Source: an uncultured Kangiella sp.
GTDB lineage: Bacteria > Pseudomonadota > Gammaproteobacteria > Enterobacterales > Kangiellaceae
Direction of reading: 5' to 3'
Length of the DNA: 64,000 nucleotides
NCBI GenBank assembly: GCA_947503435.1
Contig: CANNDL010000003.1
Location: forward strand, 248,001 to 312,000
Shown here: piece by piece, positions 1 through 64,000 of the stretch
Position numbering within the stretch: position 1 is the stretch's first letter
Layout: every line of letters starts with the position of its first letter
Notes under the pieces: generated by a model
Databases searched by the model: none
Told to the model about the DNA's origin: nothing
Seen by the model: only the letters and a program-made list of their open reading frames with translations
Program-made: the position numbers and the translations under genes

Positions 1-532
1 CATCAACCTTATGAGCAATCTCAGTTGGTTCCAACATACGACCAAACCCAACATCACCACAAGCTTGATCTCCTGAGGCAGGCCCCCAAATATGGAATCC
101 TCGTGTTGCAGCGGTCTGCATATTTGCCTGAGTGGCTTTATTCGCCCACATTTGTTGATTCATAGCGGGAACTAACGCGATAGGCTTAGCCGTCGCGACA
201 CATAAGGTTGCTAAAAGGTCATCCGCCATCCCTGCGGTAGATCGCGCAATAAAATCCGCGCTAGCAGGTGCTATGACAATCAAATCGGGCCATTTCGCCA
301 ATTCGATATGTCCCATAGCAGCTTCGGCTCTAGGGTCAAGTAAATCATCATGCACTGGATTGCCTGACAAGGCCTGCATGGTTAAAGGCGTTATAAAAGC
401 CTTGGCTCCTTTAGTCATTACTACTTTTACTTCAGCGCCAGCTTTAACTAATTGTCGGCAGAGATCCGCAACTTTATAAGCCGCAATTCCCCCCGTTAAG
501 CCTAATAATATTTTCTTTTGGCCTAGATTCAT
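1..532 (-). CDS. coaBC: Bifunctional phosphopantothenoylcysteine decarboxylase / phosphopantothenate-cysteine ligase, N-terminal part
   Basis: This is the first 177 codons of CoaBC (Dfp); the gene runs off the left edge of the window. The protein makes 4'-phosphopantetheine for coenzyme A in two steps: CTP-dependent ligation of cysteine, then FMN-dependent decarboxylation. Only the N-terminal CoaC flavoprotein domain is visible. It has the start [20 protein letters not shown], the segment [13 protein letters not shown] carrying the catalytic His of the HFCD family, the PAMNQQMW motif, and [14 protein letters not shown] with the conserved Cys. The ATG at 530-532 lies where the Escherichia coli protein starts. 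The gene is divergent from radC, as in many gammaproteobacteria. I am sure of the identity; the C-terminal ligase domain is assumed. Confidence 0.96.
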
Positions 533-671
533 CCTAAATTGTTGATTTAGTTCACATTGATGGCATTAGTTTACGCCTTTACTTACAAAATTTGTAGCGA
601 TCTAAGCAATTACTCACCAACTAAAATTCGGTAAATTTTATGTTTCAATTAACAAGATAAAAGGAATTATC

Positions 672-1346
672 ATGAAAATTATGGAATGGCCGTTAGGTGA
701 ACGTCCTCGAGAACGCCTACTGACGCAGGGTGCAGCCAATCTATCTGATGCAGAATTATTAGCCATTTTTTTGCGAACAGGAACTAAAAAGCTCAATGTG
801 GTCGATTTAGCACGCTATTTATTACACGACTTTCAAGGCTTAAAGCCACTTCTTGAAGCCGATTTTGCTACATTTAATAGCTATCCAGGGCTTGGATCTG
901 CCAAATTTTGTCAATTACAGGCCTGTTTAGAATTAACCAAGCGCTATTTAGAGCAGTCATTAGCGCTAGAGCAAGCGTTTACTAACCCGACAACAGTCAA
1001 ACAATACTTAAAAAGCCTTTTATATCAGCATAAACGGGAACACTTTTACCTATTATTGCTAAATAATCAAAATCAGCTAATTCATAGTGATTTATTATTT
1101 AAAGGCACTATTAATAGCTCTGAAGTACACCCAAGAATCGTGGTAGAACAAGCACTTAAATATCAGGCCTCAGCAGTTATATTTGCCCATAATCACCCTA
1201 GTGGAGCCGCTGCTCCTAGCGATGCAGACATTGCTTTAACCAAACAACTAAAAAAAGCATTAAAATTGGTTGATATTCGTACGCTTGATCATATAATCGT
1301 CGCCCACTCCAAGACCTATTCTTTTGCCGAACACGGCCTCTTATAG
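672..1346 (+). CDS. radC: RadC family JAB/MPN domain protein
   Basis: The 224-residue length is normal for RadC. The N-terminal half contains a helix-hairpin-helix-like region (LSDAELLAIFLRTGTK, then SYPGLGSAKFCQLQA). The C-terminal half is a JAMM/MPN+ metal-binding domain with the motif AHNHPSGAAAPSDADIALT, that is H-x-H-P-S-G followed by the conserved Asp. RadC was once thought to be a DNA repair protein, and its role is still not settled. The ATG is preceded by AAGGAATT. The gene is divergent from coaBC and lies upstream of rpmBG, the classic dfp-radC-rpmB-rpmG order. The 139-bp region shared with coaBC contains a small palindrome (TACAAAATTTGTA) that might be regulatory. Confidence 0.95.
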   Translation: MKIMEWPLGERPRERLLTQGAANLSDAELLAIFLRTGTKKLNVVDLARYLLHDFQGLKPLLEADFATFNSYPGLGSAKFCQLQACLELTKRYLEQSLALEQAFTNPTTVKQYLKSLLYQHKREHFYLLLLNNQNQLIHSDLLFKGTINSSEVHPRIVVEQALKYQASAVIFAHNHPSGAAAPSDADIALTKQLKKALKLVDIRTLDHIIVAHSKTYSFAEHGLL

Positions 1347-1430
1347 ACTAGTCATCTTGTAGTGCTTTTTGAAGTATTCGTCGAAAAGCGGCGAAATCGC
1401 GTATTTCTAGCTAAAATCCTTGTCTTTTCA

Positions 1431-1459
1431 TTGCTAAAGGACCTCGATTTTGGTATAAA
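1431..1459 (+). promoter_or_regulatory. Candidate sigma-70 promoter for rpmB-rpmG
   Basis: TTGCTA (1431-1436) and TATAAA (1454-1459) are separated by 17 bp, the optimal sigma-70 spacing. They lie about 75 bp upstream of the rpmB start, after the end of radC. Prediction by eye only; the start of transcription was not tested. Confidence 0.5.
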
Positions 1460-1480
1460 GTGCGCCCTAATTTGCAGTAT

Positions 1481-1505
1481 CGTCTTAAAAATACCAATTA
1501 AGACG
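1481..1505 (+). promoter_or_regulatory. Hairpin in the rpmB leader
   Basis: Perfect 8-bp arms CGTCTTAA (1481-1488) and TTAAGACG (1498-1505) enclose a 9-nt loop. The hairpin would lie in the predicted 5' leader of the L28/L33 transcript. Ribosomal protein leaders often carry autoregulatory structures; that this one does is inference. Confidence 0.35.
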
Positions 1506-1534
1506 AAATTTAAGGTTATTTTTGGAGGCTAATC

Positions 1535-1771
1535 ATGGCTAAAGTTTGTCAGGTAACTGGTAAGCGCCCAGTGACAGGTAACAATGTGTCACACGCGAAA
1601 AACCGCACTAAGCGTCGTTTTTTACCAAATTTGCACTCACACCGTTTTTGGGTTGAGTCTGAGAACCGTTTCGTGAAACTTCGTGTTTCAGCGAAAGGTA
1701 TGCGCATCATCGACAAGAAAGGCATCGATGCTGTATTAAAAGATGTTCGTAAAGCCGGACACAAGGTATAA
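1535..1771 (+). CDS. rpmB: 50S ribosomal protein L28
   Basis: Structural protein of the large ribosomal subunit, 78 residues, the normal bacterial length. The N-terminus [20 protein letters not shown] and the following basic stretch ([12 protein letters not shown]) are diagnostic of L28. The zinc-binding Cys pairs found in some L28 proteins are absent; only Cys5 is present. A strong ribosome binding site (GGAGG) lies 8-12 bases before the ATG. rpmG follows after 11 bp, giving the usual rpmB-rpmG operon, which ends at a hairpin terminator. Confidence 0.98.
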
Positions 1772-1782
1772 GGAGCTAAATC

Positions 1783-1938
1783 ATGCGTGATAAAATTCGT
1801 TTAAATTCTAGCGCTGGTACAGGTCACTTCTATACCACTGAAAAGAACAAGAAAAACATGCCTGGTAAAATGGAGATCAAAAAGTTTGATCCTGTTGTAC
1901 GCAAGCACGTTATGTACAAAGAAGGCAAAATTAAGTAA
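1783..1938 (+). CDS. rpmG: 50S ribosomal protein L33
   Basis: A 51-codon gene directly after rpmB, preceded by AAGGAGCTAAATC. The product begins [19 protein letters not shown] and continues with a Lys-rich segment, [17 protein letters not shown], ending VMYKEGKIK. This is the L33 family of the large ribosomal subunit in its Cys-free form, so it does not bind zinc. It is cotranscribed with rpmB and followed by a terminator about 50 bp downstream. Confidence 0.97.
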
Positions 1939-1986
1939 TTAATTGGTTCAAACCTTAAATTACTACAGCCTCCATGTAGATTAATA

Positions 1987-2015
1987 AAAGCCCAGCATTT
2001 GCTGGGCTTTTTGTT
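1987..2015 (+). terminator. Rho-independent terminator of rpmB-rpmG
   Basis: Arms AAAGCCCAGC and GCTGGGCTTT form a 10-bp stem with a 4-nt loop, followed by TTGTTT. It lies 48 bp after the rpmG stop codon. Confidence 0.9.
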
Positions 2016-2095
2016 TGGCAAACCTAGTCATTATCGTTTTTTTTCCCTATTATAATTTTAAACTACTAAACCTATCTAATTAATGGGGAAGTTTT

Positions 2096-2482
2096 ATGAA
2101 TACATCATCCGAGAAGTTTTTACCTGTATGGGTTTGGATTATCGCGCTAATTCAGATTGGCTTAGTGAGTTTCTTTTCAATCGGAACTGCAATGAGTCCA
2201 TCAGAGTTTCTTCCTGGCGTAACAGAACTTAATTATGTGTCGCAACTTTATATCACTAGAAATCTAACTGTAGCGCTAGGGATCGTCATAGCTCTTTTAT
2301 TTAAATCTCATAAAGCGTTGTTTGTTATTTTAGCGGTGCGAATATTTACCGACATCTCAGATGTTGTCTCTGTTTACGCCTTTAATGTTGAAGTCATTAA
2401 AGAAAGCGTGCCTATGGTCATAGCACTATTAATAATTCCGGCTACAGTTGCCCTAGTTTATCTTTGGAAACGAATAAAATAA
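2096..2482 (+). CDS. Small integral membrane protein of unknown function
   Basis: The 128-residue protein is almost entirely hydrophobic. I see four likely transmembrane helices: about residues 10-32 (VWVWIIALIQIGLVSFFSIG), 50-68, 70-92 and 103-122. It ends in the basic tail LWKRIK. No catalytic motif is visible and I do not recognise the family with certainty; it resembles small four-helix proteins of the DoxX/DUF4345 type only in layout. Its stop codon overlaps the mutM start by one base (TAATG), so the two are probably translated from one message. A TATAAT-like -10 box at 2051-2056 may belong to this operon. Confidence 0.7.
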   Translation: MNTSSEKFLPVWVWIIALIQIGLVSFFSIGTAMSPSEFLPGVTELNYVSQLYITRNLTVALGIVIALLFKSHKALFVILAVRIFTDISDVVSVYAFNVEVIKESVPMVIALLIIPATVALVYLWKRIK

Positions 2483-3291
2483 TGCCCGAACTTCCAGAAG
2501 TCGAAACCACCAAAAAAGGCTTAGAGCCTTATATTCTAAATTCCAAAGTAAAAGCGGTTAATATCCACTTTAAAACTTTGCGTTGGCCTATTGCGTTAGA
2601 AACTAAATCTATTCAAGGCTTAAAAAGCATTGGCTTAGAACGCCGCGCTAAATATCTTTTATGGCATTTTAAGCATGGAACAGTGGTGATGCACTTAGGT
2701 ATGTCGGGCGCTATGCGCATTGTTTCCAGTAAGGAACCATTACAAAAGCACGATCACTTCGAGGTGATTTTCGCTAATGGTAAAGCCTTGCGTTTTAACG
2801 ATCCACGCCGCTTTGGCGCTGTTTTGTGGCAAACTTCAGATGAGCCATTAGCCATATTGGAAAATCTTGGTCCAGAGCCATTAACTGATGACTTTAATCC
2901 CGATTATTTGAATCAAGCCCTATCCAAACGCAAAGGCGCAATTAAAAACGCTATTATGACCAATCAAGTAGTGGTGGGTGTTGGTAATATCTATGCCTCA
3001 GAAGCGCTATTCTTGTCTGGTATAAAGCCAACCGCCATTGCTAATAAAATCAGCAAAGCTCGTTTATCTAAATTAGTCGATGCTATTAAGCTAGTATTGT
3101 CCAAGGCTATTAAGGAAGGCGGCACCACCTTAAAGGACTTCACCCAAACCGATGGGAACCCAGGCTATTTCGCCCAACAGCTTAACGTTTATGGCCGCGC
3201 CGGAGAAAACTGCTTTAAATGTGAATCAACCATTAAGCGCAAAGTGATTGGTCAAAGAGCTAGTTATTACTGCGGAAATTGTCAGCGCTAG
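2482..3291 (+). CDS. mutM: Formamidopyrimidine-DNA glycosylase (Fpg/MutM)
   Basis: Bifunctional glycosylase/AP-lyase that removes 8-oxoguanine and ring-opened purines. The ATG at 2482 is chosen because it gives MPELPEVETT, whose Pro2 is the catalytic nucleophile after Met removal and Glu3 the general acid. An upstream in-frame TTG would destroy this. Lys57 in RRAKYLL matches the conserved DNA-contacting lysine. The helix-two-turn-helix region (VVVGVGNIYASEALF) and the C-terminal zinc finger (CFKC...CGNC, four Cys) are intact. The 269-residue length is normal. It overlaps the preceding membrane protein gene by one base. Confidence 0.97.
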   Translation: MPELPEVETTKKGLEPYILNSKVKAVNIHFKTLRWPIALETKSIQGLKSIGLERRAKYLLWHFKHGTVVMHLGMSGAMRIVSSKEPLQKHDHFEVIFANGKALRFNDPRRFGAVLWQTSDEPLAILENLGPEPLTDDFNPDYLNQALSKRKGAIKNAIMTNQVVVGVGNIYASEALFLSGIKPTAIANKISKARLSKLVDAIKLVLSKAIKEGGTTLKDFTQTDGNPGYFAQQLNVYGRAGENCFKCESTIKRKVIGQRASYYCGNCQR

Positions 3292-3379
3292 CCTACTTTC
3301 TTCACCCTCCTCCCTTCTGGACAGACCAGTTTCGAACTGTTAGTCTAAAAGTGACATTCACTGATAGAAGGAGAAAGGT

Positions 3380-3802
3380 ATGTTAAGTAAATTCTTACGT
3401 CGACGCCGTGAAGATTCTAGTGAAAAGAACGTCGATATGACGCCAATGTTGGATATTGTTTTTATCCTGTTGATTTTCTTTATTGTCACCACCAGCTTTA
3501 CTAAAGAGCAAGGCTTGGAAATTAAACGTCCTAGCGCAATATCCGATCCTTTGCCTTGTAAAGAAAATTGCCCTGAGCCAATGGTCATTTCTATCGATTC
3601 GGAAGATATCGTCAGTATTGATAATCGCATTATTGATTCGGAGTCGATTAGCGCTAATTTACAGGCTAAATTAGCCAATGACCCTCGCTCTAAGTTGATT
3701 ATTAAGATTCATAGTGATGCTTCAAATTTAGCTTTATTAACTGCGGTTGACCAAGCAAAACAAGTGGGTTTAGCGCGTCCAACCGTTAGCCGTTGGCAGT
3801 AA
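3380..3802 (+). CDS. ExbD/TolR-type proton-channel subunit (copy 1)
   Basis: The 140-residue protein has an arginine-rich cytoplasmic start (FLRRRRED) and a single membrane helix, PMLDIVFILLIFFIVTTSF. That helix contains the Asp that carries protons in ExbD and TolR. A periplasmic domain of about 90 residues follows. ExbD works with ExbB to power TonB-dependent outer membrane transport or related machines, but neither exbB nor tonB is nearby. The next gene is a clear paralogue (nearly identical helix; the motifs DRIIDSE and AAVDQA recur in similar form). The C-terminus differs and ends RPTVSRWQ; I checked the other frames and saw no frameshift. The ribosome binding site is AGAAGGAGAAAGGT. Confidence 0.9.
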   Translation: MLSKFLRRRREDSSEKNVDMTPMLDIVFILLIFFIVTTSFTKEQGLEIKRPSAISDPLPCKENCPEPMVISIDSEDIVSIDNRIIDSESISANLQAKLANDPRSKLIIKIHSDASNLALLTAVDQAKQVGLARPTVSRWQ

Positions 3803-3820
3803 AGTTATAACCCACTCCGC

Positions 3821-3855
3821 AAGTCCAGTTTTTACCATTAAAACTGGACTTTTTT
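3821..3855 (+). terminator. Terminator between the two exbD genes
   Basis: AAGTCCAGTTTT (3821-3832) and AAAACTGGACTT (3840-3851) form a 12-bp stem with a 7-nt loop, followed by TTTT. It suggests that copy 1 is transcribed alone and that copy 2 has its own promoter. Confidence 0.85.
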
Positions 3856-3954
3856 CACTAGATCCCCTTTAATGTGTCGGCTACAATGTATTGATGAATG
3901 AATTCTGGCAGCTGGCTATTTTTAGCTTTAATGCCATAAGCGGTAGGAAATAAA

Positions 3955-4371
3955 ATGAGAAGAAGACATAGAGAAGACGAAGATACTAATATTGATATGA
4001 CGCCGATGCTAGACATCGTATTTATCATGTTGATTTTCTTCATCGTAACTACCTCTTTCATTAAAGAAGAAGGTATTGGATTGAAGCGTCCTAGTAATAC
4101 ACCGCCGAATCAAGAGAAAACTGAAGATCCACCCAAGGTTATTACCATCACCATCAATGATGAAAGCCAAATCAGTATGGATGATCGTATTATTGATTCT
4201 GAGCGCATTGGCGCGAATATTGAAGCTAAATTAGCTGAAGATCCTCGCTCACCTGTATTAATACGCGTTCATAATGATGCACAAAATTTATCGCTAATGG
4301 CTGCAGTTGACCAAGCTCGCGCTGCAGGTGTTCAGCATGAAAAAATTACAGTTGCTCGAATGACCAACTAA
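3955..4371 (+). CDS. ExbD/TolR-type proton-channel subunit (copy 2)
   Basis: A 138-residue paralogue of the previous gene: basic N-terminus MRRRHRED, the motif NIDMTPMLDIVFIMLIFF with the proton-carrying Asp, then a periplasmic domain containing DDRIIDSERIGANIEAK. The ATG follows GGTAGGAAATAAA. It lies between two terminators, so it may be monocistronic. As with copy 1, the cognate ExbB-like partner is not in the window. Paired exbD genes are known in TonB systems with an extra subunit and in periplasmic-stress proton channels; which applies here cannot be told from the sequence. Confidence 0.9.
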   Translation: MRRRHREDEDTNIDMTPMLDIVFIMLIFFIVTTSFIKEEGIGLKRPSNTPPNQEKTEDPPKVITITINDESQISMDDRIIDSERIGANIEAKLAEDPRSPVLIRVHNDAQNLSLMAAVDQARAAGVQHEKITVARMTN

Positions 4372-4398
4372 ATTGATATAGCGATTAATTTAGAAACA

Positions 4399-4422
4399 GG
4401 GCGGCTTCAAGTCGCCTTTTTT
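4399..4422 (+). terminator. Terminator after the second exbD
   Basis: GGCGGC and GTCGCC form a short G+C-rich stem with loop TTCAA, followed by six T residues (4417-4422). Confidence 0.85.
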
Positions 4423-4446
4423 GATTCTAGCCATTAAGAAATATAT

Positions 4447-4749
4447 ATGGACCAATTACTTATTATTCTCAGTGTAGCCATAGCCATAGGGCTATACTTT
4501 TATAATTCTCGAATTAGAGAATCGGCACATCGTGCGGCGATTAATGCTTGTAAAGAATATGGTGTGCAGAATTTAGATGGTTATGTATCTTTGAAAAAAA
4601 TCTATTTCGGTAGAACGCCAGAGAACAAGTTGCGATTCTTAAAACGCTATCAGTTTGAATTCGCAACCACAGGCTCTAGACGCTATATTGGTCATATCAT
4701 TATGCAAGGTAATCATCCTATTATCGTTGAAATGGAGTCGACTGAATAA
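4447..4749 (+). CDS. DUF3301-like membrane-anchored protein
   Basis: The 100-residue protein has one N-terminal membrane helix (LLIILSVAIAIGLYFY) and then a soluble domain. The helix, followed by ESAHRAAINACKEYGVQ, a basic middle and YQFEFATTGSRRYIGHIIMQG, matches my recollection of the DUF3301 family, which is common in gammaproteobacteria and has no known function. The stop codon lies two bases before the ATG of cvfB, so the pair is an operon. Confidence in the gene is high; confidence in the family is moderate. Confidence 0.75.
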   Translation: MDQLLIILSVAIAIGLYFYNSRIRESAHRAAINACKEYGVQNLDGYVSLKKIYFGRTPENKLRFLKRYQFEFATTGSRRYIGHIIMQGNHPIIVEMESTE

Positions 4750-4751
4750 TC

Positions 4752-5594
4752 ATGTCTCAATCAATTCAGCTGGGAAAATATAATCGCCTTCAAGTCTTAA
4801 GTTCTAACGAATACGGCTTGGACTTAGGTTTTTCACAACATGAAAAGGTGTTATTACCCAATCGCTATGTAGAAAAATCGATGCTAGTTGATGATTGGAT
4901 TGATGTTTTTGTTTACCTTGATTCAGAAGATCGATTAACGGCGACTACTGAAGATCCTTTTGCTACGGTTGGAGACTTTGCTTTTCTAAAGTGCCTTGAT
5001 GTGAATCGTATTGGCGCCTTTTTAGATTGGGGTTTACCTAAAGATTTATTAGTACCTTATGGTCAGCAGTATCAACCATTACAACCTGGGCGTTCTTATT
5101 TAGTCTATCTATACATAGATAATGCCAGTCAAAGACTTGTTGCCACTGCTAAACTGGATCGCCACCTTGATAAGCAGCCTACTAGCTTCACAAAGGGCCA
5201 AGAGGTTAAAGCGATTGTCCGTCGTAAAACGGACTTAGGTTATCTTTGCATTATTGAGAACAACCATTCCGCATTAATTTTTAAAGATCAAACGGTCAAG
5301 CATTTACCAGTAGGTACGGAGCTTAAAGCATTTATCCATCAAGTTAGAGACGATGGAAAGATTAGCTTGTCTTTACATAAAGGGGCTATTCAAGCAAAGG
5401 ATTCATTATCCGAAATCATCGTCAATGCCTTAGAAGCAAACTACGGGTTCTTAGCCTTAAATGATAAAAGCAAACCTGAAGATATTTATCAGCAATTCCA
5501 AGTAAGCAAAGCCGTCTATAAACGCACCCTGGGGCAATTATACAAAGCACGTAAAATAGAAATTAAGACTGATGGTATTTATCTAAAATCCTGA
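4752..5594 (+). CDS. cvfB: CvfB-like S1-domain RNA-binding protein
   Basis: The 280-residue protein has the CvfB/YitL layout: tandem S1-like beta-barrels and a C-terminal winged-helix segment. The second S1 region contains DVNRIGAFLDWGLPKDLLVP, a signature of this family. A further barrel covers about residues 145-215 (VKAIVRRKTDLGYLCII). The end, GFLALNDKSKPEDIYQQF followed by KAVYKRTLGQLYKARKI, is the winged helix. Staphylococcal and pneumococcal CvfB proteins bind RNA and influence virulence gene expression; the role in gammaproteobacteria is unclear. It is two bases downstream of the DUF3301-like gene. Confidence 0.9.
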   Translation: MSQSIQLGKYNRLQVLSSNEYGLDLGFSQHEKVLLPNRYVEKSMLVDDWIDVFVYLDSEDRLTATTEDPFATVGDFAFLKCLDVNRIGAFLDWGLPKDLLVPYGQQYQPLQPGRSYLVYLYIDNASQRLVATAKLDRHLDKQPTSFTKGQEVKAIVRRKTDLGYLCIIENNHSALIFKDQTVKHLPVGTELKAFIHQVRDDGKISLSLHKGAIQAKDSLSEIIVNALEANYGFLALNDKSKPEDIYQQFQVSKAVYKRTLGQLYKARKIEIKTDGIYLKS

Positions 5595-5610
5595 TGGCAA
5601 GGTTAGTATG

Positions 5611-6363
5611 CTATCCCGCTACAGAAACATTGCCTTCAATCAAATCCATATTTAAAGCACGTCTAGTGGCAAAATAGGCTCTTTGGTAAGCTTCCTGCCC
5701 CACATCTAATTTGGTGGGTCCTGAGCGAGGAAGATCATAGATCGCCAACGAAGCTAAGTTATCACGTTGAGGAATTTGAATAGAAGGATCTTCTTTTGCC
5801 CGCCATGACGATTTAGACGCTATGTGATGAAAGAATATTCTTTCATCTTTTTCCGCTGGCACTAACGCTGGCCTATCTTTAATCCCACCATCTAAAAATT
5901 TATAGCCTTGGTGCTCTATCGGTTGAAACATAAATGGAATGGCACAGGAGGCATAAATGGCAGGAACCAGTTCTCCCTTATCTAGACTAATCACTTGCTT
6001 GGTTCGCATATCATAGGCTGATAAAGCTAATGGGATAGGACACTCTTCGAAAGTTTTTACTGGTAATATTTCTGCCAGTTTGCTTCTGAATTTTTCTCCT
6101 TTTAGAAGACCGAGTCCAAAACCGGGGTCCCAAAAATCTTTTCGTTTAAGTTCGAATAAAATTTCTCGTAAACATACTGAATCGATTCCCGCAGCCCAAC
6201 AAGAACCCGCTAAGGCACCCGAGCTAGCACCCATTACTCGATGTGGTTTCAATCCTTCTTCTTCTAAAACGGTTAGAACACCAGTATGCGCAAAAAATCC
6301 GAAGAACCCTGAAGAAAGGGTCAAACTAAATTCTTCTTCTCTTAGCCAATCGATTAACTTCAT
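5611..6363 (-). CDS. Patatin-like phospholipase family protein
   Basis: The 250-residue protein has the Ser-Asp dyad of patatin-type lipid acyl hydrolases. The nucleophile motif is VMGASSGALAGSCWAAG (G-x-S-x-G), and the catalytic Asp is in LDGGIKDRP. The usual Gly-rich oxyanion segment is present as SGFFGFFAHTGVL. There is no signal peptide, so it is probably cytoplasmic, acting on membrane lipids. It is convergent with cvfB (16-bp gap) and lies 53 bp downstream of the yfhL stop codon, beyond a terminator, so it is probably transcribed separately. The substrate is unknown. Confidence 0.88.
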   Translation of the reverse strand: MKLIDWLREEEFSLTLSSGFFGFFAHTGVLTVLEEEGLKPHRVMGASSGALAGSCWAAGIDSVCLREILFELKRKDFWDPGFGLGLLKGEKFRSKLAEILPVKTFEECPIPLALSAYDMRTKQVISLDKGELVPAIYASCAIPFMFQPIEHQGYKFLDGGIKDRPALVPAEKDERIFFHHIASKSSWRAKEDPSIQIPQRDNLASLAIYDLPRSGPTKLDVGQEAYQRAYFATRRALNMDLIEGNVSVAG

Positions 6364-6381
6364 AAATTTAATTTAAGGTGG

Positions 6382-6408
6382 CAGAAAAAAAGCGGCATAG
6401 CCGCTTTT
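6382..6408 (-). terminator. Terminator after yfhL (minus strand)
   Basis: On the minus strand, AAAAGCGGC and GCCGCTTTT form a 9-bp stem with a 3-nt loop, followed by a run of T residues. It lies just beyond the yfhL stop codon and before the patatin gene. Confidence 0.85.
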
Positions 6409-6416
6409 ATAATTAA

Positions 6417-6686
<270 letters not shown>

Positions 6687-6784
6687 CTACAGTTTCTCTT
6701 TTGCTATTCCGCTAGGAAGTTAATACTCCACTATTATCCCTGATTTTATTTCAAAGTTCGAGCGCAATAGCGCTAATCATGAGA

Positions 6785-7288
<504 letters not shown>

Positions 7289-7335
7289 TTAACCATATCT
7301 TACTGAAAAATAAGACTTTATACCATTATCAAAAT

Positions 7336-8883
7336 TTAGGCTTGAAGTGTTTCCACAGCTTCAGTCGCTAACTTAGCAACCAAGCCATAGATTGATAATT
7401 GGGGATTAGCGCCAATACTAGTAGGAAATATAGAGCCGTCGAATATGTAAAGATTATCCAAATGTCGATATTTACCTTGTTCGTCTACCACAGATTGCTT
7501 TTCATCAGAGCCCATTGCATTACCACCCATTACGTGGGCACTGAATACTAATGCTTTTAACTCAGCCATATCTAGTTGGTTAATAGCATTCTTAGCAGCG
7601 TTCCAAGAAAAATAGGGCTTTGCATCTAGGTGTGCTGGTAAAGTTTCTACAGCTCCCGCTGCAAACTGTAACTCGGTCATCGCCAGTAGAGCTTTACGGG
7701 CTGAATTCCAAAAATACTCATTAAGCGAATAATCGAGCTTGGGATAATTAAATTTATCTAGCGCTACTTCCCCGCCCTGACTGTTTTCCGAAAAGCCATC
7801 CCTAAGCAAAGCCAATGAACCTTGCTTAAATGGGAAGTGTTTAAAAATGTTGAAGTGCTCATTTCCAAATTGCGTTAATGCAGTAGCCACTAAAGACGGA
7901 TGCAAGGGGGCGGCTTCGATTTTAAAGCCCATGGTTTCGTCTTCAGGCCATAAAAATTCATCAGAATATATTGATTGAGGCGCTCCTTCAAAACCGTTCA
8001 CCTTGTATTTCATTTGACCGGCGGAGACTACGACGGGATGCAAAAAGGTTCGTTTGCCAACTCTTTCAAAGGGATCTGGTACTTTCGATCTCAACAGCAC
8101 GGCAGGAGAACCAATCGCTCCCGCACTTAATATAGTGTGTTTTGCTTTAATTTTAATCAGCTTATTATTAACTGGTTTTGAGTTAACCCCTACAGGGGTT
8201 ATTAAACAACCTTTAACCTGCTCATTTTCAATTTCAAGCTTATCAACCCGCGCTTGATATAAGACTCGAGCGCCTAATTGTTTTGCCGCTGGTATGGTAC
8301 TCACTAACATGGATTGTTTGGCATTAAGCGGACAACCCATCCCGCAATAACCCAAATTTGCACAGCCTTTAACATTCCTGGCGATAACCTCATGATTCCA
8401 TCCGAGTTTTTCGGCTCCCTGCCTCAACACATTGTTATTATGATTTGCTGGTATGGCCCAAGGCTCTATATTTAGCCGCTCTTCCATACGACTAAACCAA
8501 GCTGCCATTTCTGTTTTATTTAAATGGTTTAAGCCAAACTCATTCTGCCAATGCTCTAAAGTTTTATCGGGCGTTCTGAAACATGTAGTCCAATTTACGG
8601 TTGTAGATCCCCCAACGTTGCGCCCTTGTAAAATATTGATGGCCTTATCTTTAGTTTTTCTGGCAGCGGCTTCTTGATACAAAAGTGGGTAAGCCTCACT
8701 TTCCTTCATCTTAAAATCTCGACCAGTTAAATAGGGCCCTTCTTCTATCAATAAAACATTAAAGCCAGCTTTAGCAAATATTTCTGCACTAACGCCGCCA
8801 CCTGCACCGCTGCCAATAATGGCAACATCAGTTTCTATGACTGATTGCTCAAATTCGGTGGCGTTGATTGATTGTGAATTCAT
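7336..8883 (-). CDS. GMC-type FAD-dependent oxidoreductase (alcohol oxidase/dehydrogenase)
   Basis: The 515-residue protein starts with an FAD-binding Rossmann motif, VAIIGSGAGGGVSAEIFAKA, followed by LLIEEG. It contains GRNVGGSTTVNW (a GMC signature), a Cys-rich segment CANLGYCGMGCP typical of the long-chain alcohol oxidase branch, and the C-terminal segment DGSIFPTSIGANPQLSIYG. The active-site His is in FSAHVMGG. It directly follows a Tat-signal small protein (adjacent codons) and an aldehyde dehydrogenase, suggesting that an alcohol is oxidised to an aldehyde and then to an acid. It has no signal peptide of its own and could be exported with its Tat partner. The substrate is unknown; a long-chain or aromatic alcohol is a guess. 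Confidence 0.88.
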   Translation of the reverse strand: MNSQSINATEFEQSVIETDVAIIGSGAGGGVSAEIFAKAGFNVLLIEEGPYLTGRDFKMKESEAYPLLYQEAAARKTKDKAINILQGRNVGGSTTVNWTTCFRTPDKTLEHWQNEFGLNHLNKTEMAAWFSRMEERLNIEPWAIPANHNNNVLRQGAEKLGWNHEVIARNVKGCANLGYCGMGCPLNAKQSMLVSTIPAAKQLGARVLYQARVDKLEIENEQVKGCLITPVGVNSKPVNNKLIKIKAKHTILSAGAIGSPAVLLRSKVPDPFERVGKRTFLHPVVVSAGQMKYKVNGFEGAPQSIYSDEFLWPEDETMGFKIEAAPLHPSLVATALTQFGNEHFNIFKHFPFKQGSLALLRDGFSENSQGGEVALDKFNYPKLDYSLNEYFWNSARKALLAMTELQFAAGAVETLPAHLDAKPYFSWNAAKNAINQLDMAELKALVFSAHVMGGNAMGSDEKQSVVDEQGKYRHLDNLYIFDGSIFPTSIGANPQLSIYGLVAKLATEAVETLQA

Positions 8884-9450
8884 TTATAATTTGAATTGTT
8901 GATAAAATTCGTCGCTTAAATTTAGTTCGATAGGACCTTGATAGTTTATTGCTTTCCAACTTTCAGGTTGAGCATAAAAGGTTCCCATAATTAATTGATG
9001 TAACCCCAAATAGCCAGAGCGCAATAAGGTCAGGTAACTAGTTTTCCAGTCCTCTAAAAATTTTACGATGGCTCTGGCATCCGCTTGATTCCAACTCTCC
9101 CAAACTCCGGCTAAATAAGCTCGCCCCAATTGATTGCCAAGCAAATCAAAAAGTTGGCGTAACTCTTCGTAACTAGAATCAGAAATAAACCCAAGAGCCA
9201 GATCTAACTGTTGAATGACTTTGATAGTGAAGGAGCTATCATTTACTTTTTCTAGCGCTTCACCCAAGACACCAGGGATAATAGCAAATAACACGAGCCT
9301 ATCATCCAAGCTTAAATGCTGGTATTCGTATAGATCAGCTTCTACTAGGGTGTGACTATCTTTTAAACTTAATTGCCAAATGGAAACACCTGAAGCCGCA
9401 ATAAAACTGGTTAATGCGACTCCTTTGAGCAACTGACGACGGCTAGCCAT
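8884..9450 (-). CDS. Tat-signal small protein, gluconate 2-dehydrogenase subunit 3-like
   Basis: The 188-residue protein begins MASRRQLLKGVALTSFIAAS, a twin-arginine signal (SRRQLLK) followed by a hydrophobic stretch, so it should be exported folded. The mature part is helical and contains LDLALGFISDSSYEELRQLF and YLTLLRSGYLGLHQLIMGTFYAQPESW. This is the layout of the small subunit (subunit 3) of membrane-bound FAD-linked dehydrogenases, whose Tat signal carries a GMC large subunit across the membrane. The adjacent GMC oxidoreductase fits that role. Its start overlaps the aldehyde dehydrogenase stop by one base (TAATG). Confidence 0.78.
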   Translation of the reverse strand: MASRRQLLKGVALTSFIAASGVSIWQLSLKDSHTLVEADLYEYQHLSLDDRLVLFAIIPGVLGEALEKVNDSSFTIKVIQQLDLALGFISDSSYEELRQLFDLLGNQLGRAYLAGVWESWNQADARAIVKFLEDWKTSYLTLLRSGYLGLHQLIMGTFYAQPESWKAINYQGPIELNLSDEFYQQFKL

Positions 9451-10838
9451 TAACGTCCACGCATCAATTTATAAAGTGACTTAGCAAATTTACTATAAGG
9501 GGGATACATTAAACTGGTACCGGCTAAAAGACTTTGCTTAAAGACACTCTTAGCCTTAGAAAAAGTTTTAAAGCCATCATAGCCATGATAATGCCCCATG
9601 CCAGAATTACCCACACCACCAAAAGGAAGTGTTTCTTGACTAACGTGTAAGATTACATCGTTAATTGTCACGCCGCCTGAAATCGTTTCAGTCAAAATTC
9701 TATCAATATTGGCTTGGCTTTTACTAAAGAAGTAAAGTGCCAAAGGGCGTGGATTATCATTCACATAATCAATCACATCATCCAAAGAGTCATAGCTAAC
9801 TACAGGCAAAATCGGGCCAAAGATTTCTTCTTTTCTTACTAACATATTTTCTAACGTTTGAATGATCAGTGCCGGTGACATTTTCCTGCCATCAGTTTTA
9901 TCAGCTGATTCATTATTAAGGTAAATTAATTCTCCGCCGTGATCGATAGCATCTTGAATCAATTCCTCTTGTCTAGTGAACTGCTTAGGTGAGTTAATGG
10001 CACTATAATTGTCATGATTCCATTCTGGATAAAACTTTTGCACAACTTTTTTACAAGCATTAATAAACGCTTGTTCTTTCCCTTTAGGTAAGAAAACATA
10101 ATCTGGAGCTAAACAAGTTTGACCTGCATTGAGTAATTTACCAAACATAATTTTCTGTGCAGCATCATCTATTGAATATCCATCGTCAATAATAGTCGGT
10201 GACTTACCACCTAACTCCAACGTCACAGAAGTTAAATTTTCACTAGCAGCTTTCATCACCATTTTTCCTACCCGAGTAGAACCTGTAAAAAGTATATGAT
10301 CGAATGGCAATTGTGAAAATTCTGCACCAACTTCTGGGCCACCATTCACCACAGATACTAAATCCTTTGAAAAATACTTTGAAATGAGATCAGCAAATAA
10401 ACTGCTAAAATTCGGAGTAAACTCGGACATTTTCAACATGACGCGGTTGCCAGCGGCAAGAGCGCAGACTAGTGGTCCTATCGCCATATATAGTGGATAG
10501 TTCCAAGGAACAATAATCCCTGCAATGCCTAGTGGTTGATATATAACTTGTGCTTTGGCAGGCTGGAACCAAAGGCTCATGCCTCTTTTTTCTGGTTTCA
10601 TCCAAGAGGATAAATTTTTCTGCGCATGTTTTATTGCTTTTACCGAAGGGTAGATTTCAGCCAGCTGAGTTTCAAATTCTGCTCGACCACTGAAATCTTT
10701 ATCGATTGATTCAATTATCGATAGTTCATTTTCTAAGACTAGTTTTTTTAATTGCTCTAATCTTGCTTTGCGTTCTAAAAAACTAGGGAATGGAGTTGAT
10801 TTATAGGCTGTTTTTAAGGAGTTAAATGTCGCTTTCAT
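9450..10838 (-). CDS. Aldehyde dehydrogenase, coniferyl-aldehyde dehydrogenase type
   Basis: The protein has 462 residues from the ATG at 10838. A TTG 39 bases upstream is in frame but is a weaker choice. Motifs: the NAD-binding/catalytic Asn segment GIAGIIVPWNYPLYMAIGPL, FTGSTRVGKMVMKAA, the catalytic Glu in TLELGGKSP and the catalytic Cys in LNAGQTCLAPDY. The C-terminus has a hydrophobic patch (SLLAGTSLMYPPYSKF) common in membrane-associated class 3 enzymes. Members act on coniferyl, aliphatic or fatty aldehydes. It is first in a tight operon with the Tat small subunit and GMC oxidoreductase and probably oxidises the aldehyde that the latter produces. Confidence 0.9.
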   Translation of the reverse strand: MKATFNSLKTAYKSTPFPSFLERKARLEQLKKLVLENELSIIESIDKDFSGRAEFETQLAEIYPSVKAIKHAQKNLSSWMKPEKRGMSLWFQPAKAQVIYQPLGIAGIIVPWNYPLYMAIGPLVCALAAGNRVMLKMSEFTPNFSSLFADLISKYFSKDLVSVVNGGPEVGAEFSQLPFDHILFTGSTRVGKMVMKAASENLTSVTLELGGKSPTIIDDGYSIDDAAQKIMFGKLLNAGQTCLAPDYVFLPKGKEQAFINACKKVVQKFYPEWNHDNYSAINSPKQFTRQEELIQDAIDHGGELIYLNNESADKTDGRKMSPALIIQTLENMLVRKEEIFGPILPVVSYDSLDDVIDYVNDNPRPLALYFFSKSQANIDRILTETISGGVTINDVILHVSQETLPFGGVGNSGMGHYHGYDGFKTFSKAKSVFKQSLLAGTSLMYPPYSKFAKSLYKLMRGR

Positions 10839-10926
10839 AATTATTATTGTATTTTCCTGGTCGAACCAGAATAACAAAAACTATAAGAAGTTTCAGCTTT
10901 TATAATACAAGATATATTTATTAGGA

Positions 10927-11928
10927 TTAAGCGATCTCGACTTGCTGCATAGTGCCGTCAAAATATTCAAGAATTGATTGCTCTAGGAAAAAACTGTTGC
11001 CTGATTTATCGGGTTCGGCAACAAAGCCTACATGACCACCATATTGTGAAATACGCAATTCTAAATACTCAGATAACTCATCTTCATGCGGAATTATTGA
11101 AGGCGACATAAAAGGATCGTCTTCTGCGTGCAAGATCACGGTAGGGACCCCAATATGTTTTAAGAAATATTTGCTAGATGACTTTCGATAATAATCATCA
11201 GCATTTTTAAAGCCATTCAACTTACAACTGACACGTTCATCAAATTCGCGCATACTACTTATGAGCAGGATATCTTTTGCAGTTAAATTCAATAGTTTTA
11301 AAAGCTTTTCGCTACTAAATTTATTAATGATCTTTTTCTTTAGTGACCCCAGCAAGTAGTGCTTATAGATCTTAGAAAAACCTTTATCAATAGAGTCCGC
11401 ACATAAAGCTAGATCAAACGGCGTAGAAACGGCAAAAGCTGCGTCGATGTCAGGCAGTTGTTGTGTAAGTCCTTGTTCGCCAAGCCATTTCAAAAGAATG
11501 TTGGCACCCATAGAATAACCCACCATAAAAGTGGGTGCCTTGTTTCCGTTGTGACTAAGGTGCTCGAAAACTTTAGCTAAATCTTCGCTACGACCCGCAT
11601 GATAAGTAACATCCAATCGATTATCAGCACCACTACAACCTCGCCAATAAACTAATAAGCCACGCCAACCTCGCTCAGCGAGTTGGTTAAGCATTCGCCG
11701 CAAGTAGGGAGAATCGATATTACCTTCTAATCCATGCAGTAATACCAGAGTGGGCGCATCGGTCTCCTTATTTAGCCAATCTAAATCCAAAAAATCACCA
11801 TCATCTAATTCCAAGCGTTCTCGCTTTAATTTAGGCAAAGGCAATTTTGGTGCCAACGGGCTCCAAAAGGTTTGTAGGTGCCGATTACTTAGCCACCAAG
11901 GCGGATTGAACTCACTCTCTTTTCGCAC
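10927..11928 (-). CDS. yheT: YheT family alpha/beta hydrolase
   Basis: The 333-residue cytoplasmic hydrolase has a GTG start at 11926-11928. It begins with PPWWLSNRHLQTFWSPL, a marker of the YheT/ABHD1-3 family. Catalytic features: the oxyanion segment LVLLHGLEGNIDSPY, the nucleophile elbow GYSMGANILLKWLGE (G-x-S-x-G), the acid Asp in HAEDDPFM and the His in YGGHVGF. Substrates of bacterial YheT are not established; eukaryotic relatives act on phospholipids or esters. It lies downstream of hemE on the same strand with a 43-bp gap. Confidence 0.93.
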   Translation of the reverse strand: MRKESEFNPPWWLSNRHLQTFWSPLAPKLPLPKLKRERLELDDGDFLDLDWLNKETDAPTLVLLHGLEGNIDSPYLRRMLNQLAERGWRGLLVYWRGCSGADNRLDVTYHAGRSEDLAKVFEHLSHNGNKAPTFMVGYSMGANILLKWLGEQGLTQQLPDIDAAFAVSTPFDLALCADSIDKGFSKIYKHYLLGSLKKKIINKFSSEKLLKLLNLTAKDILLISSMREFDERVSCKLNGFKNADDYYRKSSSKYFLKHIGVPTVILHAEDDPFMSPSIIPHEDELSEYLELRISQYGGHVGFVAEPDKSGNSFFLEQSILEYFDGTMQQVEIA

Positions 11929-11971
11929 TTTATTTTGCTATTAAATTGTTTGTCACTTACTAAATTCGTTC

Positions 11972-13039
11972 TTATTTATGATATTTCGGACTTAACTCAT
12001 GCACTGCTTTGATAAAGGCGCCTGCATTTTCAGGAGCTACAGTTTGATGGATACCATGACCTAAATTAAACACATGACCTGTGCCCTGTCCATAGCTTGA
12101 TAAAATTTTGCTAACCTCTTCACGAATTCTCTCTTCAGAACCGTACAATATTGAAGGGTCCATGTTTCCTTGCAATGCAACTTTGCCATTCACAAGCTGT
12201 TTTGCATCCGCTAAATCAGTGGTCCAATCGACGCCTAAACAGTCACATCCGGTCTCAGCCATAATATCTAACCAGTCGCCAGCACCCTTTGTAAAAAGGG
12301 TTACCGGGATAGTTTGCCCATCTTTTTTGCGTTGTAGACCGTCTACAATTTTCTGCATATAGCGTAATGAAAATTCCTGATAATCGGCCGGAGTAAGAAC
12401 CCCACCCCAAGTATCAAAAATCATTAAGGCTTGTGCTCCAGCTTCAACTTGTGCGTTTAAATATAAAATTATCGAATCTGCTAATTTATCTAATAAAGCG
12501 TGCATGGCTTTCGGATCTTGATACATCAATCCTTTAACCAGTGAAAAATTCTTAGTACTCGCGCCTTCTACCATGTAGGTAGCCAAGGTCCAAGGACTGC
12601 CTGAAAACCCAATCAAGGGCACTTGGCCGTTCAATGCCTTGCGGATCGTGGTAACCGCGTCAGTTACGTATTTCAATTCTTGGTTTGGATCAGGAATTGG
12701 TAGTGCTTCGATAGCCGCTAAATTACGTACCGGATGCTTAAACGCAGGCCCTTCTCCCGGAGTAAAGTATAAACCCATACCCATAGCATCAGGAATCGTT
12801 AGAATATCCGAAAAAAGGATAGCAGCGTCCAAAGGGAAGCGTCGCAAGGGCTGTAAAGTAACCTCACAAGCTAATTCTGGATTAGTACATAAATCCATGA
12901 AACTGCCCGCTTCCGCCCTCAGTTGACGGTATTCTGGTAAATATCTACCGGCTTGGCGCATCATCCAAATCGGCGTACGATCGGTTTCTTGCCTTAAGCA
13001 AGCTTTGATATAGCGGTCATTCTGTAAAGGTGCGTACAT
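11972..13039 (-). CDS. hemE: Uroporphyrinogen decarboxylase
   Basis: The enzyme removes the four acetate carboxyls of uroporphyrinogen III to give coproporphyrinogen III in heme synthesis. The 355-residue length is standard. The signature region [20 protein letters not shown] contains the substrate-binding Arg pair, and [13 protein letters not shown] carries the conserved Asp. [16 protein letters not shown] and [20 protein letters not shown] are also typical. The ATG is at 13037-13039. Other heme genes in the window are hemL and hemJ, which are not clustered with it. Confidence 0.98.
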
Positions 13040-13132
13040 AGAAGTTTAGAGCTTGAAATTTTGCGCTATTATAGTTCGATTCTTTGCTTAACGATAGAAA
13101 AAGCCGTATTTTAATTGCGCTAACTCAAGTGA

Positions 13133-14284
13133 TTAAGGAGTCTCGATAATTTCTTGTTTGATGGACTTGAACGATCTTAACCATGGCTTTTGTTGTAATA
13201 TACTTTCTGGAAGCGACTGAAGAGCCAACTGCGCTCTAGCTCGATTAGGGTAGACACCCCAAACAACTCTATAAACTACTTGCTCGTTTACCTTGGCCGA
13301 ATAGATGTAGGAATCGGCCAAATCTAATTCTTCTTTAAACGAATCGGCCTGAGCTTTTATAATATTTGAATAAAGCTGGATACTGTAATGCTCAGCGTTT
13401 TGTAGCTCTAACCAGTCTCTAAAAGTTTTTGGCTTACTTTCTTCCGGCTTACTGATCAATAAGTCACCCGTTATAACATCTTCAGACACAACTTCAGTTT
13501 CAGCCTCCGATTCAGTTTGAATAGTCAGCTCTTTAGTGGAGTCTATAGGGTTAACTTCTGTTTTTTCGACAGAGCTAGAAAAAAACAAATAAAGCAAAAA
13601 GATTACTAAACCTAGTCCTATAACTAATGAAGAAAATATCCCTTTATTCGCTAAATCAAAACTCATGCTTCCCGATGTCTTTCGCTCAAGTTTCGCACTT
13701 AATTTATGGCCAAGTTTGATGACTTCTCCTGGAAATCCCTTGCTTTCATAATAAACAAGCTCACTATCAAGCATTGGAATATCAATACTAGAATCAATGC
13801 TCTGGTACATTTTACTGAGTAATTTGTGGCAGTCTTCTTTATTAAAAAGGGGTAAATTAAAGCGCGAGTTTTGTAACCGAGGTACTCGATTGACTAACTC
13901 CGGCTCTGCCAAAATCACAAAAAAGCAGTTAATATTTGAGCCTATTAATTCCTCTATGACAGCAGCGTCCGCTTCGTCCGCATCGTCAAGAATAACAACC
14001 GGAATCAATTCTGAATTATGCGGAACTTCAGTTAACACTTGTTGAGTAGTCACTAATGGATGCAGTTTATAGTAATGACTCTCTAGGTCATCCATTAAAG
14101 TTAGTTTACTTTGCAGTATTTGGGCAAAAGTCGATTTTCCAGAAGTATGAGGCCCTTCAATAAATATAAAATGACCTGCTGCCGCTTGGTGACGGATTAC
14201 TGACACCAAACGCTGCCATGACTCTGGTATATGAACCAACAATCTTTCTACCTCTTTTGTACTTTCGTAATTAGACTGTTTCAT
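13133..14284 (-). CDS. damX: DamX-like cell division protein (AAA plus SPOR domain)
   Basis: The 383-residue protein has an N-terminal ATPase-like domain with Walker A GPHTSGKST (about residues 44-52) and a Walker B-like VVILDDADEAD. One transmembrane helix follows (about 216-237). Then comes an acidic linker and a C-terminal SPOR domain (about 305-378; HYSIQLYSNIIKAQADSFKE, VYRVVWGVYPNRARAQLAL). SPOR domains bind denuded peptidoglycan at the septum. The position after aroB is the same as in E. coli. E. coli DamX lacks a clear N-terminal ATPase, so the full Walker A here is worth noting, though it is found in many gammaproteobacterial homologues. It overlaps aroB by 14 bp. Confidence 0.88.
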   Translation of the reverse strand: MKQSNYESTKEVERLLVHIPESWQRLVSVIRHQAAAGHFIFIEGPHTSGKSTFAQILQSKLTLMDDLESHYYKLHPLVTTQQVLTEVPHNSELIPVVILDDADEADAAVIEELIGSNINCFFVILAEPELVNRVPRLQNSRFNLPLFNKEDCHKLLSKMYQSIDSSIDIPMLDSELVYYESKGFPGEVIKLGHKLSAKLERKTSGSMSFDLANKGIFSSLVIGLGLVIFLLYLFFSSSVEKTEVNPIDSTKELTIQTESEAETEVVSEDVITGDLLISKPEESKPKTFRDWLELQNAEHYSIQLYSNIIKAQADSFKEELDLADSYIYSAKVNEQVVYRVVWGVYPNRARAQLALQSLPESILQQKPWLRSFKSIKQEIIETP

Positions 14285-15368
14285 ACTGTCTTAGAAAAGA
14301 TTCTACCTCTTCTTGGGTATGTTCTATTATTGCCGCTTGTCCTAACTTTAAGGGTAAAATCAATCGCAGTTTACTATTATGATTTTTTTTATCTAAAGCC
14401 ATAGCACCAATCATTTGCTTAGAGCTGATATTCTTTGGTAATAGAGTAGGTAACTTAAAATATCTAATTATTGATTCGAGTCGAGTTACGAATTCAACGT
14501 TTAAACCATGATACTGCTGCGAAAATTTAGCTGCTAATACCATACCAATGGCGACAGCTTCGCCGTGCAAAATATTATTGTAATTCTTAATGGTTTCAAT
14601 TGCGTGCCCAAAAGTATGTCCAAAATTTAGAATAGCTCTAACACCTTGCTCTCTTTCGTCTTCCGCCACAATGTTCGACTTTAGTTGGCAACTAGAATAA
14701 ATCATTTCTTGAAGAGTATCATCATCCAACTCAATGATTGATTTTCGGTTACACTCTATCCATTGAAAAAATTGCTTATCTTGAATAGCTGCTACTTTAA
14801 TAACTTCCGCCATTCCAGCATGAAATTCTCGACTAGCTAAGCTAGTTAAGCAATCTGTGTCAATTCTCACTTCTAAAGGCTGATGAAATGATCCAATTAA
14901 ATTCTTACCTTTCGGGTGATTGATAGCCGTTTTACCCCCAACCGATGAATCCACCATAGCAAGTAAAGTGGTTGGGATTTGAATGAAATCTATACCTCTT
15001 TGATAACAAGCGGCACTAAATCCAGTTAAATCACCTATAACCCCTCCACCTAGCGCTATAATCAAGTCATTTCGTTTAAATTGTTTTTCTATAAGCTTAT
15101 CCATTACATGATTAAAACTAGCTTGAGATTTGTACGACTCACCATCACCTATGAGTATGGTTACAATACCAATTGTGCGGTCGCTTTTTTTTAAATTGAG
15201 TATTAGAGACTCTAAATAGTGGTGAGCGACTAATTCATTAGTAATGATAGCCACTTGGGAGACCTGGAGATTATTCAAAATACTGATTGGCTGATCTAGC
15301 AGCCCTTTACCAATCAGTATTGAATACTTGGAATTCTTACGAGATAGCGATAAATCAATTTGCTTCAA
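14271..15368 (-). CDS. aroB: 3-dehydroquinate synthase
   Basis: Second step of the shikimate pathway: DAHP to 3-dehydroquinate, using NAD and a divalent metal. The 365-residue protein carries the NAD-binding segment LIALGGGVIGDLTGFSAACY, IPTTLLAMVDSSVGGKTAIN and the metal-binding FGHTFGHAIE. The start is a TTG at 15366-15368: an in-frame TGA lies 12 bases upstream and no ATG is available before the conserved N-terminus. GAGCG provides a plausible Shine-Dalgarno. It lies 19 bp after aroK and overlaps damX. Confidence 0.97.
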   Translation of the reverse strand: MKQIDLSLSRKNSKYSILIGKGLLDQPISILNNLQVSQVAIITNELVAHHYLESLILNLKKSDRTIGIVTILIGDGESYKSQASFNHVMDKLIEKQFKRNDLIIALGGGVIGDLTGFSAACYQRGIDFIQIPTTLLAMVDSSVGGKTAINHPKGKNLIGSFHQPLEVRIDTDCLTSLASREFHAGMAEVIKVAAIQDKQFFQWIECNRKSIIELDDDTLQEMIYSSCQLKSNIVAEDEREQGVRAILNFGHTFGHAIETIKNYNNILHGEAVAIGMVLAAKFSQQYHGLNVEFVTRLESIIRYFKLPTLLPKNISSKQMIGAMALDKKNHNSKLRLILPLKLGQAAIIEHTQEEVESFLRQYETV

Positions 15369-15387
15369 AATTATCGCTCAGACACAT

Positions 15388-15909
15388 TTAAATGGATTGG
15401 TCCATCAACTCGACGATTTGCTTTGCTACCGATTTAACTGAACTAATATTAGTGGGTACCGTTAAATCTGCAATCTCAGTATATAACTCGCCGCGTTCTC
15501 GCATGAGCTGCTCAAGAACTTCTTTAGGATTATCATTTTGAATCAATGGACGTCGCTTATCACGACGCGTTCTTTCAAGTTGTTGCTCAATTGATGTTTC
15601 GAGATAAACCACAACGCCACGAGCAGCTAAAAAGTTGCGACTCTTATCCGATGCAATAGCTCCACCACCGGTTGCTAGAACAACACCTTGCAGCTGAGTT
15701 AGCTCCTCAATAACACTTTCTTCGCGTTGTCTAAAACCGTCCTCACCTTCAATATCAAAGATCCAATCGATAGGTGCTCCAGTTCGGCGCTCAAGTTCTT
15801 GATCGCTATCAATGAAATCTAACTTTAAAACCTCAGCTAATTGCTTGCCAATGGTCGTTTTACCGGCGCCCATAGGACCGATTAAAAATATATTGCGCTT
15901 ACCTTTCAT
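15388..15909 (-). CDS. aroK: Shikimate kinase
   Basis: The enzyme phosphorylates the 3-hydroxyl of shikimate with ATP. The 173-residue protein has the P-loop [16 protein letters not shown], the DSDQELE segment with the Mg-binding Asp, the shikimate-binding FRQREESV and GGGAI segment, and the lid RRPLIQN. The order aroK-aroB-damX downstream of the pil operon is the typical gammaproteobacterial arrangement. A terminator lies between pilQ and aroK, and a perfect TATAAT on the minus strand lies inside that terminator's loop and could be the -10 box of an aroK promoter. Confidence 0.97.
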
Positions 15910-15950
15910 GAACTATTATTTTCTCTTATTTACTATCTATCTAAAAGCCA

Positions 15951-15983
15951 AAAACCTAGGCATAGCGATTATACCTAGGTTTT
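15951..15983 (-). terminator. Terminator after pilQ, with an embedded TATAAT
   Basis: On the minus strand, AAAACCTAGG and CCTAGGTTTT form a 10-bp stem around a 13-nt loop, followed by TTTGGCTTTT. It would end the pil operon transcript before aroK. The loop contains TATAAT (plus-strand positions 15968-15973), which could be a -10 element for aroKB; I did not find a convincing -35. Confidence 0.7.
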
Positions 15984-16002
15984 AACTTATTGGGTACGAT
16001 TC

Positions 16003-18213
16003 TTATAATTTCAAGTCAGGGTTTAATATTTTTGGAGTCACAAATATTAATAACTCTTCTTTCACGTTTTCCCTAGATTTATTTCTAAACAACCAACCCA
16101 TAAAAGGAATATCCCCCAATAATGGGACCTTGGTTTCATTAATGGTCGTTCTATGCTGGAAAATACCACCCAGAACAATCGTTTCGCCATTATTTACTAA
16201 CACTCTAGTGCCAATTTCTTGAGTATTAATTGCTGGAGCACCGCCAACTGCAAATCCAGCAGCAGTTGTAAAAACAACTTCTGCTCCTCTTCTATCTTGC
16301 TTAATGGCTAAATCAAGATTTATTCTTCCATCCGGAGTAATTTGAGGAGTGACTTTTAACTCTAATACAGCTTCTTTAAACTCTATATTAGAAGCTCCAG
16401 AAGAGCCACCTTGCAGATAAGGTATTTCTTCACCAGCTTTTATAAAAGCTTCTTGCTGGTTTGCTGTTACTACTTTAGGGCTAGAGATAACTTCGCCTCT
16501 ATTTTCAGACTCTAAAGCTGAAATTTCCAAATCCAAAATAAGGCCTTCAGCCAATCTAAAAAATGATAAGCCAAGTGAACCAGCAGGATTTGATACAGGT
16601 AAGTTAACGTTTAATCGCTCAGGGAATGTGCCTATGCTATTTGAAGGCTGATTTCCTACTACAATTCCTGGGTTATTTACAATAGCTCCCCCTAATGTCC
16701 CTGATGTTGCCGCCTCTCCTGAGTTAAACGAATCAGTAATGCCGACACGAGCACCAATATCACGAGCAAAACCATCATCAGCAGTCACAATTCGTGCTTC
16801 AATTAACACTTGTTCTACCGGTCGGTCTAACAATTCAATTAAAGTACGAGCCTCTTCAATTTTACTTGAAACATCTTTAACTATGAGACTATTAGTTCGA
16901 ACATCAATCGACACTGCGCCTCTATCAGATAGGATGCCAACACTTTGATCGGAAGTTGTCGCCCCCGCTCCACTTGTAGTAGATAAATTAGAAGGTTTTA
17001 ACAATGAAGCCAACTCTGCAGCTTTAGCATAATTTACTTGAATGATTTCTGTACGCAAAGGAGCCAACTCTTCAACTTGCTTTAAAGCTTCTAGTTCTTG
17101 CTCTTCGCGGGAGGCAATAATCTCTGCCGGTGCAATCATTATGACATTACCTTCTTGGCGCTTGCCTAAACCTTTCGATTTGAGAATTATATCTAACGCC
17201 TGATCCCATGGCACATTGACTAAATTCAATGCCATTGAGCCCTGAACATCGTCACTAATAACAATATTCAAACCAGCAAAGTCTCCCAAGGTATGAAGAA
17301 TTGCTTTCAAATCCATATCTTGAAATTGTAGCGTTAAACGATCGCCTGACCATTTCGGCTTTTCTCTTTCACGACGTTCAATTTCTTGTTTAGTTAATGG
17401 TTTCAACTCAAGCGTATATTGGTCATCTGCTTGATAAGCCAAATACTCAAAATTGTCTGTTGCCCTTACTACCAAACGAACCGTATTGCCTCGGCGACTA
17501 GTTTCAACAATTTGCGCTGGAGTTGCAAAGTCTACGACATCTAAACGACGAATAAAATTAGGGTCGATATCGGTATCTAAGAAATCAGCAATAACATTTC
17601 GTCCTTCTTGACGCAAATCCACCGCTACATTAGGGTTACCTAAGTTAACTAGTACTCTACCGGCGCCGTCAGTTCCACGCCTAAAATCAATACTCGAAAT
17701 ATCGTAACCACCGTTCGAGCTAGATTGGCGCGGCAAACTCGCTGCAACGTTACCAGTTGAGTCAGCTCCGACACCACCAAGCGTCACGACAAAGGCATTA
17801 CCTTGTAATTGACTATTGTATGAAACCATTTGATCAAGATTAATAATTACTCGTGTTCTATCACCCGCTTCAACGGCAGTAACCGAATTAACAACTCCAA
17901 CACCTACTTGCTTAGTTTTATAATCTAAATTCGAATCGACACCATTAAAATCCAATGAAATTCGCGCAGGACTAGTTGTCGTAAATTCGGAAGGTGAAGG
18001 TGGAGCACTACTATATTCTAATCGAAGCTGTACCTTATCACCCGGCAATACTTGATAATCTATAGATTCCAACTGACTGGCGTTTATACCCCATGAAGCC
18101 AGTAATGCAACCATTGCAACTGAACATTTCTTAAGAAAACCATTTGTTTTTTTCAACATAATTTTATTACCCAAGTGTAACTGTTGATTCCATCTATTTG
18201 TTAGTTTCATCAT
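16003..18213 (-). CDS. pilQ: Type IV pilus outer membrane secretin PilQ
   Basis: The 736-residue protein forms the outer membrane pore for type IV pili. It has a signal peptide (FLKKCSVAMVALLASWGINA), two AMIN-type domains in the first 260 residues, an STN domain (LTLQFQDMDLKAILHTLGDF), a secretin N1 domain (RTEIIQVNYAKAAELASLLK) and the C-terminal secretin domain ending in VPLLGDIPFMGWLFRNKSRE. Two tandem ATG codons at 18208-18213 follow AGGGGGCAA. A later in-frame ATG at 18159 would give a shorter signal peptide and is an alternative. It is last in pilMNOPQ, 7 bp after pilP. Confidence 0.97.
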   Translation of the reverse strand: MMKLTNRWNQQLHLGNKIMLKKTNGFLKKCSVAMVALLASWGINASQLESIDYQVLPGDKVQLRLEYSSAPPSPSEFTTTSPARISLDFNGVDSNLDYKTKQVGVGVVNSVTAVEAGDRTRVIINLDQMVSYNSQLQGNAFVVTLGGVGADSTGNVAASLPRQSSSNGGYDISSIDFRRGTDGAGRVLVNLGNPNVAVDLRQEGRNVIADFLDTDIDPNFIRRLDVVDFATPAQIVETSRRGNTVRLVVRATDNFEYLAYQADDQYTLELKPLTKQEIERREREKPKWSGDRLTLQFQDMDLKAILHTLGDFAGLNIVISDDVQGSMALNLVNVPWDQALDIILKSKGLGKRQEGNVIMIAPAEIIASREEQELEALKQVEELAPLRTEIIQVNYAKAAELASLLKPSNLSTTSGAGATTSDQSVGILSDRGAVSIDVRTNSLIVKDVSSKIEEARTLIELLDRPVEQVLIEARIVTADDGFARDIGARVGITDSFNSGEAATSGTLGGAIVNNPGIVVGNQPSNSIGTFPERLNVNLPVSNPAGSLGLSFFRLAEGLILDLEISALESENRGEVISSPKVVTANQQEAFIKAGEEIPYLQGGSSGASNIEFKEAVLELKVTPQITPDGRINLDLAIKQDRRGAEVVFTTAAGFAVGGAPAINTQEIGTRVLVNNGETIVLGGIFQHRTTINETKVPLLGDIPFMGWLFRNKSRENVKEELLIFVTPKILNPDLKL

Positions 18214-18220
18214 TTGCCCC

Positions 18221-18769
18221 CTACTGCCCTATTACTAGGTACTGTGGACGTTTTTCCCAACATCCCTTTGAATTAGGTACGATAGCTTCAATAGTAATTT
18301 GATCGCTATCGATTTTCAGGATTTTTCCATCATTTAATCCTACATATTCACCTACGTGCACTGGCTGAATAACACCTGCACTTTCACCTGACTGAATTTT
18401 GATCAATCCGCGGTGTTCCCGTTTATTGGATATTAGCCCTACATACTGCAATGCGTCTAAACCAAATCGCTCCAAATCAAACTTCTGCCGATTCGGATCG
18501 GGCTGTAATTCAGACTCACATCCTTCTTCAATTTGTAATAAACGTGTTTCATATTCAGGGTCTAATTCCGCAAAAGGGCTGCGTAAATCAAAAGCATTGT
18601 AAGCGTACGGCTCATAAGGTATTACCGTTGGTAATTCTTTAATTCCCGTTGGCGTTCTATCTTTAATCTCTTGAACAGTTTGTTGCAACTCATTTAATCC
18701 GCTACCTTGACAGCCAATGAGTAAAACTCCAGAAATAGCTGTAGCTAATAATAGTTTTATAGTTTTCAT
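18221..18769 (-). CDS. pilP: Type IV pilus assembly lipoprotein PilP
   Basis: An inner membrane lipoprotein that links the PilMNO platform to the secretin. The start at 18769 gives MKTIKLLLATAISGVLLIGC, a lipoprotein signal with lipobox LIGC, and has AGGATGG at good spacing. Earlier in-frame ATG codons at 18781 and 18802 would place extra residues before the signal. The 182-residue protein contains the conserved DLRSPF segment before the beta-domain (GLISNKREHRGLIKIQSGES). It begins one base after pilO ends and is followed by pilQ. Confidence 0.95.
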   Translation of the reverse strand: MKTIKLLLATAISGVLLIGCQGSGLNELQQTVQEIKDRTPTGIKELPTVIPYEPYAYNAFDLRSPFAELDPEYETRLLQIEEGCESELQPDPNRQKFDLERFGLDALQYVGLISNKREHRGLIKIQSGESAGVIQPVHVGEYVGLNDGKILKIDSDQITIEAIVPNSKGCWEKRPQYLVIGQ

Positions 18770-18770
18770 A

Positions 18771-19391
18771 TTATGAGCCATCCTGTAAATCTTTAGGTTC
18801 ATAGCGATAAGTTTTGGCTAATACAGTAAAGCTTAAAATCTCTATATCTTCTTCGCCAGCTCTACGATTAGTACCCGCTGCGGGTTGTATTTTAAAATCA
18901 TGCAAAGTTACAATTCGCGGCAAACCTGAAATGCGACTTACAAAATCGGCGATTTGGTGATAACTACCGATTGCAGAAATGGCAATTGGTTTTTCCATAT
19001 AGAATTCTTTTGGCACCTCACTTTGATAAGAGTGAGAAATTAAATCAACTCCTGCGCCTGATGCAGCATAAGAAATTTCATCAAGAAGACCAGGGATTTC
19101 AGTACTTTTTGGCAATCTATCTAACAAATCATTAAAAATACCCTGCATCTCTTCCATTTGCTGACGATACAATTCTAAATTAGCAGCCTTTTTGTATTTA
19201 TTTTCAAAATCTACAAGTCGATCTTGCTCAATTCGTTGTTTTGACTCCAACTCATTTATTTGATCACTGGTGAAGAAATAATAACCTAAGCCAAAAACTG
19301 CCAACATCACCACTAAGATGACAACAATCTTTCCAGGCCACGGCCAATTACCAATATTATTTATATCTTGATATTTACTCATATCAGCCAT
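18771..19391 (-). CDS. pilO: Type IV pilus inner membrane platform protein PilO
   Basis: The 206-residue protein has a short cytoplasmic N-terminus, one membrane helix (IVVILVVMLAVFGLGYYFF), a coiled coil (about residues 45-80) and a periplasmic ferredoxin-like domain. PilO pairs with PilN through the coiled coil and aligns the machine. The segment LPKSTEIPGLLDEISYAASG is typical of the family. Its start codon overlaps the pilN stop (TAATG). Confidence 0.95.
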   Translation of the reverse strand: MADMSKYQDINNIGNWPWPGKIVVILVVMLAVFGLGYYFFTSDQINELESKQRIEQDRLVDFENKYKKAANLELYRQQMEEMQGIFNDLLDRLPKSTEIPGLLDEISYAASGAGVDLISHSYQSEVPKEFYMEKPIAISAIGSYHQIADFVSRISGLPRIVTLHDFKIQPAAGTNRRAGEEDIEILSFTVLAKTYRYEPKDLQDGS

Positions 19392-19966
19392 TACTTTGAC
19401 CCTCCTTGAGCATCCGTCTTCTTACCAGGGATAATCTGCAAAGCATCTAACACAAATATTTGTGCTGGAACTCCTTTCCTTTCCTTTTCTACTTTCTTTA
19501 AATCTTTGTAATCTAGTCGTTCAGAAGAATCTAATTTACGCATAAACTCAGAAATTCTTGGATTCGTTTCACCGCGACCATTAAAAGTTAAATCCTTATC
19601 ATTTTTACGTTCAAAACTATTTAAATGAATTCCCTCTGGAACCGACTTAACCAATTCATCGAATAGCTTAACAACTTCAGGACGACTCTGTTGAAGACCT
19701 TGAATCACTTCCATCTGGTTTTCAAGCTCTTCTAACTTCTTTTCAATTTGATTTATTTCAGCAATCTGTCGATCTAATTGCCTAATTTCATTCTGCAAAT
19801 AAGTATTTCGCTCTTCTTGCCCAGCTATTCGACCATTCATGGCCCAAGTCACTAGCCCCATAATACCAACGGCTAAAAGCGCCATTAAACCAAGCGTTAT
19901 AAAAAACTCTTTTTGCCGCTGTTGACGTGCTTCTTCACGCCAATCGAGTAAGTTAATTAAAGCCAT
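19391..19966 (-). CDS. pilN: Type IV pilus inner membrane platform protein PilN
   Basis: The 191-residue protein begins MALINLLDWREEARQQRQKE. This short cytoplasmic segment carries the conserved INLLxWR motif that inserts into PilM. A membrane helix follows (FFITLGLMALLAVGIMGLV), then a long coiled coil (about residues 50-95) and a periplasmic domain with VPEGIHLNSFERK. It overlaps pilM and pilO by one base each (TAATG), indicating strong translational coupling. Confidence 0.96.
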   Translation of the reverse strand: MALINLLDWREEARQQRQKEFFITLGLMALLAVGIMGLVTWAMNGRIAGQEERNTYLQNEIRQLDRQIAEINQIEKKLEELENQMEVIQGLQQSRPEVVKLFDELVKSVPEGIHLNSFERKNDKDLTFNGRGETNPRISEFMRKLDSSERLDYKDLKKVEKERKGVPAQIFVLDALQIIPGKKTDAQGGSK

Positions 19967-21033
19967 TAGTCAAAACTCCTTAGTGCAAGTCCGCAACTGA
20001 TCATCATCGCTGGCGCATCCGAGCTTAGCGCTTGCGTATTGACATGCGAAGAGATAGACATTTCTGCAAAAGGATTGGCCACACGAGTTGGCGTTCCCAA
20101 ATGCTCTTGAATCATCATATCCAAGCCGTTGATCGAGGCACAACCACCAGCCAGAATAATTTCATTCACTGCATTAAATTCACTCGCCGAGAAAAAGAAC
20201 TGCAAAGCTCGGCCAACTTGCTGAGTAATAATTTCAGCAAATGGAATTAAAATTTCAGCTTCATAATCATCAGGCAAACTGCCTTGCTTTTTAGCTAGAC
20301 CCGCTTCTTGATAAGAAAGACCATAACGACTTTGAATTTCTTCAGTCAGCTGATTGCCACCGAATAGCTGCTCACGGTTATAAATAACCTGACCATTTTG
20401 CAGTACATTTAATGAAGTAATAGTAGCGCCGATATCAATAATCGCTACAACAGAATTCTCGATGTGCTCAACCGTCTTTTTCTTAGTCAATTGATAAGCT
20501 CGCTCAATCGCATAAGCTTCAATATCGACAATTTTCGGCACTAAATCCGCATCTTCAAGCGCTTCAACTCTTGAGTCTACATTCGTGCTTCGAGAAGCCG
20601 CTAACAAAACGTCAACCATATTATCCGCACTGGCCGAATCGCCTAGAATACGGAAATCCATGTTCACTTCTTCAAGCGGATAAGGAATATATTGATCTGC
20701 TTCGATGCGAATACGATCTTCCATCTCTTCATCATCTAAGCCTTTTTCCATTTGTATAGAGCGCGTAATCACTGCCGAACCAGAAACCGCTACCGCTGCA
20801 TACTTAGTATTAGCTCGTGCTTTCTGAATGGCTTTTTTGATAGCATTGCCAACGGCTTCGGTATCACGAATATCCCGTTCAACAACTGCGCCTTGAGGTA
20901 AGGGCTCTACTGCATATCTGTCAACACGATAGCGATTACCCACTTTGCCTAGCTGCAACACCTTTACTGCGGTGGAGCTGATGTCGATGCCAACTACGGG
21001 CACCTGTTTTTTTTGAAATAACCCCAGAACCAT
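19966..21033 (-). CDS. pilM: Type IV pilus cytoplasmic ATPase-fold protein PilM
   Basis: The 355-residue actin/FtsA-like protein is the cytoplasmic part of the pilus alignment complex. It has the nucleotide-binding motifs VGIDISSTAVKVLQLG and VAIIDIGATITSLNV, with IILAGGCASINGLD for the adenosine site. It is first in pilMNOPQ and divergent from mrcA across 239 bp, an arrangement widespread in pseudomonads and relatives. The operon promoter should lie in 21034-21272. Confidence 0.97.
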   Translation of the reverse strand: MVLGLFQKKQVPVVGIDISSTAVKVLQLGKVGNRYRVDRYAVEPLPQGAVVERDIRDTEAVGNAIKKAIQKARANTKYAAVAVSGSAVITRSIQMEKGLDDEEMEDRIRIEADQYIPYPLEEVNMDFRILGDSASADNMVDVLLAASRSTNVDSRVEALEDADLVPKIVDIEAYAIERAYQLTKKKTVEHIENSVVAIIDIGATITSLNVLQNGQVIYNREQLFGGNQLTEEIQSRYGLSYQEAGLAKKQGSLPDDYEAEILIPFAEIITQQVGRALQFFFSASEFNAVNEIILAGGCASINGLDMMIQEHLGTPTRVANPFAEMSISSHVNTQALSSDAPAMMISCGLALRSFD

Positions 21034-21182
21034 AAATCCTATGCCTCTTCTTTATGTGGTTCGATAATTTCCCTATTACAAGCCTATACTAGCGCTTCCC
21101 TATAAAAAGATAAACTTTTTAATTAGCAATAAGTTAAACTTTTTTCTTAACTAATGTCTCTAAGATACTATATTTACTATAA

Positions 21183-21214
21183 TTTACAAAAAAAAACAGT
21201 CATTTTTTTGTAAA
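21183..21214. promoter_or_regulatory. Inverted repeat between pilM and mrcA
   Basis: Perfect 12-bp arms TTTACAAAAAAA (21183-21194) and TTTTTTTGTAAA (21203-21214) around an 8-nt centre. Four bases downstream lies TATACT (21219-21224), a likely -10 box for mrcA. The repeat therefore overlaps the probable -35 region and could be an operator; no regulator is known. The 239-bp divergent region holds no other feature I can support. Confidence 0.45.
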
Positions 21215-21272
21215 AAGGTATACTAGTAACCAGTTTCAGAAACTCATTTGCATTATCACCTTAATTCTTTTT

Positions 21273-23804
21273 ATGAGTATTGCCATCAACATATTGAAAA
21301 AAATAGCCTTTTTTGTGAGTTTACTCACAATATTTGGTGTTATGATTATTTTAGGAGCTTACCTATTTTCTGCTCCTCAGATGCCCACTATCGACTCCCT
21401 AAAAAATGTCCAATTGCAAACCCCCATGCGCATTTACACCCGGGATAAAAAACTGATTGGCGAATTTGGTGATGTCAGGCGGATCCCCGTATCACTAGAG
21501 CAAGTACCCAGCACCTTTATCAATGCGCTTATCGCCACGGAAGATAAACGTTTTCGTGAGCACTCTGGCGTCGATTTATTAGGGATTTTGCGCGTGATAA
21601 AAGTCGCCTTGACTACTCAAGAAGCCACTGAGGGTGCTAGTACACTAACAATGCAAACCGCTAGAAACATGTTTTTAACGCGAGATAAGCGATTAAAACG
21701 AAAGTTAATTGAGATGTTTTTAGCCGTTCGGATGGAGCAAGAACTTAGCAAAGATGAGATCCTAGAGTTATATACGAATAAAGTGCATTTTAGCCACCGC
21801 GCTTATGGCCTTGGCGCTGCCGCTCAAGTTTATTACGGCAAGAATGTTTCTGATTTAGAGTTACCCCAAGCTGCCATGATGGCAGGGTTACTGAAAGGCG
21901 AATCTGCTTATAATCCAATTTCAAATCCAGAGCGCGCAATCAAACGTCGAAATTTAGTATTAAGCCGAATGCTATCTGAAGAATACATCTCGCAAGAGGA
22001 ATACCAAACCGCGATTGACACACCACTCAGTGCCAAAAAGCATACTGCCGATTTAGATTTAGATGCACCTTACGTCGCTGAAATGGTTCGTCTTGATACA
22101 TTAAACCGATTTGGTCGTGAAAAAGCTTACACCCAAGGTTTAGACATATTTACCACTCTAGATTCAGAGCAACAAATTGCCGCTACTCATGCATTGCGTA
22201 AAGGCTTACTTGCCTATGACCGTCGTCACGGCTATAAAGGGCCCGAGTTAATTATTGAAAACTTTGATCCTGATAATAAGGAAGCGCTTACTACGCTGCT
22301 AGAGTCTACACCGTCTGTAGGTGGGCTTGAGCCAGCGGTAGTCATAAAGGTTGGAGAACAAGCGATTCAAGCAATCAATGCTGAATTAGAAATCATTAAT
22401 ATTGACTGGGATGGACTTAAATGGGCGGCAAAATTTATCAGCGATACCCGAATTGGCCATAAGCCTAAAAAGGCCGAAGAAATCGTCAGCCTTGGCAGTT
22501 TGATTCGCATAATCGATGCAGGCCCAAAAACAGATAAGGAAGGTAATGTAATTGCTGAACACCAATGGCAACTGAGCCAAGTGCCAGAAGCTGTTTCGGG
22601 TTTTGTGGCGCTCGATCCAAAGGATGGTGCAGTAACGGCATTAGTTGGCGGATTTGACTATTTATCCAATAAATTTAATTTAGTTACTCAAGCTCGTCGA
22701 CAACCCGGTTCAAATATTAAGCCCTTTATTTATGCTGCCGCCTTGAATAAAGGCTTCACGCCGGCAAGTTTGGTCAATGACGCTCCCTTTATTAAGATCA
22801 ACGAGGCGATTGATGAAGTTTGGCGCCCTCAGAACGACAACCTAAAATACAATGGCCCTACTCGCTTACGCGTTGGTTTAAAAAAGTCAATCAATACTAT
22901 TTCCACACGCTTAATCGATGCCATTGGCGCTGATTATGCCGAACAATTTTTGGTTAACATAGGCTTACCTGATGAGCACATGGATCCTTATCAATCATTA
23001 GCACTCGGCACTGCAAGTTTTACTCCGTTAGAAATGGCAATGGCTTATGCGGTATTAGCCAACGGTGGCTATCAAGTTGACCCTTATTTCGTTCAAGAAG
23101 TCAGAAGCTCAGAAGGCGATGTATTGTTTGAAGCCACTCCTAAAGTCGTTTGTCAGGAGTGTGAGCAAATGATTATTGAGCGTCAGATCAATGCTGAGCG
23201 AGTTGCCCCTGAAATTAGAAATTATCCAGAATTACCGGTTGCAGAAGAGCAAATTGCTTCTTTAGTTATGGATCCGCGAGATGCATTTATTATTTATGAC
23301 ATGATGAAAGATGTAATTAAGAGTGGTACCGCAACAACAACATTAAGACGTCGTGACAGTTCTCTTTTGAAACGCGGTGACTTAGCCGGAAAAACTGGTA
23401 CTGCCAATGATTATAAAGACGCATGGTTTTCAGGTTTTAATAGCGAATTAGTAGGCTCAGCTTGGGTTGGTTTCTCAGACCATAGGCGTAGCCTCGGTAA
23501 GTTTGAATACGGTGGTAAAGCGGCATTGCCTATCTGGGCGGACTTTATGGAAGCAGTATTAGCTAACAAAGCCGAAAAACATATCATCCAACCACCAGGC
23601 GTGGTTTCAGCAAAGATCGACCCTATTAGCGGGAAATTGGCAGCATTAGGTCAATCTAACGGCATTTTCGAATTCTTTAGAGATGACAATATTCCTTCTG
23701 AAGTAGCAGAAGTGGATAACACTGCTATTCCCGATATTGATCTGGAAAATCCTCTCGATGAAAATCTGGAAGACGAATCTGAAGATGAAGGCTCCATCTT
23801 CTAA
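21273..23804 (+). CDS. mrcA: Penicillin-binding protein 1A (bifunctional transglycosylase/transpeptidase)
   Basis: The class A PBP has 843 residues. An N-terminal membrane anchor (FVSLLTIFGVMIILGAYLF) precedes a GT51 glycosyltransferase domain with ATEDKRFREHSGVD and the segment EGASTLTMQTARN. The OB-like insert typical of PBP1A follows, then a transpeptidase domain with the active-site motifs SNIK (in RQPGSNIKPFIYAAAL), SIN (KKSINTIST) and KTGT. The C-terminus is acidic (ENLEDESEDEGSIF). It polymerises and cross-links peptidoglycan in the periplasm. It is divergent from pilMNOPQ, as in pseudomonads. No strong Shine-Dalgarno precedes the ATG. Confidence 0.97.
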   Translation: MSIAINILKKIAFFVSLLTIFGVMIILGAYLFSAPQMPTIDSLKNVQLQTPMRIYTRDKKLIGEFGDVRRIPVSLEQVPSTFINALIATEDKRFREHSGVDLLGILRVIKVALTTQEATEGASTLTMQTARNMFLTRDKRLKRKLIEMFLAVRMEQELSKDEILELYTNKVHFSHRAYGLGAAAQVYYGKNVSDLELPQAAMMAGLLKGESAYNPISNPERAIKRRNLVLSRMLSEEYISQEEYQTAIDTPLSAKKHTADLDLDAPYVAEMVRLDTLNRFGREKAYTQGLDIFTTLDSEQQIAATHALRKGLLAYDRRHGYKGPELIIENFDPDNKEALTTLLESTPSVGGLEPAVVIKVGEQAIQAINAELEIINIDWDGLKWAAKFISDTRIGHKPKKAEEIVSLGSLIRIIDAGPKTDKEGNVIAEHQWQLSQVPEAVSGFVALDPKDGAVTALVGGFDYLSNKFNLVTQARRQPGSNIKPFIYAAALNKGFTPASLVNDAPFIKINEAIDEVWRPQNDNLKYNGPTRLRVGLKKSINTISTRLIDAIGADYAEQFLVNIGLPDEHMDPYQSLALGTASFTPLEMAMAYAVLANGGYQVDPYFVQEVRSSEGDVLFEATPKVVCQECEQMIIERQINAERVAPEIRNYPELPVAEEQIASLVMDPRDAFIIYDMMKDVIKSGTATTTLRRRDSSLLKRGDLAGKTGTANDYKDAWFSGFNSELVGSAWVGFSDHRRSLGKFEYGGKAALPIWADFMEAVLANKAEKHIIQPPGVVSAKIDPISGKLAALGQSNGIFEFFRDDNIPSEVAEVDNTAIPDIDLENPLDENLEDESEDEGSIF

Positions 23805-23819
23805 ACTTAAATTATATAA

Positions 23820-23847
23820 AAAAAGCGGCTTTTAAGCCGTTTTTTTA
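23820..23847 (+). terminator. Terminator after mrcA
   Basis: CGGCTT and AAGCCG form a short stem flanked by A and T runs (seven T residues after the stem), just beyond the mrcA stop codon. Confidence 0.85.
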
Positions 23848-23866
23848 TAATCTGCAGATCTTTGTG

Positions 23867-23891
23867 GGAATAAAACTCTCTCTCCTTCGTT
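23867..23891 (+). promoter_or_regulatory. Candidate ECF-sigma promoter upstream of the sigma factor gene
   Basis: GGAAT (23867-23871) and CGTT (23888-23891) are separated by 16 bp, the shape of promoters read by ECF sigma factors (GGAAN, N16-17, CGTT). They lie 35 bp upstream of the GTG start. TATACT overlaps the -10 region, so a sigma-70 promoter is also possible. Autoregulation is inferred, not shown. Confidence 0.4.
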
Positions 23892-23925
23892 ATACTATTG
23901 AAACGAACAACAACTGGAGCTTGCG

Positions 23926-24465
23926 GTGACGACACACCAACCTCAAGAATTACTGCAATTTAGCCACAAAGCTTTGATATTTGCCAAGCAAATGTTAGGC
24001 AATGTGAGTGATGCTGAGGATTTGGTGCAAGCTAGCCTAGTCAAGGTATTATCTCACCCTAGCGCCCCTAAAGGTGGGGTCGATTTGCAAAAATGGCTTT
24101 ATCGAGTGGTAAGAAATGCGGCTATTGATAAATTACGCGATCAAGCTCGCTATCAAGAACTCGATCACTCACCAATCATTGATCAGCAAACTCCAGAAAA
24201 ATCTTTAGAGCAAAACCAGCTCAAACAACGCTTGGAGCAAGCATTAGCCCTACTGCCAATAGCTCAGCGTGAAATTATCGTATTACGCGATTACCATCAA
24301 ACGTCCTACGAAGAAATAGCGGACATACTGGTAATCCCTAAAGGTACGGTTATGTCACGTCTACACCGGGCAAGATTGGCCTTACGCCAACTTTTGTTAA
24401 AGCAACAAGCACTTGAGTCATCAACCGAGCAAAATCAAGAGGTCAATCATGAAATCCTCTCGTAA
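23926..24465 (+). CDS. ECF-type RNA polymerase sigma factor
   Basis: The 179-residue protein has region 2 (MLGNVSDAEDLVQASLVKVL and KWLYRVVRNAAIDKLRDQAR) and region 4 (LPIAQREIIVLRDYHQTSYE, then KGTVMSRLHRARLAL, a helix-turn-helix). The linker is short and region 3 is absent, so this is an ECF sigma factor. The start is GTG at 23926, preceded by TGGAGC. The next gene, overlapping by 17 bp, encodes a zinc-binding anti-sigma factor. A YbjQ-like protein follows. The inducing signal is not evident; envelope or oxidative stress is plausible because msrAB and creD follow. Confidence 0.95.
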   Translation: MTTHQPQELLQFSHKALIFAKQMLGNVSDAEDLVQASLVKVLSHPSAPKGGVDLQKWLYRVVRNAAIDKLRDQARYQELDHSPIIDQQTPEKSLEQNQLKQRLEQALALLPIAQREIIVLRDYHQTSYEEIADILVIPKGTVMSRLHRARLALRQLLLKQQALESSTEQNQEVNHEILS

Positions 24466-24904
24466 TGATCTATGTCATAAAACTCAAGAATTGATCAGTG
24501 GTTATTTAGATCAGGAACTTACCCAACAACAAAACCAATTGGTTAGGGTACATATTGAGTCTTGCGATAACTGCAATGCGGTTTATCAAGATCTAAAAGC
24601 CATGAAAGATTCCATTGGAAATTTACAATATCCAGACTGCGAGGAACAAAAGATGGAAAAAATACTGCAAGAACCTATCGCTAAAAAAATATCCATTGCT
24701 GGCTGGGTACTGATTACAATTCCCTTAACCATATTATTTATTTACCATCTAGTGACCATTTTTACTATTGGCTCATTCAGCCTGTTTTCAATGAAAACCA
24801 TTATTTTACTAATTGAAGCTGGCGTATTACTGCTATTCATCGGAGTCTTACGACAAAGATTAATCGCTAGAAAATCAGACAAATATAAAAACGTTAAGCT
24901 ATAG
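24449..24904 (+). CDS. Zinc-binding (ZAS-type) anti-sigma factor, membrane protein
   Basis: The 151-residue protein begins MKSSRNDLCHKTQELISGYL at the ATG at 24449, which has AGAGG before it; an in-frame upstream start is less likely. It has the anti-sigma motif HIESCDNC (H-x3-C-x2-C) of zf-HC2 proteins in the first 60 residues. Two membrane helices follow (about residues 84-107 and 115-134). It should hold the preceding sigma factor inactive at the inner membrane until a signal arrives. The gene overlaps the sigma gene and is 11 bp from the YbjQ-like gene. Confidence 0.9.
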   Translation: MKSSRNDLCHKTQELISGYLDQELTQQQNQLVRVHIESCDNCNAVYQDLKAMKDSIGNLQYPDCEEQKMEKILQEPIAKKISIAGWVLITIPLTILFIYHLVTIFTIGSFSLFSMKTIILLIEAGVLLLFIGVLRQRLIARKSDKYKNVKL

Positions 24905-24915
24905 GAGACTACCCA

Positions 24916-25248
24916 ATGAGCTCAGATATAAAAGTATTTACGATGGAACAAGTGCCCAACCACAAAGTGATCAAAGTTGTTGGTTTAGTTCGTGGCAATG
25001 CAGTAAGAGCGCGTCACTTAGGTCGAGACATTCTTGCTGGCTTACGTAATATTGTTGGCGGTGAAATTATGGAATACACCAAATTAATGGCAGAAAGTCG
25101 TGAGCAAGCCATTGACCGTATGACTGAAGAAGCGCAAATGTTAGGTGCAAATGCTGTCATCGGCGCACGTTTCACTACTTCGATGGTCTCGCAAGGTGCA
25201 GCCGAATTATTAGCCTTTGGCACAGCGGTTGTAATTGAAGAAGAATAA
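24916..25248 (+). CDS. YbjQ family (UPF0145) heavy-metal-binding-domain protein
   Basis: The 110-residue protein has the YbjQ signature: KVVGLVRGNAVRARHLGRDI in the first half, and MTEEAQMLGANAVIGARFTT. Family members form pentamers and are called heavy-metal-binding by structure only; the true function is unknown. It belongs to an operon with the ECF sigma and anti-sigma genes (11-bp gap, RBS TAGGAGACTACCC), so it may be part of the response or of its sensing. Confidence 0.92.
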   Translation: MSSDIKVFTMEQVPNHKVIKVVGLVRGNAVRARHLGRDILAGLRNIVGGEIMEYTKLMAESREQAIDRMTEEAQMLGANAVIGARFTTSMVSQGAAELLAFGTAVVIEEE

Positions 25249-25274
25249 CGGATGTAACGTTTTCTAAAAAGCGC

Positions 25275-25317
25275 TATCTAATGGCTAAGTTCTCATTACT
25301 ACTTAAGCCATTAGATA
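25275..25317 (+). promoter_or_regulatory. Long inverted repeat ahead of msrAB
   Basis: Arms TATCTAATGGCT (25275-25286) and AGCCATTAGATA (25306-25317) are perfectly complementary. The stem extends by AAGT/ACTT with one bulged base and closes on a 10-nt loop. The right arm ends three bases before the msrAB ATG, where a Shine-Dalgarno should lie. No T run follows, so it is not a normal terminator for the upstream operon. It may control translation or be a protein site. Confidence 0.55.
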
Positions 25318-25320
25318 ATT

Positions 25321-26649
25321 ATGAAATTTATCAATTCCGTCTCCATTGCCGCTCTGTTATTGGTGGGAGTTTTCGCGCTTACCAGCTATCAAAATAATAT
25401 TCAGACTAGCTCCTATTCCGCAAAGAAAATTGTCATCGATGAAGACATGGCAGCCACTGCACAACTTGATTCTATTGTTTTAGGCGAAGGTTGCTTCTGG
25501 GGAGCAGAAAAGCGCTTAGAGGCGTTGCCGGGTGTGGTAGATGCGGTTTCGGGTTATGCCGATGGTCGTGGCTTTGAAGCTAGTTACAAGGAAATTATAA
25601 AACGTAAGCACAAGAATAACCCCAATAACTATGCTGAAGTGGTTAAGGTAACTTTTAATCCACAACAAATTGAACTAGCAAGCATTCTTAAAGACTATTT
25701 CGAAGCGCACGATCCAACCCAAGTGAATCGTCAAGGGAATGATGTGGGTACCCAATACCGTTCAACGATTTTAACCAATAGCCCTGAGCAAACTAAGATA
25801 GCCAATCGATTAATTGAACAGTACCAACCTCTTTTAACCAACGCTGGCTATGGCAAAATCGCTACTAGCGTGAAGCCACTGGATAAGTTTTATCCTGCAG
25901 AAACGTATCATCAAGACTACTTGCAGAAAAACCCTAATGGTTATTGTCCCGACCATTCAACTGGCGTGACGTTTGATGGCGATGAGATGATAGCTAAGGT
26001 TGATAATTCAAAGTTGTTAGTAGGCAAACAAATAGTGGTAATCGACTCACAAAACTATTGCCCTTATTGTGAGAAATTTAAAAAAGATGTGGCTAATAAT
26101 TATCAAGGCACGATTCCATTAACTTATCGCTACGCATCGCAACTTGACGGGCTAACCATTGAAACCGAAACTTGGGCCACCCCTACTATATTGTTTATAG
26201 ACAATGGAAAGGAAGTATTTGGCCACAGAGGATATCTAAAGCCAGAGGAATTTTATAAAGTTATGGGCGCCTTTAAATTAGGTGAAAGTGAAGCCTATCA
26301 AGTAGCTTTCCAAAAAAGCACCGACAGTCGTTTCTGCAAACAGTATGAAATTTTTAAAGATACCCCTGATGGCGTATTCATAGATAAATTAAGTGGCGCC
26401 CCCTTATTTGATACCCGCGATCGCTTCAACTCGGGAACTGGTTGGCTATCGTTTACCAAACCGGTTGATAATTCTATTACCGAACATGCAGATAACAGCT
26501 ACGGTATGCAACGAACTGAGATTCGCTCTAAGTCTACAGGTATACACTTAGGCCATGTATTTAACGATGGTCCAAATGGCCTGCCTAGATATTGTATTAA
26601 TGCAACTGTTTTAGAATTTAAACCGAGAAAGCTAGACAGCAAAAGCTAG
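25321..26649 (+). CDS. msrAB: Fused methionine sulfoxide reductase MsrA-thioredoxin-MsrB, exported
   Basis: The 442-residue protein has an N-terminal signal or anchor (SVSIAALLLVGVFALTSY), so it should act in the periplasm. Domain order: MsrA (about 52-212; catalytic Cys58 in GEGCFWGAEK, GTQYRS, Cys209 in NGYCPDHS), a thioredoxin-like domain (about 232-318; CPYC at 247-250, cis-Pro in WATPTILF), and MsrB (about 325-433; SGTGWLSF, HLGHVFNDGP, catalytic Cys425 in RYCIN). It would repair both methionine-S- and methionine-R-sulfoxides and be recycled by its own redox domain. The well-known Neisseria PilB has the order thioredoxin-MsrA-MsrB, so the order here is different. The usual CxxC zinc site of MsrB is absent. 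Confidence 0.92.
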   Translation: MKFINSVSIAALLLVGVFALTSYQNNIQTSSYSAKKIVIDEDMAATAQLDSIVLGEGCFWGAEKRLEALPGVVDAVSGYADGRGFEASYKEIIKRKHKNNPNNYAEVVKVTFNPQQIELASILKDYFEAHDPTQVNRQGNDVGTQYRSTILTNSPEQTKIANRLIEQYQPLLTNAGYGKIATSVKPLDKFYPAETYHQDYLQKNPNGYCPDHSTGVTFDGDEMIAKVDNSKLLVGKQIVVIDSQNYCPYCEKFKKDVANNYQGTIPLTYRYASQLDGLTIETETWATPTILFIDNGKEVFGHRGYLKPEEFYKVMGAFKLGESEAYQVAFQKSTDSRFCKQYEIFKDTPDGVFIDKLSGAPLFDTRDRFNSGTGWLSFTKPVDNSITEHADNSYGMQRTEIRSKSTGIHLGHVFNDGPNGLPRYCINATVLEFKPRKLDSKS

Positions 26650-26702
26650 ACTCCATAATTGGCCATAATTGACGCGAATAATAGCCATATTCAATCAATA
26701 AT

Positions 26703-26735
26703 ATTACTCCTGAAATAATTAATCTCAGGAGTAAT
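26703..26735 (+). promoter_or_regulatory. Perfect inverted repeat covering the creD ribosome binding site
   Basis: ATTACTCCTGA (26703-26713) and TCAGGAGTAAT (26725-26735) are perfect 11-bp arms with an 11-nt loop. The right arm contains the only Shine-Dalgarno (AGGAG) and ends one base before the creD ATG. In RNA the hairpin would block translation initiation unless melted or bound. It may act as a thermosensor or as a site for a repressor; neither is shown. Confidence 0.6.
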
Positions 26736-26736
26736 C

Positions 26737-28080
26737 ATGACAAAAATAGAATCGATTAAAGGAAAATTTTCACAAAGCATCTCATTTAAATTAATAGTCA
26801 TTGCATTTCTATTATTGTTACTTCAGATCCCATTGTCCTATATGCGTGGGCTGATTTACGAAAGACAATCTATGCAATCTCAGGCACAAGAAGATATTAG
26901 TAGCCGGTGGGGTGGCTCTCAGCATATAGGCGCACCGATGGCGACAGTACAGTATAAAAAAATGGTACACACGGACAACTCAAAAGAGCAAAATAGTAAG
27001 GTCAATTATCAATATCAAGATCATATTTTAAGTCGACAGTTTAATGCTGATATTAGCTTGGGTGCCGAAAAACGCTACTTAGGTATCTACCAGGTTCCGA
27101 TATTTACAGCCAAAGCCTCACTTTCTGGAACCATTGAAATTGAACCAGCACTTCATTTTGGGCAGGTAGATAACTGGTCTGTACAAACCATCTTCATACC
27201 AATTAAAGAAATGCGTGGAGTAAAAAGTATCGATAAATTATTAATTAACAATCAAGAAGTTAAGCTTTCTCAACATCAAAAAACCATAAAGGGACTAACT
27301 GGAATTAGTTTAAGACTCGATCATTTATCACAAACTAGAACACTAAACTACCAAATCGGTTTAACTTTATCTGGTTCAGATCAGATTGATATACTGCCTT
27401 TAGCCGGTCAATCTAAAATTTCTATGAAGTCCAACTGGGACTCACCTTCTTTTATCGGGAATTTTCTACCTGAAAAAAGAGTCATTAATAAAGATGGATT
27501 CCAAGCATCTTGGCTAGTTAACGGATTAAACCATAATTTTGGTCGTGTTCTTAAGGGCGAAAAAAGCTACTCAATTATAAACTCTCCATCTAGTTTTGGT
27601 GTAAAAATAATAATCCCAGCAAATACTTACCAAGTTAATGAGCGAACAGTGAAATATGGTTTATTGATTATGCTATTAACTTTTGCAGGGTTCTTTTTAG
27701 CTGAAATGTTTTTTAAACTAAAATTACATCCTTTTCAATATATTCTGATAGGTTTTGCACTAAGTGTTTTCTTTTTATTACTGTTAGCGCTATCCGAGTA
27801 TTTAAAATTTAGTTGGGCATATTTAATATCTGCAATATCGATTATTAGTTTAATCAGTGGCTATTGTTCTGTAGTTTTAAAACAGAGAACTAGAGGAGCT
27901 TATACAGGAGTGTTATTTTCAATGCTTTATGGTTTTATCTATATCATGGTTCGAGCGGAACAAATATCTTTATTAATGGGCGCCATTGGCGTTTGGTTTT
28001 TCCTAGCCGCAGTTATGTTCCTTACTCGAAGAATTGATTGGTATGCTATTAATTCGAGTGAGGAAGCTGAAAATCACTAG
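26737..28080 (+). CDS. creD: CreD family inner membrane protein
   Basis: The 447-residue protein has the CreD layout: one N-terminal membrane helix (FKLIVIAFLLLLLQIPLSYM), a large periplasmic domain (residues about 40-305) and five or six C-terminal helices. The segments RGLIYERQ and GYCSVVLKQRTRGAYTGVL with LYGFIYIMVRAEQ are typical. CreD is induced by the CreBC two-component system in enterobacteria and affects envelope integrity and beta-lactam response; no creBC genes are in the window. The function is poorly understood. A hairpin masks its ribosome binding site. Confidence 0.92.
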   Translation: MTKIESIKGKFSQSISFKLIVIAFLLLLLQIPLSYMRGLIYERQSMQSQAQEDISSRWGGSQHIGAPMATVQYKKMVHTDNSKEQNSKVNYQYQDHILSRQFNADISLGAEKRYLGIYQVPIFTAKASLSGTIEIEPALHFGQVDNWSVQTIFIPIKEMRGVKSIDKLLINNQEVKLSQHQKTIKGLTGISLRLDHLSQTRTLNYQIGLTLSGSDQIDILPLAGQSKISMKSNWDSPSFIGNFLPEKRVINKDGFQASWLVNGLNHNFGRVLKGEKSYSIINSPSSFGVKIIIPANTYQVNERTVKYGLLIMLLTFAGFFLAEMFFKLKLHPFQYILIGFALSVFFLLLLALSEYLKFSWAYLISAISIISLISGYCSVVLKQRTRGAYTGVLFSMLYGFIYIMVRAEQISLLMGAIGVWFFLAAVMFLTRRIDWYAINSSEEAENH

Positions 28081-28094
28081 CTCCATTAGCGGAG

Positions 28095-28128
28095 TTGCTC
28101 TAGGATATATCTATCTATCCTAGAGCAA
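28095..28128 (+). promoter_or_regulatory. Perfect 13-bp inverted repeat between creD and the DUF1272 gene
   Basis: TTGCTCTAGGATA (28095-28107) and TATCCTAGAGCAA (28116-28128) with an 8-nt loop. It ends 8 bases before the next ATG. The following bases (ATTTAGAC) are not a T run, so a terminator is only a weak possibility; attenuation or protein binding is an alternative. Confidence 0.5.
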
Positions 28129-28136
28129 ATTTAGAC

Positions 28137-28442
28137 ATGTTAAAACTTAAACCCTCTTGCGAGCATTGCGAGAAAGCCTTACTAGCCAATTCAAACGAAG
28201 CGATGATTTGCAGTTTCGAATGCACTTTTTGTCATGATTGTGTGAAAAATGTATTAAAAGACGTATGTCCTAATTGCGGTGGTAACTTTGTTCCACGTCC
28301 TATTCGCCCTAAAACAGAACATGTAGAAGGCGTTAGCTTAAAGCAATACCCTGCTTCGGGTGAAAAAGTTTATAAGCCAGTAGATGCTAACAAGCACCTC
28401 GATTTTGTACAGGCTGTTAAATCATTGAGCTCAAAAAGATAA
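28137..28442 (+). CDS. DUF1272 zinc-ribbon protein
   Basis: The 101-residue protein matches the DUF1272 family, whose N-terminus contains a chain of Cys pairs: SCEHCEK, ICSFECTFCHDC and CPNCGG. These probably bind two zinc ions in a RING-like fold. The C-terminal half is basic and unstructured. The function is unknown. It follows creD with a 56-bp gap containing a hairpin, and is convergent with hemJ. Confidence 0.88.
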   Translation: MLKLKPSCEHCEKALLANSNEAMICSFECTFCHDCVKNVLKDVCPNCGGNFVPRPIRPKTEHVEGVSLKQYPASGEKVYKPVDANKHLDFVQAVKSLSSKR

Positions 28443-28461
28443 GTGATTTTTTAACTAAAAA

Positions 28462-28881
28462 CTAAAATGGTCTGACAACCACTAAAATAATAATTGCGAT
28501 CAAAACTAATACCGGAAATTCGTTAAACCATCTAAAAAATACGTGATTTTTTTGGCAACGACCTTCTGAAAATTGTTTTTGAAAATGTCCGCAAATAAAG
28601 TGGTAAATAACTAAAATAGTAACTAAGAACATTTTGCCATGAAACCAACCAGCAGATTTAAAATAAGGCCAATTATAAGTAGTTAACCATACTCCAAATA
28701 TGACCGTTAAAATCATAAAAGGCGTAATAAAACGGTAGAGTTTACGCGCCATTAGATTCAACTGGTTAAAAGCCCCGTCATCTTCCGTCATGGCTAAATT
28801 GACAAAAATTCTTGGTAAATAAAATATTCCAGCAAACCAGCTGACCATAAAAATAATATGTAACGATTTAATCCAAAGCAT
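28462..28881 (-). CDS. hemJ: Protoporphyrinogen oxidase HemJ
   Basis: The 139-residue membrane protein has four helices. The first (KSLHIIFMVSWFAGIFYLPR) carries the conserved His of HemJ, and the third region (WFHGKMFLVTILVIYHFICG) carries the Lys and His typical of the family. HemJ oxidises protoporphyrinogen IX to protoporphyrin IX and is the form used by many gammaproteobacteria that lack HemG and HemY. It follows the ClC gene by 9 bp, so the two are probably cotranscribed. A distant similarity to CopD-type proteins is expected. Confidence 0.93.
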   Translation of the reverse strand: MLWIKSLHIIFMVSWFAGIFYLPRIFVNLAMTEDDGAFNQLNLMARKLYRFITPFMILTVIFGVWLTTYNWPYFKSAGWFHGKMFLVTILVIYHFICGHFQKQFSEGRCQKNHVFFRWFNEFPVLVLIAIIILVVVRPF

Positions 28882-28890
28882 TATGTACCT

Positions 28891-30681
28891 TTATGCGGTT
28901 TCTAATCGACTGCTATCTCTCTTTGCAAAAATATACTGATCAGTAATCATTTCTCTTGTGATGACACCATAGATTTTTTCTTTCTCATCAGCCGTTAAAC
29001 GGTAGACATAAGCTGCAGTAATTTTCCGTTGCTCCATTTTGTCGAATGTTTCTTCTAAGGTGGCTTGCAGATTAATGGAAATAATGTCCTGTCGATTAGC
29101 TGGAATCTCCATTAGATCAATAGCATTTCTATTTACCGATTCTTCCTCTTCTTCAACATTATCGCCTTGATTTAAGTCTAGTAAATAACGAGCCATATCA
29201 CTAGCTACCATCAGAGAAATGACTTGATCATCTTCCTTAATTAGAATCCAGCGCGGATTATCTTTAAGTATAATTTCCAATTCTAGAGGATCGCTCATTC
29301 GATTAGAAACGACAGTATTGCGTTGCATCACTCCAGCCACGCCAATACTGCGCAACACCTGTTTAATCGGGCTAACTTTTATCTCAAGTCCACGATCACC
29401 CATCTGCGTTTCCCAAAATGCGCGCTGCTTAAACACTTGAGAAACGACCATATTCGCGATAACAATTGAGAACATTCCAGGTAAGATAATGTTTGGATTA
29501 TTAGTTAATTCTAATAACGCAATTAAAGCGGCTAAAGGTGCCTGTAACACAGCGCTCATTAATGTACACATACCAATAATGGCGTAAAACCCTTCAAAGC
29601 TAGAATGCTCAGGGAAAAAGTAGCCTCCAAAATTACCCATAACTGCGCCCAACATAGCGCCCATAAATAAGGTAGGGCCTATCACTCCTCCCGGCAGCGA
29701 TAATCCCGAGCAAATAATCGTCGCCAAAAACTTGCCACCCAAAGCTATCACTAAGGTAATTAAAAATAGTTCGCCATGAATAGCGCTATTAACTGTGTCA
29801 TAACCTACTCCCATAACTTGAGGAGCACCTAACGCTATAACTCCGACGCAGATACCAGCCACGCTGGTTTTGACCCAAACAGGCCAAGCTCTACTAATTC
29901 GAGTAACCCGTCGAGTTAAATAGATAAAAGCGCTAGCAACAGTTCCACCAATAATTCCTACCAGTAAAAAATAAGGCATTTCCCATAAAGACTGCACATC
30001 TAAATGAGATGGCACATCAAAGGCAGGGGCAGTACCGAAAGCCCACTGAGTTAGCACCGCACCTGCAACCGAAGCCAAAATAATCGGAATAAAGCTGGCA
30101 ACAGCATATTCCATAACAATGATTTCCATGGCAAAAATTACGCCCGCCAATGGGGTATTGAAACTGGCAGAAATTGCTGCCGCACAACCACATCCCACTA
30201 GAATACGAGTGCTATTATTAGGGAGTTTTAATTTGCGACCAAGCCATGATCCCGAAGTAGAGCCAAGATGAATTCCAGGACCTTCTCGACCAACCGACTG
30301 ACCAGAAGCAATGGTTAGGCCACCAATAAAAAACTGCGCCACTGCGTTTTTAACTGGTAAGTTTCCTTGGTGGTAGTTAAGACGCTCTAAGACATGAGCA
30401 ACCCCTACTTGACGAGTTTCCGGAGCTAAGCGATGTAGAATAAATCCAACTAATAAACCACCTACTGTTGGAAGTAACAGCCTAAACCACCATTCCATGT
30501 TTTCAAAGTCAGTATCGCTACCTTCTTCTATCGCCCATAGGACTAAACTGGACTCAGTGAACCATCTAAATAAAACATTTGAACCGCCAGCTAATATTCC
30601 GCAAATCAAACCAATAACCGCCATTAACGCCAAAGCATCAAAGCCACCAAGTTTTAATCGTAAGCGATCAATTAAGGTCAT
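28891..30681 (-). CDS. ClC family chloride channel/transporter with CBS domains
   Basis: The 596-residue protein has about ten membrane helices with ClC motifs: GREGPGIHLGSTSG (with the gating Glu), SLPGGVIGPTLFMGAMLG and the loop VGVAHVLERL in the position of the GSGIP motif, which is therefore degenerate. Two CBS domains occupy residues from about 435 (MQRNTVVSNRMSDPLELEII and the segment ending EKIYGVITREM). It exchanges or conducts chloride or another anion across the inner membrane, and the CBS pair usually binds adenine nucleotides. The altered first selectivity motif suggests that the ion preference may differ from E. coli ClcA. Confidence 0.93.
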   Translation of the reverse strand: MTLIDRLRLKLGGFDALALMAVIGLICGILAGGSNVLFRWFTESSLVLWAIEEGSDTDFENMEWWFRLLLPTVGGLLVGFILHRLAPETRQVGVAHVLERLNYHQGNLPVKNAVAQFFIGGLTIASGQSVGREGPGIHLGSTSGSWLGRKLKLPNNSTRILVGCGCAAAISASFNTPLAGVIFAMEIIVMEYAVASFIPIILASVAGAVLTQWAFGTAPAFDVPSHLDVQSLWEMPYFLLVGIIGGTVASAFIYLTRRVTRISRAWPVWVKTSVAGICVGVIALGAPQVMGVGYDTVNSAIHGELFLITLVIALGGKFLATIICSGLSLPGGVIGPTLFMGAMLGAVMGNFGGYFFPEHSSFEGFYAIIGMCTLMSAVLQAPLAALIALLELTNNPNIILPGMFSIVIANMVVSQVFKQRAFWETQMGDRGLEIKVSPIKQVLRSIGVAGVMQRNTVVSNRMSDPLELEIILKDNPRWILIKEDDQVISLMVASDMARYLLDLNQGDNVEEEEESVNRNAIDLMEIPANRQDIISINLQATLEETFDKMEQRKITAAYVYRLTADEKEKIYGVITREMITDQYIFAKRDSSRLETA

Positions 30682-30736
30682 ATGTCACAGCTTGTTTATT
30701 AGCTAATTCCCTTGATTTGTATTTTTTGTTCTAATA

Positions 30737-30774
30737 GGCTTTATCTCAAAGCCATTCAAAACGTTTACGTTTTG
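30737..30774. promoter_or_regulatory. Two adjacent small inverted repeats in the divergent clc / DUF6776-like region
   Basis: GGCTTT (30737-30742) pairs with AAAGCC (30748-30753), and CAAAACG (30757-30763) pairs with CGTTTTG (30768-30774). They lie in the 190-bp region between divergent genes. They could be part of an operator region or a terminator-like element; I see no clear promoter there. Confidence 0.25.
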
Positions 30775-30871
30775 GCCACTAAGCATTAAATTAGCCATTA
30801 GATTCAATTAGTTACATAATAAGTAAATATGGCATCAAGAACAATTACTTTCACTTAAATAAGACCAAGAT

Positions 30872-31639
30872 ATGAGTCAAGACGACCACAAACCCGATTA
30901 TGTGATCCGAAAACGCCGATCCAACAACTGGTATTGGGCAGCGGCATTGCTAATTTTAGCGGCCTTAGTCGCAGCGTCAGCTATTGGCTACTGGCTTAAT
31001 CAAAAAAAATATGATTTTTCTGAAACTGCAGAACAGCAATTTCAGCAAGTACAGGACAGTCTAAAAGAAGCAAATGCCAGTGCGGTTCGCTGGCAACAGC
31101 AATACGAAGTTGAAAAAGCCATTAATGCTCAGCTCCGTCATCATACTTTTGATCTAGAATTAAAACTCCACAATCGAAACAAAGAAGTTCAAGCTTATCA
31201 GCGCATCTTTGATCCCGACTCTGTAGAATCAGGCTTGCAAATTGCCAATTTTAGTTGGGAACCCGTTAACTCGGAGCTTTTCCAATACCGCCTTATACTC
31301 ATACAAGCAAAACAGCAAACGGCAAATATTAGTGGCAAATACGAATTAAGCATTGTCGGCAGCCACGATGGTGAAGAGCGTGAAATAAACTTTGATGAGT
31401 TAGAATCTTTAACGGATAAAGATAGAAAATTTAAATTCAAATATATGGAAGTTAGAACTGGAAGCTTCACATTGCCAGCTAATTTCAAAACCAAATTTAT
31501 TCGGGTAGTTGTGACGAGCAGCGGACGTAATGGCAAGTCAATCATGCAAGATTATGACTGGCAACCTGCTTCTGCCCAACAAGAAAAAAATGAACAGCAA
31601 CTATCACCGGAACCAACTGATCCTATTGGAGGACATTAA
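30872..31639 (+). CDS. Membrane-anchored coiled-coil protein, DUF6776-like
   Basis: The 255-residue protein has a basic N-terminus (VIRKRRSNNWYW), one membrane helix (about residues 23-41), a coiled coil (about 50-105; QLRHHTFDLELKLHNRNKEV) and a periplasmic beta-rich domain containing LQIANFSWEPVNSELFQYRL. It resembles the family DUF6776, found next to bactofilin genes in gammaproteobacteria; that family name is from memory. The gene ends 3 bp before the bactofilin start, so the two are probably one unit, perhaps placing the bactofilin polymer at the membrane. Confidence 0.75.
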   Translation: MSQDDHKPDYVIRKRRSNNWYWAAALLILAALVAASAIGYWLNQKKYDFSETAEQQFQQVQDSLKEANASAVRWQQQYEVEKAINAQLRHHTFDLELKLHNRNKEVQAYQRIFDPDSVESGLQIANFSWEPVNSELFQYRLILIQAKQQTANISGKYELSIVGSHDGEEREINFDELESLTDKDRKFKFKYMEVRTGSFTLPANFKTKFIRVVVTSSGRNGKSIMQDYDWQPASAQQEKNEQQLSPEPTDPIGGH

Positions 31640-31642
31640 TTT

Positions 31643-32074
31643 ATGTGGGGCAACAAAAAGAAAGGTAATCAAATTGATACCATTATTGCTAAAGGCACTT
31701 GTGTAGAAGGTAACTTTAATATTGCTGGCAATCTATTTATCGACGGCGAAGTTAAGGGTGATATACGTAGCGACCACAGTCATGAAGCCATTGTATCGGT
31801 AGGTCTTAATGGCCAAATTAGCGGTGATCTTTATGCACCTTATGTAGTAGTTTTTGGCCACATCAAAGGTGATGTGCATGCCGCTGAGAAAGTCGAATTA
31901 AAACCGGGGGCTAAAGTTGAAGGCGATCTATATTACAAAGTGATTGAAATGAATGCTGGCTCAGAAGTAAATGGCAAAATGATTGCCATGGGAGAAAGCC
32001 CACAATTGGAACATCAAGCAGAAGCATCGGAAGCCCACCCTGATAACGAATACCATGTTGCCAAGCAACATTAG
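31643..32074 (+). CDS. Bactofilin (polymer-forming cytoskeletal protein)
   Basis: The 143-residue protein has the bactofilin beta-helix: repeated turns from IDTIIAKGTCVEGNFNIAGN to GDLYYKVIEMNAGSEVNG. Gly spacing follows the six-residue-per-strand pattern of the right-handed helix. The acidic C-terminal tail (about residues 115-143) is unstructured. Bactofilins form filaments without nucleotide and organise cell shape or envelope synthesis. It has a GGAGG ribosome binding site inside the end of the preceding gene. Confidence 0.95.
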   Translation: MWGNKKKGNQIDTIIAKGTCVEGNFNIAGNLFIDGEVKGDIRSDHSHEAIVSVGLNGQISGDLYAPYVVVFGHIKGDVHAAEKVELKPGAKVEGDLYYKVIEMNAGSEVNGKMIAMGESPQLEHQAEASEAHPDNEYHVAKQH

Positions 32075-32151
32075 TATTTTACTTGAAGGGATAGCGACTT
32101 ATCCCCATATCAGTTTATAATAGTCTTAAGTATTAAATGATTAGTTGATAT

Positions 32152-32478
32152 ATGTCCATAACGGTTACCGAAGCGGCTACTAGTAAAGTCCGCACTCTTA
32201 TTGAAGAAGAGGAAAACTTGGAATTAAAACTGCGGGTCTTTGTGACCGGCGGTGGTTGTTCCGGATTCCAATACGGATTTAGTTTCGATGAGAAGCAAAA
32301 AGATAACGATATGCTAATTGAGCAAGACGGCGTAACTGTACTTATTGATCATTTGAGCTTTCAATATTTAATGGGTTCTGAAATTGACTACACCGAAGGT
32401 TTACAAGGCTCGCGCTTCTTAATCAATAACCCAATGGCTAAGTCTACTTGTGGTTGTGGCAGCTCTTTTACGATCTAA
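32152..32478 (+). CDS. erpA: Iron-sulfur cluster insertion protein ErpA
   Basis: The 108-residue A-type carrier has the three conserved Cys residues: [10 protein letters not shown] and the C-terminal CGCGSSF. It receives Fe-S clusters from the Isc or Suf scaffold and inserts them into apo-proteins, including the IspG/IspH enzymes of isoprenoid synthesis. The erpA type is favoured over iscA because of position (often after a bactofilin) and the N-terminus [20 protein letters not shown], but the family members are close. Confidence 0.93.
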
Positions 32479-32579
32479 ATTGCAAAAAGCCAAACCCTTT
32501 TCTAAGACATTATCAAATCAATACTAATCGATCCTGTATTTTGAGCGATTATTTACTTCATGATCGCCTTAACTATTAC

Positions 32580-32591
32580 ATTATCGATAAT
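32580..32591. promoter_or_regulatory. 12-bp palindrome ATTATCGATAAT
   Basis: A perfect palindrome in the 187-bp gap between erpA and the next gene, 74 bases upstream of that gene's start. The length and symmetry suit a dimeric repressor site, but no regulator is identified. AT-rich 12-mers like this can occur by chance. Confidence 0.2.
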
Positions 32592-32665
32592 ACGGTTTTT
32601 TTACTTATGAAATCAAAGTGTTAAAATCGAATTTTGGTATTTTCATGTTAGGTATAAGGAATAAT

Positions 32666-32971
32666 ATGCCATTTGATATTTATCTAGATGAAGAAAGAGT
32701 CTTTATAGATCATCATGAAGAACACATGTTTGATTTGATCAATGAAGATGACAATTATCCTCAGTTAAACTGGATCTGGGAAGAGTTCTATAACGGGCCG
32801 GTAATATACCCAAACATTGCAAACGATCTTGTTCATGAGTTAATCGCACTTCGCCAACGAGTTGTACAAAACAAAGAATATAAATATCTTACCGTGCCAA
32901 TTGATAGAATAATGCCTTTACTAAGCAAGGCTTATAAAAGTGGCCAGCTACTTAATTGCATGAGTGACTAA
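32666..32971 (+). CDS. Hypothetical protein, acidic, 101 residues
   Basis: The start ATG at 32666 is favoured because TAAGGAATAAT precedes it; an upstream in-frame GTG at 32618 lacks a good ribosome binding site. The protein begins MPFDIYLDEERVFIDHHEEH and has no signal peptide or membrane helix. It is rich in Asp, Glu and aromatic residues (LNWIWEEFYNGPVIYPN) with a helical second half. I do not recognise a family or any catalytic motif. It is monocistronic between erpA and the rubredoxin terminator. Confidence 0.65.
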   Translation: MPFDIYLDEERVFIDHHEEHMFDLINEDDNYPQLNWIWEEFYNGPVIYPNIANDLVHELIALRQRVVQNKEYKYLTVPIDRIMPLLSKAYKSGQLLNCMSD

Positions 32972-33084
32972 CTTCCCAAAACTATACCTAACAATTCAAT
33001 TAACAATAGTTCTTTTGGTGCTGGACGCTACTAACATAACGCCCGTCATTTAGAAACTTAAAGCTGTGTAACTTGTAAATATAA

Positions 33085-33114
33085 AAAAGCCAGCTCAAAA
33101 AAGCTGGCTTTTAT
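33085..33114. terminator. Bidirectional terminator between the hypothetical gene and rubredoxin
   Basis: AAAAGCCAGCT and AGCTGGCTTTT form an 11-bp stem with a 6-nt loop. T runs follow on either strand, so it can serve both converging genes. Confidence 0.88.
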
Positions 33115-33126
33115 TAAAAGTCAAAC

Positions 33127-33315
33127 CTATAAAGATTTTTTTAGCTCATCCGTCATCAACTCAAAATCTTCCTTACCCACACCACAGTCTGGACAATACC
33201 AGTCTTCTGGAATATCTTCCCATTTAGTGCCCGGGGCTATGCCATCTTCTTCCCACCCCTCTTCTTCGTCATAAATATAGTCGCAAACCAAACAACGGTA
33301 TTTTTTAAATTCCAC
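33127..33315 (-). CDS. Rubredoxin
   Basis: The 62-residue protein has the two iron-binding pairs CLVCDYIY and CPDCGVGK. The loop [21 protein letters not shown] is typical of rubredoxin. I place the start at the GTG at 33315, which has GAGG six bases before it; an in-frame TTG at 33327 would overlap the Shine-Dalgarno. The function is one-electron transfer to partners such as alkane hydroxylase or oxygen/peroxide reductases, but no partner gene is adjacent. Confidence 0.95.
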
Positions 33316-33476
33316 AATAAACCTCAAATAAATCTGCCAATACTGGCTATCAGCCAGCGGTTATTCTAGTGTTTTTGGCCAGAATTTCCAGCCAAGTAAC
33401 TAAATATGACAACAAAAGATTAACTTCATGCTAAAATTATGTTCATTCTTAGCTGGCTAATATCTTTGGGTAAAAG

Positions 33477-34484
33477 ATGGATTTTCAAGGTAAGCACATA
33501 CTTTCCATAGAACAATTTGACCGCGATGCCGTTGAGCAAGTATTAGCCGTTGCTCGACAAATGACACCTTATGTCGAACGAAAGAAACGCTGTTCGGTAC
33601 TTGATGGTGCAGTACTTGCCAGCTTATTCTTCGAGCCGAGTACCCGTACTAGAGTAAGTTTCTCCAGTGCCTTTAATTTACTTGGCGGCAAAGTTATGGA
33701 AACCGTTGGTATGGGTGCTTCATCCTTAACCAAGGGCGAGTCTCTATTCGATACAGCACAAGTGATTTCTGGTTACGCGGACGCTATCGCTATGCGCCAC
33801 CCAGAGGCCTTCTCAGTAAGTCAGTTTGCCGATGGTGCTACGGTCCCCGTTTTAAATGGTGGCGATGGCTCCAATGAGCATCCTACTCAAGCATTACTGG
33901 ATACGTTCACTATATTTGATGAATTAAAACGCCTCGGCAAAAGCACTGACACAATAAAAGTAGCACTTGTCGGTGATTTAAAAAATGGCCGCACAGTTCA
34001 TTCTTTAAGCCGCATTTTAAGCTTGTTTCCCAATATTGATTTTACCTTTGTGTCACCCAGTGCTTTGGCCATGCCAGAAAAAATCATGAACGTCTGTGAT
34101 ACTCAAGGGCATCGCATTTCAGTCACTCAAGATTTATCCACGGGTCTACAAAATCAAGATGTTGTCTACATGACTCGGGTACAAGAAGAGCGCTTTGATA
34201 CTCAAGAAGAAGCCAATTTGTATCGTGGTAAATACCGTTTAACGCAAAGCATTTATGATCAATACTGCGATTCAAGCACAATCATTATGCACCCGCTTCC
34301 AAGAGACTCACGCCCAGAAGCAAACGAATTAAGTGATGATCTGAATAGAAACCCCAACTTAGCTATTTTCCGTCAATCCAACAACGGTGTGAAAGTGCGA
34401 ATGGCTCTTTTTGCTTTAGTGCTTGGTGTTGACCAACAATTGAAAAAACACGAAAGCGACGTCCAATGGTTCAGTCGTAAATAA
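33477..34484 (+). CDS. pyrB: Aspartate carbamoyltransferase catalytic chain
   Basis: The 335-residue enzyme condenses carbamoyl phosphate with aspartate in pyrimidine synthesis. Motifs: the carbamoyl-phosphate loop FFEPSTRTRVSF, the SLTKGESL loop with the Ser and Lys shared between subunits, HPTQALLDT, and the aspartate-binding MHPLPRDSR. Ornithine carbamoyltransferase is excluded by the last motif. No pyrI (regulatory chain) or pyrC-like partner follows within the window, so it may be unregulated or have its partner elsewhere. It starts 30 bp before hemL and is probably cotranscribed with it. Confidence 0.95.
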   Translation: MDFQGKHILSIEQFDRDAVEQVLAVARQMTPYVERKKRCSVLDGAVLASLFFEPSTRTRVSFSSAFNLLGGKVMETVGMGASSLTKGESLFDTAQVISGYADAIAMRHPEAFSVSQFADGATVPVLNGGDGSNEHPTQALLDTFTIFDELKRLGKSTDTIKVALVGDLKNGRTVHSLSRILSLFPNIDFTFVSPSALAMPEKIMNVCDTQGHRISVTQDLSTGLQNQDVVYMTRVQEERFDTQEEANLYRGKYRLTQSIYDQYCDSSTIIMHPLPRDSRPEANELSDDLNRNPNLAIFRQSNNGVKVRMALFALVLGVDQQLKKHESDVQWFSRK

Positions 34485-34513
34485 TCAAACAGAATACTTT
34501 TACCTAATCTCTT

Positions 34514-35791
34514 ATGAATAATTCAGAGCAACTTTTTACTCGCGCCCAAGCGCATATTCCGGGTGGCGTAAATTCACCGGTCCGAGCTTTTAATGGCGTA
34601 GGCGGCACACCAATATTTATCGACTCAGCCGATGGTGCCTACTTCACTTCAGCCGAAGGTCATCAATATTTAGATTATGTTGGCTCATGGGGCCCTATGA
34701 TATTAGGGCATAATCATCCGGCGATTAAAGAAGCGGTAATTAAAGCTGCCGAAAAAGGCTTAAGTTACGGCGCTCCAACGGAAATCGAAGCGGAAATGGC
34801 TGAAAAAATATGCTCATTAATCCCTTCGATTGAAATGGTAAGAATGGTTAATTCAGGGACCGAAGCCACAATGAGCGCTTTACGCTTAGCTCGCGGTTAT
34901 ACTGGGCGCGATAAATTTATCAAATTTGAAGGCTGTTATCACGGCCATGCCGACTGCCTATTGGTAAAAGCTGGCTCCGGTGCTTTAACTTTAGGCGAAC
35001 CAACCTCACCAGGGGTACCTGCTGACTTTGCCAAGCACACCTTAACTGCTGACTTTAATGATTTAGAATCTGTTAAGGCATTTTTTGAGCAATATCCAGA
35101 AGATATTTCGTCGATCATTGTTGAGCCTATCGCTGGCAATATGAATTGCATCCCTCCAGTTGCTGGTTTCTTGGAGGGCCTAAGAGAGCTTTGCAATCAA
35201 TATGGTGCGGTGCTTATTTTTGACGAAGTGATGACTGGGTTTAGAATGGGTGTTGCAGGAGCTCAAGGTTTTTACGGCATTACTCCCGATCTAACCTGCC
35301 TAGGTAAAGTCATCGGTGGCGGTATGCCAGTAGGTGCTTTTGGCGGCAAGAAAGAGATCATGCAACATATGGCTCCTATTGGGCCGGTTTACCAAGCAGG
35401 GACTCTTTCTGGTAACCCAATCGCCATGGCTGCAGGCTTAGCCGCCATGAATAAGATATCTAAAGACGACTTTTATCAGCCTCTATTTGATTACACCGAT
35501 AAACTCGTCGCTGGTATGCAATCAATTGCAAATGACAAGGGCATTGCATTCAGCACCAACCATGTGGGCTCTATGTTTGGTTACTTCTTTACCGAAACCC
35601 CCAAGATCACCAAATACTCAGAAGTAGCGGCTGGTGACATGGATTACTTCAAAGGTTTCTATCATAAGATGCTAGCTAATCGAGTCTATATGGCCCCCTC
35701 AGCTTTTGAGGCCGGCTTCGTTTCAAGTGAGCATTCTCAAAAAGAACTTGATATTACTCTTACAGCATTTAAAAAAGCCTTAGAAATCTAA
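34514..35791 (+). CDS. hemL: Glutamate-1-semialdehyde 2,1-aminomutase
   Basis: The 425-residue PLP enzyme makes 5-aminolevulinate from glutamate-1-semialdehyde, an early step of heme synthesis. The N-terminus [20 protein letters not shown], the segment [30 protein letters not shown] with the PLP-contacting Asp, and [16 protein letters not shown] with the Schiff-base Lys are all present. The stop codon lies inside the first arm of a strong terminator. It is the first gene of the C5 heme pathway in this window; hemE and hemJ lie elsewhere. Confidence 0.98.
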
Positions 35792-35801
35792 GGCTTTTTA
35801 T
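35773..35801 (+). terminator. Terminator overlapping the hemL stop codon
   Basis: AAAAGCCTTAGA and TCTAAGGCTTTT form a stem that begins in the last codons of hemL, with the stop codon in the loop-side of the right arm, followed by a T run. Confidence 0.88.
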
Positions 35802-35916
35802 TTTATTCAACTACCTCGACTTGGTGCTTCAAAGTATCAAAAGCTTACATATTCACTCAAAATCATGCATTTCGCCTCTAAATATCACTAAAATACACAA
35901 TTTTACATTTCAGGCT

Positions 35917-35944
35917 TTGTTAAAACTTTAATTTGCACTAGAAT
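35917..35944 (+). promoter_or_regulatory. Candidate promoter of the sensor diguanylate cyclase
   Basis: TTGTTA (35917-35922) and TAGAAT (35939-35944) are spaced by 16 bp, 40 bp upstream of the next ATG. The surrounding 190 bp is AT-rich and holds nothing else I can support. Confidence 0.35.
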
Positions 35945-35983
35945 TTTGATGCATTTTTGCATTAATTTCATTAGTTTAAAGAT

Positions 35984-37750
35984 ATGAGTCGAATCGTCAG
36001 CCCCCAAAAGGGCTTCACTAACTATTTATTATTGAGTCTGTTAACTTTTGTTTTCGGTCTGAGTATACATATCTATAATTCCTATATAGGTTCGCAAAAT
36101 AAAGCCGCACAGGAAAGTTATCAACAACAGTATTCGCAATATCAAAAAGACAATATTTTTTATTTACCACTGAACACCATTCATTGGATAGAAGTCCGTC
36201 AAAATGAAAATGGCTATTTTGTTACCAACCCTGATCTAATTAATGAGCCATCACAATACAACCAAAACAGCTTACGCTCTACTCGTTACGCCTTAGCAAC
36301 TTTAACTCAGCTAAAAGGCATGGGAAGCATTGATGAGCTCACAGCTTTGGAGTTTGTTAAACAACGCTACCATGAATTTACGGATGAACAAGGTAATCGC
36401 TTAGCAGGGTTTTCAACTTTAGAAAATACAGAAGTGGGAGTTAGGCCCACTATGGATGCGATATTAACCTTGAAATTTTTAAATGCATTAGATACCTCTG
36501 AAATTAACTGGAGTGCCGTTCGAAGTTTTATTCTAAAGCATCAAAATCCAGATGGTGGATTCTGGGATCCGCACTATCCTAAATACGGTGAAACATCCTG
36601 TATGAAATGCACTTCTTTTGCCATGAGAGCATTAGGTCACTTAAATGAATTAGAGCAACGAAATTTTTCAGACCAATTTACTCAAAAGGTTGTTGAATAT
36701 ATAAATAATAGTTGGGATGAAAAGAGAAATGCTTATCGCCCCCGCTTTGGTGCTGAGGCTAACGATAGCTATGATATTTTCCGTGCCTTTATTATTCTTT
36801 GGCACCTGAAAAACTCAAACGACGCTGATAAAAGAGAGTTTGTATTAAATATACTCCCTATTGAAAAAATCGATTCTACATTAAAACAGCACTATGTAAC
36901 TAACGACCGTGCCTTCGCCAGAAAATGGAATGCAAAATACCCCTCGATGAAAGCCACTCATTTAATGGTGTGGATGTTCTACAACTTAGATTTACTTGAA
37001 AAATTAGATAACACTGGAATCATCGAATATGTATTTATCAATGAGAAAAACCCTGGCGAATACGGCGGTGACATTTACAATACTTATTCTGCTACCGGAA
37101 TACTCACAAAATTTAGCGTGAGCACTAACCCATTAGTGGCTCCAAAAGAACCGGTTCTTACATCTTCATTCTTACCAAACTTCACGCCTTATTTGCTGTA
37201 TCTGTTAGCTTTAACTTTGGCTTTAATTTATTTCAATCGTGATAAGCGTAAATTGATTGATAAAAATTTATTACTGGAAAGTAAGGCCTTTAAAGATAAG
37301 TTAACCGGCTTACATAATCGTGAATTTTTTGAGCGCGCTTATCAATATCATCAAGAGTCTGATGAAATTATGAGTTTAATTTTGATTGATATCGATAAAT
37401 TTAAAAATATCAATGACCAGCATGGCCATCTTGTTGGTGATATTACCTTACAGAAAGTTTCTAAGCTTTTACAATCTAGCTTGAGAGCTTCGGATACCTT
37501 AGCTCGTTGGGGTGGCGAAGAATTTGCTTTGCTTTGCCCTTATACCGACATGAACTCTGCCATAGTTCTTGCCGAAAAACTTCGGAAAATCATTGAAGAA
37601 ACCAATTTCAAACATATCGGAAGCATAACTGCTAGTTTCGGTGTTAGCACTAGAGACGAAGACGATGATTTAGATTCTATATTCGAGCGGGCCGATAAAG
37701 CAATGTACCAATCTAAGCAAGCCGGACGTAATAAAGTTTCTCACTTATAA
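35984..37750 (+). CDS. Diguanylate cyclase with a periplasmic terpene-cyclase/prenyltransferase-like sensor domain
   Basis: The 588-residue protein has a membrane helix at about 14-31, a periplasmic region from about 35 to 395, a second helix at about 402-417 and a cytoplasmic GGDEF domain (about 432-588). The active site is GGEEF (510-514), and the inhibitory I-site RxxD (RASD, 501-504) is intact, so the enzyme should make c-di-GMP with product inhibition. The periplasmic part is built of helical pairs, with QNPDGGFWDPHYPKYG (187-202) and KNPGEYGGD matching the QxxDGGW-type repeat of squalene cyclases and prenyltransferase beta subunits. Two Cys (TSCMKCTS, 206 and 209) lie close to this repeat. 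It probably senses a ligand in an alpha/alpha-toroid pocket. Confidence 0.85.
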   Translation: MSRIVSPQKGFTNYLLLSLLTFVFGLSIHIYNSYIGSQNKAAQESYQQQYSQYQKDNIFYLPLNTIHWIEVRQNENGYFVTNPDLINEPSQYNQNSLRSTRYALATLTQLKGMGSIDELTALEFVKQRYHEFTDEQGNRLAGFSTLENTEVGVRPTMDAILTLKFLNALDTSEINWSAVRSFILKHQNPDGGFWDPHYPKYGETSCMKCTSFAMRALGHLNELEQRNFSDQFTQKVVEYINNSWDEKRNAYRPRFGAEANDSYDIFRAFIILWHLKNSNDADKREFVLNILPIEKIDSTLKQHYVTNDRAFARKWNAKYPSMKATHLMVWMFYNLDLLEKLDNTGIIEYVFINEKNPGEYGGDIYNTYSATGILTKFSVSTNPLVAPKEPVLTSSFLPNFTPYLLYLLALTLALIYFNRDKRKLIDKNLLLESKAFKDKLTGLHNREFFERAYQYHQESDEIMSLILIDIDKFKNINDQHGHLVGDITLQKVSKLLQSSLRASDTLARWGGEEFALLCPYTDMNSAIVLAEKLRKIIEETNFKHIGSITASFGVSTRDEDDDLDSIFERADKAMYQSKQAGRNKVSHL

Positions 37751-37832
37751 ATCAAGACGTCAGCTTTGCTAATTGGCGACGTGCCAGAAATATGCTTAAA
37801 TAACTCATCATTTTAAGTACTCATTCAATCTT

Positions 37833-38621
37833 ATGCAGTTATCTTTAAAAGGCAAAAGAGCCTTAGTTTGTGGCTCTAGCCAAGGCATGGGCAAATCCAT
37901 TGCAATTCAATTATCTCAACAGGGTGCAGATGTAGTTTTACTAGCACGTAATCGTGCAAGTCTAGATGAAGTTCGTGCAGAGCTCGACTCTTCCCAAGGA
38001 CAAGAACACGATATTCTACTAGCAGATTTTGCTTACCCAGAGCAGGTCAAAGCTTCTGTTAGCGATTATTTAGAGTCAGGTAATACGGTACAGATATTAA
38101 TTAATAATACTGGCGGCCCAGCACCTGGTCCGGCACACACAGCAGAAACGGAAAACTTCCTAGCGGCTTTTAATCAACACTTAGTTTGCAACCATGAATT
38201 AATGAAGCTTTTACTGCCTGGAATGAAACAAGCCGCATATGGTCGTATCGTCAATGTTATTTCTACCTCAGTTAAACAACCCTTAAATGGTTTGGGCGTA
38301 TCTAATACGGTTCGCGGTGCCGTGGCTAGCTGGGCTAAAACCTTAGCCAATGAACTTGGTCAATTTAACATTACCGTTAATAATGTTTTGCCGGGCGCAA
38401 CTAATACGGTGCGTTTAGAAGCGATCATTCAAAACAAAGCGGCTAAAAAAGGCGTTTCGATTGAAGAGATGGAAGTTGAAGAAAAATCCATCATCCCGAT
38501 GAAGCGTTTCGGTGAGCCAGAAGAGTTTGCTAATGCGGTAGGCTTTTTAGCATCACCAGCAGCTAGCTATATCACTGGTGTTAACTTGCCGGTTGATGGT
38601 GGTCGAACATCGTGTTTGTAA
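37833..38621 (+). CDS. Short-chain dehydrogenase/reductase family protein with atypical active site
   Basis: The 262-residue protein has the NAD(P) motif ALVCGSSQGMGKSIA (TGxxxGxG replaced by CGSSQGMG) and the structural LINNTGG. The catalytic Ser is in VISTSV, but the usual Tyr-x3-Lys is replaced: the equivalent segment reads GVSNTVRGAVASW, with Ser in place of Tyr and Arg in place of Lys. A family of SDRs with this replacement exists, with unknown reactions. The gene lies 12 bp before the 2-aminomuconate semialdehyde dehydrogenase gene and is probably cotranscribed with it, so it may act in kynurenine catabolism. Confidence 0.85.
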   Translation: MQLSLKGKRALVCGSSQGMGKSIAIQLSQQGADVVLLARNRASLDEVRAELDSSQGQEHDILLADFAYPEQVKASVSDYLESGNTVQILINNTGGPAPGPAHTAETENFLAAFNQHLVCNHELMKLLLPGMKQAAYGRIVNVISTSVKQPLNGLGVSNTVRGAVASWAKTLANELGQFNITVNNVLPGATNTVRLEAIIQNKAAKKGVSIEEMEVEEKSIIPMKRFGEPEEFANAVGFLASPAASYITGVNLPVDGGRTSCL

Positions 38622-38633
38622 TAGATTAATATA

Positions 38634-40076
38634 ATGCTGAAGATACAGAACTACATTAATGGTCAAATGGTTGCCCCTGATTCGGGCAACTATATTGATA
38701 ATGTTGAGCCTGCCACTGGGCAAGTCTACTCACTAGTGCCAGAATCTAACGACGTCGATTTAGACAGCGCCGTAAAATCAGCAGAAGCAGCCAAAGAGCA
38801 TTGGGCAAATACTTCTTTAGAAAAACGCGCTGAAATATTATGCCGTTTGGCAGATCTCATTGATGCTAATGCTGATGAGCTAGCCAAAGCCGAAGCGATT
38901 GATAATGGAAAAGCCGTTTCCTTTGCCAAAGACGTAGATATTTACCGCTCTGCTGCTAACATTAGATTCTTTGCACACGCCGGCACTCAGTTCTCTAGCG
39001 AAAGTCATGCAATGGGCGATCTCGCCATTAATTATACCTTACGCGATCCGATTGGCATCGTTGGCTGCATTTCCCCCTGGAATTTCCCACTGTATTTATT
39101 TACTTGGAAAATCGCACCGGCTTTGGCCTGTGGCAATGTAGTCATCGCCAAGCCTTCTGAAGTCACGCCAATGACTGCTTATTTGTTTTCTAAGCTGTGT
39201 ATTGAGGCAGGACTCCCTGCAGGCGTTTTAAATATTTTGCATGGCACAGGCCCTTCAATTGGCGGCCCAATCACTACCCACCCTAACATCAAGGCCATCA
39301 GTTTTACTGGGGGCTCGGCAACTGGCGCTCACATCACCAAAGCCACCGCCGGTATGTTTAAAAAATTATCTTTAGAGTTAGGAGGTAAAAATCCGACCCT
39401 AGTATTTGCCGATTGTGATTTCGATGAAACCGTAACCGAGGTAGTTCGAGCCGCTTTTTCCAACCAAGGGCAAATTTGCTTGTGCGGTTCACGCATTTAT
39501 ATTGAGCGAGCTATCTATGAAAAATTCAGAAATGCTTTTGTGGATAAAGTGAAAACTCTTCGCATAGGTGACCCACTTGACGAATCCACTCAACATGGCG
39601 CTACGGTTTCACAAAGCCATATGGAAAAAGTACTTTCCTATATTGAGCTTGCGCAACAAGAAGGCGGTACAGTTCTTACAGGCGGAAAACGCCATCAAGT
39701 CACAGGTCGCTGCAAAGATGGCTTTTTTGTAGAACCAACTGTCATCGAAGGCTTAGATAACCAGTGCCGTACCAATCAAGAAGAAATTTTTGGTCCAGTA
39801 TGCACCTTGATGCCCTTTGATAATGATGATGCGGCTGTGAAGCTAGCCAATGGCACTCAATATGGTTTAGCGGCAAGTGTTTGGACTAATGATTTAAAAC
39901 GTGCTCATAGAGTCGCTAAACAAATTGAAGCCGGTATTGTCTGGATCAACTGCTGGTTGCTTAGAGATCTGCGCACTCCTTTTGGTGGTGTTAAATCTTC
40001 TGGCGTGGGTCGTGAGGGTGGCCTAGAAGCCATGCGGTTCTTTACTGAGCCAAAAAATGTTTGCATAAAGTATTGA
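38634..40076 (+). CDS. nbaE: 2-aminomuconate 6-semialdehyde dehydrogenase
   Basis: The 480-residue NAD-dependent enzyme belongs to the ALDH superfamily: CISPWNFPLYLFTWK (catalytic Asn), FTGGSATGAHI, SLELGGKNPTLVF (Glu) and SNQGQICLCGSRIY (catalytic Cys). The C-terminal segment NCWLLRDLRTPFGGVKSSG is the signature of the ALDH8/AMSDH branch, which oxidises 2-aminomuconate 6-semialdehyde to 2-aminomuconate. The rest of the pathway lies 4 kb downstream as a separate operon, separated by unrelated genes. 2-hydroxymuconate semialdehyde dehydrogenase is a close alternative, but the presence of nbaF, nbaC and nbaD supports the aminomuconate assignment. Confidence 0.88.
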   Translation: MLKIQNYINGQMVAPDSGNYIDNVEPATGQVYSLVPESNDVDLDSAVKSAEAAKEHWANTSLEKRAEILCRLADLIDANADELAKAEAIDNGKAVSFAKDVDIYRSAANIRFFAHAGTQFSSESHAMGDLAINYTLRDPIGIVGCISPWNFPLYLFTWKIAPALACGNVVIAKPSEVTPMTAYLFSKLCIEAGLPAGVLNILHGTGPSIGGPITTHPNIKAISFTGGSATGAHITKATAGMFKKLSLELGGKNPTLVFADCDFDETVTEVVRAAFSNQGQICLCGSRIYIERAIYEKFRNAFVDKVKTLRIGDPLDESTQHGATVSQSHMEKVLSYIELAQQEGGTVLTGGKRHQVTGRCKDGFFVEPTVIEGLDNQCRTNQEEIFGPVCTLMPFDNDDAAVKLANGTQYGLAASVWTNDLKRAHRVAKQIEAGIVWINCWLLRDLRTPFGGVKSSGVGREGGLEAMRFFTEPKNVCIKY

Positions 40077-40141
40077 TTGCTACTTAAAGCTACATAGCGA
40101 TACAAATCCTAAATAGTCTATTTTAAAACCCGTCTGTATAT

Positions 40142-40177
40142 TTCACCCTACTCAGTTTTGGAACTGAGCAGGGTGAA
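40142..40177 (+). promoter_or_regulatory. Long inverted repeat upstream of the 91-residue gene
   Basis: TTCACCCT-A-CTCAGTT pairs with AACTGAG-C-AGGGTGAA; the stem has 15 paired bases with one A/C mismatch and a TTGG loop. It ends 14 bases before the ATG at 40192. The following bases are not a T run. It could end the nbaE transcript weakly or regulate the next gene. Confidence 0.45.
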
Positions 40178-40191
40178 CACGACTAATAGAA

Positions 40192-40467
40192 ATGGCTATG
40201 TATAAAAAAATATTCGAATTTTTTCAAAACTCTGACAACTCCTTCAAAGGTGCCAAAGTCAGCCTGGTACAAGGTGATAGCGTAATTGATACTAAAACAT
40301 TAGAAGTATCTAACTCTAAAATCTTGTTGAAAAAACCAAAGCGTAAACCGTTCATCTTTTCAGATGGCGACCTCATGCAGCTGCATATTCAGCGTAAAGA
40401 CTCCACCGTTTATCCTGTAAAATTGGTTAGCAACGAGCAAAATACGTTAGCATTTGAACTTCTATAA
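40192..40467 (+). CDS. Hypothetical protein, 91 residues
   Basis: The start may be the first or the second ATG (40192 or 40198). The protein begins MAMYKKIFEFFQNSDNSFKG and continues as a short beta-rich domain ending NTLAFELL. No signal peptide, membrane helix or catalytic motif is visible. The pattern of a basic loop (KKPKRKPF), DGDLMQLHI and a final strand with Phe vaguely resembles a PilZ barrel, but the RxxxR and D/NxSxxG motifs are missing, so I do not assign it. It is followed by a terminator. Confidence 0.6.
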   Translation: MAMYKKIFEFFQNSDNSFKGAKVSLVQGDSVIDTKTLEVSNSKILLKKPKRKPFIFSDGDLMQLHIQRKDSTVYPVKLVSNEQNTLAFELL

Positions 40468-40497
40468 AAAACGCCAGCTTAAAGCTGGCGTTTTTTT
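40466..40497. terminator. Bidirectional terminator
   Basis: AAAACGCCAGCTT and AAGCTGGCGTTTT flank a single base; both strands have T runs. It serves the 91-residue gene and the converging DUF885 gene. Confidence 0.88.
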
Positions 40498-42409
40498 AAC
40501 TTTCTGTTTTCATTTGAATCCACTTATCAATTTTTTCATTAAGCACCAACATAGGCACGGCACCGCCTAACAAAATCAAATCGTGAAATTCTTTAGGATC
40601 AAATTTATCTCCTAATGCCTTGCGTGCTTTTGCGCGTTGATCAACTAAGTTAATCATTCCCAACTTATATCCAAGGGCCTGGCCTGGCCAAGTCATATAA
40701 CGCTCAATTTCTGCAACCACATCTGACTGGGCTGTGCCGGTTGTTTCAGCCATATATTTAATTGCTTCCTCGCGCGTCCATTTTTTAGCATGTAGACCTG
40801 TATCTACCACCAAACGAACTGCCCGGAATAATTCAGCTTTTAAACGCCCTAAATCACCAAAAGGATCATTTTCATACATGCCCATTTCCCAAGCCACTAG
40901 TTCCGAATAAAGCGCCCAGCCTTCAACATAAGCGTTATAAGGCGCTAAACGACGCAATAAAGGCAAATCATCTTGCGCCATATTTAGCGCGATCTGCCAA
41001 TGATGCCCAGGATTGGCTTCATGATAAGTCAAGGTTTTGAGATCAAACTTTGGATTGGCTTTCATATCGCGCAAATTAATCCAATAAATCCCAGGTTGCG
41101 AGCCATCCAACGATGGAGTGGTGTATTGGCCACCTGGAGCGCCCTCTTGTCGCTCTATTGGAATCCGGCGCACTTCAACATCATAGGGCGGCTTCGTTGC
41201 AAACTGCTCAGGCATACGTTCATTAATTTCAGCAATTTGTGCATTCAGATCATCTAATAATTGTTGACGACCTTCATCGGAATCTTCATATAAGAATCGA
41301 GGTTCTTCATTCAATTGAGCCATTCGTTCGCCAACCGTGCCATCTTTATAACCGTTGGCGCTAAGAATCGCATCCATCTCCTTAGTGATACGTTCAACTT
41401 CCGCTAGACCAATATTATGGATTAAATCTGGTGTCATATCGGTATCGCCCAATTGACGTACTGCATCGGCATAATATGCAGCGCCATTAGGCTGGGCCCA
41501 AATACCTGATTCTGAAGTAGCTTTATCGGATAAAGACTCCATGGTTTTCGATAATTCTTGGTAGGCAGGATAAACGGTTTCCGCTACCAGTTGTTTGGCT
41601 TGGTTCAGTAGTTCCGTTTTCTTATCCCCACTAATTTCTAACTGCTCGACTTTCGATTGAAAGCTAGTCATTAAGCTATGGGATTCAGGTGCTGCGCTGG
41701 TAAAGCCATTCAGAAAATTGAGCGCACCACCAATAATCACTTTCGGCGGGATCCAATCTTTCTCAGCATCAGCCAATACTTTTTGATTAACGCTACCGAT
41801 AACCTCATCAAACTGCGCTAAACGCGCCAAATAATCTTCCGCATCTTTAAGGTTGTTAATTGGATGATTATTAGCGAGTGTAGTTGGTACATCAATTGCA
41901 GGCCCATTAATTTGATTAACTACAAAGGCTGATTGCCCCATCCACGAATCGATATAGCCAATATCAAAGTTTGGCTCGCCGGAATAATAACGAGCAATCG
42001 AAGCCATCACTTGACGGTTCTCATCGGTTTTGGGATCGTCAAAATTCATTTGATTGAGCTGCTTGGCGTATTCAGCTAATTCAGCTCTTAAATCCGCTTC
42101 AGCTTTCGGCGAAAAGCGCTCTAAACGATTATTAAAATAGCCGCCAGCATCAGATTCAGCGACGCCAAAGGCTGTTGCACTTAAAGGACGCGCTTTTAAT
42201 AAAGCAATGGTTGTTTTCTGAAAAATGTCATTAAGCTTATCAAGTTGTTGCTTTTCGGCTGCGGCCGCTTTAACCGCGGCATCATCAATTACTTGAACTT
42301 CCTGCGTTTCAACTACTTGCACAGGCTGCTTATCGTTATCAGCTGCTTGCTCGCAAGCCATCAAGGTTAACGCAGCAGAAATAGCCAGTACGCTAGTTTT
42401 TTTAATCAT
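40496..42409 (-). CDS. DUF885 family lipoprotein, putative metallopeptidase
   Basis: The 637-residue protein has a lipoprotein signal (KTSVLAISAALTLMAC). The C-terminal half contains TYHEANPGHHWQIALN, the HExxxGHH-type motif of DUF885 proteins, which are thought to be zinc-dependent. The segment PGIYWINLRDMKANPKFDLK and the ending with LGGAVPMLVLNEKIDKW are also typical. The substrate is unknown; family members are annotated as peptidases or as related to proteins induced by stationary phase. It is monocistronic, ending in the shared terminator. Confidence 0.88.
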   Translation of the reverse strand: MIKKTSVLAISAALTLMACEQAADNDKQPVQVVETQEVQVIDDAAVKAAAAEKQQLDKLNDIFQKTTIALLKARPLSATAFGVAESDAGGYFNNRLERFSPKAEADLRAELAEYAKQLNQMNFDDPKTDENRQVMASIARYYSGEPNFDIGYIDSWMGQSAFVVNQINGPAIDVPTTLANNHPINNLKDAEDYLARLAQFDEVIGSVNQKVLADAEKDWIPPKVIIGGALNFLNGFTSAAPESHSLMTSFQSKVEQLEISGDKKTELLNQAKQLVAETVYPAYQELSKTMESLSDKATSESGIWAQPNGAAYYADAVRQLGDTDMTPDLIHNIGLAEVERITKEMDAILSANGYKDGTVGERMAQLNEEPRFLYEDSDEGRQQLLDDLNAQIAEINERMPEQFATKPPYDVEVRRIPIERQEGAPGGQYTTPSLDGSQPGIYWINLRDMKANPKFDLKTLTYHEANPGHHWQIALNMAQDDLPLLRRLAPYNAYVEGWALYSELVAWEMGMYENDPFGDLGRLKAELFRAVRLVVDTGLHAKKWTREEAIKYMAETTGTAQSDVVAEIERYMTWPGQALGYKLGMINLVDQRAKARKALGDKFDPKEFHDLILLGGAVPMLVLNEKIDKWIQMKTES

Positions 42410-42548
42410 TTCGATACCCGTTATTTAAAATTCAGTGCATTGATTATTACTAATCTGTTGGCCATTGTCATCTTACTAGTTGCCATTTTACCCCGTCACC
42501 GCTTTTGGCATATAATCATGCCAATTTATTGATTAATGAGATTGAGTC

Positions 42549-43034
42549 ATGCCTTCTTTTGATATCGTTTCCGAAGTGGATAAACACGAAATTACCAATG
42601 TAGTAGATAACGCCAACCGCGAGTTGAGCACCCGTTTTGATTTTCGCGGAGTAGAAGCCAGTTTTGAACTGAATGATGAGGCGGTCCGAATTACCGCTGA
42701 AGCAGATTTTCAAGTAGACCAAATGATCGATATGCTCTACAAATGCTGCGTTAAACGCAATATCGACACTTCTGCCTTAGATATTACTGATGATGCCACC
42801 CACTCTGGCAAGACTTTCTATAAAACTGCGACCTTTAAACAAGGCATCGAAAAAGATATGGCTAAAAAAATCGTCAAAACGATTAAAGAAGCCAAGATGA
42901 AAGTGCAAGCTGCCATTCAAGGCGACGAAGTTCGTGTTACCGGTAAAAAGCGTGATGATCTTCAAGGCGCTATCGCCTTAATCAAAGGCGCTGAACTAGG
43001 ACAGCCATTTCAATTTAAGAATTTTAGGGATTAA
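42549..43034 (+). CDS. yajQ: YajQ family cyclic-di-GMP-binding/nucleotide-binding protein
   Basis: The 161-residue protein has the two-domain YajQ fold: [20 protein letters not shown] at the start, STRFDFRG, and the C-terminal [20 protein letters not shown]-like ending (here [11 protein letters not shown]). YajQ homologues bind c-di-GMP in Xanthomonas and tRNA or nucleotides elsewhere. It is a conserved housekeeping gene. It may be a c-di-GMP reader for the two diguanylate cyclases in this window, but that is speculation. The ATG has a GAG five bases ahead. Confidence 0.96.
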
Positions 43035-43040
43035 AACTTT

Positions 43041-43934
43041 ATGATGGAGCCAGTTCTAAGGATAGATGGAACAAATGCTTCATCTACTGATGGTAAAGTT
43101 ATATTTGATAGGAATAAGTTAATCTGGAACCTTCCTATCATTTTGCTTTCTCTTGTATTTGCTCCTTTAACTTTTAGTTTAGATGCTCTATTCCTTTGCA
43201 TCTCTCTTACCTACCTTAGCCTATTGATAGGACACAGTGTGGGAATGCATCGAATGATGATTCATCGGTCATTCAAAGCCAATAAGGGTGTGGAAAGAAT
43301 ACTAATATATATTGGCGTCTTAGTTGGAATGTCAGGGCCATTCGGTATTATAAAAATTCATGACCTAAGAGACTGGGCTCAGAGACAGAGCAAATGCCAC
43401 CCTTTCTTTGCACATACAGAGAATTACTTAAGAGATATATTTTGGCAATTAACCTGTACTTTTAAATTCGATAAGCCACCTCACATTAACATTGAGTCAA
43501 ATTTAGCAGATGACAAGTTTTACTCATTCCTCGAAAACACATGGAAATGGCACCAGTTAATTATAGCAATTCCGCTCTACCTTATTGGCGGGTGGTCTTG
43601 GGTTGTTTGGGGAATACTAGTCCGGATCAGTTTGAGCATTATTGGGCACTGGAGCATCACTTATTTTTGTCATAACCCTGGAAAAGGTAACTGGGATGTA
43701 AAAGGAGCGTCTGTTCAAGCTTCAAATTTGTCAGGGTTAGGATTAATTACTTACGGAGAATGTTGGCATAACAACCACCATGCATTTCCTGAATCCGCGA
43801 AAATTGGGATTGAAAGAAATCAAATGGATCCAGCTTGGTGGTTAATTAAAGCCTTATCTAAAATGGAGTTTATATATGATGTTCAGTTACCCAGAAAAGT
43901 TGAGCAAAGAGATGACTTGCTTCCTAGAGTCTAG
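43041..43934 (+). CDS. Fatty acid (acyl-CoA type) desaturase family protein
   Basis: The 297-residue membrane protein has helices around a di-iron site. The first His box is MHRMMIHRSF (HxxxxH), and the third is WHNNHHAFPESAKIG (HxxHH). The second box, normally HRxHH, is replaced by the segment IHDLRDWAQRQSKCH, so the diiron ligand set is altered. It would insert a double bond or act on a related lipid substrate. It starts 6 bp after yajQ. Its codons are richer in ATA, AGA and AGG than those of the neighbours by eye, which hints at horizontal acquisition. Confidence 0.8.
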   Translation: MMEPVLRIDGTNASSTDGKVIFDRNKLIWNLPIILLSLVFAPLTFSLDALFLCISLTYLSLLIGHSVGMHRMMIHRSFKANKGVERILIYIGVLVGMSGPFGIIKIHDLRDWAQRQSKCHPFFAHTENYLRDIFWQLTCTFKFDKPPHINIESNLADDKFYSFLENTWKWHQLIIAIPLYLIGGWSWVVWGILVRISLSIIGHWSITYFCHNPGKGNWDVKGASVQASNLSGLGLITYGECWHNNHHAFPESAKIGIERNQMDPAWWLIKALSKMEFIYDVQLPRKVEQRDDLLPRV

Positions 43935-44065
43935 ACATATAATTAGCTTTAGTTTATAAATACTAAATGCGTTATTTCCCACACCAAAAAACCTCTGGGT
44001 CAATATTTGCTAGCTCATCTGGCTGCAAATGGATCTTGAATTAACGCCCTATTCCATCGATTTGT

Positions 44066-44093
44066 TATAGGCGAATATTTGCGCGCGCCTATA
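44066..44093. promoter_or_regulatory. Inverted repeat upstream of the kynurenine operon
   Basis: TATAGGCG (44066-44073) and CGCCTATA (44086-44093) with a 12-bp centre, 67 bp before the first gene. The arms are perfect and on one helix face, as for a dimeric regulator. The remaining 225-bp gap between the desaturase and nbaF genes shows no other feature I can support. Confidence 0.4.
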
Positions 44094-44159
44094 TTTCCTA
44101 GTATTTTCATCTAATAAAATTAATTAGCCGTAAGTGGCTTAGATTCAAAGGTAACCGCC

Positions 44160-44576
44160 ATGAGTCAAAAGATTGTATCCAGTAAAGCTCCTGAACCTGT
44201 AGGTTTATATCCGCACGCTCGTAAAGTGGGTAATTTATTATTTCTATCTGGTGTTGGCCCTCGTCAAAAAGGCACTAAGGATATTCCCGGTGTGACTTTA
44301 GATGCTGATGGTAATATCACCGATTATTGTATCGAAACCCAGTGCCGTAGCGTTTTTGATAATGTTCGTGCGGTTCTAGAAGATGCAGGCTCAAGTTGGG
44401 GACAGCTGGTCGACGTGCAAGTCTTTCTAACCAATATGAAAGATGACTTTAAGACTTACAATAAAGTTTATGCGGAATACTTTGCGGATAACCAACCTTG
44501 CCGCACGACTATCGAGATAAACTGCTTACCAACACCAATTGCGATTGAGCTTAAGTGTGTTGCGACTATTGATTAA
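44160..44576 (+). CDS. nbaF: 2-aminomuconate deaminase, RidA-type
   Basis: The 138-residue protein belongs to the YjgF/YER057c/UK114 (RidA) fold: GLYPHARKVGNLLFLSGVGP, ETQCRSVFDNVRAVLEDAG and CRTTIEINCLPTPIAIE. The C-terminal segment of canonical RidA (RVAxxG) is replaced, consistent with the aminomuconate deaminase subgroup. It removes ammonia from 2-aminomuconate to give 4-oxalocrotonate. The gene is first in the operon and 16 bp before nbaC. General RidA imine hydrolase activity is the alternative. Confidence 0.85.
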   Translation: MSQKIVSSKAPEPVGLYPHARKVGNLLFLSGVGPRQKGTKDIPGVTLDADGNITDYCIETQCRSVFDNVRAVLEDAGSSWGQLVDVQVFLTNMKDDFKTYNKVYAEYFADNQPCRTTIEINCLPTPIAIELKCVATID

Positions 44577-44592
44577 TTAAAGGGAGTTAATA

Positions 44593-45129
44593 ATGTCCGA
44601 TTCAACACTGATGGCGCCTTTTAACTTCCAGCAATGGATTAATGAGCATCGCCATCTACTAAAGCCACCGGTTTGTAATAAACAGGTTTTCGAGCAGGAT
44701 GATTTTATTGTGATGGTAGTTGGCGGCCCTAATGGTCGTCGTGATTATCATTACGATGAAGGCCCTGAATTTTTCTATCAGTTAGAAGGTGAAATGTTGT
44801 TAAAAACCATCCAAGATGGTAAGAAAGTTGATTACCCAATAAAAGCTGGCGAAGTCTTTTTGTTACCACCTCGCGTGCCCCACTCGCCTGTACGTTTTGC
44901 TGGATCGATTGGTTTAGTGGTAGAAAGAAAACGAGTTAATGGCGAGCTTGATGGTTTAATGTGGTTCTGCGAAAACTGCGATAACAAACTCTATGAAGAA
45001 ATGTTTCCGCTTACTAATGTGGAAAAAGATTTCTTTCCAGTATTCGAGCGCTTTTTGGAAAGTGAAGAAAATCGCACTTGCGACAATTGCGGCACTGTGA
45101 TGCCCAAAGACAATAAGCTGGAGCTGTAA
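44593..45129 (+). CDS. nbaC: 3-hydroxyanthranilate 3,4-dioxygenase
   Basis: The 178-residue cupin enzyme opens the ring of 3-hydroxyanthranilate to give 2-amino-3-carboxymuconate 6-semialdehyde (ACMS). Iron ligands are His53 and Glu59 (in HYDEGPEF) and His97 (in PRVPHSPV). The C-terminal tail has a rubredoxin-like second metal site: CENC and CDNC. These are the features of the bacterial enzyme type. RBS AGGGAGTTAATA. The gene is one base from nbaD. Confidence 0.95.
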
Positions 45130-45130
45130 A

Positions 45131-46150
45131 ATGGACTCATTAAAAATTGATATCCATACTCATATTCTTCCTGAAAATTGGCCAAATCTAAAAGAAAAGT
45201 ATGGCTATGGCGGTTTTGTTTCTTTAGATCATCACAAATGCGGCTGCGCACGTATGATGGTTGATGACAAGTTCTTCCGCGAAATTGAAGAGAACTGTTG
45301 GTCACCGGAAGTTCGTATGCACGAATGCGATCAGCATGGAGTACATGTACAAGTATTATCGACAGTTCCAGTCATGTTTAACTACTGGGCTAAACCTGAG
45401 CACACGCATGATTTATCACGCTACTTAAATGATCATATTGCAGGCATTGTTGCGAAATACCCCAAGCGTTTCATTGGCCTTGGTACTGTTGCCATGCAAG
45501 AGCCTAAATTTGCGATCCAAGAAATGGAGCGCTGCGTTAAAGAGTTAGGCTTAGCAGGTATTCAAATCGGCTCGCATATTAACGACTGGAATTTAAGCGA
45601 TCCGAATTTGTTTGAGATCTTCCAAGCGGCCGAAGAATTAGGCGTTGCTGTTTTCGTTCACCCTTGGGATATGGTGGGTAAAGAAAAGATGGAGAAGTAT
45701 TGGCTTCCATGGTTAGTGGGCATGCCAGCTGAAACTTCGTTGGCCATTTGCTCAGTAATTTTTGGCGGCGTTTTAGAGCGCCTACCTAATTTACGGATAG
45801 CTTTTGCCCATGGCGGTGGCGGTTTCCCATCAGCGATTGGTCGAATTGAACATGCCTTTGATGTGCGCCCTGATTTATTAGCGGTAGATAATCCGCATCA
45901 CCCGCGTAAATATTTAGAGCAAATTTATTTAGATACCCTAGTGCATGATCCTAATATGTTGAAATACATAGTGGATTTAATGGGCCCTAATAAACTAGCC
46001 TTGGGAACTGACTATCCATTCCCATTAGGTGAATTAGAACCCGGTAAATTAATTACTTCCATGAATTACGATCAGACGACTCACGATCGCTTGATGCATG
46101 GTACTGCATTGGAATGGTTAAACTTAGATAAGGAATTATTTTTGCCATGA
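45131..46150 (+). CDS. nbaD: 2-amino-3-carboxymuconate 6-semialdehyde decarboxylase (ACMSD)
   Basis: The 339-residue amidohydrolase-fold enzyme decarboxylates ACMS to 2-aminomuconate semialdehyde. The zinc-binding DIHTHI (His9, His11) opens the protein. The His in FVHPWDM and the segment [15 protein letters not shown] with the Asp in [13 protein letters not shown] complete the metal set. This step diverts ACMS away from spontaneous cyclisation to quinolinate. Its stop overlaps the start of the next gene by 4 bp (ATGA). Confidence 0.95.
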
Positions 46151-46968
46151 AGTTAATTACTAAATTAAGTGGCAGTTCTTATCAATTAGATTTAGAGAAT
46201 CCTATTTCTTTAGCTATTCCCGTTAAATTTAATGGCGAGCAGCCGAATCATTTTGGCGCACCTATAGCTAGTAGAGCGCCATTAGCTGGCGGCGGTTTTA
46301 TAGGTAATACTAAGCAAGGCGGCAGCTGCAATGTTGATCAGATTAGTATGGTGCCCCATTGCAACGGCACTCACACTGAATCTATTCATCATGTAGTAAA
46401 TGAGTCAGTAAATATTGGCGCTATCCACTCTAATAGCTTAAGTCACGCCTTAGTAGCTAGTTTATCGCCCAAGGTGGCCACTGAAACTAATAACAGTTAC
46501 GTTCCAGCCTTAGGAGAGCATGACTGGGTCATCGACTTACAAGAGCTACAATCGAACATCCAGCAAGCTGATTTAGATGTTGCCGAAGCTTTAGTGATCC
46601 GCACCTTGCCAAATCATGCCCATAAGATTTCAGTGATTTATAGTGATGAAGCGCAGCCGCCCTTTTTTACCGTTGAAGCTATGCAGTGGTTAGCGGCCAG
46701 CTCAATTAAACATTTATTAGTGGATTTTCCATCTTTAGACAAGATGTACGATGAAGGCCATTTAACTAATCATCATCTGTATTGGAATCTAGAAGCCGAT
46801 AGCCATGAATTAAATGATAAGGCGCACTTAGATAGAACCGTGACTGAAATGGTATTTGTACCTGACAATGCTGATGACGGTTTCTACGCACTAAATTTAC
46901 AAGTGCCCGCTTTCGAATTAGATGCAGCTCCTAGTCGTCCGCTGCTTTACCCTTTATTAAAAGTTTAA
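46147..46968 (+). CDS. kynB: Cyclase family protein, probable kynurenine formamidase
   Basis: The 273-residue protein is of the KynB-like cyclase fold. The metal motif HxGTHxD is present as [14 protein letters not shown]. In canonical KynB the segment is HSGTHVDAPLH; here an Asp is replaced by Glu and the loop is different, so the match is divergent. KynB hydrolyses N-formylkynurenine to kynurenine and formate. The operon context (nbaD, kynU, kmo) makes that the likely role, since no other formamidase is visible. The overlap ATGA with nbaD indicates coupling. Confidence 0.78.
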
Positions 46969-46985
46969 ACCGATTTTAAAGAATT

Positions 46986-48284
46986 ATGAATATTTTTTCT
47001 GTTGAACATGCGCGTCAGTTAGACACACAAGATACTATTAGCCATATGCGCGAGGAATTTCATATTCCCAAGCAAGCTAATGGCGAGAATGAAATTTACT
47101 TTTGTGGTAATTCGCTAGGTTTACAACCAAAGCGTACTCAAGAATACTTAAATTATGAATTAAGCCAATGGCAAAAACTGGGTGTTAAAGGCCACTTCTC
47201 GGGAGACTTCCCCTGGATGCCATACCATGAATTTTTAGCTGAAGGTTCAGCCGAATTGGTAGGCGCAAAAACTTCTGAAGTCGTTTGCATGAATTCTTTA
47301 ACTGCAAATTTACACTTTATGATGGTGTCTTTTTATCGCCCAACGAAAACGCGTAATAAAATTCTGATCGAAGAGCATGCCTTTCCTTCGGATCATTATG
47401 CAGTGGAATCTCAGTTGCGCTATCACGGTTTTGATCCAAAAGAGTCGATGTTATTGGCCAAACCTCGCGAAGGCGAAGAAACTTTAAGAACTGAAGATAT
47501 TATTGCTTTAATCGAAAAGCACGGCGATGAAATTGCACTGGTTATGTTACCCGGCGTTCAGTATTACACAGGACAAGTATTAGACATGAAAGCCATTACA
47601 GTGGCTGGCCATGCACAAGGCTGTAAAGTTGGTTTCGATTTAGCTCATGCCGCTGGTAATGTTCCGATGCAATTACATGACTGGAATGTGGATTTCGCAG
47701 CTTGGTGTTCTTATAAATATTTAAACTCTGGACCGGGTTCGGTAGCTGGTTGTTTTGTTCACGAAAAACATCATAAGTCAGAAGCCTTTTTGAATAATGA
47801 AGTGCCTCGCTTTGCAGGTTGGTGGGGACACGATAAAGAATCGCGCTTCCGTATGGAAAATAATTTCTTGCCGATTGAGTCGGCGGAATCTTGGCAGCTT
47901 TCTAATCCGCCAATTTTATCGCTAGCTGCGATTCGAGCAACGCTTGATACCATAAAGCAAGCTGGCGGCATTCATGTGCTGCGTGAAAAGTCTATTAAGC
48001 TTACCGGTTATTTGCGCGAACTATTGGAGCAGGAGCTAGGCAAAGATATTAATATCCTAACGCCAAAAGCTTTAGAAGATTCAGGCGCCCAATTATCATT
48101 AGTGGTCGACTTACACGGCCTTGATAGCAAAACCGTTTTTGATCGCATCGAAGCTGCCGGTGTTACTTGTGATTTCCGCCACCCGAATGTGATTAGAGTT
48201 GCACCAGTACCTTTATACAATTCTTTTGAAGATTGCTTTAAGTTTGTTTCAATTCTTAAAAACAGTTTAGAGGTGAATAGATGA
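46986..48284 (+). CDS. kynU: Kynureninase
   Basis: The 432-residue PLP-dependent enzyme cleaves kynurenine or 3-hydroxykynurenine into anthranilate or 3-hydroxyanthranilate plus alanine. Motifs: YFCGNSLGLQPK, the PLP-binding VCMNSLTANLHFMMVSFY, FDLAHAAGN and WCSYKYLNSGPGSVAG with the Schiff-base Lys. Length fits kynureninase. It ends in a 4-bp overlap (ATGA) with kmo. With kmo beside it, the substrate should be 3-hydroxykynurenine. Confidence 0.97.
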   Translation: MNIFSVEHARQLDTQDTISHMREEFHIPKQANGENEIYFCGNSLGLQPKRTQEYLNYELSQWQKLGVKGHFSGDFPWMPYHEFLAEGSAELVGAKTSEVVCMNSLTANLHFMMVSFYRPTKTRNKILIEEHAFPSDHYAVESQLRYHGFDPKESMLLAKPREGEETLRTEDIIALIEKHGDEIALVMLPGVQYYTGQVLDMKAITVAGHAQGCKVGFDLAHAAGNVPMQLHDWNVDFAAWCSYKYLNSGPGSVAGCFVHEKHHKSEAFLNNEVPRFAGWWGHDKESRFRMENNFLPIESAESWQLSNPPILSLAAIRATLDTIKQAGGIHVLREKSIKLTGYLRELLEQELGKDINILTPKALEDSGAQLSLVVDLHGLDSKTVFDRIEAAGVTCDFRHPNVIRVAPVPLYNSFEDCFKFVSILKNSLEVNR

Positions 48285-49657
48285 TTCCCGCCAAACTGGA
48301 TAAAGACATCACGATTATAGGTGCTGGCTTAGTTGGCTCACTAATGAGTATTTACCTTGGCCAGCGCGGTTATAAAGTCACGGTATTTGAGCAACTACCA
48401 GACATCAGAAAAGAAGCCATTCCCGCAGGCCGCTCAATTAACTTAGCGCTAGCCAATCGAGGCATTCGCCCATTACAGCAAGTTGGAATCATGCAAAAAG
48501 TTGAAAAGCTACTGATCCCAATGAAAGGTCGAATGCTGCATGACACTGATGGCGAGTTGCAATTTCAATCTTATGGCCAAAAACCGGAAGAAGTTATTTA
48601 TTCCGTATCCCGTGCGGGACTAGTTAGCTTGTTGCGTGATGAGGCGGAGGCGACTGGTAATGTCACTTTTAACTTTAAGCAAGCGTTAAAGTCAGTTAAT
48701 TTTGAAAACGACACTATCGTGGTTGAAGACCAAATTAGCTCTAAATCCAAACAATACGACTTTGATATTTTGCTGGGTACAGACGGCGCCGGTTCCAAAG
48801 TTCGAAGACTCATGGAGTCTTACGGTATTAAAGGTTTTAGCTCCGAATTATTGGAACATAACTACAAAGAATTAACAATTCCTGCTGGCAATAATGGCGC
48901 TTATCAAATTGATAAGGAATCACTGCATATTTGGCCACGTGGCGGCTATATGCTGATTGCTTTACCTAATTTAGCAGGTGACTTTACGGTTACTTTATTT
49001 ATGCCAAAAGAAGGTGAGCATAGTTTCGAACAGTTTAAAGATAAAGCGTCCGTAGAGGCATTCTTTAAAACCCAATTCAAAGATGCTTACGACCTAATCC
49101 CCAATCTAGCTGAACTTTATTTTGAAAATCCAACTGGTATTTTAGGCACAGTACGTAGTAACGACTGGCATCATAATAATGTCTTAATTTTTGGTGACGC
49201 CTCTCACGCTATTGTTCCTTTTCATGGGCAGGGTATGAACTGCGGTTTTGAAGATTGTGCAGAATTAAACTCAATGCTTAATCGATATCAAGATGATTGG
49301 CAGCAAGTGATGCCAGCATTTGAAAAAACACGCAAAGCCAACGCCAACGCCATAGCCGATATGGCTTTAGAAAATTATGTGGAAATGCGTGACTCGGTAA
49401 GAGATACAAAATTCCAACTCAAGAAAGTCATTGCTTTTGAATTAGAAACTAAACACCCAGCACATTTTATTCCACGCTACTCCATGGTGATGTTCCATCA
49501 TATCCCCTATGCTATAGCACAGTCGCGAGGTCTAACTCAAGCTAACATTTTGCAACAATTATCTGCTGATATTGACTCTATTGATCAGGTAGACTGGTCG
49601 CTTGCTAAACAACTTGTAGAGCAATTAGAATCCATTGCTCCAGAATATTTACCATGA
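48281..49657 (+). CDS. kmo: Kynurenine 3-monooxygenase
   Basis: The 458-residue flavin monooxygenase has the FAD motif IIGAGLVGSLMSIYLGQRG, the segment GRSINLALANRG and FGDASHAIVPFHGQGMNCGF. The C-terminal membrane-contacting region is short. It hydroxylates kynurenine at C3 with NADPH and O2. Of the steps from formylkynurenine to 2-aminomuconate all are now present in the window. It overlaps both kynU and the M28 peptidase gene by 4 bp. Confidence 0.97.
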   Translation: MIPAKLDKDITIIGAGLVGSLMSIYLGQRGYKVTVFEQLPDIRKEAIPAGRSINLALANRGIRPLQQVGIMQKVEKLLIPMKGRMLHDTDGELQFQSYGQKPEEVIYSVSRAGLVSLLRDEAEATGNVTFNFKQALKSVNFENDTIVVEDQISSKSKQYDFDILLGTDGAGSKVRRLMESYGIKGFSSELLEHNYKELTIPAGNNGAYQIDKESLHIWPRGGYMLIALPNLAGDFTVTLFMPKEGEHSFEQFKDKASVEAFFKTQFKDAYDLIPNLAELYFENPTGILGTVRSNDWHHNNVLIFGDASHAIVPFHGQGMNCGFEDCAELNSMLNRYQDDWQQVMPAFEKTRKANANAIADMALENYVEMRDSVRDTKFQLKKVIAFELETKHPAHFIPRYSMVMFHHIPYAIAQSRGLTQANILQQLSADIDSIDQVDWSLAKQLVEQLESIAPEYLP

Positions 49658-50673
49658 TTAAAAAAATTGCTATTACGCTGGCATTTGCCAGCTTAAGTCT
49701 TACTGCTTGCGCTAAAGTAAAAAAAGCGAAGGCTCCAACACCTTTAACTGCCAAGCAAATGATGGCCTATTTAACAGACGACAATAAACTGGGGCGCAAA
49801 ACAGGCACCAAGCCAATGCTTGAAATACAAGGATGGTTAGTAAACCAATTCGAACAAATTGGCTTACAACCATTGCCAGAAACCAACTCATATCTTCAAA
49901 CATTTGAAGTCACAGATGCAAAATTAGCAGCAGCCAATGTTATCGGATACTTGCCTTGTAATTGCAAGAGCGACCGCTATTTTGTGGTTGGCGCCCACTA
50001 TGACCATGTAGGGATTAATCCTGAACTTGAAGGTGATCAGATTTTCAATGGTGCTGATGACGATGCTAGCGGCGTAGTTGCTTCGTTAATTATTGCTCGC
50101 GAGTTAGCTAAAGCTCCAAAGTTGCCATTTAATGTCATAGTCGCTGCTTGGGATGCTGAAGAAATGGGCTTGTTGGGTTCAAAATATTTTGTTGAGCATC
50201 CATTAGTGCCACTGGATAAAATCGAATCGGGTTTTATGTTTGAATTAGTGGGCTCTAAGAGTGAAGCCAACACAGCTTGGATGACAGGCTTTGCTTACTC
50301 AAGCTTATATCCCTTAATGAAAGATCAAATGGCAAAACAAGGTTGGGAGTTAGGTGAAGATCCTTTTGCCGCGCAAATGCTATTTATGCGCTCTGATAAT
50401 GCGCCTTTCTCCATGATGGACATGAGCCGAGAGAAAGGTAACCAAGTATTCCGAGAAGGAAAGAAAGCTGATATTAAAGGCATTCCAGTTCATGCGATGT
50501 CTATTTGGAAAGGACAACCGCATTATCACCAAGTTAATGACGATATGAGCGTGATAGATATTGAAAACATGACTAATTTTTCCATTGCCGTTGCCAACTC
50601 GATAAAAGCTATACCGGAAAATACCAAAATAAAATGGTTGGAAAACCAGCACTTTAATTTTAAAAGACCTTAA
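49654..50673 (+). CDS. M28 family metallopeptidase, lipoprotein
   Basis: The 339-residue protein has a lipoprotein signal (ITLAFASLSLTAC). The M28 zinc site is visible: GAHYDHVG, GADDDASGV and DAEEMGLLGS. It should be an aminopeptidase or a carboxypeptidase acting in the periplasm. The 4-bp overlap with kmo (ATGA) makes it the last gene of the kynurenine operon. It may release tryptophan-containing peptides for use, or be unrelated; the sequence does not tell. Confidence 0.88.
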   Translation: MIKKIAITLAFASLSLTACAKVKKAKAPTPLTAKQMMAYLTDDNKLGRKTGTKPMLEIQGWLVNQFEQIGLQPLPETNSYLQTFEVTDAKLAAANVIGYLPCNCKSDRYFVVGAHYDHVGINPELEGDQIFNGADDDASGVVASLIIARELAKAPKLPFNVIVAAWDAEEMGLLGSKYFVEHPLVPLDKIESGFMFELVGSKSEANTAWMTGFAYSSLYPLMKDQMAKQGWELGEDPFAAQMLFMRSDNAPFSMMDMSREKGNQVFREGKKADIKGIPVHAMSIWKGQPHYHQVNDDMSVIDIENMTNFSIAVANSIKAIPENTKIKWLENQHFNFKRP

Positions 50674-50681
50674 TTAACAAC

Positions 50682-50713
50682 AATAAAAAGGGCTCAGATG
50701 AGCCCTTTTTATT
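50682..50713. terminator. Bidirectional terminator after the kynurenine operon
   Basis: Arms AATAAAAAGGGCTCA and TGAGCCCTTTTTATT give a perfect 15-bp stem with a GA loop centre. T runs exist on both strands. It also covers the last codon of the converging HIT gene. Confidence 0.9.
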
Positions 50714-51134
50714 GTGCAGAGAAACCTTTCATTTGAGAAAAGAGATTTTTCATTCTTAGACTTATAATTTGTAATTCTGTTTGGGAATAGGGCTTCACAG
50801 GATGGGCTCCCCAAACCGGTGCTGGCCAAGCTATATCATCCTTAAATCTTGCGATATGATGAATGTGTAATTGAGAAACCACGTTACCAAGCGCAGCAAT
50901 ATTCATTTTATCAGCCCCAAATTCTTTTGCTATTAATTGAGCAGCTTGGTTTGACTCCTCAGATAAAAGCTTTCTTTGTTCTTCAGATAATTGATGGATT
51001 TCTGTAATACCACTAATCCTTGGTACTAGAATAACCCAAGGATACTGACAATCGTTCATCATCAAGACGCGACTCAAATTTAGTTCCCCTACAGTAACAG
51101 TATCATTGCTCAGCCGCTGATCTAACTCAAACAC
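50709..51134 (-). CDS. HIT family protein
   Basis: The 141-residue protein has the HIT nucleotide hydrolase motif as VVSQLHIHHIARFKDD (H-x-H-H-x). The following segment AWPAPVWGAHPVKPYS is typical of a proteobacterial HIT subfamily with unknown substrate. The start is GTG at 51132-51134, overlapping the mrcB stop by one base (TAGTG). It probably removes the AMP group of dinucleotides or AMP-lysine. It is convergent with the M28 gene across a shared terminator. Confidence 0.9.
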   Translation of the reverse strand: MFELDQRLSNDTVTVGELNLSRVLMMNDCQYPWVILVPRISGITEIHQLSEEQRKLLSEESNQAAQLIAKEFGADKMNIAALGNVVSQLHIHHIARFKDDIAWPAPVWGAHPVKPYSQTELQIISLRMKNLFSQMKGFSAQ

Positions 51135-53410
51135 TACTCTACCTCACATTGCGCAATTGCTTTTGGTGCTTTGCCGTAGCTAAAAGGAATACTAACAGTA
51201 TTTAAACAATCATCCCCAGCCAAATTACCTGTCTCAAGATCAATTCTATGCCATTCAACTTCAGGACTATAACCAAGCTTTAAAGATTCAGTAGTTATAC
51301 CCTCAAAAATATCGATAAATACCGGCAATGCGGCGGTAGAACCTGTTATCTTCGAAGCTTTATTATCATCTCGACCCACCCACACCACACCAAGATGTTC
51401 ATTGCTAAACCCTGCAAACCAAGAGTCTTTCAAATCGTTAGTGGTTCCAGTTTTTCCAGCAAACTTTGTCCAAGGTATTCTTTTACTCAATTGTTTGCCT
51501 GAACCTGATTTTGTTGCCTCAAGCATATTCGCTTTGAGTAAGTAGTTATGGGTCTCATTCATCACCCGCTCCGCATTGATTGGGTAGCGCTCCAATAGAT
51601 CACCTTGGTTATCCGTTACAGCTTCAATTGCCGAGGGCTTAATTTTAAGGCCGCCACTTGCCAAAACCTGATATAACTCCATTAACTCAAGTGGGGTGAG
51701 TTCAAGCACTCCCAACGGCAAGGCATCGAGTGCTCGTACATTTTCTGCGCCAAAAGATTCAATATAATTAGCAATGGCGTCATTACCGATTTCTTGTCCC
51801 ACCTTAACTAAAGGAATGTTATACGATTTACTTAACGACTCAAATAAGGTCACGTTGCCATTAAACTTCTTATTATAATTACGTGGCTCCCACTGCGAAC
51901 CATCTCTTTGAGTTAAACTTATAGGGCTATCTGTAATTAACTTATTCAGTTGATAATCTTCATTGTTATCCAAAGCGGCAGCCACCACTAAAGGTTTAAT
52001 AACAGACCCAATCTGACGCTTTGCATCCAATGCTCTATTAAAACCAGAATAACCTTCCTTACGATCACCTGCTAAGGCTACAATCTTACCGGTATCGGCT
52101 TCAGAAATGATAACTGCCGTTTGTAGGGTATCGGCTTTAATATTACGTGACTTTTCAACATTATTCATAGCTACGCTAAGGCGTTTCTCCAGATAACGTT
52201 GTGCCACAGGGTCAAGAGTGGTAAAGATCCTTAAACCTTCAGAATTTAATTCTTCATCGGAGTAGTTTTGTCGCAATTGGCGTTTAACTAAATCCATAAA
52301 AGCAGGAACTTTTGACAATCGCAATTGCGGCTTACGGACCACAGCCAAACTAGTATCCAGCTGTTCTTTATACTCTGCATCAGACAAGACACCTTTATCG
52401 TTCATCAGTTTCAAAACGGTGTTTCGGCGCTTTAATGCATTTTGCGGCTTACGATAAGGATCGAAACTTGAGGGGCCTTTTAATATCGCAACTAACAAAG
52501 CCGATTGAGCAGGAGTTAATTTATCAATGGGTTTATCAAAATAATACTGACTGGCGAGACCTACTCCATGTATCGCTCTGTTTCGTTCTTGACCAAGAAA
52601 CACTTCATTAAAATAGGCCTGTAGAATTTCATCTTTGTCATATCTAACTTCAAGGATGACAGCCATAATAGCTTCGCGAAATTTTCGCCACAGGCTACGC
52701 TCTCGAGTTAAGAAATAATTTTTCACTAACTGCTGAGTGATAGTACTTCCGCCATGCGAACGGCCATCATTATTAATGTTGTACCAAATTGCGCGTGCTA
52801 TTCCTTTAAAAGAAATTCCATAGTGCTCATAAAAGCCCTGATCTTCAGTTACTAACAATGCTTGTTTTAAATGCTCTGGCAACTCGTCAAGCTGCACTAA
52901 TACTCGGTCTTCTTGGTGATTAGGATAAAATTGCCCAATAAGCAATGGATCTAGCCGTGCATATTGCAATGACTCTCCGGTAATATGATTTTTTAATTTC
53001 TGAATACGACTTGTTTCTAAGTTAAAAGCGATTTCTTTTGCTGGAACATATTCATCCCAAAAACGAAATGGTCGAACAAATATATAGAAATAATTTCCAT
53101 AGTTTTCATAATCACCTGCGCGAGTCGCTTTGACGGTTTTTCGATAACCGAGTAATTGCAATTCTTGCCTAAGACGCGTCGGTGTAAGGGCTTTTCCTTC
53201 TGCCAATACCAGTGGTTGAGCATAAACTTTAGCAGGTAACTGCCAGCGTTTACCTTCAAATTGCTTTTTTATTTGCGCATCTGAATAGATCACAAGAATA
53301 ACCAAAAAAGCCGTTGCCAATAACGACAGTTTCCAGAGCAAGGACTTAATTTTCTGCCAAAGAGTTTTCTTGGCGCCCTTTGAAGATGACTTGGTTGATT
53401 TTTTTGTCAT
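51134..53410 (-). CDS. mrcB: Penicillin-binding protein 1B (bifunctional transglycosylase/transpeptidase)
   Basis: The 758-residue class A PBP has a basic cytoplasmic head (KSTKSSSKGAKK), one membrane helix (about residues 29-45) and a UB2H domain (ALTPTRLRQELQLLGYRKT), diagnostic of PBP1B. The GT51 domain follows (VTEDQGFYEHYGISFKGIAR, GGSTITQQLVKNYFL). The transpeptidase domain has SVIK (RQIGSVIKPLVVAAAL), SYN (SKSYNIP) and KTGTT. UB2H normally docks the lipoprotein LpoB or an equivalent; none is adjacent. It is the second class A PBP in the window. Confidence 0.96.
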   Translation of the reverse strand: MTKKSTKSSSKGAKKTLWQKIKSLLWKLSLLATAFLVILVIYSDAQIKKQFEGKRWQLPAKVYAQPLVLAEGKALTPTRLRQELQLLGYRKTVKATRAGDYENYGNYFYIFVRPFRFWDEYVPAKEIAFNLETSRIQKLKNHITGESLQYARLDPLLIGQFYPNHQEDRVLVQLDELPEHLKQALLVTEDQGFYEHYGISFKGIARAIWYNINNDGRSHGGSTITQQLVKNYFLTRERSLWRKFREAIMAVILEVRYDKDEILQAYFNEVFLGQERNRAIHGVGLASQYYFDKPIDKLTPAQSALLVAILKGPSSFDPYRKPQNALKRRNTVLKLMNDKGVLSDAEYKEQLDTSLAVVRKPQLRLSKVPAFMDLVKRQLRQNYSDEELNSEGLRIFTTLDPVAQRYLEKRLSVAMNNVEKSRNIKADTLQTAVIISEADTGKIVALAGDRKEGYSGFNRALDAKRQIGSVIKPLVVAAALDNNEDYQLNKLITDSPISLTQRDGSQWEPRNYNKKFNGNVTLFESLSKSYNIPLVKVGQEIGNDAIANYIESFGAENVRALDALPLGVLELTPLELMELYQVLASGGLKIKPSAIEAVTDNQGDLLERYPINAERVMNETHNYLLKANMLEATKSGSGKQLSKRIPWTKFAGKTGTTNDLKDSWFAGFSNEHLGVVWVGRDDNKASKITGSTAALPVFIDIFEGITTESLKLGYSPEVEWHRIDLETGNLAGDDCLNTVSIPFSYGKAPKAIAQCEVE

Positions 53411-53494
53411 GATTTAAACTATGTAAATGATTGAAATCATCATAACAAAGATTAACTAGGAAAAATGGTTAAAGTCAGTAAGAAATGTGGCGAA

Positions 53495-55234
53495 TTATGA
53501 CTGACTCGCCATTTGTAACACACGGTTTTTACCGGAGTCTTTGGCTTGATACATAACTTTATCAGCGTCACCGATTAAATCCTGCAATTCATAACCAGAA
53601 ATCTTTGAGGTAGTCACACCGAAGCTAGCAGAAATATCGAATTTATTGCCATGCTTAGATTTTGAAGTATCTACTGATTCAATGGCTTGGCGACACTTTT
53701 CCGCAATTTCCATTGCTTTAGTTAAATCACAAGTTGGTAGCATCAAAGCAAATTCTTCGCCACCTAAACGACCTGCAATATCATTCTGACGCCAATGCGG
53801 ACGAGCAGCAGCTATCGCAGTTTCTAAAACCCAATCTCCAACTAAATGTCCATAATCGTCATTAACCGACTTAAAACGGTCCATGTCAAACATAATAAAG
53901 CTAACATCTTTATCAGTGTTTTTTGCATATTCCAAAGTCTTATTACACATCATATAGAAATGATGTCGCGAACATACTCCTGTTAGTACATCGATTTCTG
54001 ACTGTCTTTTTAACCTTACCTGATAGCGTTTTACTCGATATGCCCAATAAGCTAATGACAATAATATCGATAATAGCAAGAGAATTAATAGCTTATTGTT
54101 TTCAGACTCTTCTTTTACAAGTTTCTGCTCTAAGCCCAAGAGTTGATTCTTACTTTCCAGAGCTTCAATTTGCCTTTCTTTTTCTATAGTGTTTTGTTTG
54201 GCTAATTGAAAAGCTAAAAGCTTGTTATATTCATCATCTAAATATTCGTAACGTTTATTCTCGAATAAGCTTAAATATTTATGGGCATTTTTATAATCTT
54301 TTAATTCTTTATAGGAATCCGCGAGAACACGATAAGAGTTCAAAATCCAGCGTTGAGCTCCTATAAGTGATTCTTTTGCAATGGCATCTTTGGCAAATAG
54401 CACGGCTTCGTTATATTTTTTATCAGATAAGGCTAGTTCTGAGTCAATATAGTTAAACGCTGAATTTAACTTATTAGACTGCCTTACAAACTCTTTATCT
54501 AAATTGTTTCTAGTAAAGCTCTTTAAGTTGAGCAAATCATTATTTCTTAATAAGTATTCGCTAAACACAAAATTAATAACATTAGCAGTGTCTAACTCTC
54601 CTGACTTTCTACAATCGTTAATTGTTAAGTCAAAAAAGTCTTTATTATAAGTATTTAAATTTAAATCAGACTCAAGCATTAATCCTCGAACCAAACATTT
54701 TTGCCTATTATTCAAGTCTTCCTTTAAAAGAGTTTTAGCTAAAGTACTAGTTAGCTCGAACTTATGAAGATTATTATAAATAACTAATGATGTAATTCTT
54801 ATAAGTTTTTCTAGCTCAAAGCTGGGATTATTTTTGATAACATCTTCAGCATCCGATAAATACTCTAAAGATTTATTATAATCTCTTAAATTATTATGCA
54901 GGTTCGCGAGTATTACTAACGACTTTACTTTTAATTCAATAGAGTCTGTTTGAGCTAATACTGCTTCGAATCCTTTAATTCCCCTTTGATAATCAAACTG
55001 ATTATTAATAGCATCATAGCTTTTTAGATAATCAAGCCGTAGCTTTTGCTCTTGATTTAAACTATGAGCGCTTTCTTCTAGTTGCTTCAATAACCTTGAA
55101 AACTCTTTTTTGTCTCCTGTTCTTAATGACTCAGCCTGATTTATAAGCAATGTAAGGCTGTGGTCGTCTTCAGCAACAACCACAGTAGAAAAGCAGAACC
55201 CAATAAAAAGAAATAAAAAATAGTTACGAAGCAT
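53495..55234 (-). CDS. TPR-containing diguanylate cyclase, periplasmic sensor type
   Basis: The 579-residue protein has a signal peptide (YFLFLFIGFCFSTVVVA), TPR-like helical repeats over about residues 30-340, a coiled coil, one membrane helix (about 385-405; LLILLLLSILLSLAYWAYRV) and a GGDEF domain. The active site is GGEEF (491-495) and the I-site RQND (482-485) is intact, so it should make c-di-GMP. The segment DVLTGVCSRHHFYMMCN opens the domain. Its start overlaps the end of the short acidic peptide gene by 11 bp, so it is translationally coupled to that gene. By eye its coding sequence is more AT-rich than its neighbours. Confidence 0.9.
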   Translation of the reverse strand: MLRNYFLFLFIGFCFSTVVVAEDDHSLTLLINQAESLRTGDKKEFSRLLKQLEESAHSLNQEQKLRLDYLKSYDAINNQFDYQRGIKGFEAVLAQTDSIELKVKSLVILANLHNNLRDYNKSLEYLSDAEDVIKNNPSFELEKLIRITSLVIYNNLHKFELTSTLAKTLLKEDLNNRQKCLVRGLMLESDLNLNTYNKDFFDLTINDCRKSGELDTANVINFVFSEYLLRNNDLLNLKSFTRNNLDKEFVRQSNKLNSAFNYIDSELALSDKKYNEAVLFAKDAIAKESLIGAQRWILNSYRVLADSYKELKDYKNAHKYLSLFENKRYEYLDDEYNKLLAFQLAKQNTIEKERQIEALESKNQLLGLEQKLVKEESENNKLLILLLLSILLSLAYWAYRVKRYQVRLKRQSEIDVLTGVCSRHHFYMMCNKTLEYAKNTDKDVSFIMFDMDRFKSVNDDYGHLVGDWVLETAIAAARPHWRQNDIAGRLGGEEFALMLPTCDLTKAMEIAEKCRQAIESVDTSKSKHGNKFDISASFGVTTSKISGYELQDLIGDADKVMYQAKDSGKNRVLQMASQS

Positions 55235-55475
55235 TTACTAGTAGCTTATTTTCTTCATTCGAATCGTCATCATGATCTTCATTAGAATCATCATCTTCAT
55301 CGTCATCTTCTGCTGGAACAATAAAGCTGCATATATTCGATTCTAAACCCAATTCTTTTTCTAAAAATTCGATGTCGTTGTTTTGAATAGCTAATTGCAA
55401 CTCTTCACTAATTTCCATATTTTCAGAATTAGTATCAGTAGCTAAATTAGTTAAGTAATGGATTATTTCGCTCAT
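55224..55475 (-). CDS. Putative split-borosin precursor peptide
   Basis: An 83-residue acidic protein starting MSEIIHYLTNLATDTNSENM at the ATG 55473-55475, which has a strong GGAGGAG ribosome binding site. Residues about 21-45 are a predicted helical segment (ISEELQLAIQNNDIEFLEKE), followed by a short hydrophobic stretch NICSFIVPA (47-55). A long acidic tail rich in Asp, Asn and Glu completes it (56-83). This layout (helical recognition domain, short apolar core, tail) matches split borosin precursors such as Shewanella SonA as I recall it, with similar spacing of Leu and Asp in the helix. It lies 63 bp after the methyltransferase and overlaps the diguanylate cyclase gene. Expected modification: backbone N-methylation within residues 48-53. 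This is inferred. Confidence 0.75.
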   Translation of the reverse strand: MSEIIHYLTNLATDTNSENMEISEELQLAIQNNDIEFLEKELGLESNICSFIVPAEDDDEDDDSNEDHDDDSNEENKLLVNAS

Positions 55476-55538
55476 AGTCTCCTCCGATTGATTTAAATCA
55501 CTCCTCAAGCACTACAAGCTATTGATTAGCTTTATTTT

Positions 55539-56276
55539 TTATGCCGGAGGAATCGCTAGAGTAGTATGCATATTCAACTTTGAATTGGCAAGCTCTGACA
55601 ATGCAATTGTCTCAATGCGTGGTTTTGCCGAGGGTAAGGTCGCAGCCTCATAAATAGTGATTTGATGATTTTTAGGGTATTTTTGCAATAATCTATCCAT
55701 AAGTAGCGTTTTTTCTTCTTTATCAGTGCTGAATTTCTTTAAAGATCTATCGCCAACAACCCCAACTTGCCAAAGAATTAGATAGGATGATGGATCGAAT
55801 AGTCTGTTGTGCATTAAAAACTGAGTTGCTTCGTGCTGTTGGCAGCCAAATTTACCTGGATCGATGCCTAAATCTGCAAATAAGCAAGCATCAGCAGATA
55901 CTGCAGGCTCCATATGCGCAGGCAAGCCTAAAGCTTTAACTTTTTTAATTGCATCGTGCGGGACTTTAGCGAAAATCCCTGGATGACCATAAAAAACACC
56001 GCAAACCTTATTTCCATCCCTAACTTTAGAAGAAATTTCAGCGACCATTTCTTTATAGGTCTCTAAGCGAGATTTCCCTTCTTGGTAATACTGCTGCAAA
56101 CTAATAACGTTAGGGTGCATTTCTTTGATCCAAAGCTCAGAAATAGAGTCGGCCATTAAGCAAAACACCAAGTCGGCAGATTTAATAAGATTTTCAGTTC
56201 TAGTGCTAATATGGGCACCAAGAGTGATCCCTGTACCCACACAAACTAAAGAGCCTTGTTTGTCATTACTGCTCAT
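55539..56276 (-). CDS. Borosin-type peptide backbone alpha-N-methyltransferase (tetrapyrrole methylase fold)
   Basis: The 245-residue protein has the TP-methylase fold: GSLVCVGTGITLG (8-20) for SAM binding, FYGHPGIF (95-102), MEPAVSADACLFADLGIDPG (122-141), the segment EATQFL and LILWQ. These are features of the borosin family (SonM, OphMA), not of cobalamin or siroheme enzymes. The catalytic trio is visible as Tyr64, Arg70 and Tyr74 in QQYYQEGKSRLETYKEM; the spacing Tyr-x5-Arg-x3-Tyr equals that recalled for OphMA (Tyr66, Arg72, Tyr76). It lacks the fused core peptide of fungal enzymes, so the substrate is separate, probably the next gene's product. It overlaps the GNAT gene by 11 bp. Confidence 0.85.
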   Translation of the reverse strand: MSSNDKQGSLVCVGTGITLGAHISTRTENLIKSADLVFCLMADSISELWIKEMHPNVISLQQYYQEGKSRLETYKEMVAEISSKVRDGNKVCGVFYGHPGIFAKVPHDAIKKVKALGLPAHMEPAVSADACLFADLGIDPGKFGCQQHEATQFLMHNRLFDPSSYLILWQVGVVGDRSLKKFSTDKEEKTLLMDRLLQKYPKNHQITIYEAATLPSAKPRIETIALSELANSKLNMHTTLAIPPA

Positions 56277-56769
56277 TATTAATATACCAACTGATAGTAT
56301 CGTTATTTTCTGTGCCAGACTCAGGACTGAAACCCTGTCTTTTCAGTGATTCGATGGCTTTAACATTATGTTTAGAAGACTTGGCCAACACTTTAGTAGC
56401 TAATTTATTTTCAAACAGGTAATCAATAATGGCGACACAACTTTCTAATGAGTAACCGCCACTATGTGCTTCTTTCTTTAGGATAATCCCTAACTCATAG
56501 CCTTTTCTTTGTTTATCCCATTGCAGCCCTAAAAGTCCAAACGCTTTATTAGAGTCCGTCTCATTTATAATTAAAAAACGGTTATGTAGTTTTTCAGTGA
56601 AAGCGTTTTTTAATGCAACATTAAAGCTCTTTTCTAATTGTGCTTTTTCTAAAGGCTTCGCAATATGCTTCATTAAATCTGGATCAGAGTAGAGATCAAC
56701 ATATAAATTTCGATCTGCACTTTTAACTTCGCGCATAGTTAGGCGCTCAGAAGAAAATAAAATTTTCAT
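56266..56769 (-). CDS. GNAT family N-acetyltransferase (RimJ/RimL-like)
   Basis: The 167-residue protein has a RimJ/L-type start (SSERLTMREVKSADRNLYVD) and the acetyl-CoA segment YELGIILKKEAHSGGYSLES, followed by ATKVLAKSSKHNVKAIESLK and RQGFSPES. The Gly-rich pyrophosphate loop is imperfect. It probably acetylates an amino group of a protein or small molecule. It overlaps the pepB stop by one base (TAATG) and the methyltransferase start by 11 bp, so it may act on the same peptide, but a housekeeping role is equally possible. Confidence 0.85.
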   Translation of the reverse strand: MKILFSSERLTMREVKSADRNLYVDLYSDPDLMKHIAKPLEKAQLEKSFNVALKNAFTEKLHNRFLIINETDSNKAFGLLGLQWDKQRKGYELGIILKKEAHSGGYSLESCVAIIDYLFENKLATKVLAKSSKHNVKAIESLKRQGFSPESGTENNDTISWYINNEQ

Positions 56770-58037
56770 TATTTGCTTATAACGTTGGCTATTGCTCTAA
56801 AGCCTACGCCAGTGCCACCTGCTGACCATTTACCTGTAGCGTTATCTCGGTAAGCTGCGGCTAAATCCACATGCACCCAGCCTTTGCCTTCATCGCGGAC
56901 AAAACGCGATAAGAAACCTGCGGCATTGGAAGCTCCGCCTGGACCGCCGCCTTTTACCGCACGACTGTTAGCGGTAATAGCAAAGTTCGAGGGGCATTTA
57001 TTGGCATGGAATGATTCTAAAGGTAATGGCCAATGACGTTCGTTTTCAGATTGAGCTGCATTTAAGAAGTCATTACGCGCATCATCATCTAAGGCAAATA
57101 CTGCATTATAGTCTTCACCTAATGCGGTAACCGCTGCACCCGTTAAAGTCGCAGCGTCGATGATAGTTGGTGCACCGGATTCAGATGCAAGCAATAAGCC
57201 ATCAGCTAATACAATACGTCCTTCGGCATCGGTATTTTGTATCTCAACAGTCACACCATTCGGATAAGTTAAGATATCGCCTAGCTTATACGCATGACCA
57301 CTGATTAGATTTTCCGCGCAGCACAAATACAAGTGCACAGGTTTATCTAATCCACGCAATATTGCCAAGCCCAAAGCACCCGTTACTGTAGCCGCACCAC
57401 CCATGTCAGCTTTCATGTGCAGCATGCCTGCGCTTGGCTTAATGCTATAACCACCGCTATCAAAAGTAATGCCTTTGCCCACTAGAGCTGCTATTGGTGT
57501 CGGACTTTCTTGATCGGTTGGATTGAATACTAATTTTAAAAGTGCCGGCGGACGAGTAGAGCCACGTCCTACTTCCCAAGTGCCAATATGACCTGCTTTT
57601 TCTAAATCTTCGCCAGAAACTATTTCATAGCTGACATTCTCTGGCGATAAACTTTGAATAAAATCTGCTGCTTCTTGTGCTAAAACCTCTGGCGCTTGTA
57701 CCTCTGGTGTTTCGTTTACCATTGAGCGCATCCAGCGGCTAACTTGCACTCGAGCATCTAATTCTCTAGCCTCACTTTCCGACAATTCCGCATATTCGAT
57801 TTGCACGTCGATTTTTGGATCGTATGAACCTTGAAAGAAACTCCATTGCGCGTCTAGCGGCCAATTACCTGTTAGTTCAAAGTCAGAAACGCCATTATTT
57901 ACTAGTTTACGCGCCGCCATTTGCACTGCTTCAGCGTCGGCACTATGAACGGTGGCACTATTGTCACCGAAACTAATTAAGCTGCCTTGCCATGCGTTTG
58001 TGGCTTCTTGTTCGGAAAGAAATATTTGTAAACTCAT
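56769..58037 (-). CDS. pepB: Aminopeptidase B (M17 leucyl aminopeptidase family)
   Basis: The 422-residue enzyme has the dizinc M17 motifs: LVGKGITFDSGGYSIKPS (Lys and Asp ligands), HMKADMGGAATVTGAL, the signature NTDAEGRIVLADGL and TLTGAAVTALG. Length and motif spacing match E. coli PepB rather than PepA (which has a longer N-terminal domain). It removes N-terminal residues from peptides in the cytosol. It is followed with TAATG overlap by the GNAT gene and preceded by ribA across 30 bp. Its place in the operon makes it a candidate for trimming the modified peptide; it is also a normal housekeeping enzyme. Confidence 0.95.
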   Translation of the reverse strand: MSLQIFLSEQEATNAWQGSLISFGDNSATVHSADAEAVQMAARKLVNNGVSDFELTGNWPLDAQWSFFQGSYDPKIDVQIEYAELSESEARELDARVQVSRWMRSMVNETPEVQAPEVLAQEAADFIQSLSPENVSYEIVSGEDLEKAGHIGTWEVGRGSTRPPALLKLVFNPTDQESPTPIAALVGKGITFDSGGYSIKPSAGMLHMKADMGGAATVTGALGLAILRGLDKPVHLYLCCAENLISGHAYKLGDILTYPNGVTVEIQNTDAEGRIVLADGLLLASESGAPTIIDAATLTGAAVTALGEDYNAVFALDDDARNDFLNAAQSENERHWPLPLESFHANKCPSNFAITANSRAVKGGGPGGASNAAGFLSRFVRDEGKGWVHVDLAAAYRDNATGKWSAGGTGVGFRAIANVISK

Positions 58038-58067
58038 GGGATTCCTTATTGGGTAAATTTTGTGGGA

Positions 58068-58655
58068 CTATTTGTTAAGAAGATGACCAAGCTTTGATTT
58101 CTTAGTCGATAAGTAATTTTCGTTATGTGGATTTTCGCCAAACTGTAATTCGACTCGCTCTGTCACATTTATACCCGCTTCAGTCATAGAACTAACTTTA
58201 CGAGGGTTATTAGTCATTAAGCGAATTTGTTCGATAGCCAATTGTTCTAAAGCCTTAGCTGCAACTCTAAAGTCACGCTCGTCAGCACCAAATCCCAAAT
58301 GCTCATTAGCTTCAACCGTGTCCATCCCTTGATCTTGCAATGAATAGGCGCGAATTTTATTGGTTAAACCAATGCCACGGCCTTCTTGACGTAAATAAAG
58401 CAAGACTCCTACGCCAGCCTCAGCAATTTTTTGCAAGGCTGCATTCAGCTGAAAACCACAATCACAACGCAAACTAAAAAGTGCATCGCCGGTTAAACAT
58501 TCCGAATGAATTCGCGTAAGCACTGAGTCTTCTTGTTGCCACTCACCCAAAGTAAGCGCCACATGCTCTTTGCCATCGCCTAAATCTAAAGCATGGATAG
58601 TAAATTCGCCGTATGGAGTAGGTAGCTTGGCTTGCAAGCGACTGTTATCGGTCAT
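58068..58655 (-). CDS. ribA: GTP cyclohydrolase II
   Basis: The 195-residue enzyme opens the imidazole ring of GTP for riboflavin synthesis. The zinc-binding Cys set is visible in [20 protein letters not shown], and [20 protein letters not shown] contains the catalytic Arg and Glu region. The segment [16 protein letters not shown] is typical of the family. It is free-standing, not fused to RibB. It begins the minus-strand run toward pepB. There is no other riboflavin gene in the window. Confidence 0.97.
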
Positions 58656-58738
58656 TAATGTCTTCTATCAATAGTTGGTTAAAAACTAAGTTGGGGGCAT
58701 TTTACACTAGCTCAAGCTTTGGATCAGCTTATGCCAGT

Positions 58739-59569
58739 CTATTCCTCAATAAAATCAGCCACTTCTTGCCAAAATTCTATCCAATCGTCCGGAATATCAT
58801 TATGTCCACCAGAATAAATTCGATGTTTTGCATCCTTAGCCACTGCTAATAATTTATGGAGCGAGCCAATTGGAATTGTTTTATCTTTATCACCGTGAAT
58901 TAAATACGATTTACCCTGATACTTGGCGAATTGTTGCACATTATCAAATGGGTCTTTGATCAAATTAGTTGGTAACCAACGAGCTTTCGCTAAATCTTTA
59001 ATACTCGAATAGGTAGACATCAAAATCAAGCGATGAGGCTGATCAGCTTGTTCAATGGTGCCATCGAGCATTCCATCAAACAGTGACAAAACCGCGCCGC
59101 CACCCATGGAACGGCCCACTAAAGTAATCTTCTTATTATCTAACTCCTTATTATCAAGCACCCATTGATAAGCCAATGCCATGGTTTCTTTTATTGATTG
59201 ATAAGACGGTCTCCCTTGTGAGCGGCCATACCCAGGATACTCCACTAGCACCACCGCAAAGCCTTTATTGCGCATAATATCCATACTGGGTGCCCATGAA
59301 TCCATAATGTTGCCATTACCATGAGCTAACATAATTACTGGCGCTAAGTTGTCGGAGGCTTTTAAACTTGGCAAGTAAGCCATCTCAAACTCGCCTTGTG
59401 AAAAAGGTAGGCGAACAATTTCTCCGTCAGCGCTGTATATCAAATCTGCATTTGGTTCTGGCAGTTGGCTCACTGGGAATAAAATCCCGCGTTGCAAAAC
59501 ATAAAATACCCCACAATAGATAAGGTAGATAAGAGCCAAGCTCAGTAGAATAATCAATATAGACTTCAT
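58739..59569 (-). CDS. Membrane-anchored alpha/beta hydrolase
   Basis: The 276-residue protein starts at the ATG at 59569 with a membrane anchor (SILIILLSLALIYLIYCGVF); an in-frame TTG 24 bases upstream is an alternative. The catalytic triad is seen as Ser in VGRSMGGGAVLS, Asp in HGDKDKTIPIGS and His in YSGGHNDIP. The oxyanion segment is LAHGNGNIMDSW. It resembles the bacterial FrsA/BEM46-like hydrolases. Substrate unknown. It lies divergent from the Rieske gene. Confidence 0.9.
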   Translation of the reverse strand: MKSILIILLSLALIYLIYCGVFYVLQRGILFPVSQLPEPNADLIYSADGEIVRLPFSQGEFEMAYLPSLKASDNLAPVIMLAHGNGNIMDSWAPSMDIMRNKGFAVVLVEYPGYGRSQGRPSYQSIKETMALAYQWVLDNKELDNKKITLVGRSMGGGAVLSLFDGMLDGTIEQADQPHRLILMSTYSSIKDLAKARWLPTNLIKDPFDNVQQFAKYQGKSYLIHGDKDKTIPIGSLHKLLAVAKDAKHRIYSGGHNDIPDDWIEFWQEVADFIEE

Positions 59570-59675
59570 GTTAAGAAGTTGCGCCTTTGCCAATAATCAG
59601 TAAAATTTAGTTCTTAATGCGACTATCGCATATTTGTTAGGCTTTAGAAAAGCCCTTAAGAATTAATGAGGTTAC

Positions 59676-60008
59676 ATGATGTCGCACATCTGCATGGTCA
59701 CAGATATTGAAGATGGACAAGCTAAAGCTTACTCGCACCCTGATCCAAATCAAGATAGAACCCTAATCATAGTTCGTCGAGGGCTAAACGTATTCGGCTA
59801 TATTAATCGCTGCCCGCACGCTGGAACCGATCTCAACTGGCAAGAAGATCAATTCATGACCGATGACCAAGCCTACTTGATGTGCTTTACTCATGGCGCC
59901 TTGTTCGAGCCCGAAACAGGATCTTGTGTCGCAGGTCCATGTGCCGGAGCTAAGCTTTCTGATGTTCCGCTTGAAGTTGAAAATGGAAAAGTATTTGTTG
60001 CTGGGTAA
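59676..60008 (+). CDS. Rieske [2Fe-2S] ferredoxin-like protein
   Basis: The 110-residue protein binds a Rieske cluster with CPHAGTDL (C-x-H) and CFTHGALFEP (C-x2-H). The following Cys residues (SCVAGPCAGAKL) are usual. Two ATG codons at 59676 and 59679 are both possible; the GAGG lies 4 or 7 bases ahead. It is 8 bp from sfsA and may be cotranscribed. It is probably an electron carrier or a component of a dioxygenase system not present here. Confidence 0.92.
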   Translation: MMSHICMVTDIEDGQAKAYSHPDPNQDRTLIIVRRGLNVFGYINRCPHAGTDLNWQEDQFMTDDQAYLMCFTHGALFEPETGSCVAGPCAGAKLSDVPLEVENGKVFVAG

Positions 60009-60016
60009 TTTCTAAT

Positions 60017-60751
60017 TTGAAATTCTCACCACCGCTTGAGAAAGCCAAATTAATCAAACGCTACAAACGTTTTCTGGCTGATGTTTCTCACAAGGAGCTA
60101 GGCGAATTTACGGTTCATTGCCCTAATACGGGTTCAATGAAGAATTGCTGGTCAGAGGGCGATACGGTTTATTTGCTCGATTCACAAAATCCTAAGCGCA
60201 AATATCAATACACTTGGATTTCTAGTCATACTAATTATGGTGACTGGCTCTGCTTAAATACTCACCTGGCTAATCAAATTGTTATTGAAGGCATTGAAAA
60301 TGGCGTGGTTAAAGAATTACAAAGTTACCAAACCATTAAACCTGAAGTGAAATACGGCAAAGAAAGTAGCCGCATTGATTTGATGTTAACCGCCGATGAT
60401 AAACCAGACTGCTACGTGGAAATAAAAACAGTAACTTTACTCGAGAATGATGTTGATGATGAAGTGCTTGGAAAAGGCCGTGGATTCTTCCCAGATGCAG
60501 TTTCTACTCGTGGCCAAAAGCACCTTAGAGAATTAATGGCCATCACTAAATCAGGCCAACGAGCAGTTTTACTCTTTCTAGTTCAACACTCTGGTATCGA
60601 ATCTGTCAGCCCAGCCGCGCATATTGATCCTAAATATGCACAATTATTAGTCGAAGCCATCGATGCAGGGGTTGAAATCCTTGTTTACCGCACCCATATC
60701 AGCCCCGCAGAAATTATTCTGCAAGACTCATTGCCATTTATTATTAAATAA
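60017..60751 (+). CDS. sfsA: SfsA (sugar fermentation stimulation) protein
   Basis: The 244-residue protein begins MKFSPPLEKAKLIKRYKRFL from a TTG start at 60017, which corresponds to the start of E. coli SfsA. Conserved parts: HCPNTGSMKNC, KYGKESSRIDLML, YVEIKTVTLLEN and FFPDAVSTRGQKHL. SfsA has an endonuclease-like fold and DNA-binding ability; its role in sugar use is poorly understood. It is followed by dksA, as in E. coli, after a long intergenic hairpin. Confidence 0.96.
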   Translation: MKFSPPLEKAKLIKRYKRFLADVSHKELGEFTVHCPNTGSMKNCWSEGDTVYLLDSQNPKRKYQYTWISSHTNYGDWLCLNTHLANQIVIEGIENGVVKELQSYQTIKPEVKYGKESSRIDLMLTADDKPDCYVEIKTVTLLENDVDDEVLGKGRGFFPDAVSTRGQKHLRELMAITKSGQRAVLLFLVQHSGIESVSPAAHIDPKYAQLLVEAIDAGVEILVYRTHISPAEIILQDSLPFIIK

Positions 60752-60768
60752 ATCAATGATTTAGGAGG

Positions 60769-60810
60769 AAAAGCACTAGAATTGTCGAAATTTTGACAAA
60801 TAGTGCTTTT
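60769..60810 (+). terminator. Long hairpin between sfsA and dksA
   Basis: AAAAGCACTA (60769-60778) pairs with TAGTGCTTTT (60801-60810), and the inner TTGTC (60782-60786) pairs with GACAA (60795-60799). The T run is short (TTTT). It may end sfsA transcription or form a leader structure for dksA; the remaining 120 bp up to dksA shows no confident promoter. Confidence 0.6.
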
Positions 60811-60930
60811 CAATTGTCATTCATAGGGATACTATCCCTGATTGCTGTTTGGCCACTTATCCCAATAATTGGTTATTTTTCCAGCAAAAAGAATGATTGT
60901 TTGACCATATTTTTATGGAGCATTGATTAG

Positions 60931-61374
60931 ATGCCAAAGAAAAAAGCTGCGACTAACGCAACCCTAGAGAAACTAGGTATTAAGCCTTACGCTGAGAAAA
61001 AAGGCGAAGACTACATGAGCGATGCTCAATACGAGCATTTCAAAAACATCTTAGGAACTTGGAAAACCCAGTTAATGGAAGAAGTGGATCGTACTGTGCA
61101 TCATATGCAAGACGAAGCTGCTAATTTTCCTGATCCTGTCGATCGCGCTTCTCAAGAAGAAGAGTTTTCATTAGAGCTTCGTACTCGTGACCGCGAGCGC
61201 AAGTTGCTAAAGAAAATTTCTCAATCGATCGTTAAGATTGATGAAGAAGAATACGGTTACTGCGAATCGTGCGGTATCGAGATTGGCATCCGCCGTCTTG
61301 AAGCACGTCCAACTGCAGAAATGTGTATCGACTGTAAGACCCTTGACGAGATTAAAGAACGTCAATACGGGTAA
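60931..61374 (+). CDS. dksA: RNA polymerase-binding transcription factor DksA
   Basis: The 147-residue protein is the full-size DksA: a coiled coil containing MQDEAANFPDPVDRASQEEE with the conserved tip residues DxxDxA (here PVDRASQ), and a C4 zinc finger CESCGIEIG...CIDC. It cooperates with ppGpp to retune transcription at rRNA and amino acid promoters. Position between sfsA and gluQ matches other gammaproteobacteria. RBS ATGGAGC is ten bases before the ATG. Confidence 0.97.
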   Translation: MPKKKAATNATLEKLGIKPYAEKKGEDYMSDAQYEHFKNILGTWKTQLMEEVDRTVHHMQDEAANFPDPVDRASQEEEFSLELRTRDRERKLLKKISQSIVKIDEEEYGYCESCGIEIGIRRLEARPTAEMCIDCKTLDEIKERQYG

Positions 61375-61406
61375 TTCTTACCTGAGTGATCCTTTAGCGA
61401 TGACCA

Positions 61407-62273
61407 ATGACTCAATCTAAACCAGTTGTTGGTCGCTTCGCACCCTCGCCTTCGGGCCCACTTCATTTCGGTTCCTTAGTTGCCGCTGTTGGCTCATACC
61501 TCATCGCAAAATCAACAGGTGGGCAATGGCTCGTTCGAATTGAAGATATCGATCCGCCACGAGAAGTTGCTGGCGCTGCCGATGTTATTCTACGCCAATT
61601 AGAAGCCTTTGGTTTTGAATGGGATGGCGAAGTGCTTTATCAAAGCACTAGGCTTAATCGATATGAAGAAATCCTTAATGATTTAAAGCAACAAGATTTG
61701 GTTTACGCTTGTGATTGCACACGCAAACAAATCTTTGCCCAGCGAGAAGATCGAATCTATACCAATGTTTGTGCGGATAAAAATCTAACAGACACTAAAG
61801 ATGTTGCGTGGCGTATGCGTCATGGCAATGGTTCATACGATTTTAATGATCATATTCAAGGCCATTGCCAATTTGATCAATCGGTTTATGACGAAGACTT
61901 TATTGTCAAACGCAAAGATGGCCTAATCGCTTATCAATTGGCAGTGGTAGTGGATGATATCGACCAAGGGATTAACCAAGTGGTTCGAGGCTTAGATATT
62001 CTCGACTCAACGCCACGCCAATTAAGACTTTACGAAGCCCTAAAAGCCGCGCCACCAGAATACTATCATTTGCCATTAGCCTTAGATAAAGACGGCAATA
62101 AACTCTGCAAACAGCATGGTGCAAAAGCAATTGAAGCTGAGAGTGCGAGTGAATTATTGATTAAAGCATTGAAGTTTTTGGGACAAGGTACATCTGCAGA
62201 ACTTATCAATGCAAAACCTGATAAGATACTGCAATACTCCGTAAGTAAATATATGCAAATAACAAATTCATAG
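61407..62273 (+). CDS. gluQ: Glutamyl-Q tRNA(Asp) synthetase
   Basis: The 288-residue enzyme is a truncated glutamyl-tRNA synthetase catalytic core that attaches glutamate to the queuosine base of tRNA-Asp. The HIGH-like motif is FAPSPSGPLHFGSLVAAVGS. The zinc-binding region CDCTRKQIF and NVCADK is visible, and the KMSKS-like motif is KLCKQHGAK. No anticodon-binding domain is present. Conserved order dksA-gluQ-pcnB. Confidence 0.97.
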   Translation: MTQSKPVVGRFAPSPSGPLHFGSLVAAVGSYLIAKSTGGQWLVRIEDIDPPREVAGAADVILRQLEAFGFEWDGEVLYQSTRLNRYEEILNDLKQQDLVYACDCTRKQIFAQREDRIYTNVCADKNLTDTKDVAWRMRHGNGSYDFNDHIQGHCQFDQSVYDEDFIVKRKDGLIAYQLAVVVDDIDQGINQVVRGLDILDSTPRQLRLYEALKAAPPEYYHLPLALDKDGNKLCKQHGAKAIEAESASELLIKALKFLGQGTSAELINAKPDKILQYSVSKYMQITNS

Positions 62274-62277
62274 TAGC

Positions 62278-63552
62278 ATGCCAAAGTCGAACCAACACAT
62301 TATCCCACGCGATCAGCATAGCGTTTCTCGTGAATTTATTAGTGAGAATGCACTCAAGGTTTTGTATCGCCTGCATAAAGGCGGCTTTGAAGCTTTCTTA
62401 GTGGGCGGCGGTGTGCGTGATATTTTGTTGGGCTTGCGTCCTAAAGATTTTGATATCGCCACTAACGCGACTCCTGAACAGATCAAAAAGCTTTTTAGAA
62501 ACTGCCGTATTATTGGTCGACGTTTTCGTTTAGCGCATATTCTCTATGGTCGCGATATTATCGAAGTGGCCACTTTCCGTGCTCATTGTGATGACAATAT
62601 CGAGCAACGTGGCGATGGCATGATTGTACGCGATAATGTTTATGGCACCGTTGAAGAAGATGCCATACGTCGTGATTTCACCGTCAATGCGCTTTATTAC
62701 AATATCGCCGACTTTAGTATCCATGATTATTGTGGCGGATTAGCTGACTTAGAAAAGCGTCAATTGAAAATGATCGGCGACCCAGTTGATCGCTATAAAG
62801 AAGATCCGGTACGGATGCTTCGGGCTGTTCGCTTGGGTTGTAAGCTTAATCTAACCATTGAAGAAAATACCGCCAAGCCTATTAATGAGATGGCTCACTT
62901 ATTGGAAGGCATTCCAGCAGCGCGTCTTTGGGAAGAATATAAAAAAATGTTTCTTTCTGGGAAAGGTCAAAGAACTTTCAACCAGTTAAAATCATTCGGC
63001 TTACTACCTTACCTGTTCCCACAAACCAGTAAAGGCATTAATGAAGATGATGACTTTGCCGAGTTAGTAACGCTAGCTTTAGAAAATACCGATCGTCGAA
63101 TCAGCCAAGATAAGTCCATCAACCCAGCGTTTTTATTGGCTGTAATGTTATGGAAACCATTAATCGACCGCACTGATCGACTGGTGAATAAAGGCATGCA
63201 TTTTAACGATGCTTTTTATAAAAACTTCAATCCGACCATTAATGAACAAAGCCAAACAGTTTCGATAATGAAACGTTATGGTGCGGTAATGCAGGATATT
63301 TGGGCACTGCAGGTTCGCTTGAAATTCAATTATGGAAAGCGTGTTTGGAGCGTTTTAGATAATCCTCGATTCAGAGCGGGTTATGACTTCTTAGTGTTGC
63401 GTTCAGAAGTGGATCCAAGTTTAAAGCCTTTGGCCGATTGGTGGACTGAGTTCCAAGAAGCTGGCCGCGAACAGCGCATCAAGATGATTGCCAAGGGTAA
63501 GTCTATGGGTAAGAAGCGCAGTCCTCGTAAGCGTAAAAGCCGCTCAAGTTAG
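62278..63552 (+). CDS. pcnB: Poly(A) polymerase I
   Basis: The 424-residue nucleotidyltransferase adds 3' poly(A) tails to RNA and so promotes decay. The signature LVGGGVRDILLGLRPKDFDI contains the catalytic Asp pair, followed by RNCRIIGRRFRLAHI. The segment EDAIRRDFTVNALYY and the R-rich basic C-terminus (KKRSPRKRKSRSS) favour PcnB over a CCA-adding enzyme. It starts 4 bp after gluQ ends and is followed by folK, the usual order. Confidence 0.96.
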   Translation: MPKSNQHIIPRDQHSVSREFISENALKVLYRLHKGGFEAFLVGGGVRDILLGLRPKDFDIATNATPEQIKKLFRNCRIIGRRFRLAHILYGRDIIEVATFRAHCDDNIEQRGDGMIVRDNVYGTVEEDAIRRDFTVNALYYNIADFSIHDYCGGLADLEKRQLKMIGDPVDRYKEDPVRMLRAVRLGCKLNLTIEENTAKPINEMAHLLEGIPAARLWEEYKKMFLSGKGQRTFNQLKSFGLLPYLFPQTSKGINEDDDFAELVTLALENTDRRISQDKSINPAFLLAVMLWKPLIDRTDRLVNKGMHFNDAFYKNFNPTINEQSQTVSIMKRYGAVMQDIWALQVRLKFNYGKRVWSVLDNPRFRAGYDFLVLRSEVDPSLKPLADWWTEFQEAGREQRIKMIAKGKSMGKKRSPRKRKSRSS

Positions 63553-63576
63553 TTGTTGCTGGCTGAGTAATTATCC

Positions 63577-64000
63577 ATGAATATTGCTTATATCGGTATT
63601 GGTTCAAATTTAAACAGCCCTATCGCTCAAGTAACTCGCGCCCTACTTGAACTCGATCAGCTTGATAATTCTTATTTATTGGCCTATTCGAGTTTATATC
63701 AGTCTTCACCGATGACTTTAGATGATAATTCTGATGAGCAAGAAAACTATATTAATGCCGTTGCAAAGCTAGCCACTTCCCTAGAGCCCCTAGATTTACT
63801 GGATAAACTACAAGCCATTGAAAATTCTCATGAAAGAGTTCGCAAAAAACGTTGGGGCGCACGCACATTAGATTTGGATATCTTGCTCTACGATCATACA
63901 ATCATCACTAGTGACATGAGCAATGGTCGTTTAGTGATTCCGCATTATGGGCTTAAAGAACGCGATTTCGTATTAGCACCAATAGTGGAAATAAACCCAA
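63577..64000 (+). CDS. folK: 2-amino-4-hydroxy-6-hydroxymethyldihydropteridine pyrophosphokinase, N-terminal part
   Basis: The gene is cut by the right window edge after 141 codons of a usual length near 160. HPPK transfers pyrophosphate to the pterin precursor in folate synthesis. It opens with MNIAYIGIGSNLNSPIAQVT (G-x-G-S-N-L). The conserved segment ENSHERVRKKRWGARTLDLD contains the Mg-binding Asp pair, and RDFVLAPIVEI matches the C-terminal end. It follows pcnB by 24 bp. The start is the first ATG after pcnB with the correct frame. Confidence 0.95.
   Translation, partial: MNIAYIGIGSNLNSPIAQVTRALLELDQLDNSYLLAYSSLYQSSPMTLDDNSDEQENYINAVAKLATSLEPLDLLDKLQAIENSHERVRKKRWGARTLDLDILLYDHTIITSDMSNGRLVIPHYGLKERDFVLAPIVEINP

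Follow-up and report, generated by a model that had tools for sequence, protein, structure and literature searches.

An acid-tailed split-borosin precursor beside a TPR-GGDEF sensor gene in Kangiella, with a pepsin homologue as a possible partner in some lineages

What is the small acidic protein encoded between a methyltransferase gene and a GGDEF gene in an uncultured Kangiella sp., and what might it do? The DNA examined here, hereafter the window, is a stretch of 64,000 nt from assembly GCA_947503435.1 (contig CANNDL010000003.1, positions 248,001-312,000, forward strand). Five genes form a row in it, all on the minus strand and in the order PepB, GNAT, methyltransferase, precursor, TPR-GGDEF. 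Neighbors in the row overlap by 1 or 11 nt, with the exception of a 63-nt gap ahead of the precursor. The features are as follows:

56769..58037, minus strand: PepB aminopeptidase, at the head of the row as drawn
56266..56769, minus strand: GNAT acetyltransferase, overlapping the methyltransferase start by 11 nt
55539..56276, minus strand: SonM-type peptide backbone N-methyltransferase (TP_methylase), 245 aa, assigned by its match to SonM in the PDB (E 3.9e-70), PF00590, and catalytic residues
55224..55475, minus strand: split-borosin precursor, 83 aa, assigned from the ORF, homologue profiles, alignment, and hydropathy
53495..55234, minus strand: signal peptide-TPR-membrane helix-GGDEF protein, 579 aa, its start overlapping the precursor stop by 11 nt

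A sequence-only reading had proposed a RiPP precursor at 55224-55475, consisting of a helical recognition segment, an apolar core, and a long acidic tail. The coordinates were right and the gene lies on the minus strand, with an ATG at 55475 and a stop codon at 55224-55226; the plus strand is riddled with stops over the same span. The start follows a strong ribosome-binding sequence (GGAGGAG-ACT-ATG). A TTG start giving a 94-aa precursor is also possible, but the homologue alignment begins at the ATG. Translation confirmed the 83 residues, a single Cys (49) and a single Pro (54) in the whole protein, and a 28-residue acidic tail (56-83) with 15 D/E. We divide the precursor into a helical leader (about 1-45), a core (about 46-55, ICSFIVPA), an acidic follower (56-76), and an apolar end (77-83). 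The claim that there is only one hydrophobic stretch held for the main peak at 46-55, as the top five hydrophobic 7-residue windows start at 46-50, but a weaker apolar patch, KLLVNAS, occupies residues 77-83 at the C-terminus. By eye, no signal peptide is apparent on the precursor.

The neighboring enzyme supports the assignment to the RiPPs. Besides SonM, it matches the OphMA-type fungal borosin enzymes (E about 1e-45). Its Y64, R70, Y74, and Y96 are kept by all 14 methyltransferase relatives that we chose, and align with SonM Y58, R67, Y71, and Y93; the SonM substitutions Y58F, R67K, Y71F, and Y93F are reported to lower catalytic efficiency by 1.6- to 98-fold (PMC8429565). A contig search with the single methyltransferase gave no match, and the same search succeeded with alignment A1 as the query. 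The methyltransferase was found in 41 of 61 whole genomes (the window's own and 60 relatives). In named genomes, at least 571 of 596 pattern matches were confirmed as methyltransferase relatives, and 80 loci were kept among the matches listed, from Lysobacter, Dyella, Rhodanobacter, Luteimonas, Rheinheimera, Shewanella, Marinicella, and other genera.

The precursor was also searched for on its own, and 18 of the 61 genomes matched at E up to 0.01, own genome included. Judged by coordinates, a methyltransferase match is found no more than about 500 nt from each of the 17 matches outside the own genome. An unrelated small acidic protein that sits beside the methyltransferase by chance, and is no RiPP precursor, would account for the finding that the precursor has no Pfam match at the family cutoff and no NCBIfam match. 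This explanation is refuted by the conservation of those 17 neighbors, and we consider it extremely improbable. When homologous small ORFs beside related methyltransferases were aligned, the P-A junction, the distance between core and helix, and the acidic tail were all kept. The layout is thus more than chance, since it recurs beside methyltransferases with core, spacing, and tail together.

A helical borosin-binding domain is suggested by a profile of acid-tail rows only (A2), which matches SonA residues 1-53 (E 0.0022). A second profile (A4) matches SonA at 2e-13, a value that is partly circular because A4 includes SonA-like rows. The predicted structure of the precursor has helices at 3-13, 24-31, and 35-42 with the rest uncertain (pLDDT 74.9, pTM 0.44), and a Foldseek search with this low-confidence model gave no fold match, SonA-like fold included. 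Type IV split borosins are already established, and, judged from sequence and neighbors, the 83-aa gene encodes the precursor for one. Compared to its closest homologues in A2, this precursor lacks about 12 residues in the helical part.

Where would the methyl groups go? SonM is reported to methylate SonA at L63 and then at I65 (PMC8429565). In an ungapped projection that sets G43 equal to SonA G55, these two sites correspond to F51 and V53, both within the 50-53 range in which methylation had been expected from the sequence. Backbone methylation of the core is, in our judgment, very likely. Conservation of P54 and A55 reaches at least 90% in 27 acid-tail rows, which were our own choice and contain one sequence twice, and few gaps separate the last helix from the core in these rows. 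A P-[AGE]-[EDKN] junction is present in 90 of 115 acid-type precursors, and Cys is the commonest residue four positions before its Pro (49/90); the Kangiella precursor has Ser50 there and its Cys one residue earlier. Inspection by eye shows tails of fewer than ten residues in L192 and L201 and of more than fifty in L064. Since both tail length and tail sequence vary, charge rather than sequence seems to be what is retained.

These counts depend on thresholds. Precursors were counted at E below 1e-3 for pepsin co-occurrence and at E below 1e-6 for GGDEF adjacency and covariation. At E 0.05, the precursor profile found none in 14 loci (L061, L111, L113, L115-L117, L122, L127, L130, L151, L173, L184, L196, L227), some of which hold visibly related ORFs. 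Several variants were seen in passing. The borosin methyltransferases of L111, L113, L115, and L117 are accompanied by a different precursor type, whose ends are rich in Asn (TDNNVS-like); the motif is present twice in L117, and L111, L113, and L115 also carry members of the TPR cluster described below with kinase-like ends. One homologue (L172:6473-6901) has a short acidic part and then a lysine-rich tail with repeated KKKGG, and in another (L064:4885-5262) the acid tail is expanded through Asp-Asn repeats. The last five residues of the acid tails are 41% hydrophobic, compared to 15% in residues -25 to -8, and 11 of 115 tails end in AA; these apolar ends (in the window, 55227-55247) somewhat resemble a degradation tag.

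The gene behind the precursor was examined across all methyltransferase loci. GGDEF genes occur in the surrounding sequence of 116 of 156 methyltransferase matches. Gene calling lost 26 of the 156 (overlapping ORFs, GC-rich DNA), leaving 130 scorable loci, and in 126 of these a protein from one TPR cluster is encoded no more than three genes away. On the same strand, members occupy slots +1 (79), +2 (48), -1 (15), +3 (13), -2 (1), and -3 (1), the last two being 1/113 and 1/97; one further member is on the opposite strand. A same-strand member is found at -1, +1, or +2 in 121 loci and directly adjacent in 90, and GGDEF-bearing members are present in 90 loci. The cluster was built by single linkage and pulled in at least one plain response regulator by eye (L109, 266 aa), in a locus that also has a TPR kinase.

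The output domain of these proteins varies between GGDEF, histidine kinase, and none. GGDEF is present in 100 of 154 cluster members; of the other 54, 50 match TPR_12 and 16 match the histidine-kinase ATPase domain. In L057, for example, an acid-tail precursor is accompanied by a kinase-type sensor in place of the GGDEF protein, with a TPR match below the Pfam cutoff. A GGDEF gene lies behind 91 of 115 acid-type precursors on the same strand, at a median gap of 13 nt. It also lies next to 16 of 43 non-acid precursors and, therefore, is not peculiar to acid tails. Five loci carry two acid-type precursor-GGDEF pairs. Some methyltransferases had been taken as orphans; this was wrong in eleven loci, where the precursor is upstream of the GGDEF gene (L050, L076, L082, L083, L087, L091, L092, L095, L097, L098, L099). 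GGDEF matches number 19 in the own genome, and each of its two borosin sets includes one.

The model of the window's sensor (pLDDT 91.9) begins with a helix at the N-terminus; helical repeats span residues 42-310, and a long helix (314-413) precedes the GGDEF domain. The best 50 Foldseek matches were all GGDEF-type entries, so the TPR assignment rests on Pfam (TPR_12 in 26 of 42 sensors) and the helix pattern. The GG[DE]EF motif is intact in 42/42 sensors and the RxxD I-site in 35/42. By hydropathy prediction, all 42 have a membrane helix, followed in each by positive residues, and 38 have an N-terminal hydrophobic stretch, which suggests that the TPR part lies outside the inner membrane, in the periplasm. 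All 91 sensor TPR parts compared keep Cys180 and Cys208, as a disulphide would require. Elsewhere in the genus (L079:4845-8366 and others), two or three tandem TPR-only proteins with signal-peptide-like starts lie behind SonA-like methyltransferase sets.

If the mature peptide were the ligand of the TPR part, the two might be expected to covary. With GGDEF and methyltransferase distances held fixed, core distances did not follow TPR distances (partial Mantel r -0.04, p 0.74), and leader distances did (partial r 0.55, p 0.001). Core distances also follow those of the GGDEF part (r 0.44, p 0.001). Covariation values of this sort are therefore probably due to kinship. The result is against a simple core-receptor pair and points to the leader instead. 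One possible explanation is that the whole methylated precursor is a regulatory protein that binds the sensor through its helical domain, with the acidic tail as an integral part. The leader result fits this, as do the many acid-tail genomes that have no pepsin homologue (see below). Nevertheless, no signal peptide can be made out on the precursor although the TPR part is predicted to be periplasmic, and among the relatives a pepsin homologue tracks the acid-tail type. We regard a regulatory role of the intact precursor as quite unlikely.

Another possible explanation is that the split borosin is an ordinary secreted metabolite, such as a microbial inhibitor, and that the TPR-GGDEF protein controls its production or reads the envelope with no sensing of the peptide. 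Mature borosins such as the omphalotins are described as bioactive metabolites (PMC8429565), and the core that does not covary with the TPR part would be in line with such a product. Against this, the TPR parts persist as the output domains change, two precursor-GGDEF pairs stand together in the five loci mentioned above, and no exporter, transporter, or immunity gene was seen in the row by eye or when five of its proteins were scanned with Pfam. A secreted metabolite of this kind is, in our view, unlikely. As to the other row members, members of the GNAT protein's cluster are found no more than three genes away from the methyltransferase in 57 of the 130 scorable loci, and members of the PepB cluster near it in 12 of the 130. 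PepB is so rarely found there that its place in the row is probably synteny rather than pathway.

Clustering also placed a homologue of pepsin, of a kind rare in bacteria, upstream of the methyltransferase in 13 loci, with both genes on the same strand. In 11 of these loci it is the second gene upstream, and in 11 of the 13 a GNAT gene lies between the two. A motif search added L130 and L163, giving 15 loci with a pepsin homologue in the gene row. PF00026 matches 15 of 15 pepsin homologues, and D38 and D284 are invariant. The own genome encodes its pepsin homologue about 193 kb beyond the window (L218:2815-4074). This is a bilobed A1 aspartic protease that shows no signal peptide at its start by eye and is predicted to be cytoplasmic; its second active-site motif reads D-C-G, shared in alignment A3 only with L069.

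In whole genomes, PF00026 matches were found in 24 of the 61 own and related genomes and in none of 14 control genomes, and profile A3 picked out the same 24. In the 39 of 61 genomes where a precursor was found, a pepsin homologue occurs in 23 of 24 with an acid tail and in none of 15 with other precursors only (Fisher 6e-10, with kinship ignored). On a GcvP tree, which covers 16 of 20 members of the window's genus and excludes the own genome, the acid-tail split, and the pepsin with it, amounts to one change. There are two exceptions: G048 has an acid tail and no pepsin homologue (genome 85% complete), and G020 has a pepsin homologue and a methyltransferase with no precursor found (73% complete).

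Wider samples give a more mixed picture. Among 369 genomes sampled across the class, PF00026 matches five and the methyltransferase ten. Two of the five proteins, from the own genome and G425, are shewasin-kind pepsins, and the acid-tail set is present in both of these genomes. Those from G063, G123, and G394 begin with an apparent signal peptide, and their genomes give no methyltransferase match. The eight other methyltransferase genomes of the sample have no PF00026 match; in three of their loci that we inspected, two precursors are SonA-like and the third locus yielded none. L222-L224 hold three pepsin-like proteins that start with an apparent signal peptide, in gammaproteobacteria with no borosin methyltransferase match. 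In the named set, PF00026 matches occur in 16 of the 78 distinct genomes, which make up 79 rows because G433 is listed twice. A3 gives 18 of 78, adding G435 and a broken copy in G452, the genome of L147, where the gene on contig C10 carries a stop and is fragmented. Counting the named set and G425 together, a pepsin homologue is missing from 52 of 66 acid-type genomes and, thus, can be a partner in some lineages at most. In the same genomes a pepsin homologue accompanies 11 of 25 with a P-A-acidic junction and 3 of 41 with none, a moderate association (Fisher p 0.001). In the full table, 15 genomes have the motif only and 4 have pepsin without the motif. This comparison was a post hoc idea with a loose pattern; it took in all acid-type precursors per genome and counted the broken G452 copy as pepsin-positive.

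Could such an enzyme cut this precursor? Shewasins are reported to prefer Phe, Leu, or Tyr, and also Asp, at P1, a hydrophobic residue at P1', and Ala or Val at P2' (PMC4814920). These preferences match CSF-IVPA, which makes F51-I52 a plausible cut if it is unmethylated. Shewasins are described as having an optimum near pH 4, and shewasin A as having no activity at pH 6 (PMC4814920), which would be awkward for a cut in the cytoplasm. We put cleavage by the pepsin homologue at about an even chance.

From the observed gene order, homology, conservation, and co-occurrence, we propose the following working. The helical leader would dock on the adjacent SonM-type methyltransferase, which would methylate backbone amides of the apolar core, most likely at F51 and V53. 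The acidic tail may act as a cytoplasmic follower that keeps the apolar stretch in solution and is then removed, in the own genome probably by the shewasin-kind pepsin homologue encoded elsewhere; the roles of the tail and of GNAT are the weak points of the proposal. Being methylated and more permeable, the mature peptide could reach the periplasmic TPR part with no exporter. There the mature peptide, or the precursor itself, would work with the TPR domain of the adjacent sensor and tune the diguanylate cyclase and thereby c-di-GMP. We give this account, a methylated peptide that works with a TPR sensor in c-di-GMP signaling, a probability of about 0.55, and function through the TPR sensor seems to us slightly better than an even bet. 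A broader version is more tentative and somewhat doubtful: the split borosins of Gammaproteobacteria might be membrane-crossing, backbone-N-methylated peptide signals read by a periplasmic TPR receptor from the adjacent gene, which has swappable outputs (diguanylate cyclase, histidine kinase), with the cytoplasmic pepsin as maturation protease in part of the acid-tail branch.

What the locus adds is the gene order and co-occurrence that tie split borosins to a variable-output TPR sensor and, in some lineages, to bacterial pepsins. As of 2021, split borosin pathways are described as not yet linked to a final product (PMC8429565), and a 2016 study left the in vivo role of bacterial pepsins open (PMC4814920). 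The product of the former and the function of the latter both become testable by gene deletion, and the broader signaling reading, if true, would give a first function to both. Our literature search found no paper joining borosins with pepsin or with a diguanylate cyclase. The main text of PMC8429565 contains none of TPR, tetratricopeptide, or c-di-GMP, and its mentions of protease are reagents; TPR and pepsin are absent from the text of PMC11395268, and TPR, pepsin, and GGDEF from PMC11285071. A link between borosins and GGDEF is already in print in some form, since the Figure 1 legend of PMC11395268 lists a GGDEF domain in its borosin type scheme. That scheme draws on Imani 2022 and Cho 2022, and it is possible that these original mining surveys mention a TPR sensor or pepsin. 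The GGDEF-bearing type could be the same gene set as ours; the legend names neither the type nor TPR.

Among known systems, SonM/SonA of Shewanella oneidensis (PMC8429565, PDB 7LTC) is a close likeness. It is described as a separate methyltransferase and a short precursor with a helical leader and then an apolar core, and SonM shares its catalytic residues with the Kangiella methyltransferase. In contrast to the Kangiella precursor, SonA is 71 aa long, has a longer leader, and ends with its core (62-71), so that it has no acidic tail. The pepsin homologue that accompanies the acid-tail type in the relatives of Kangiella is also reported as not detected in S. oneidensis (PMC2761423). Two of our aligned pepsin-homologue rows come from Shewanella species (L171, L187). 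Shewasins A and D resemble these homologues by description, being bilobed, of the A1 type, and with no apparent signal peptide (PMC4814920, PMC2761423), and the best PDB matches of our homologues are beta-secretases, as published for the shewasins. Those two papers give no in vivo function for the shewasins, whereas the homologues here accompany acid-tail borosin genes.

A second set in the own genome, outside the window (L050:3009-5801), likewise combines a SonM-type methyltransferase (48% identical), a precursor, and a TPR-GGDEF protein. It differs in its order (precursor, TPR-GGDEF, methyltransferase) and in its SonA-like precursor with no acidic tail. The RRNPP receptors of Bacillota are cytoplasmic TPR proteins that bind unmethylated peptides. 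They share with our locus the pairing of a TPR domain with a neighboring small peptide gene, and we claim no homology; the Kangiella TPR part differs in being predicted periplasmic and in belonging to a cluster with GGDEF or kinase outputs. Finally, RcbA/RcbB of Vibrio vulnificus (PMC12282931), likened here by description, has another TPR protein as the partner and no RiPP precursor, but it too is reported as a TPR-GGDEF protein controlled via its TPR part by the product of an adjacent gene.
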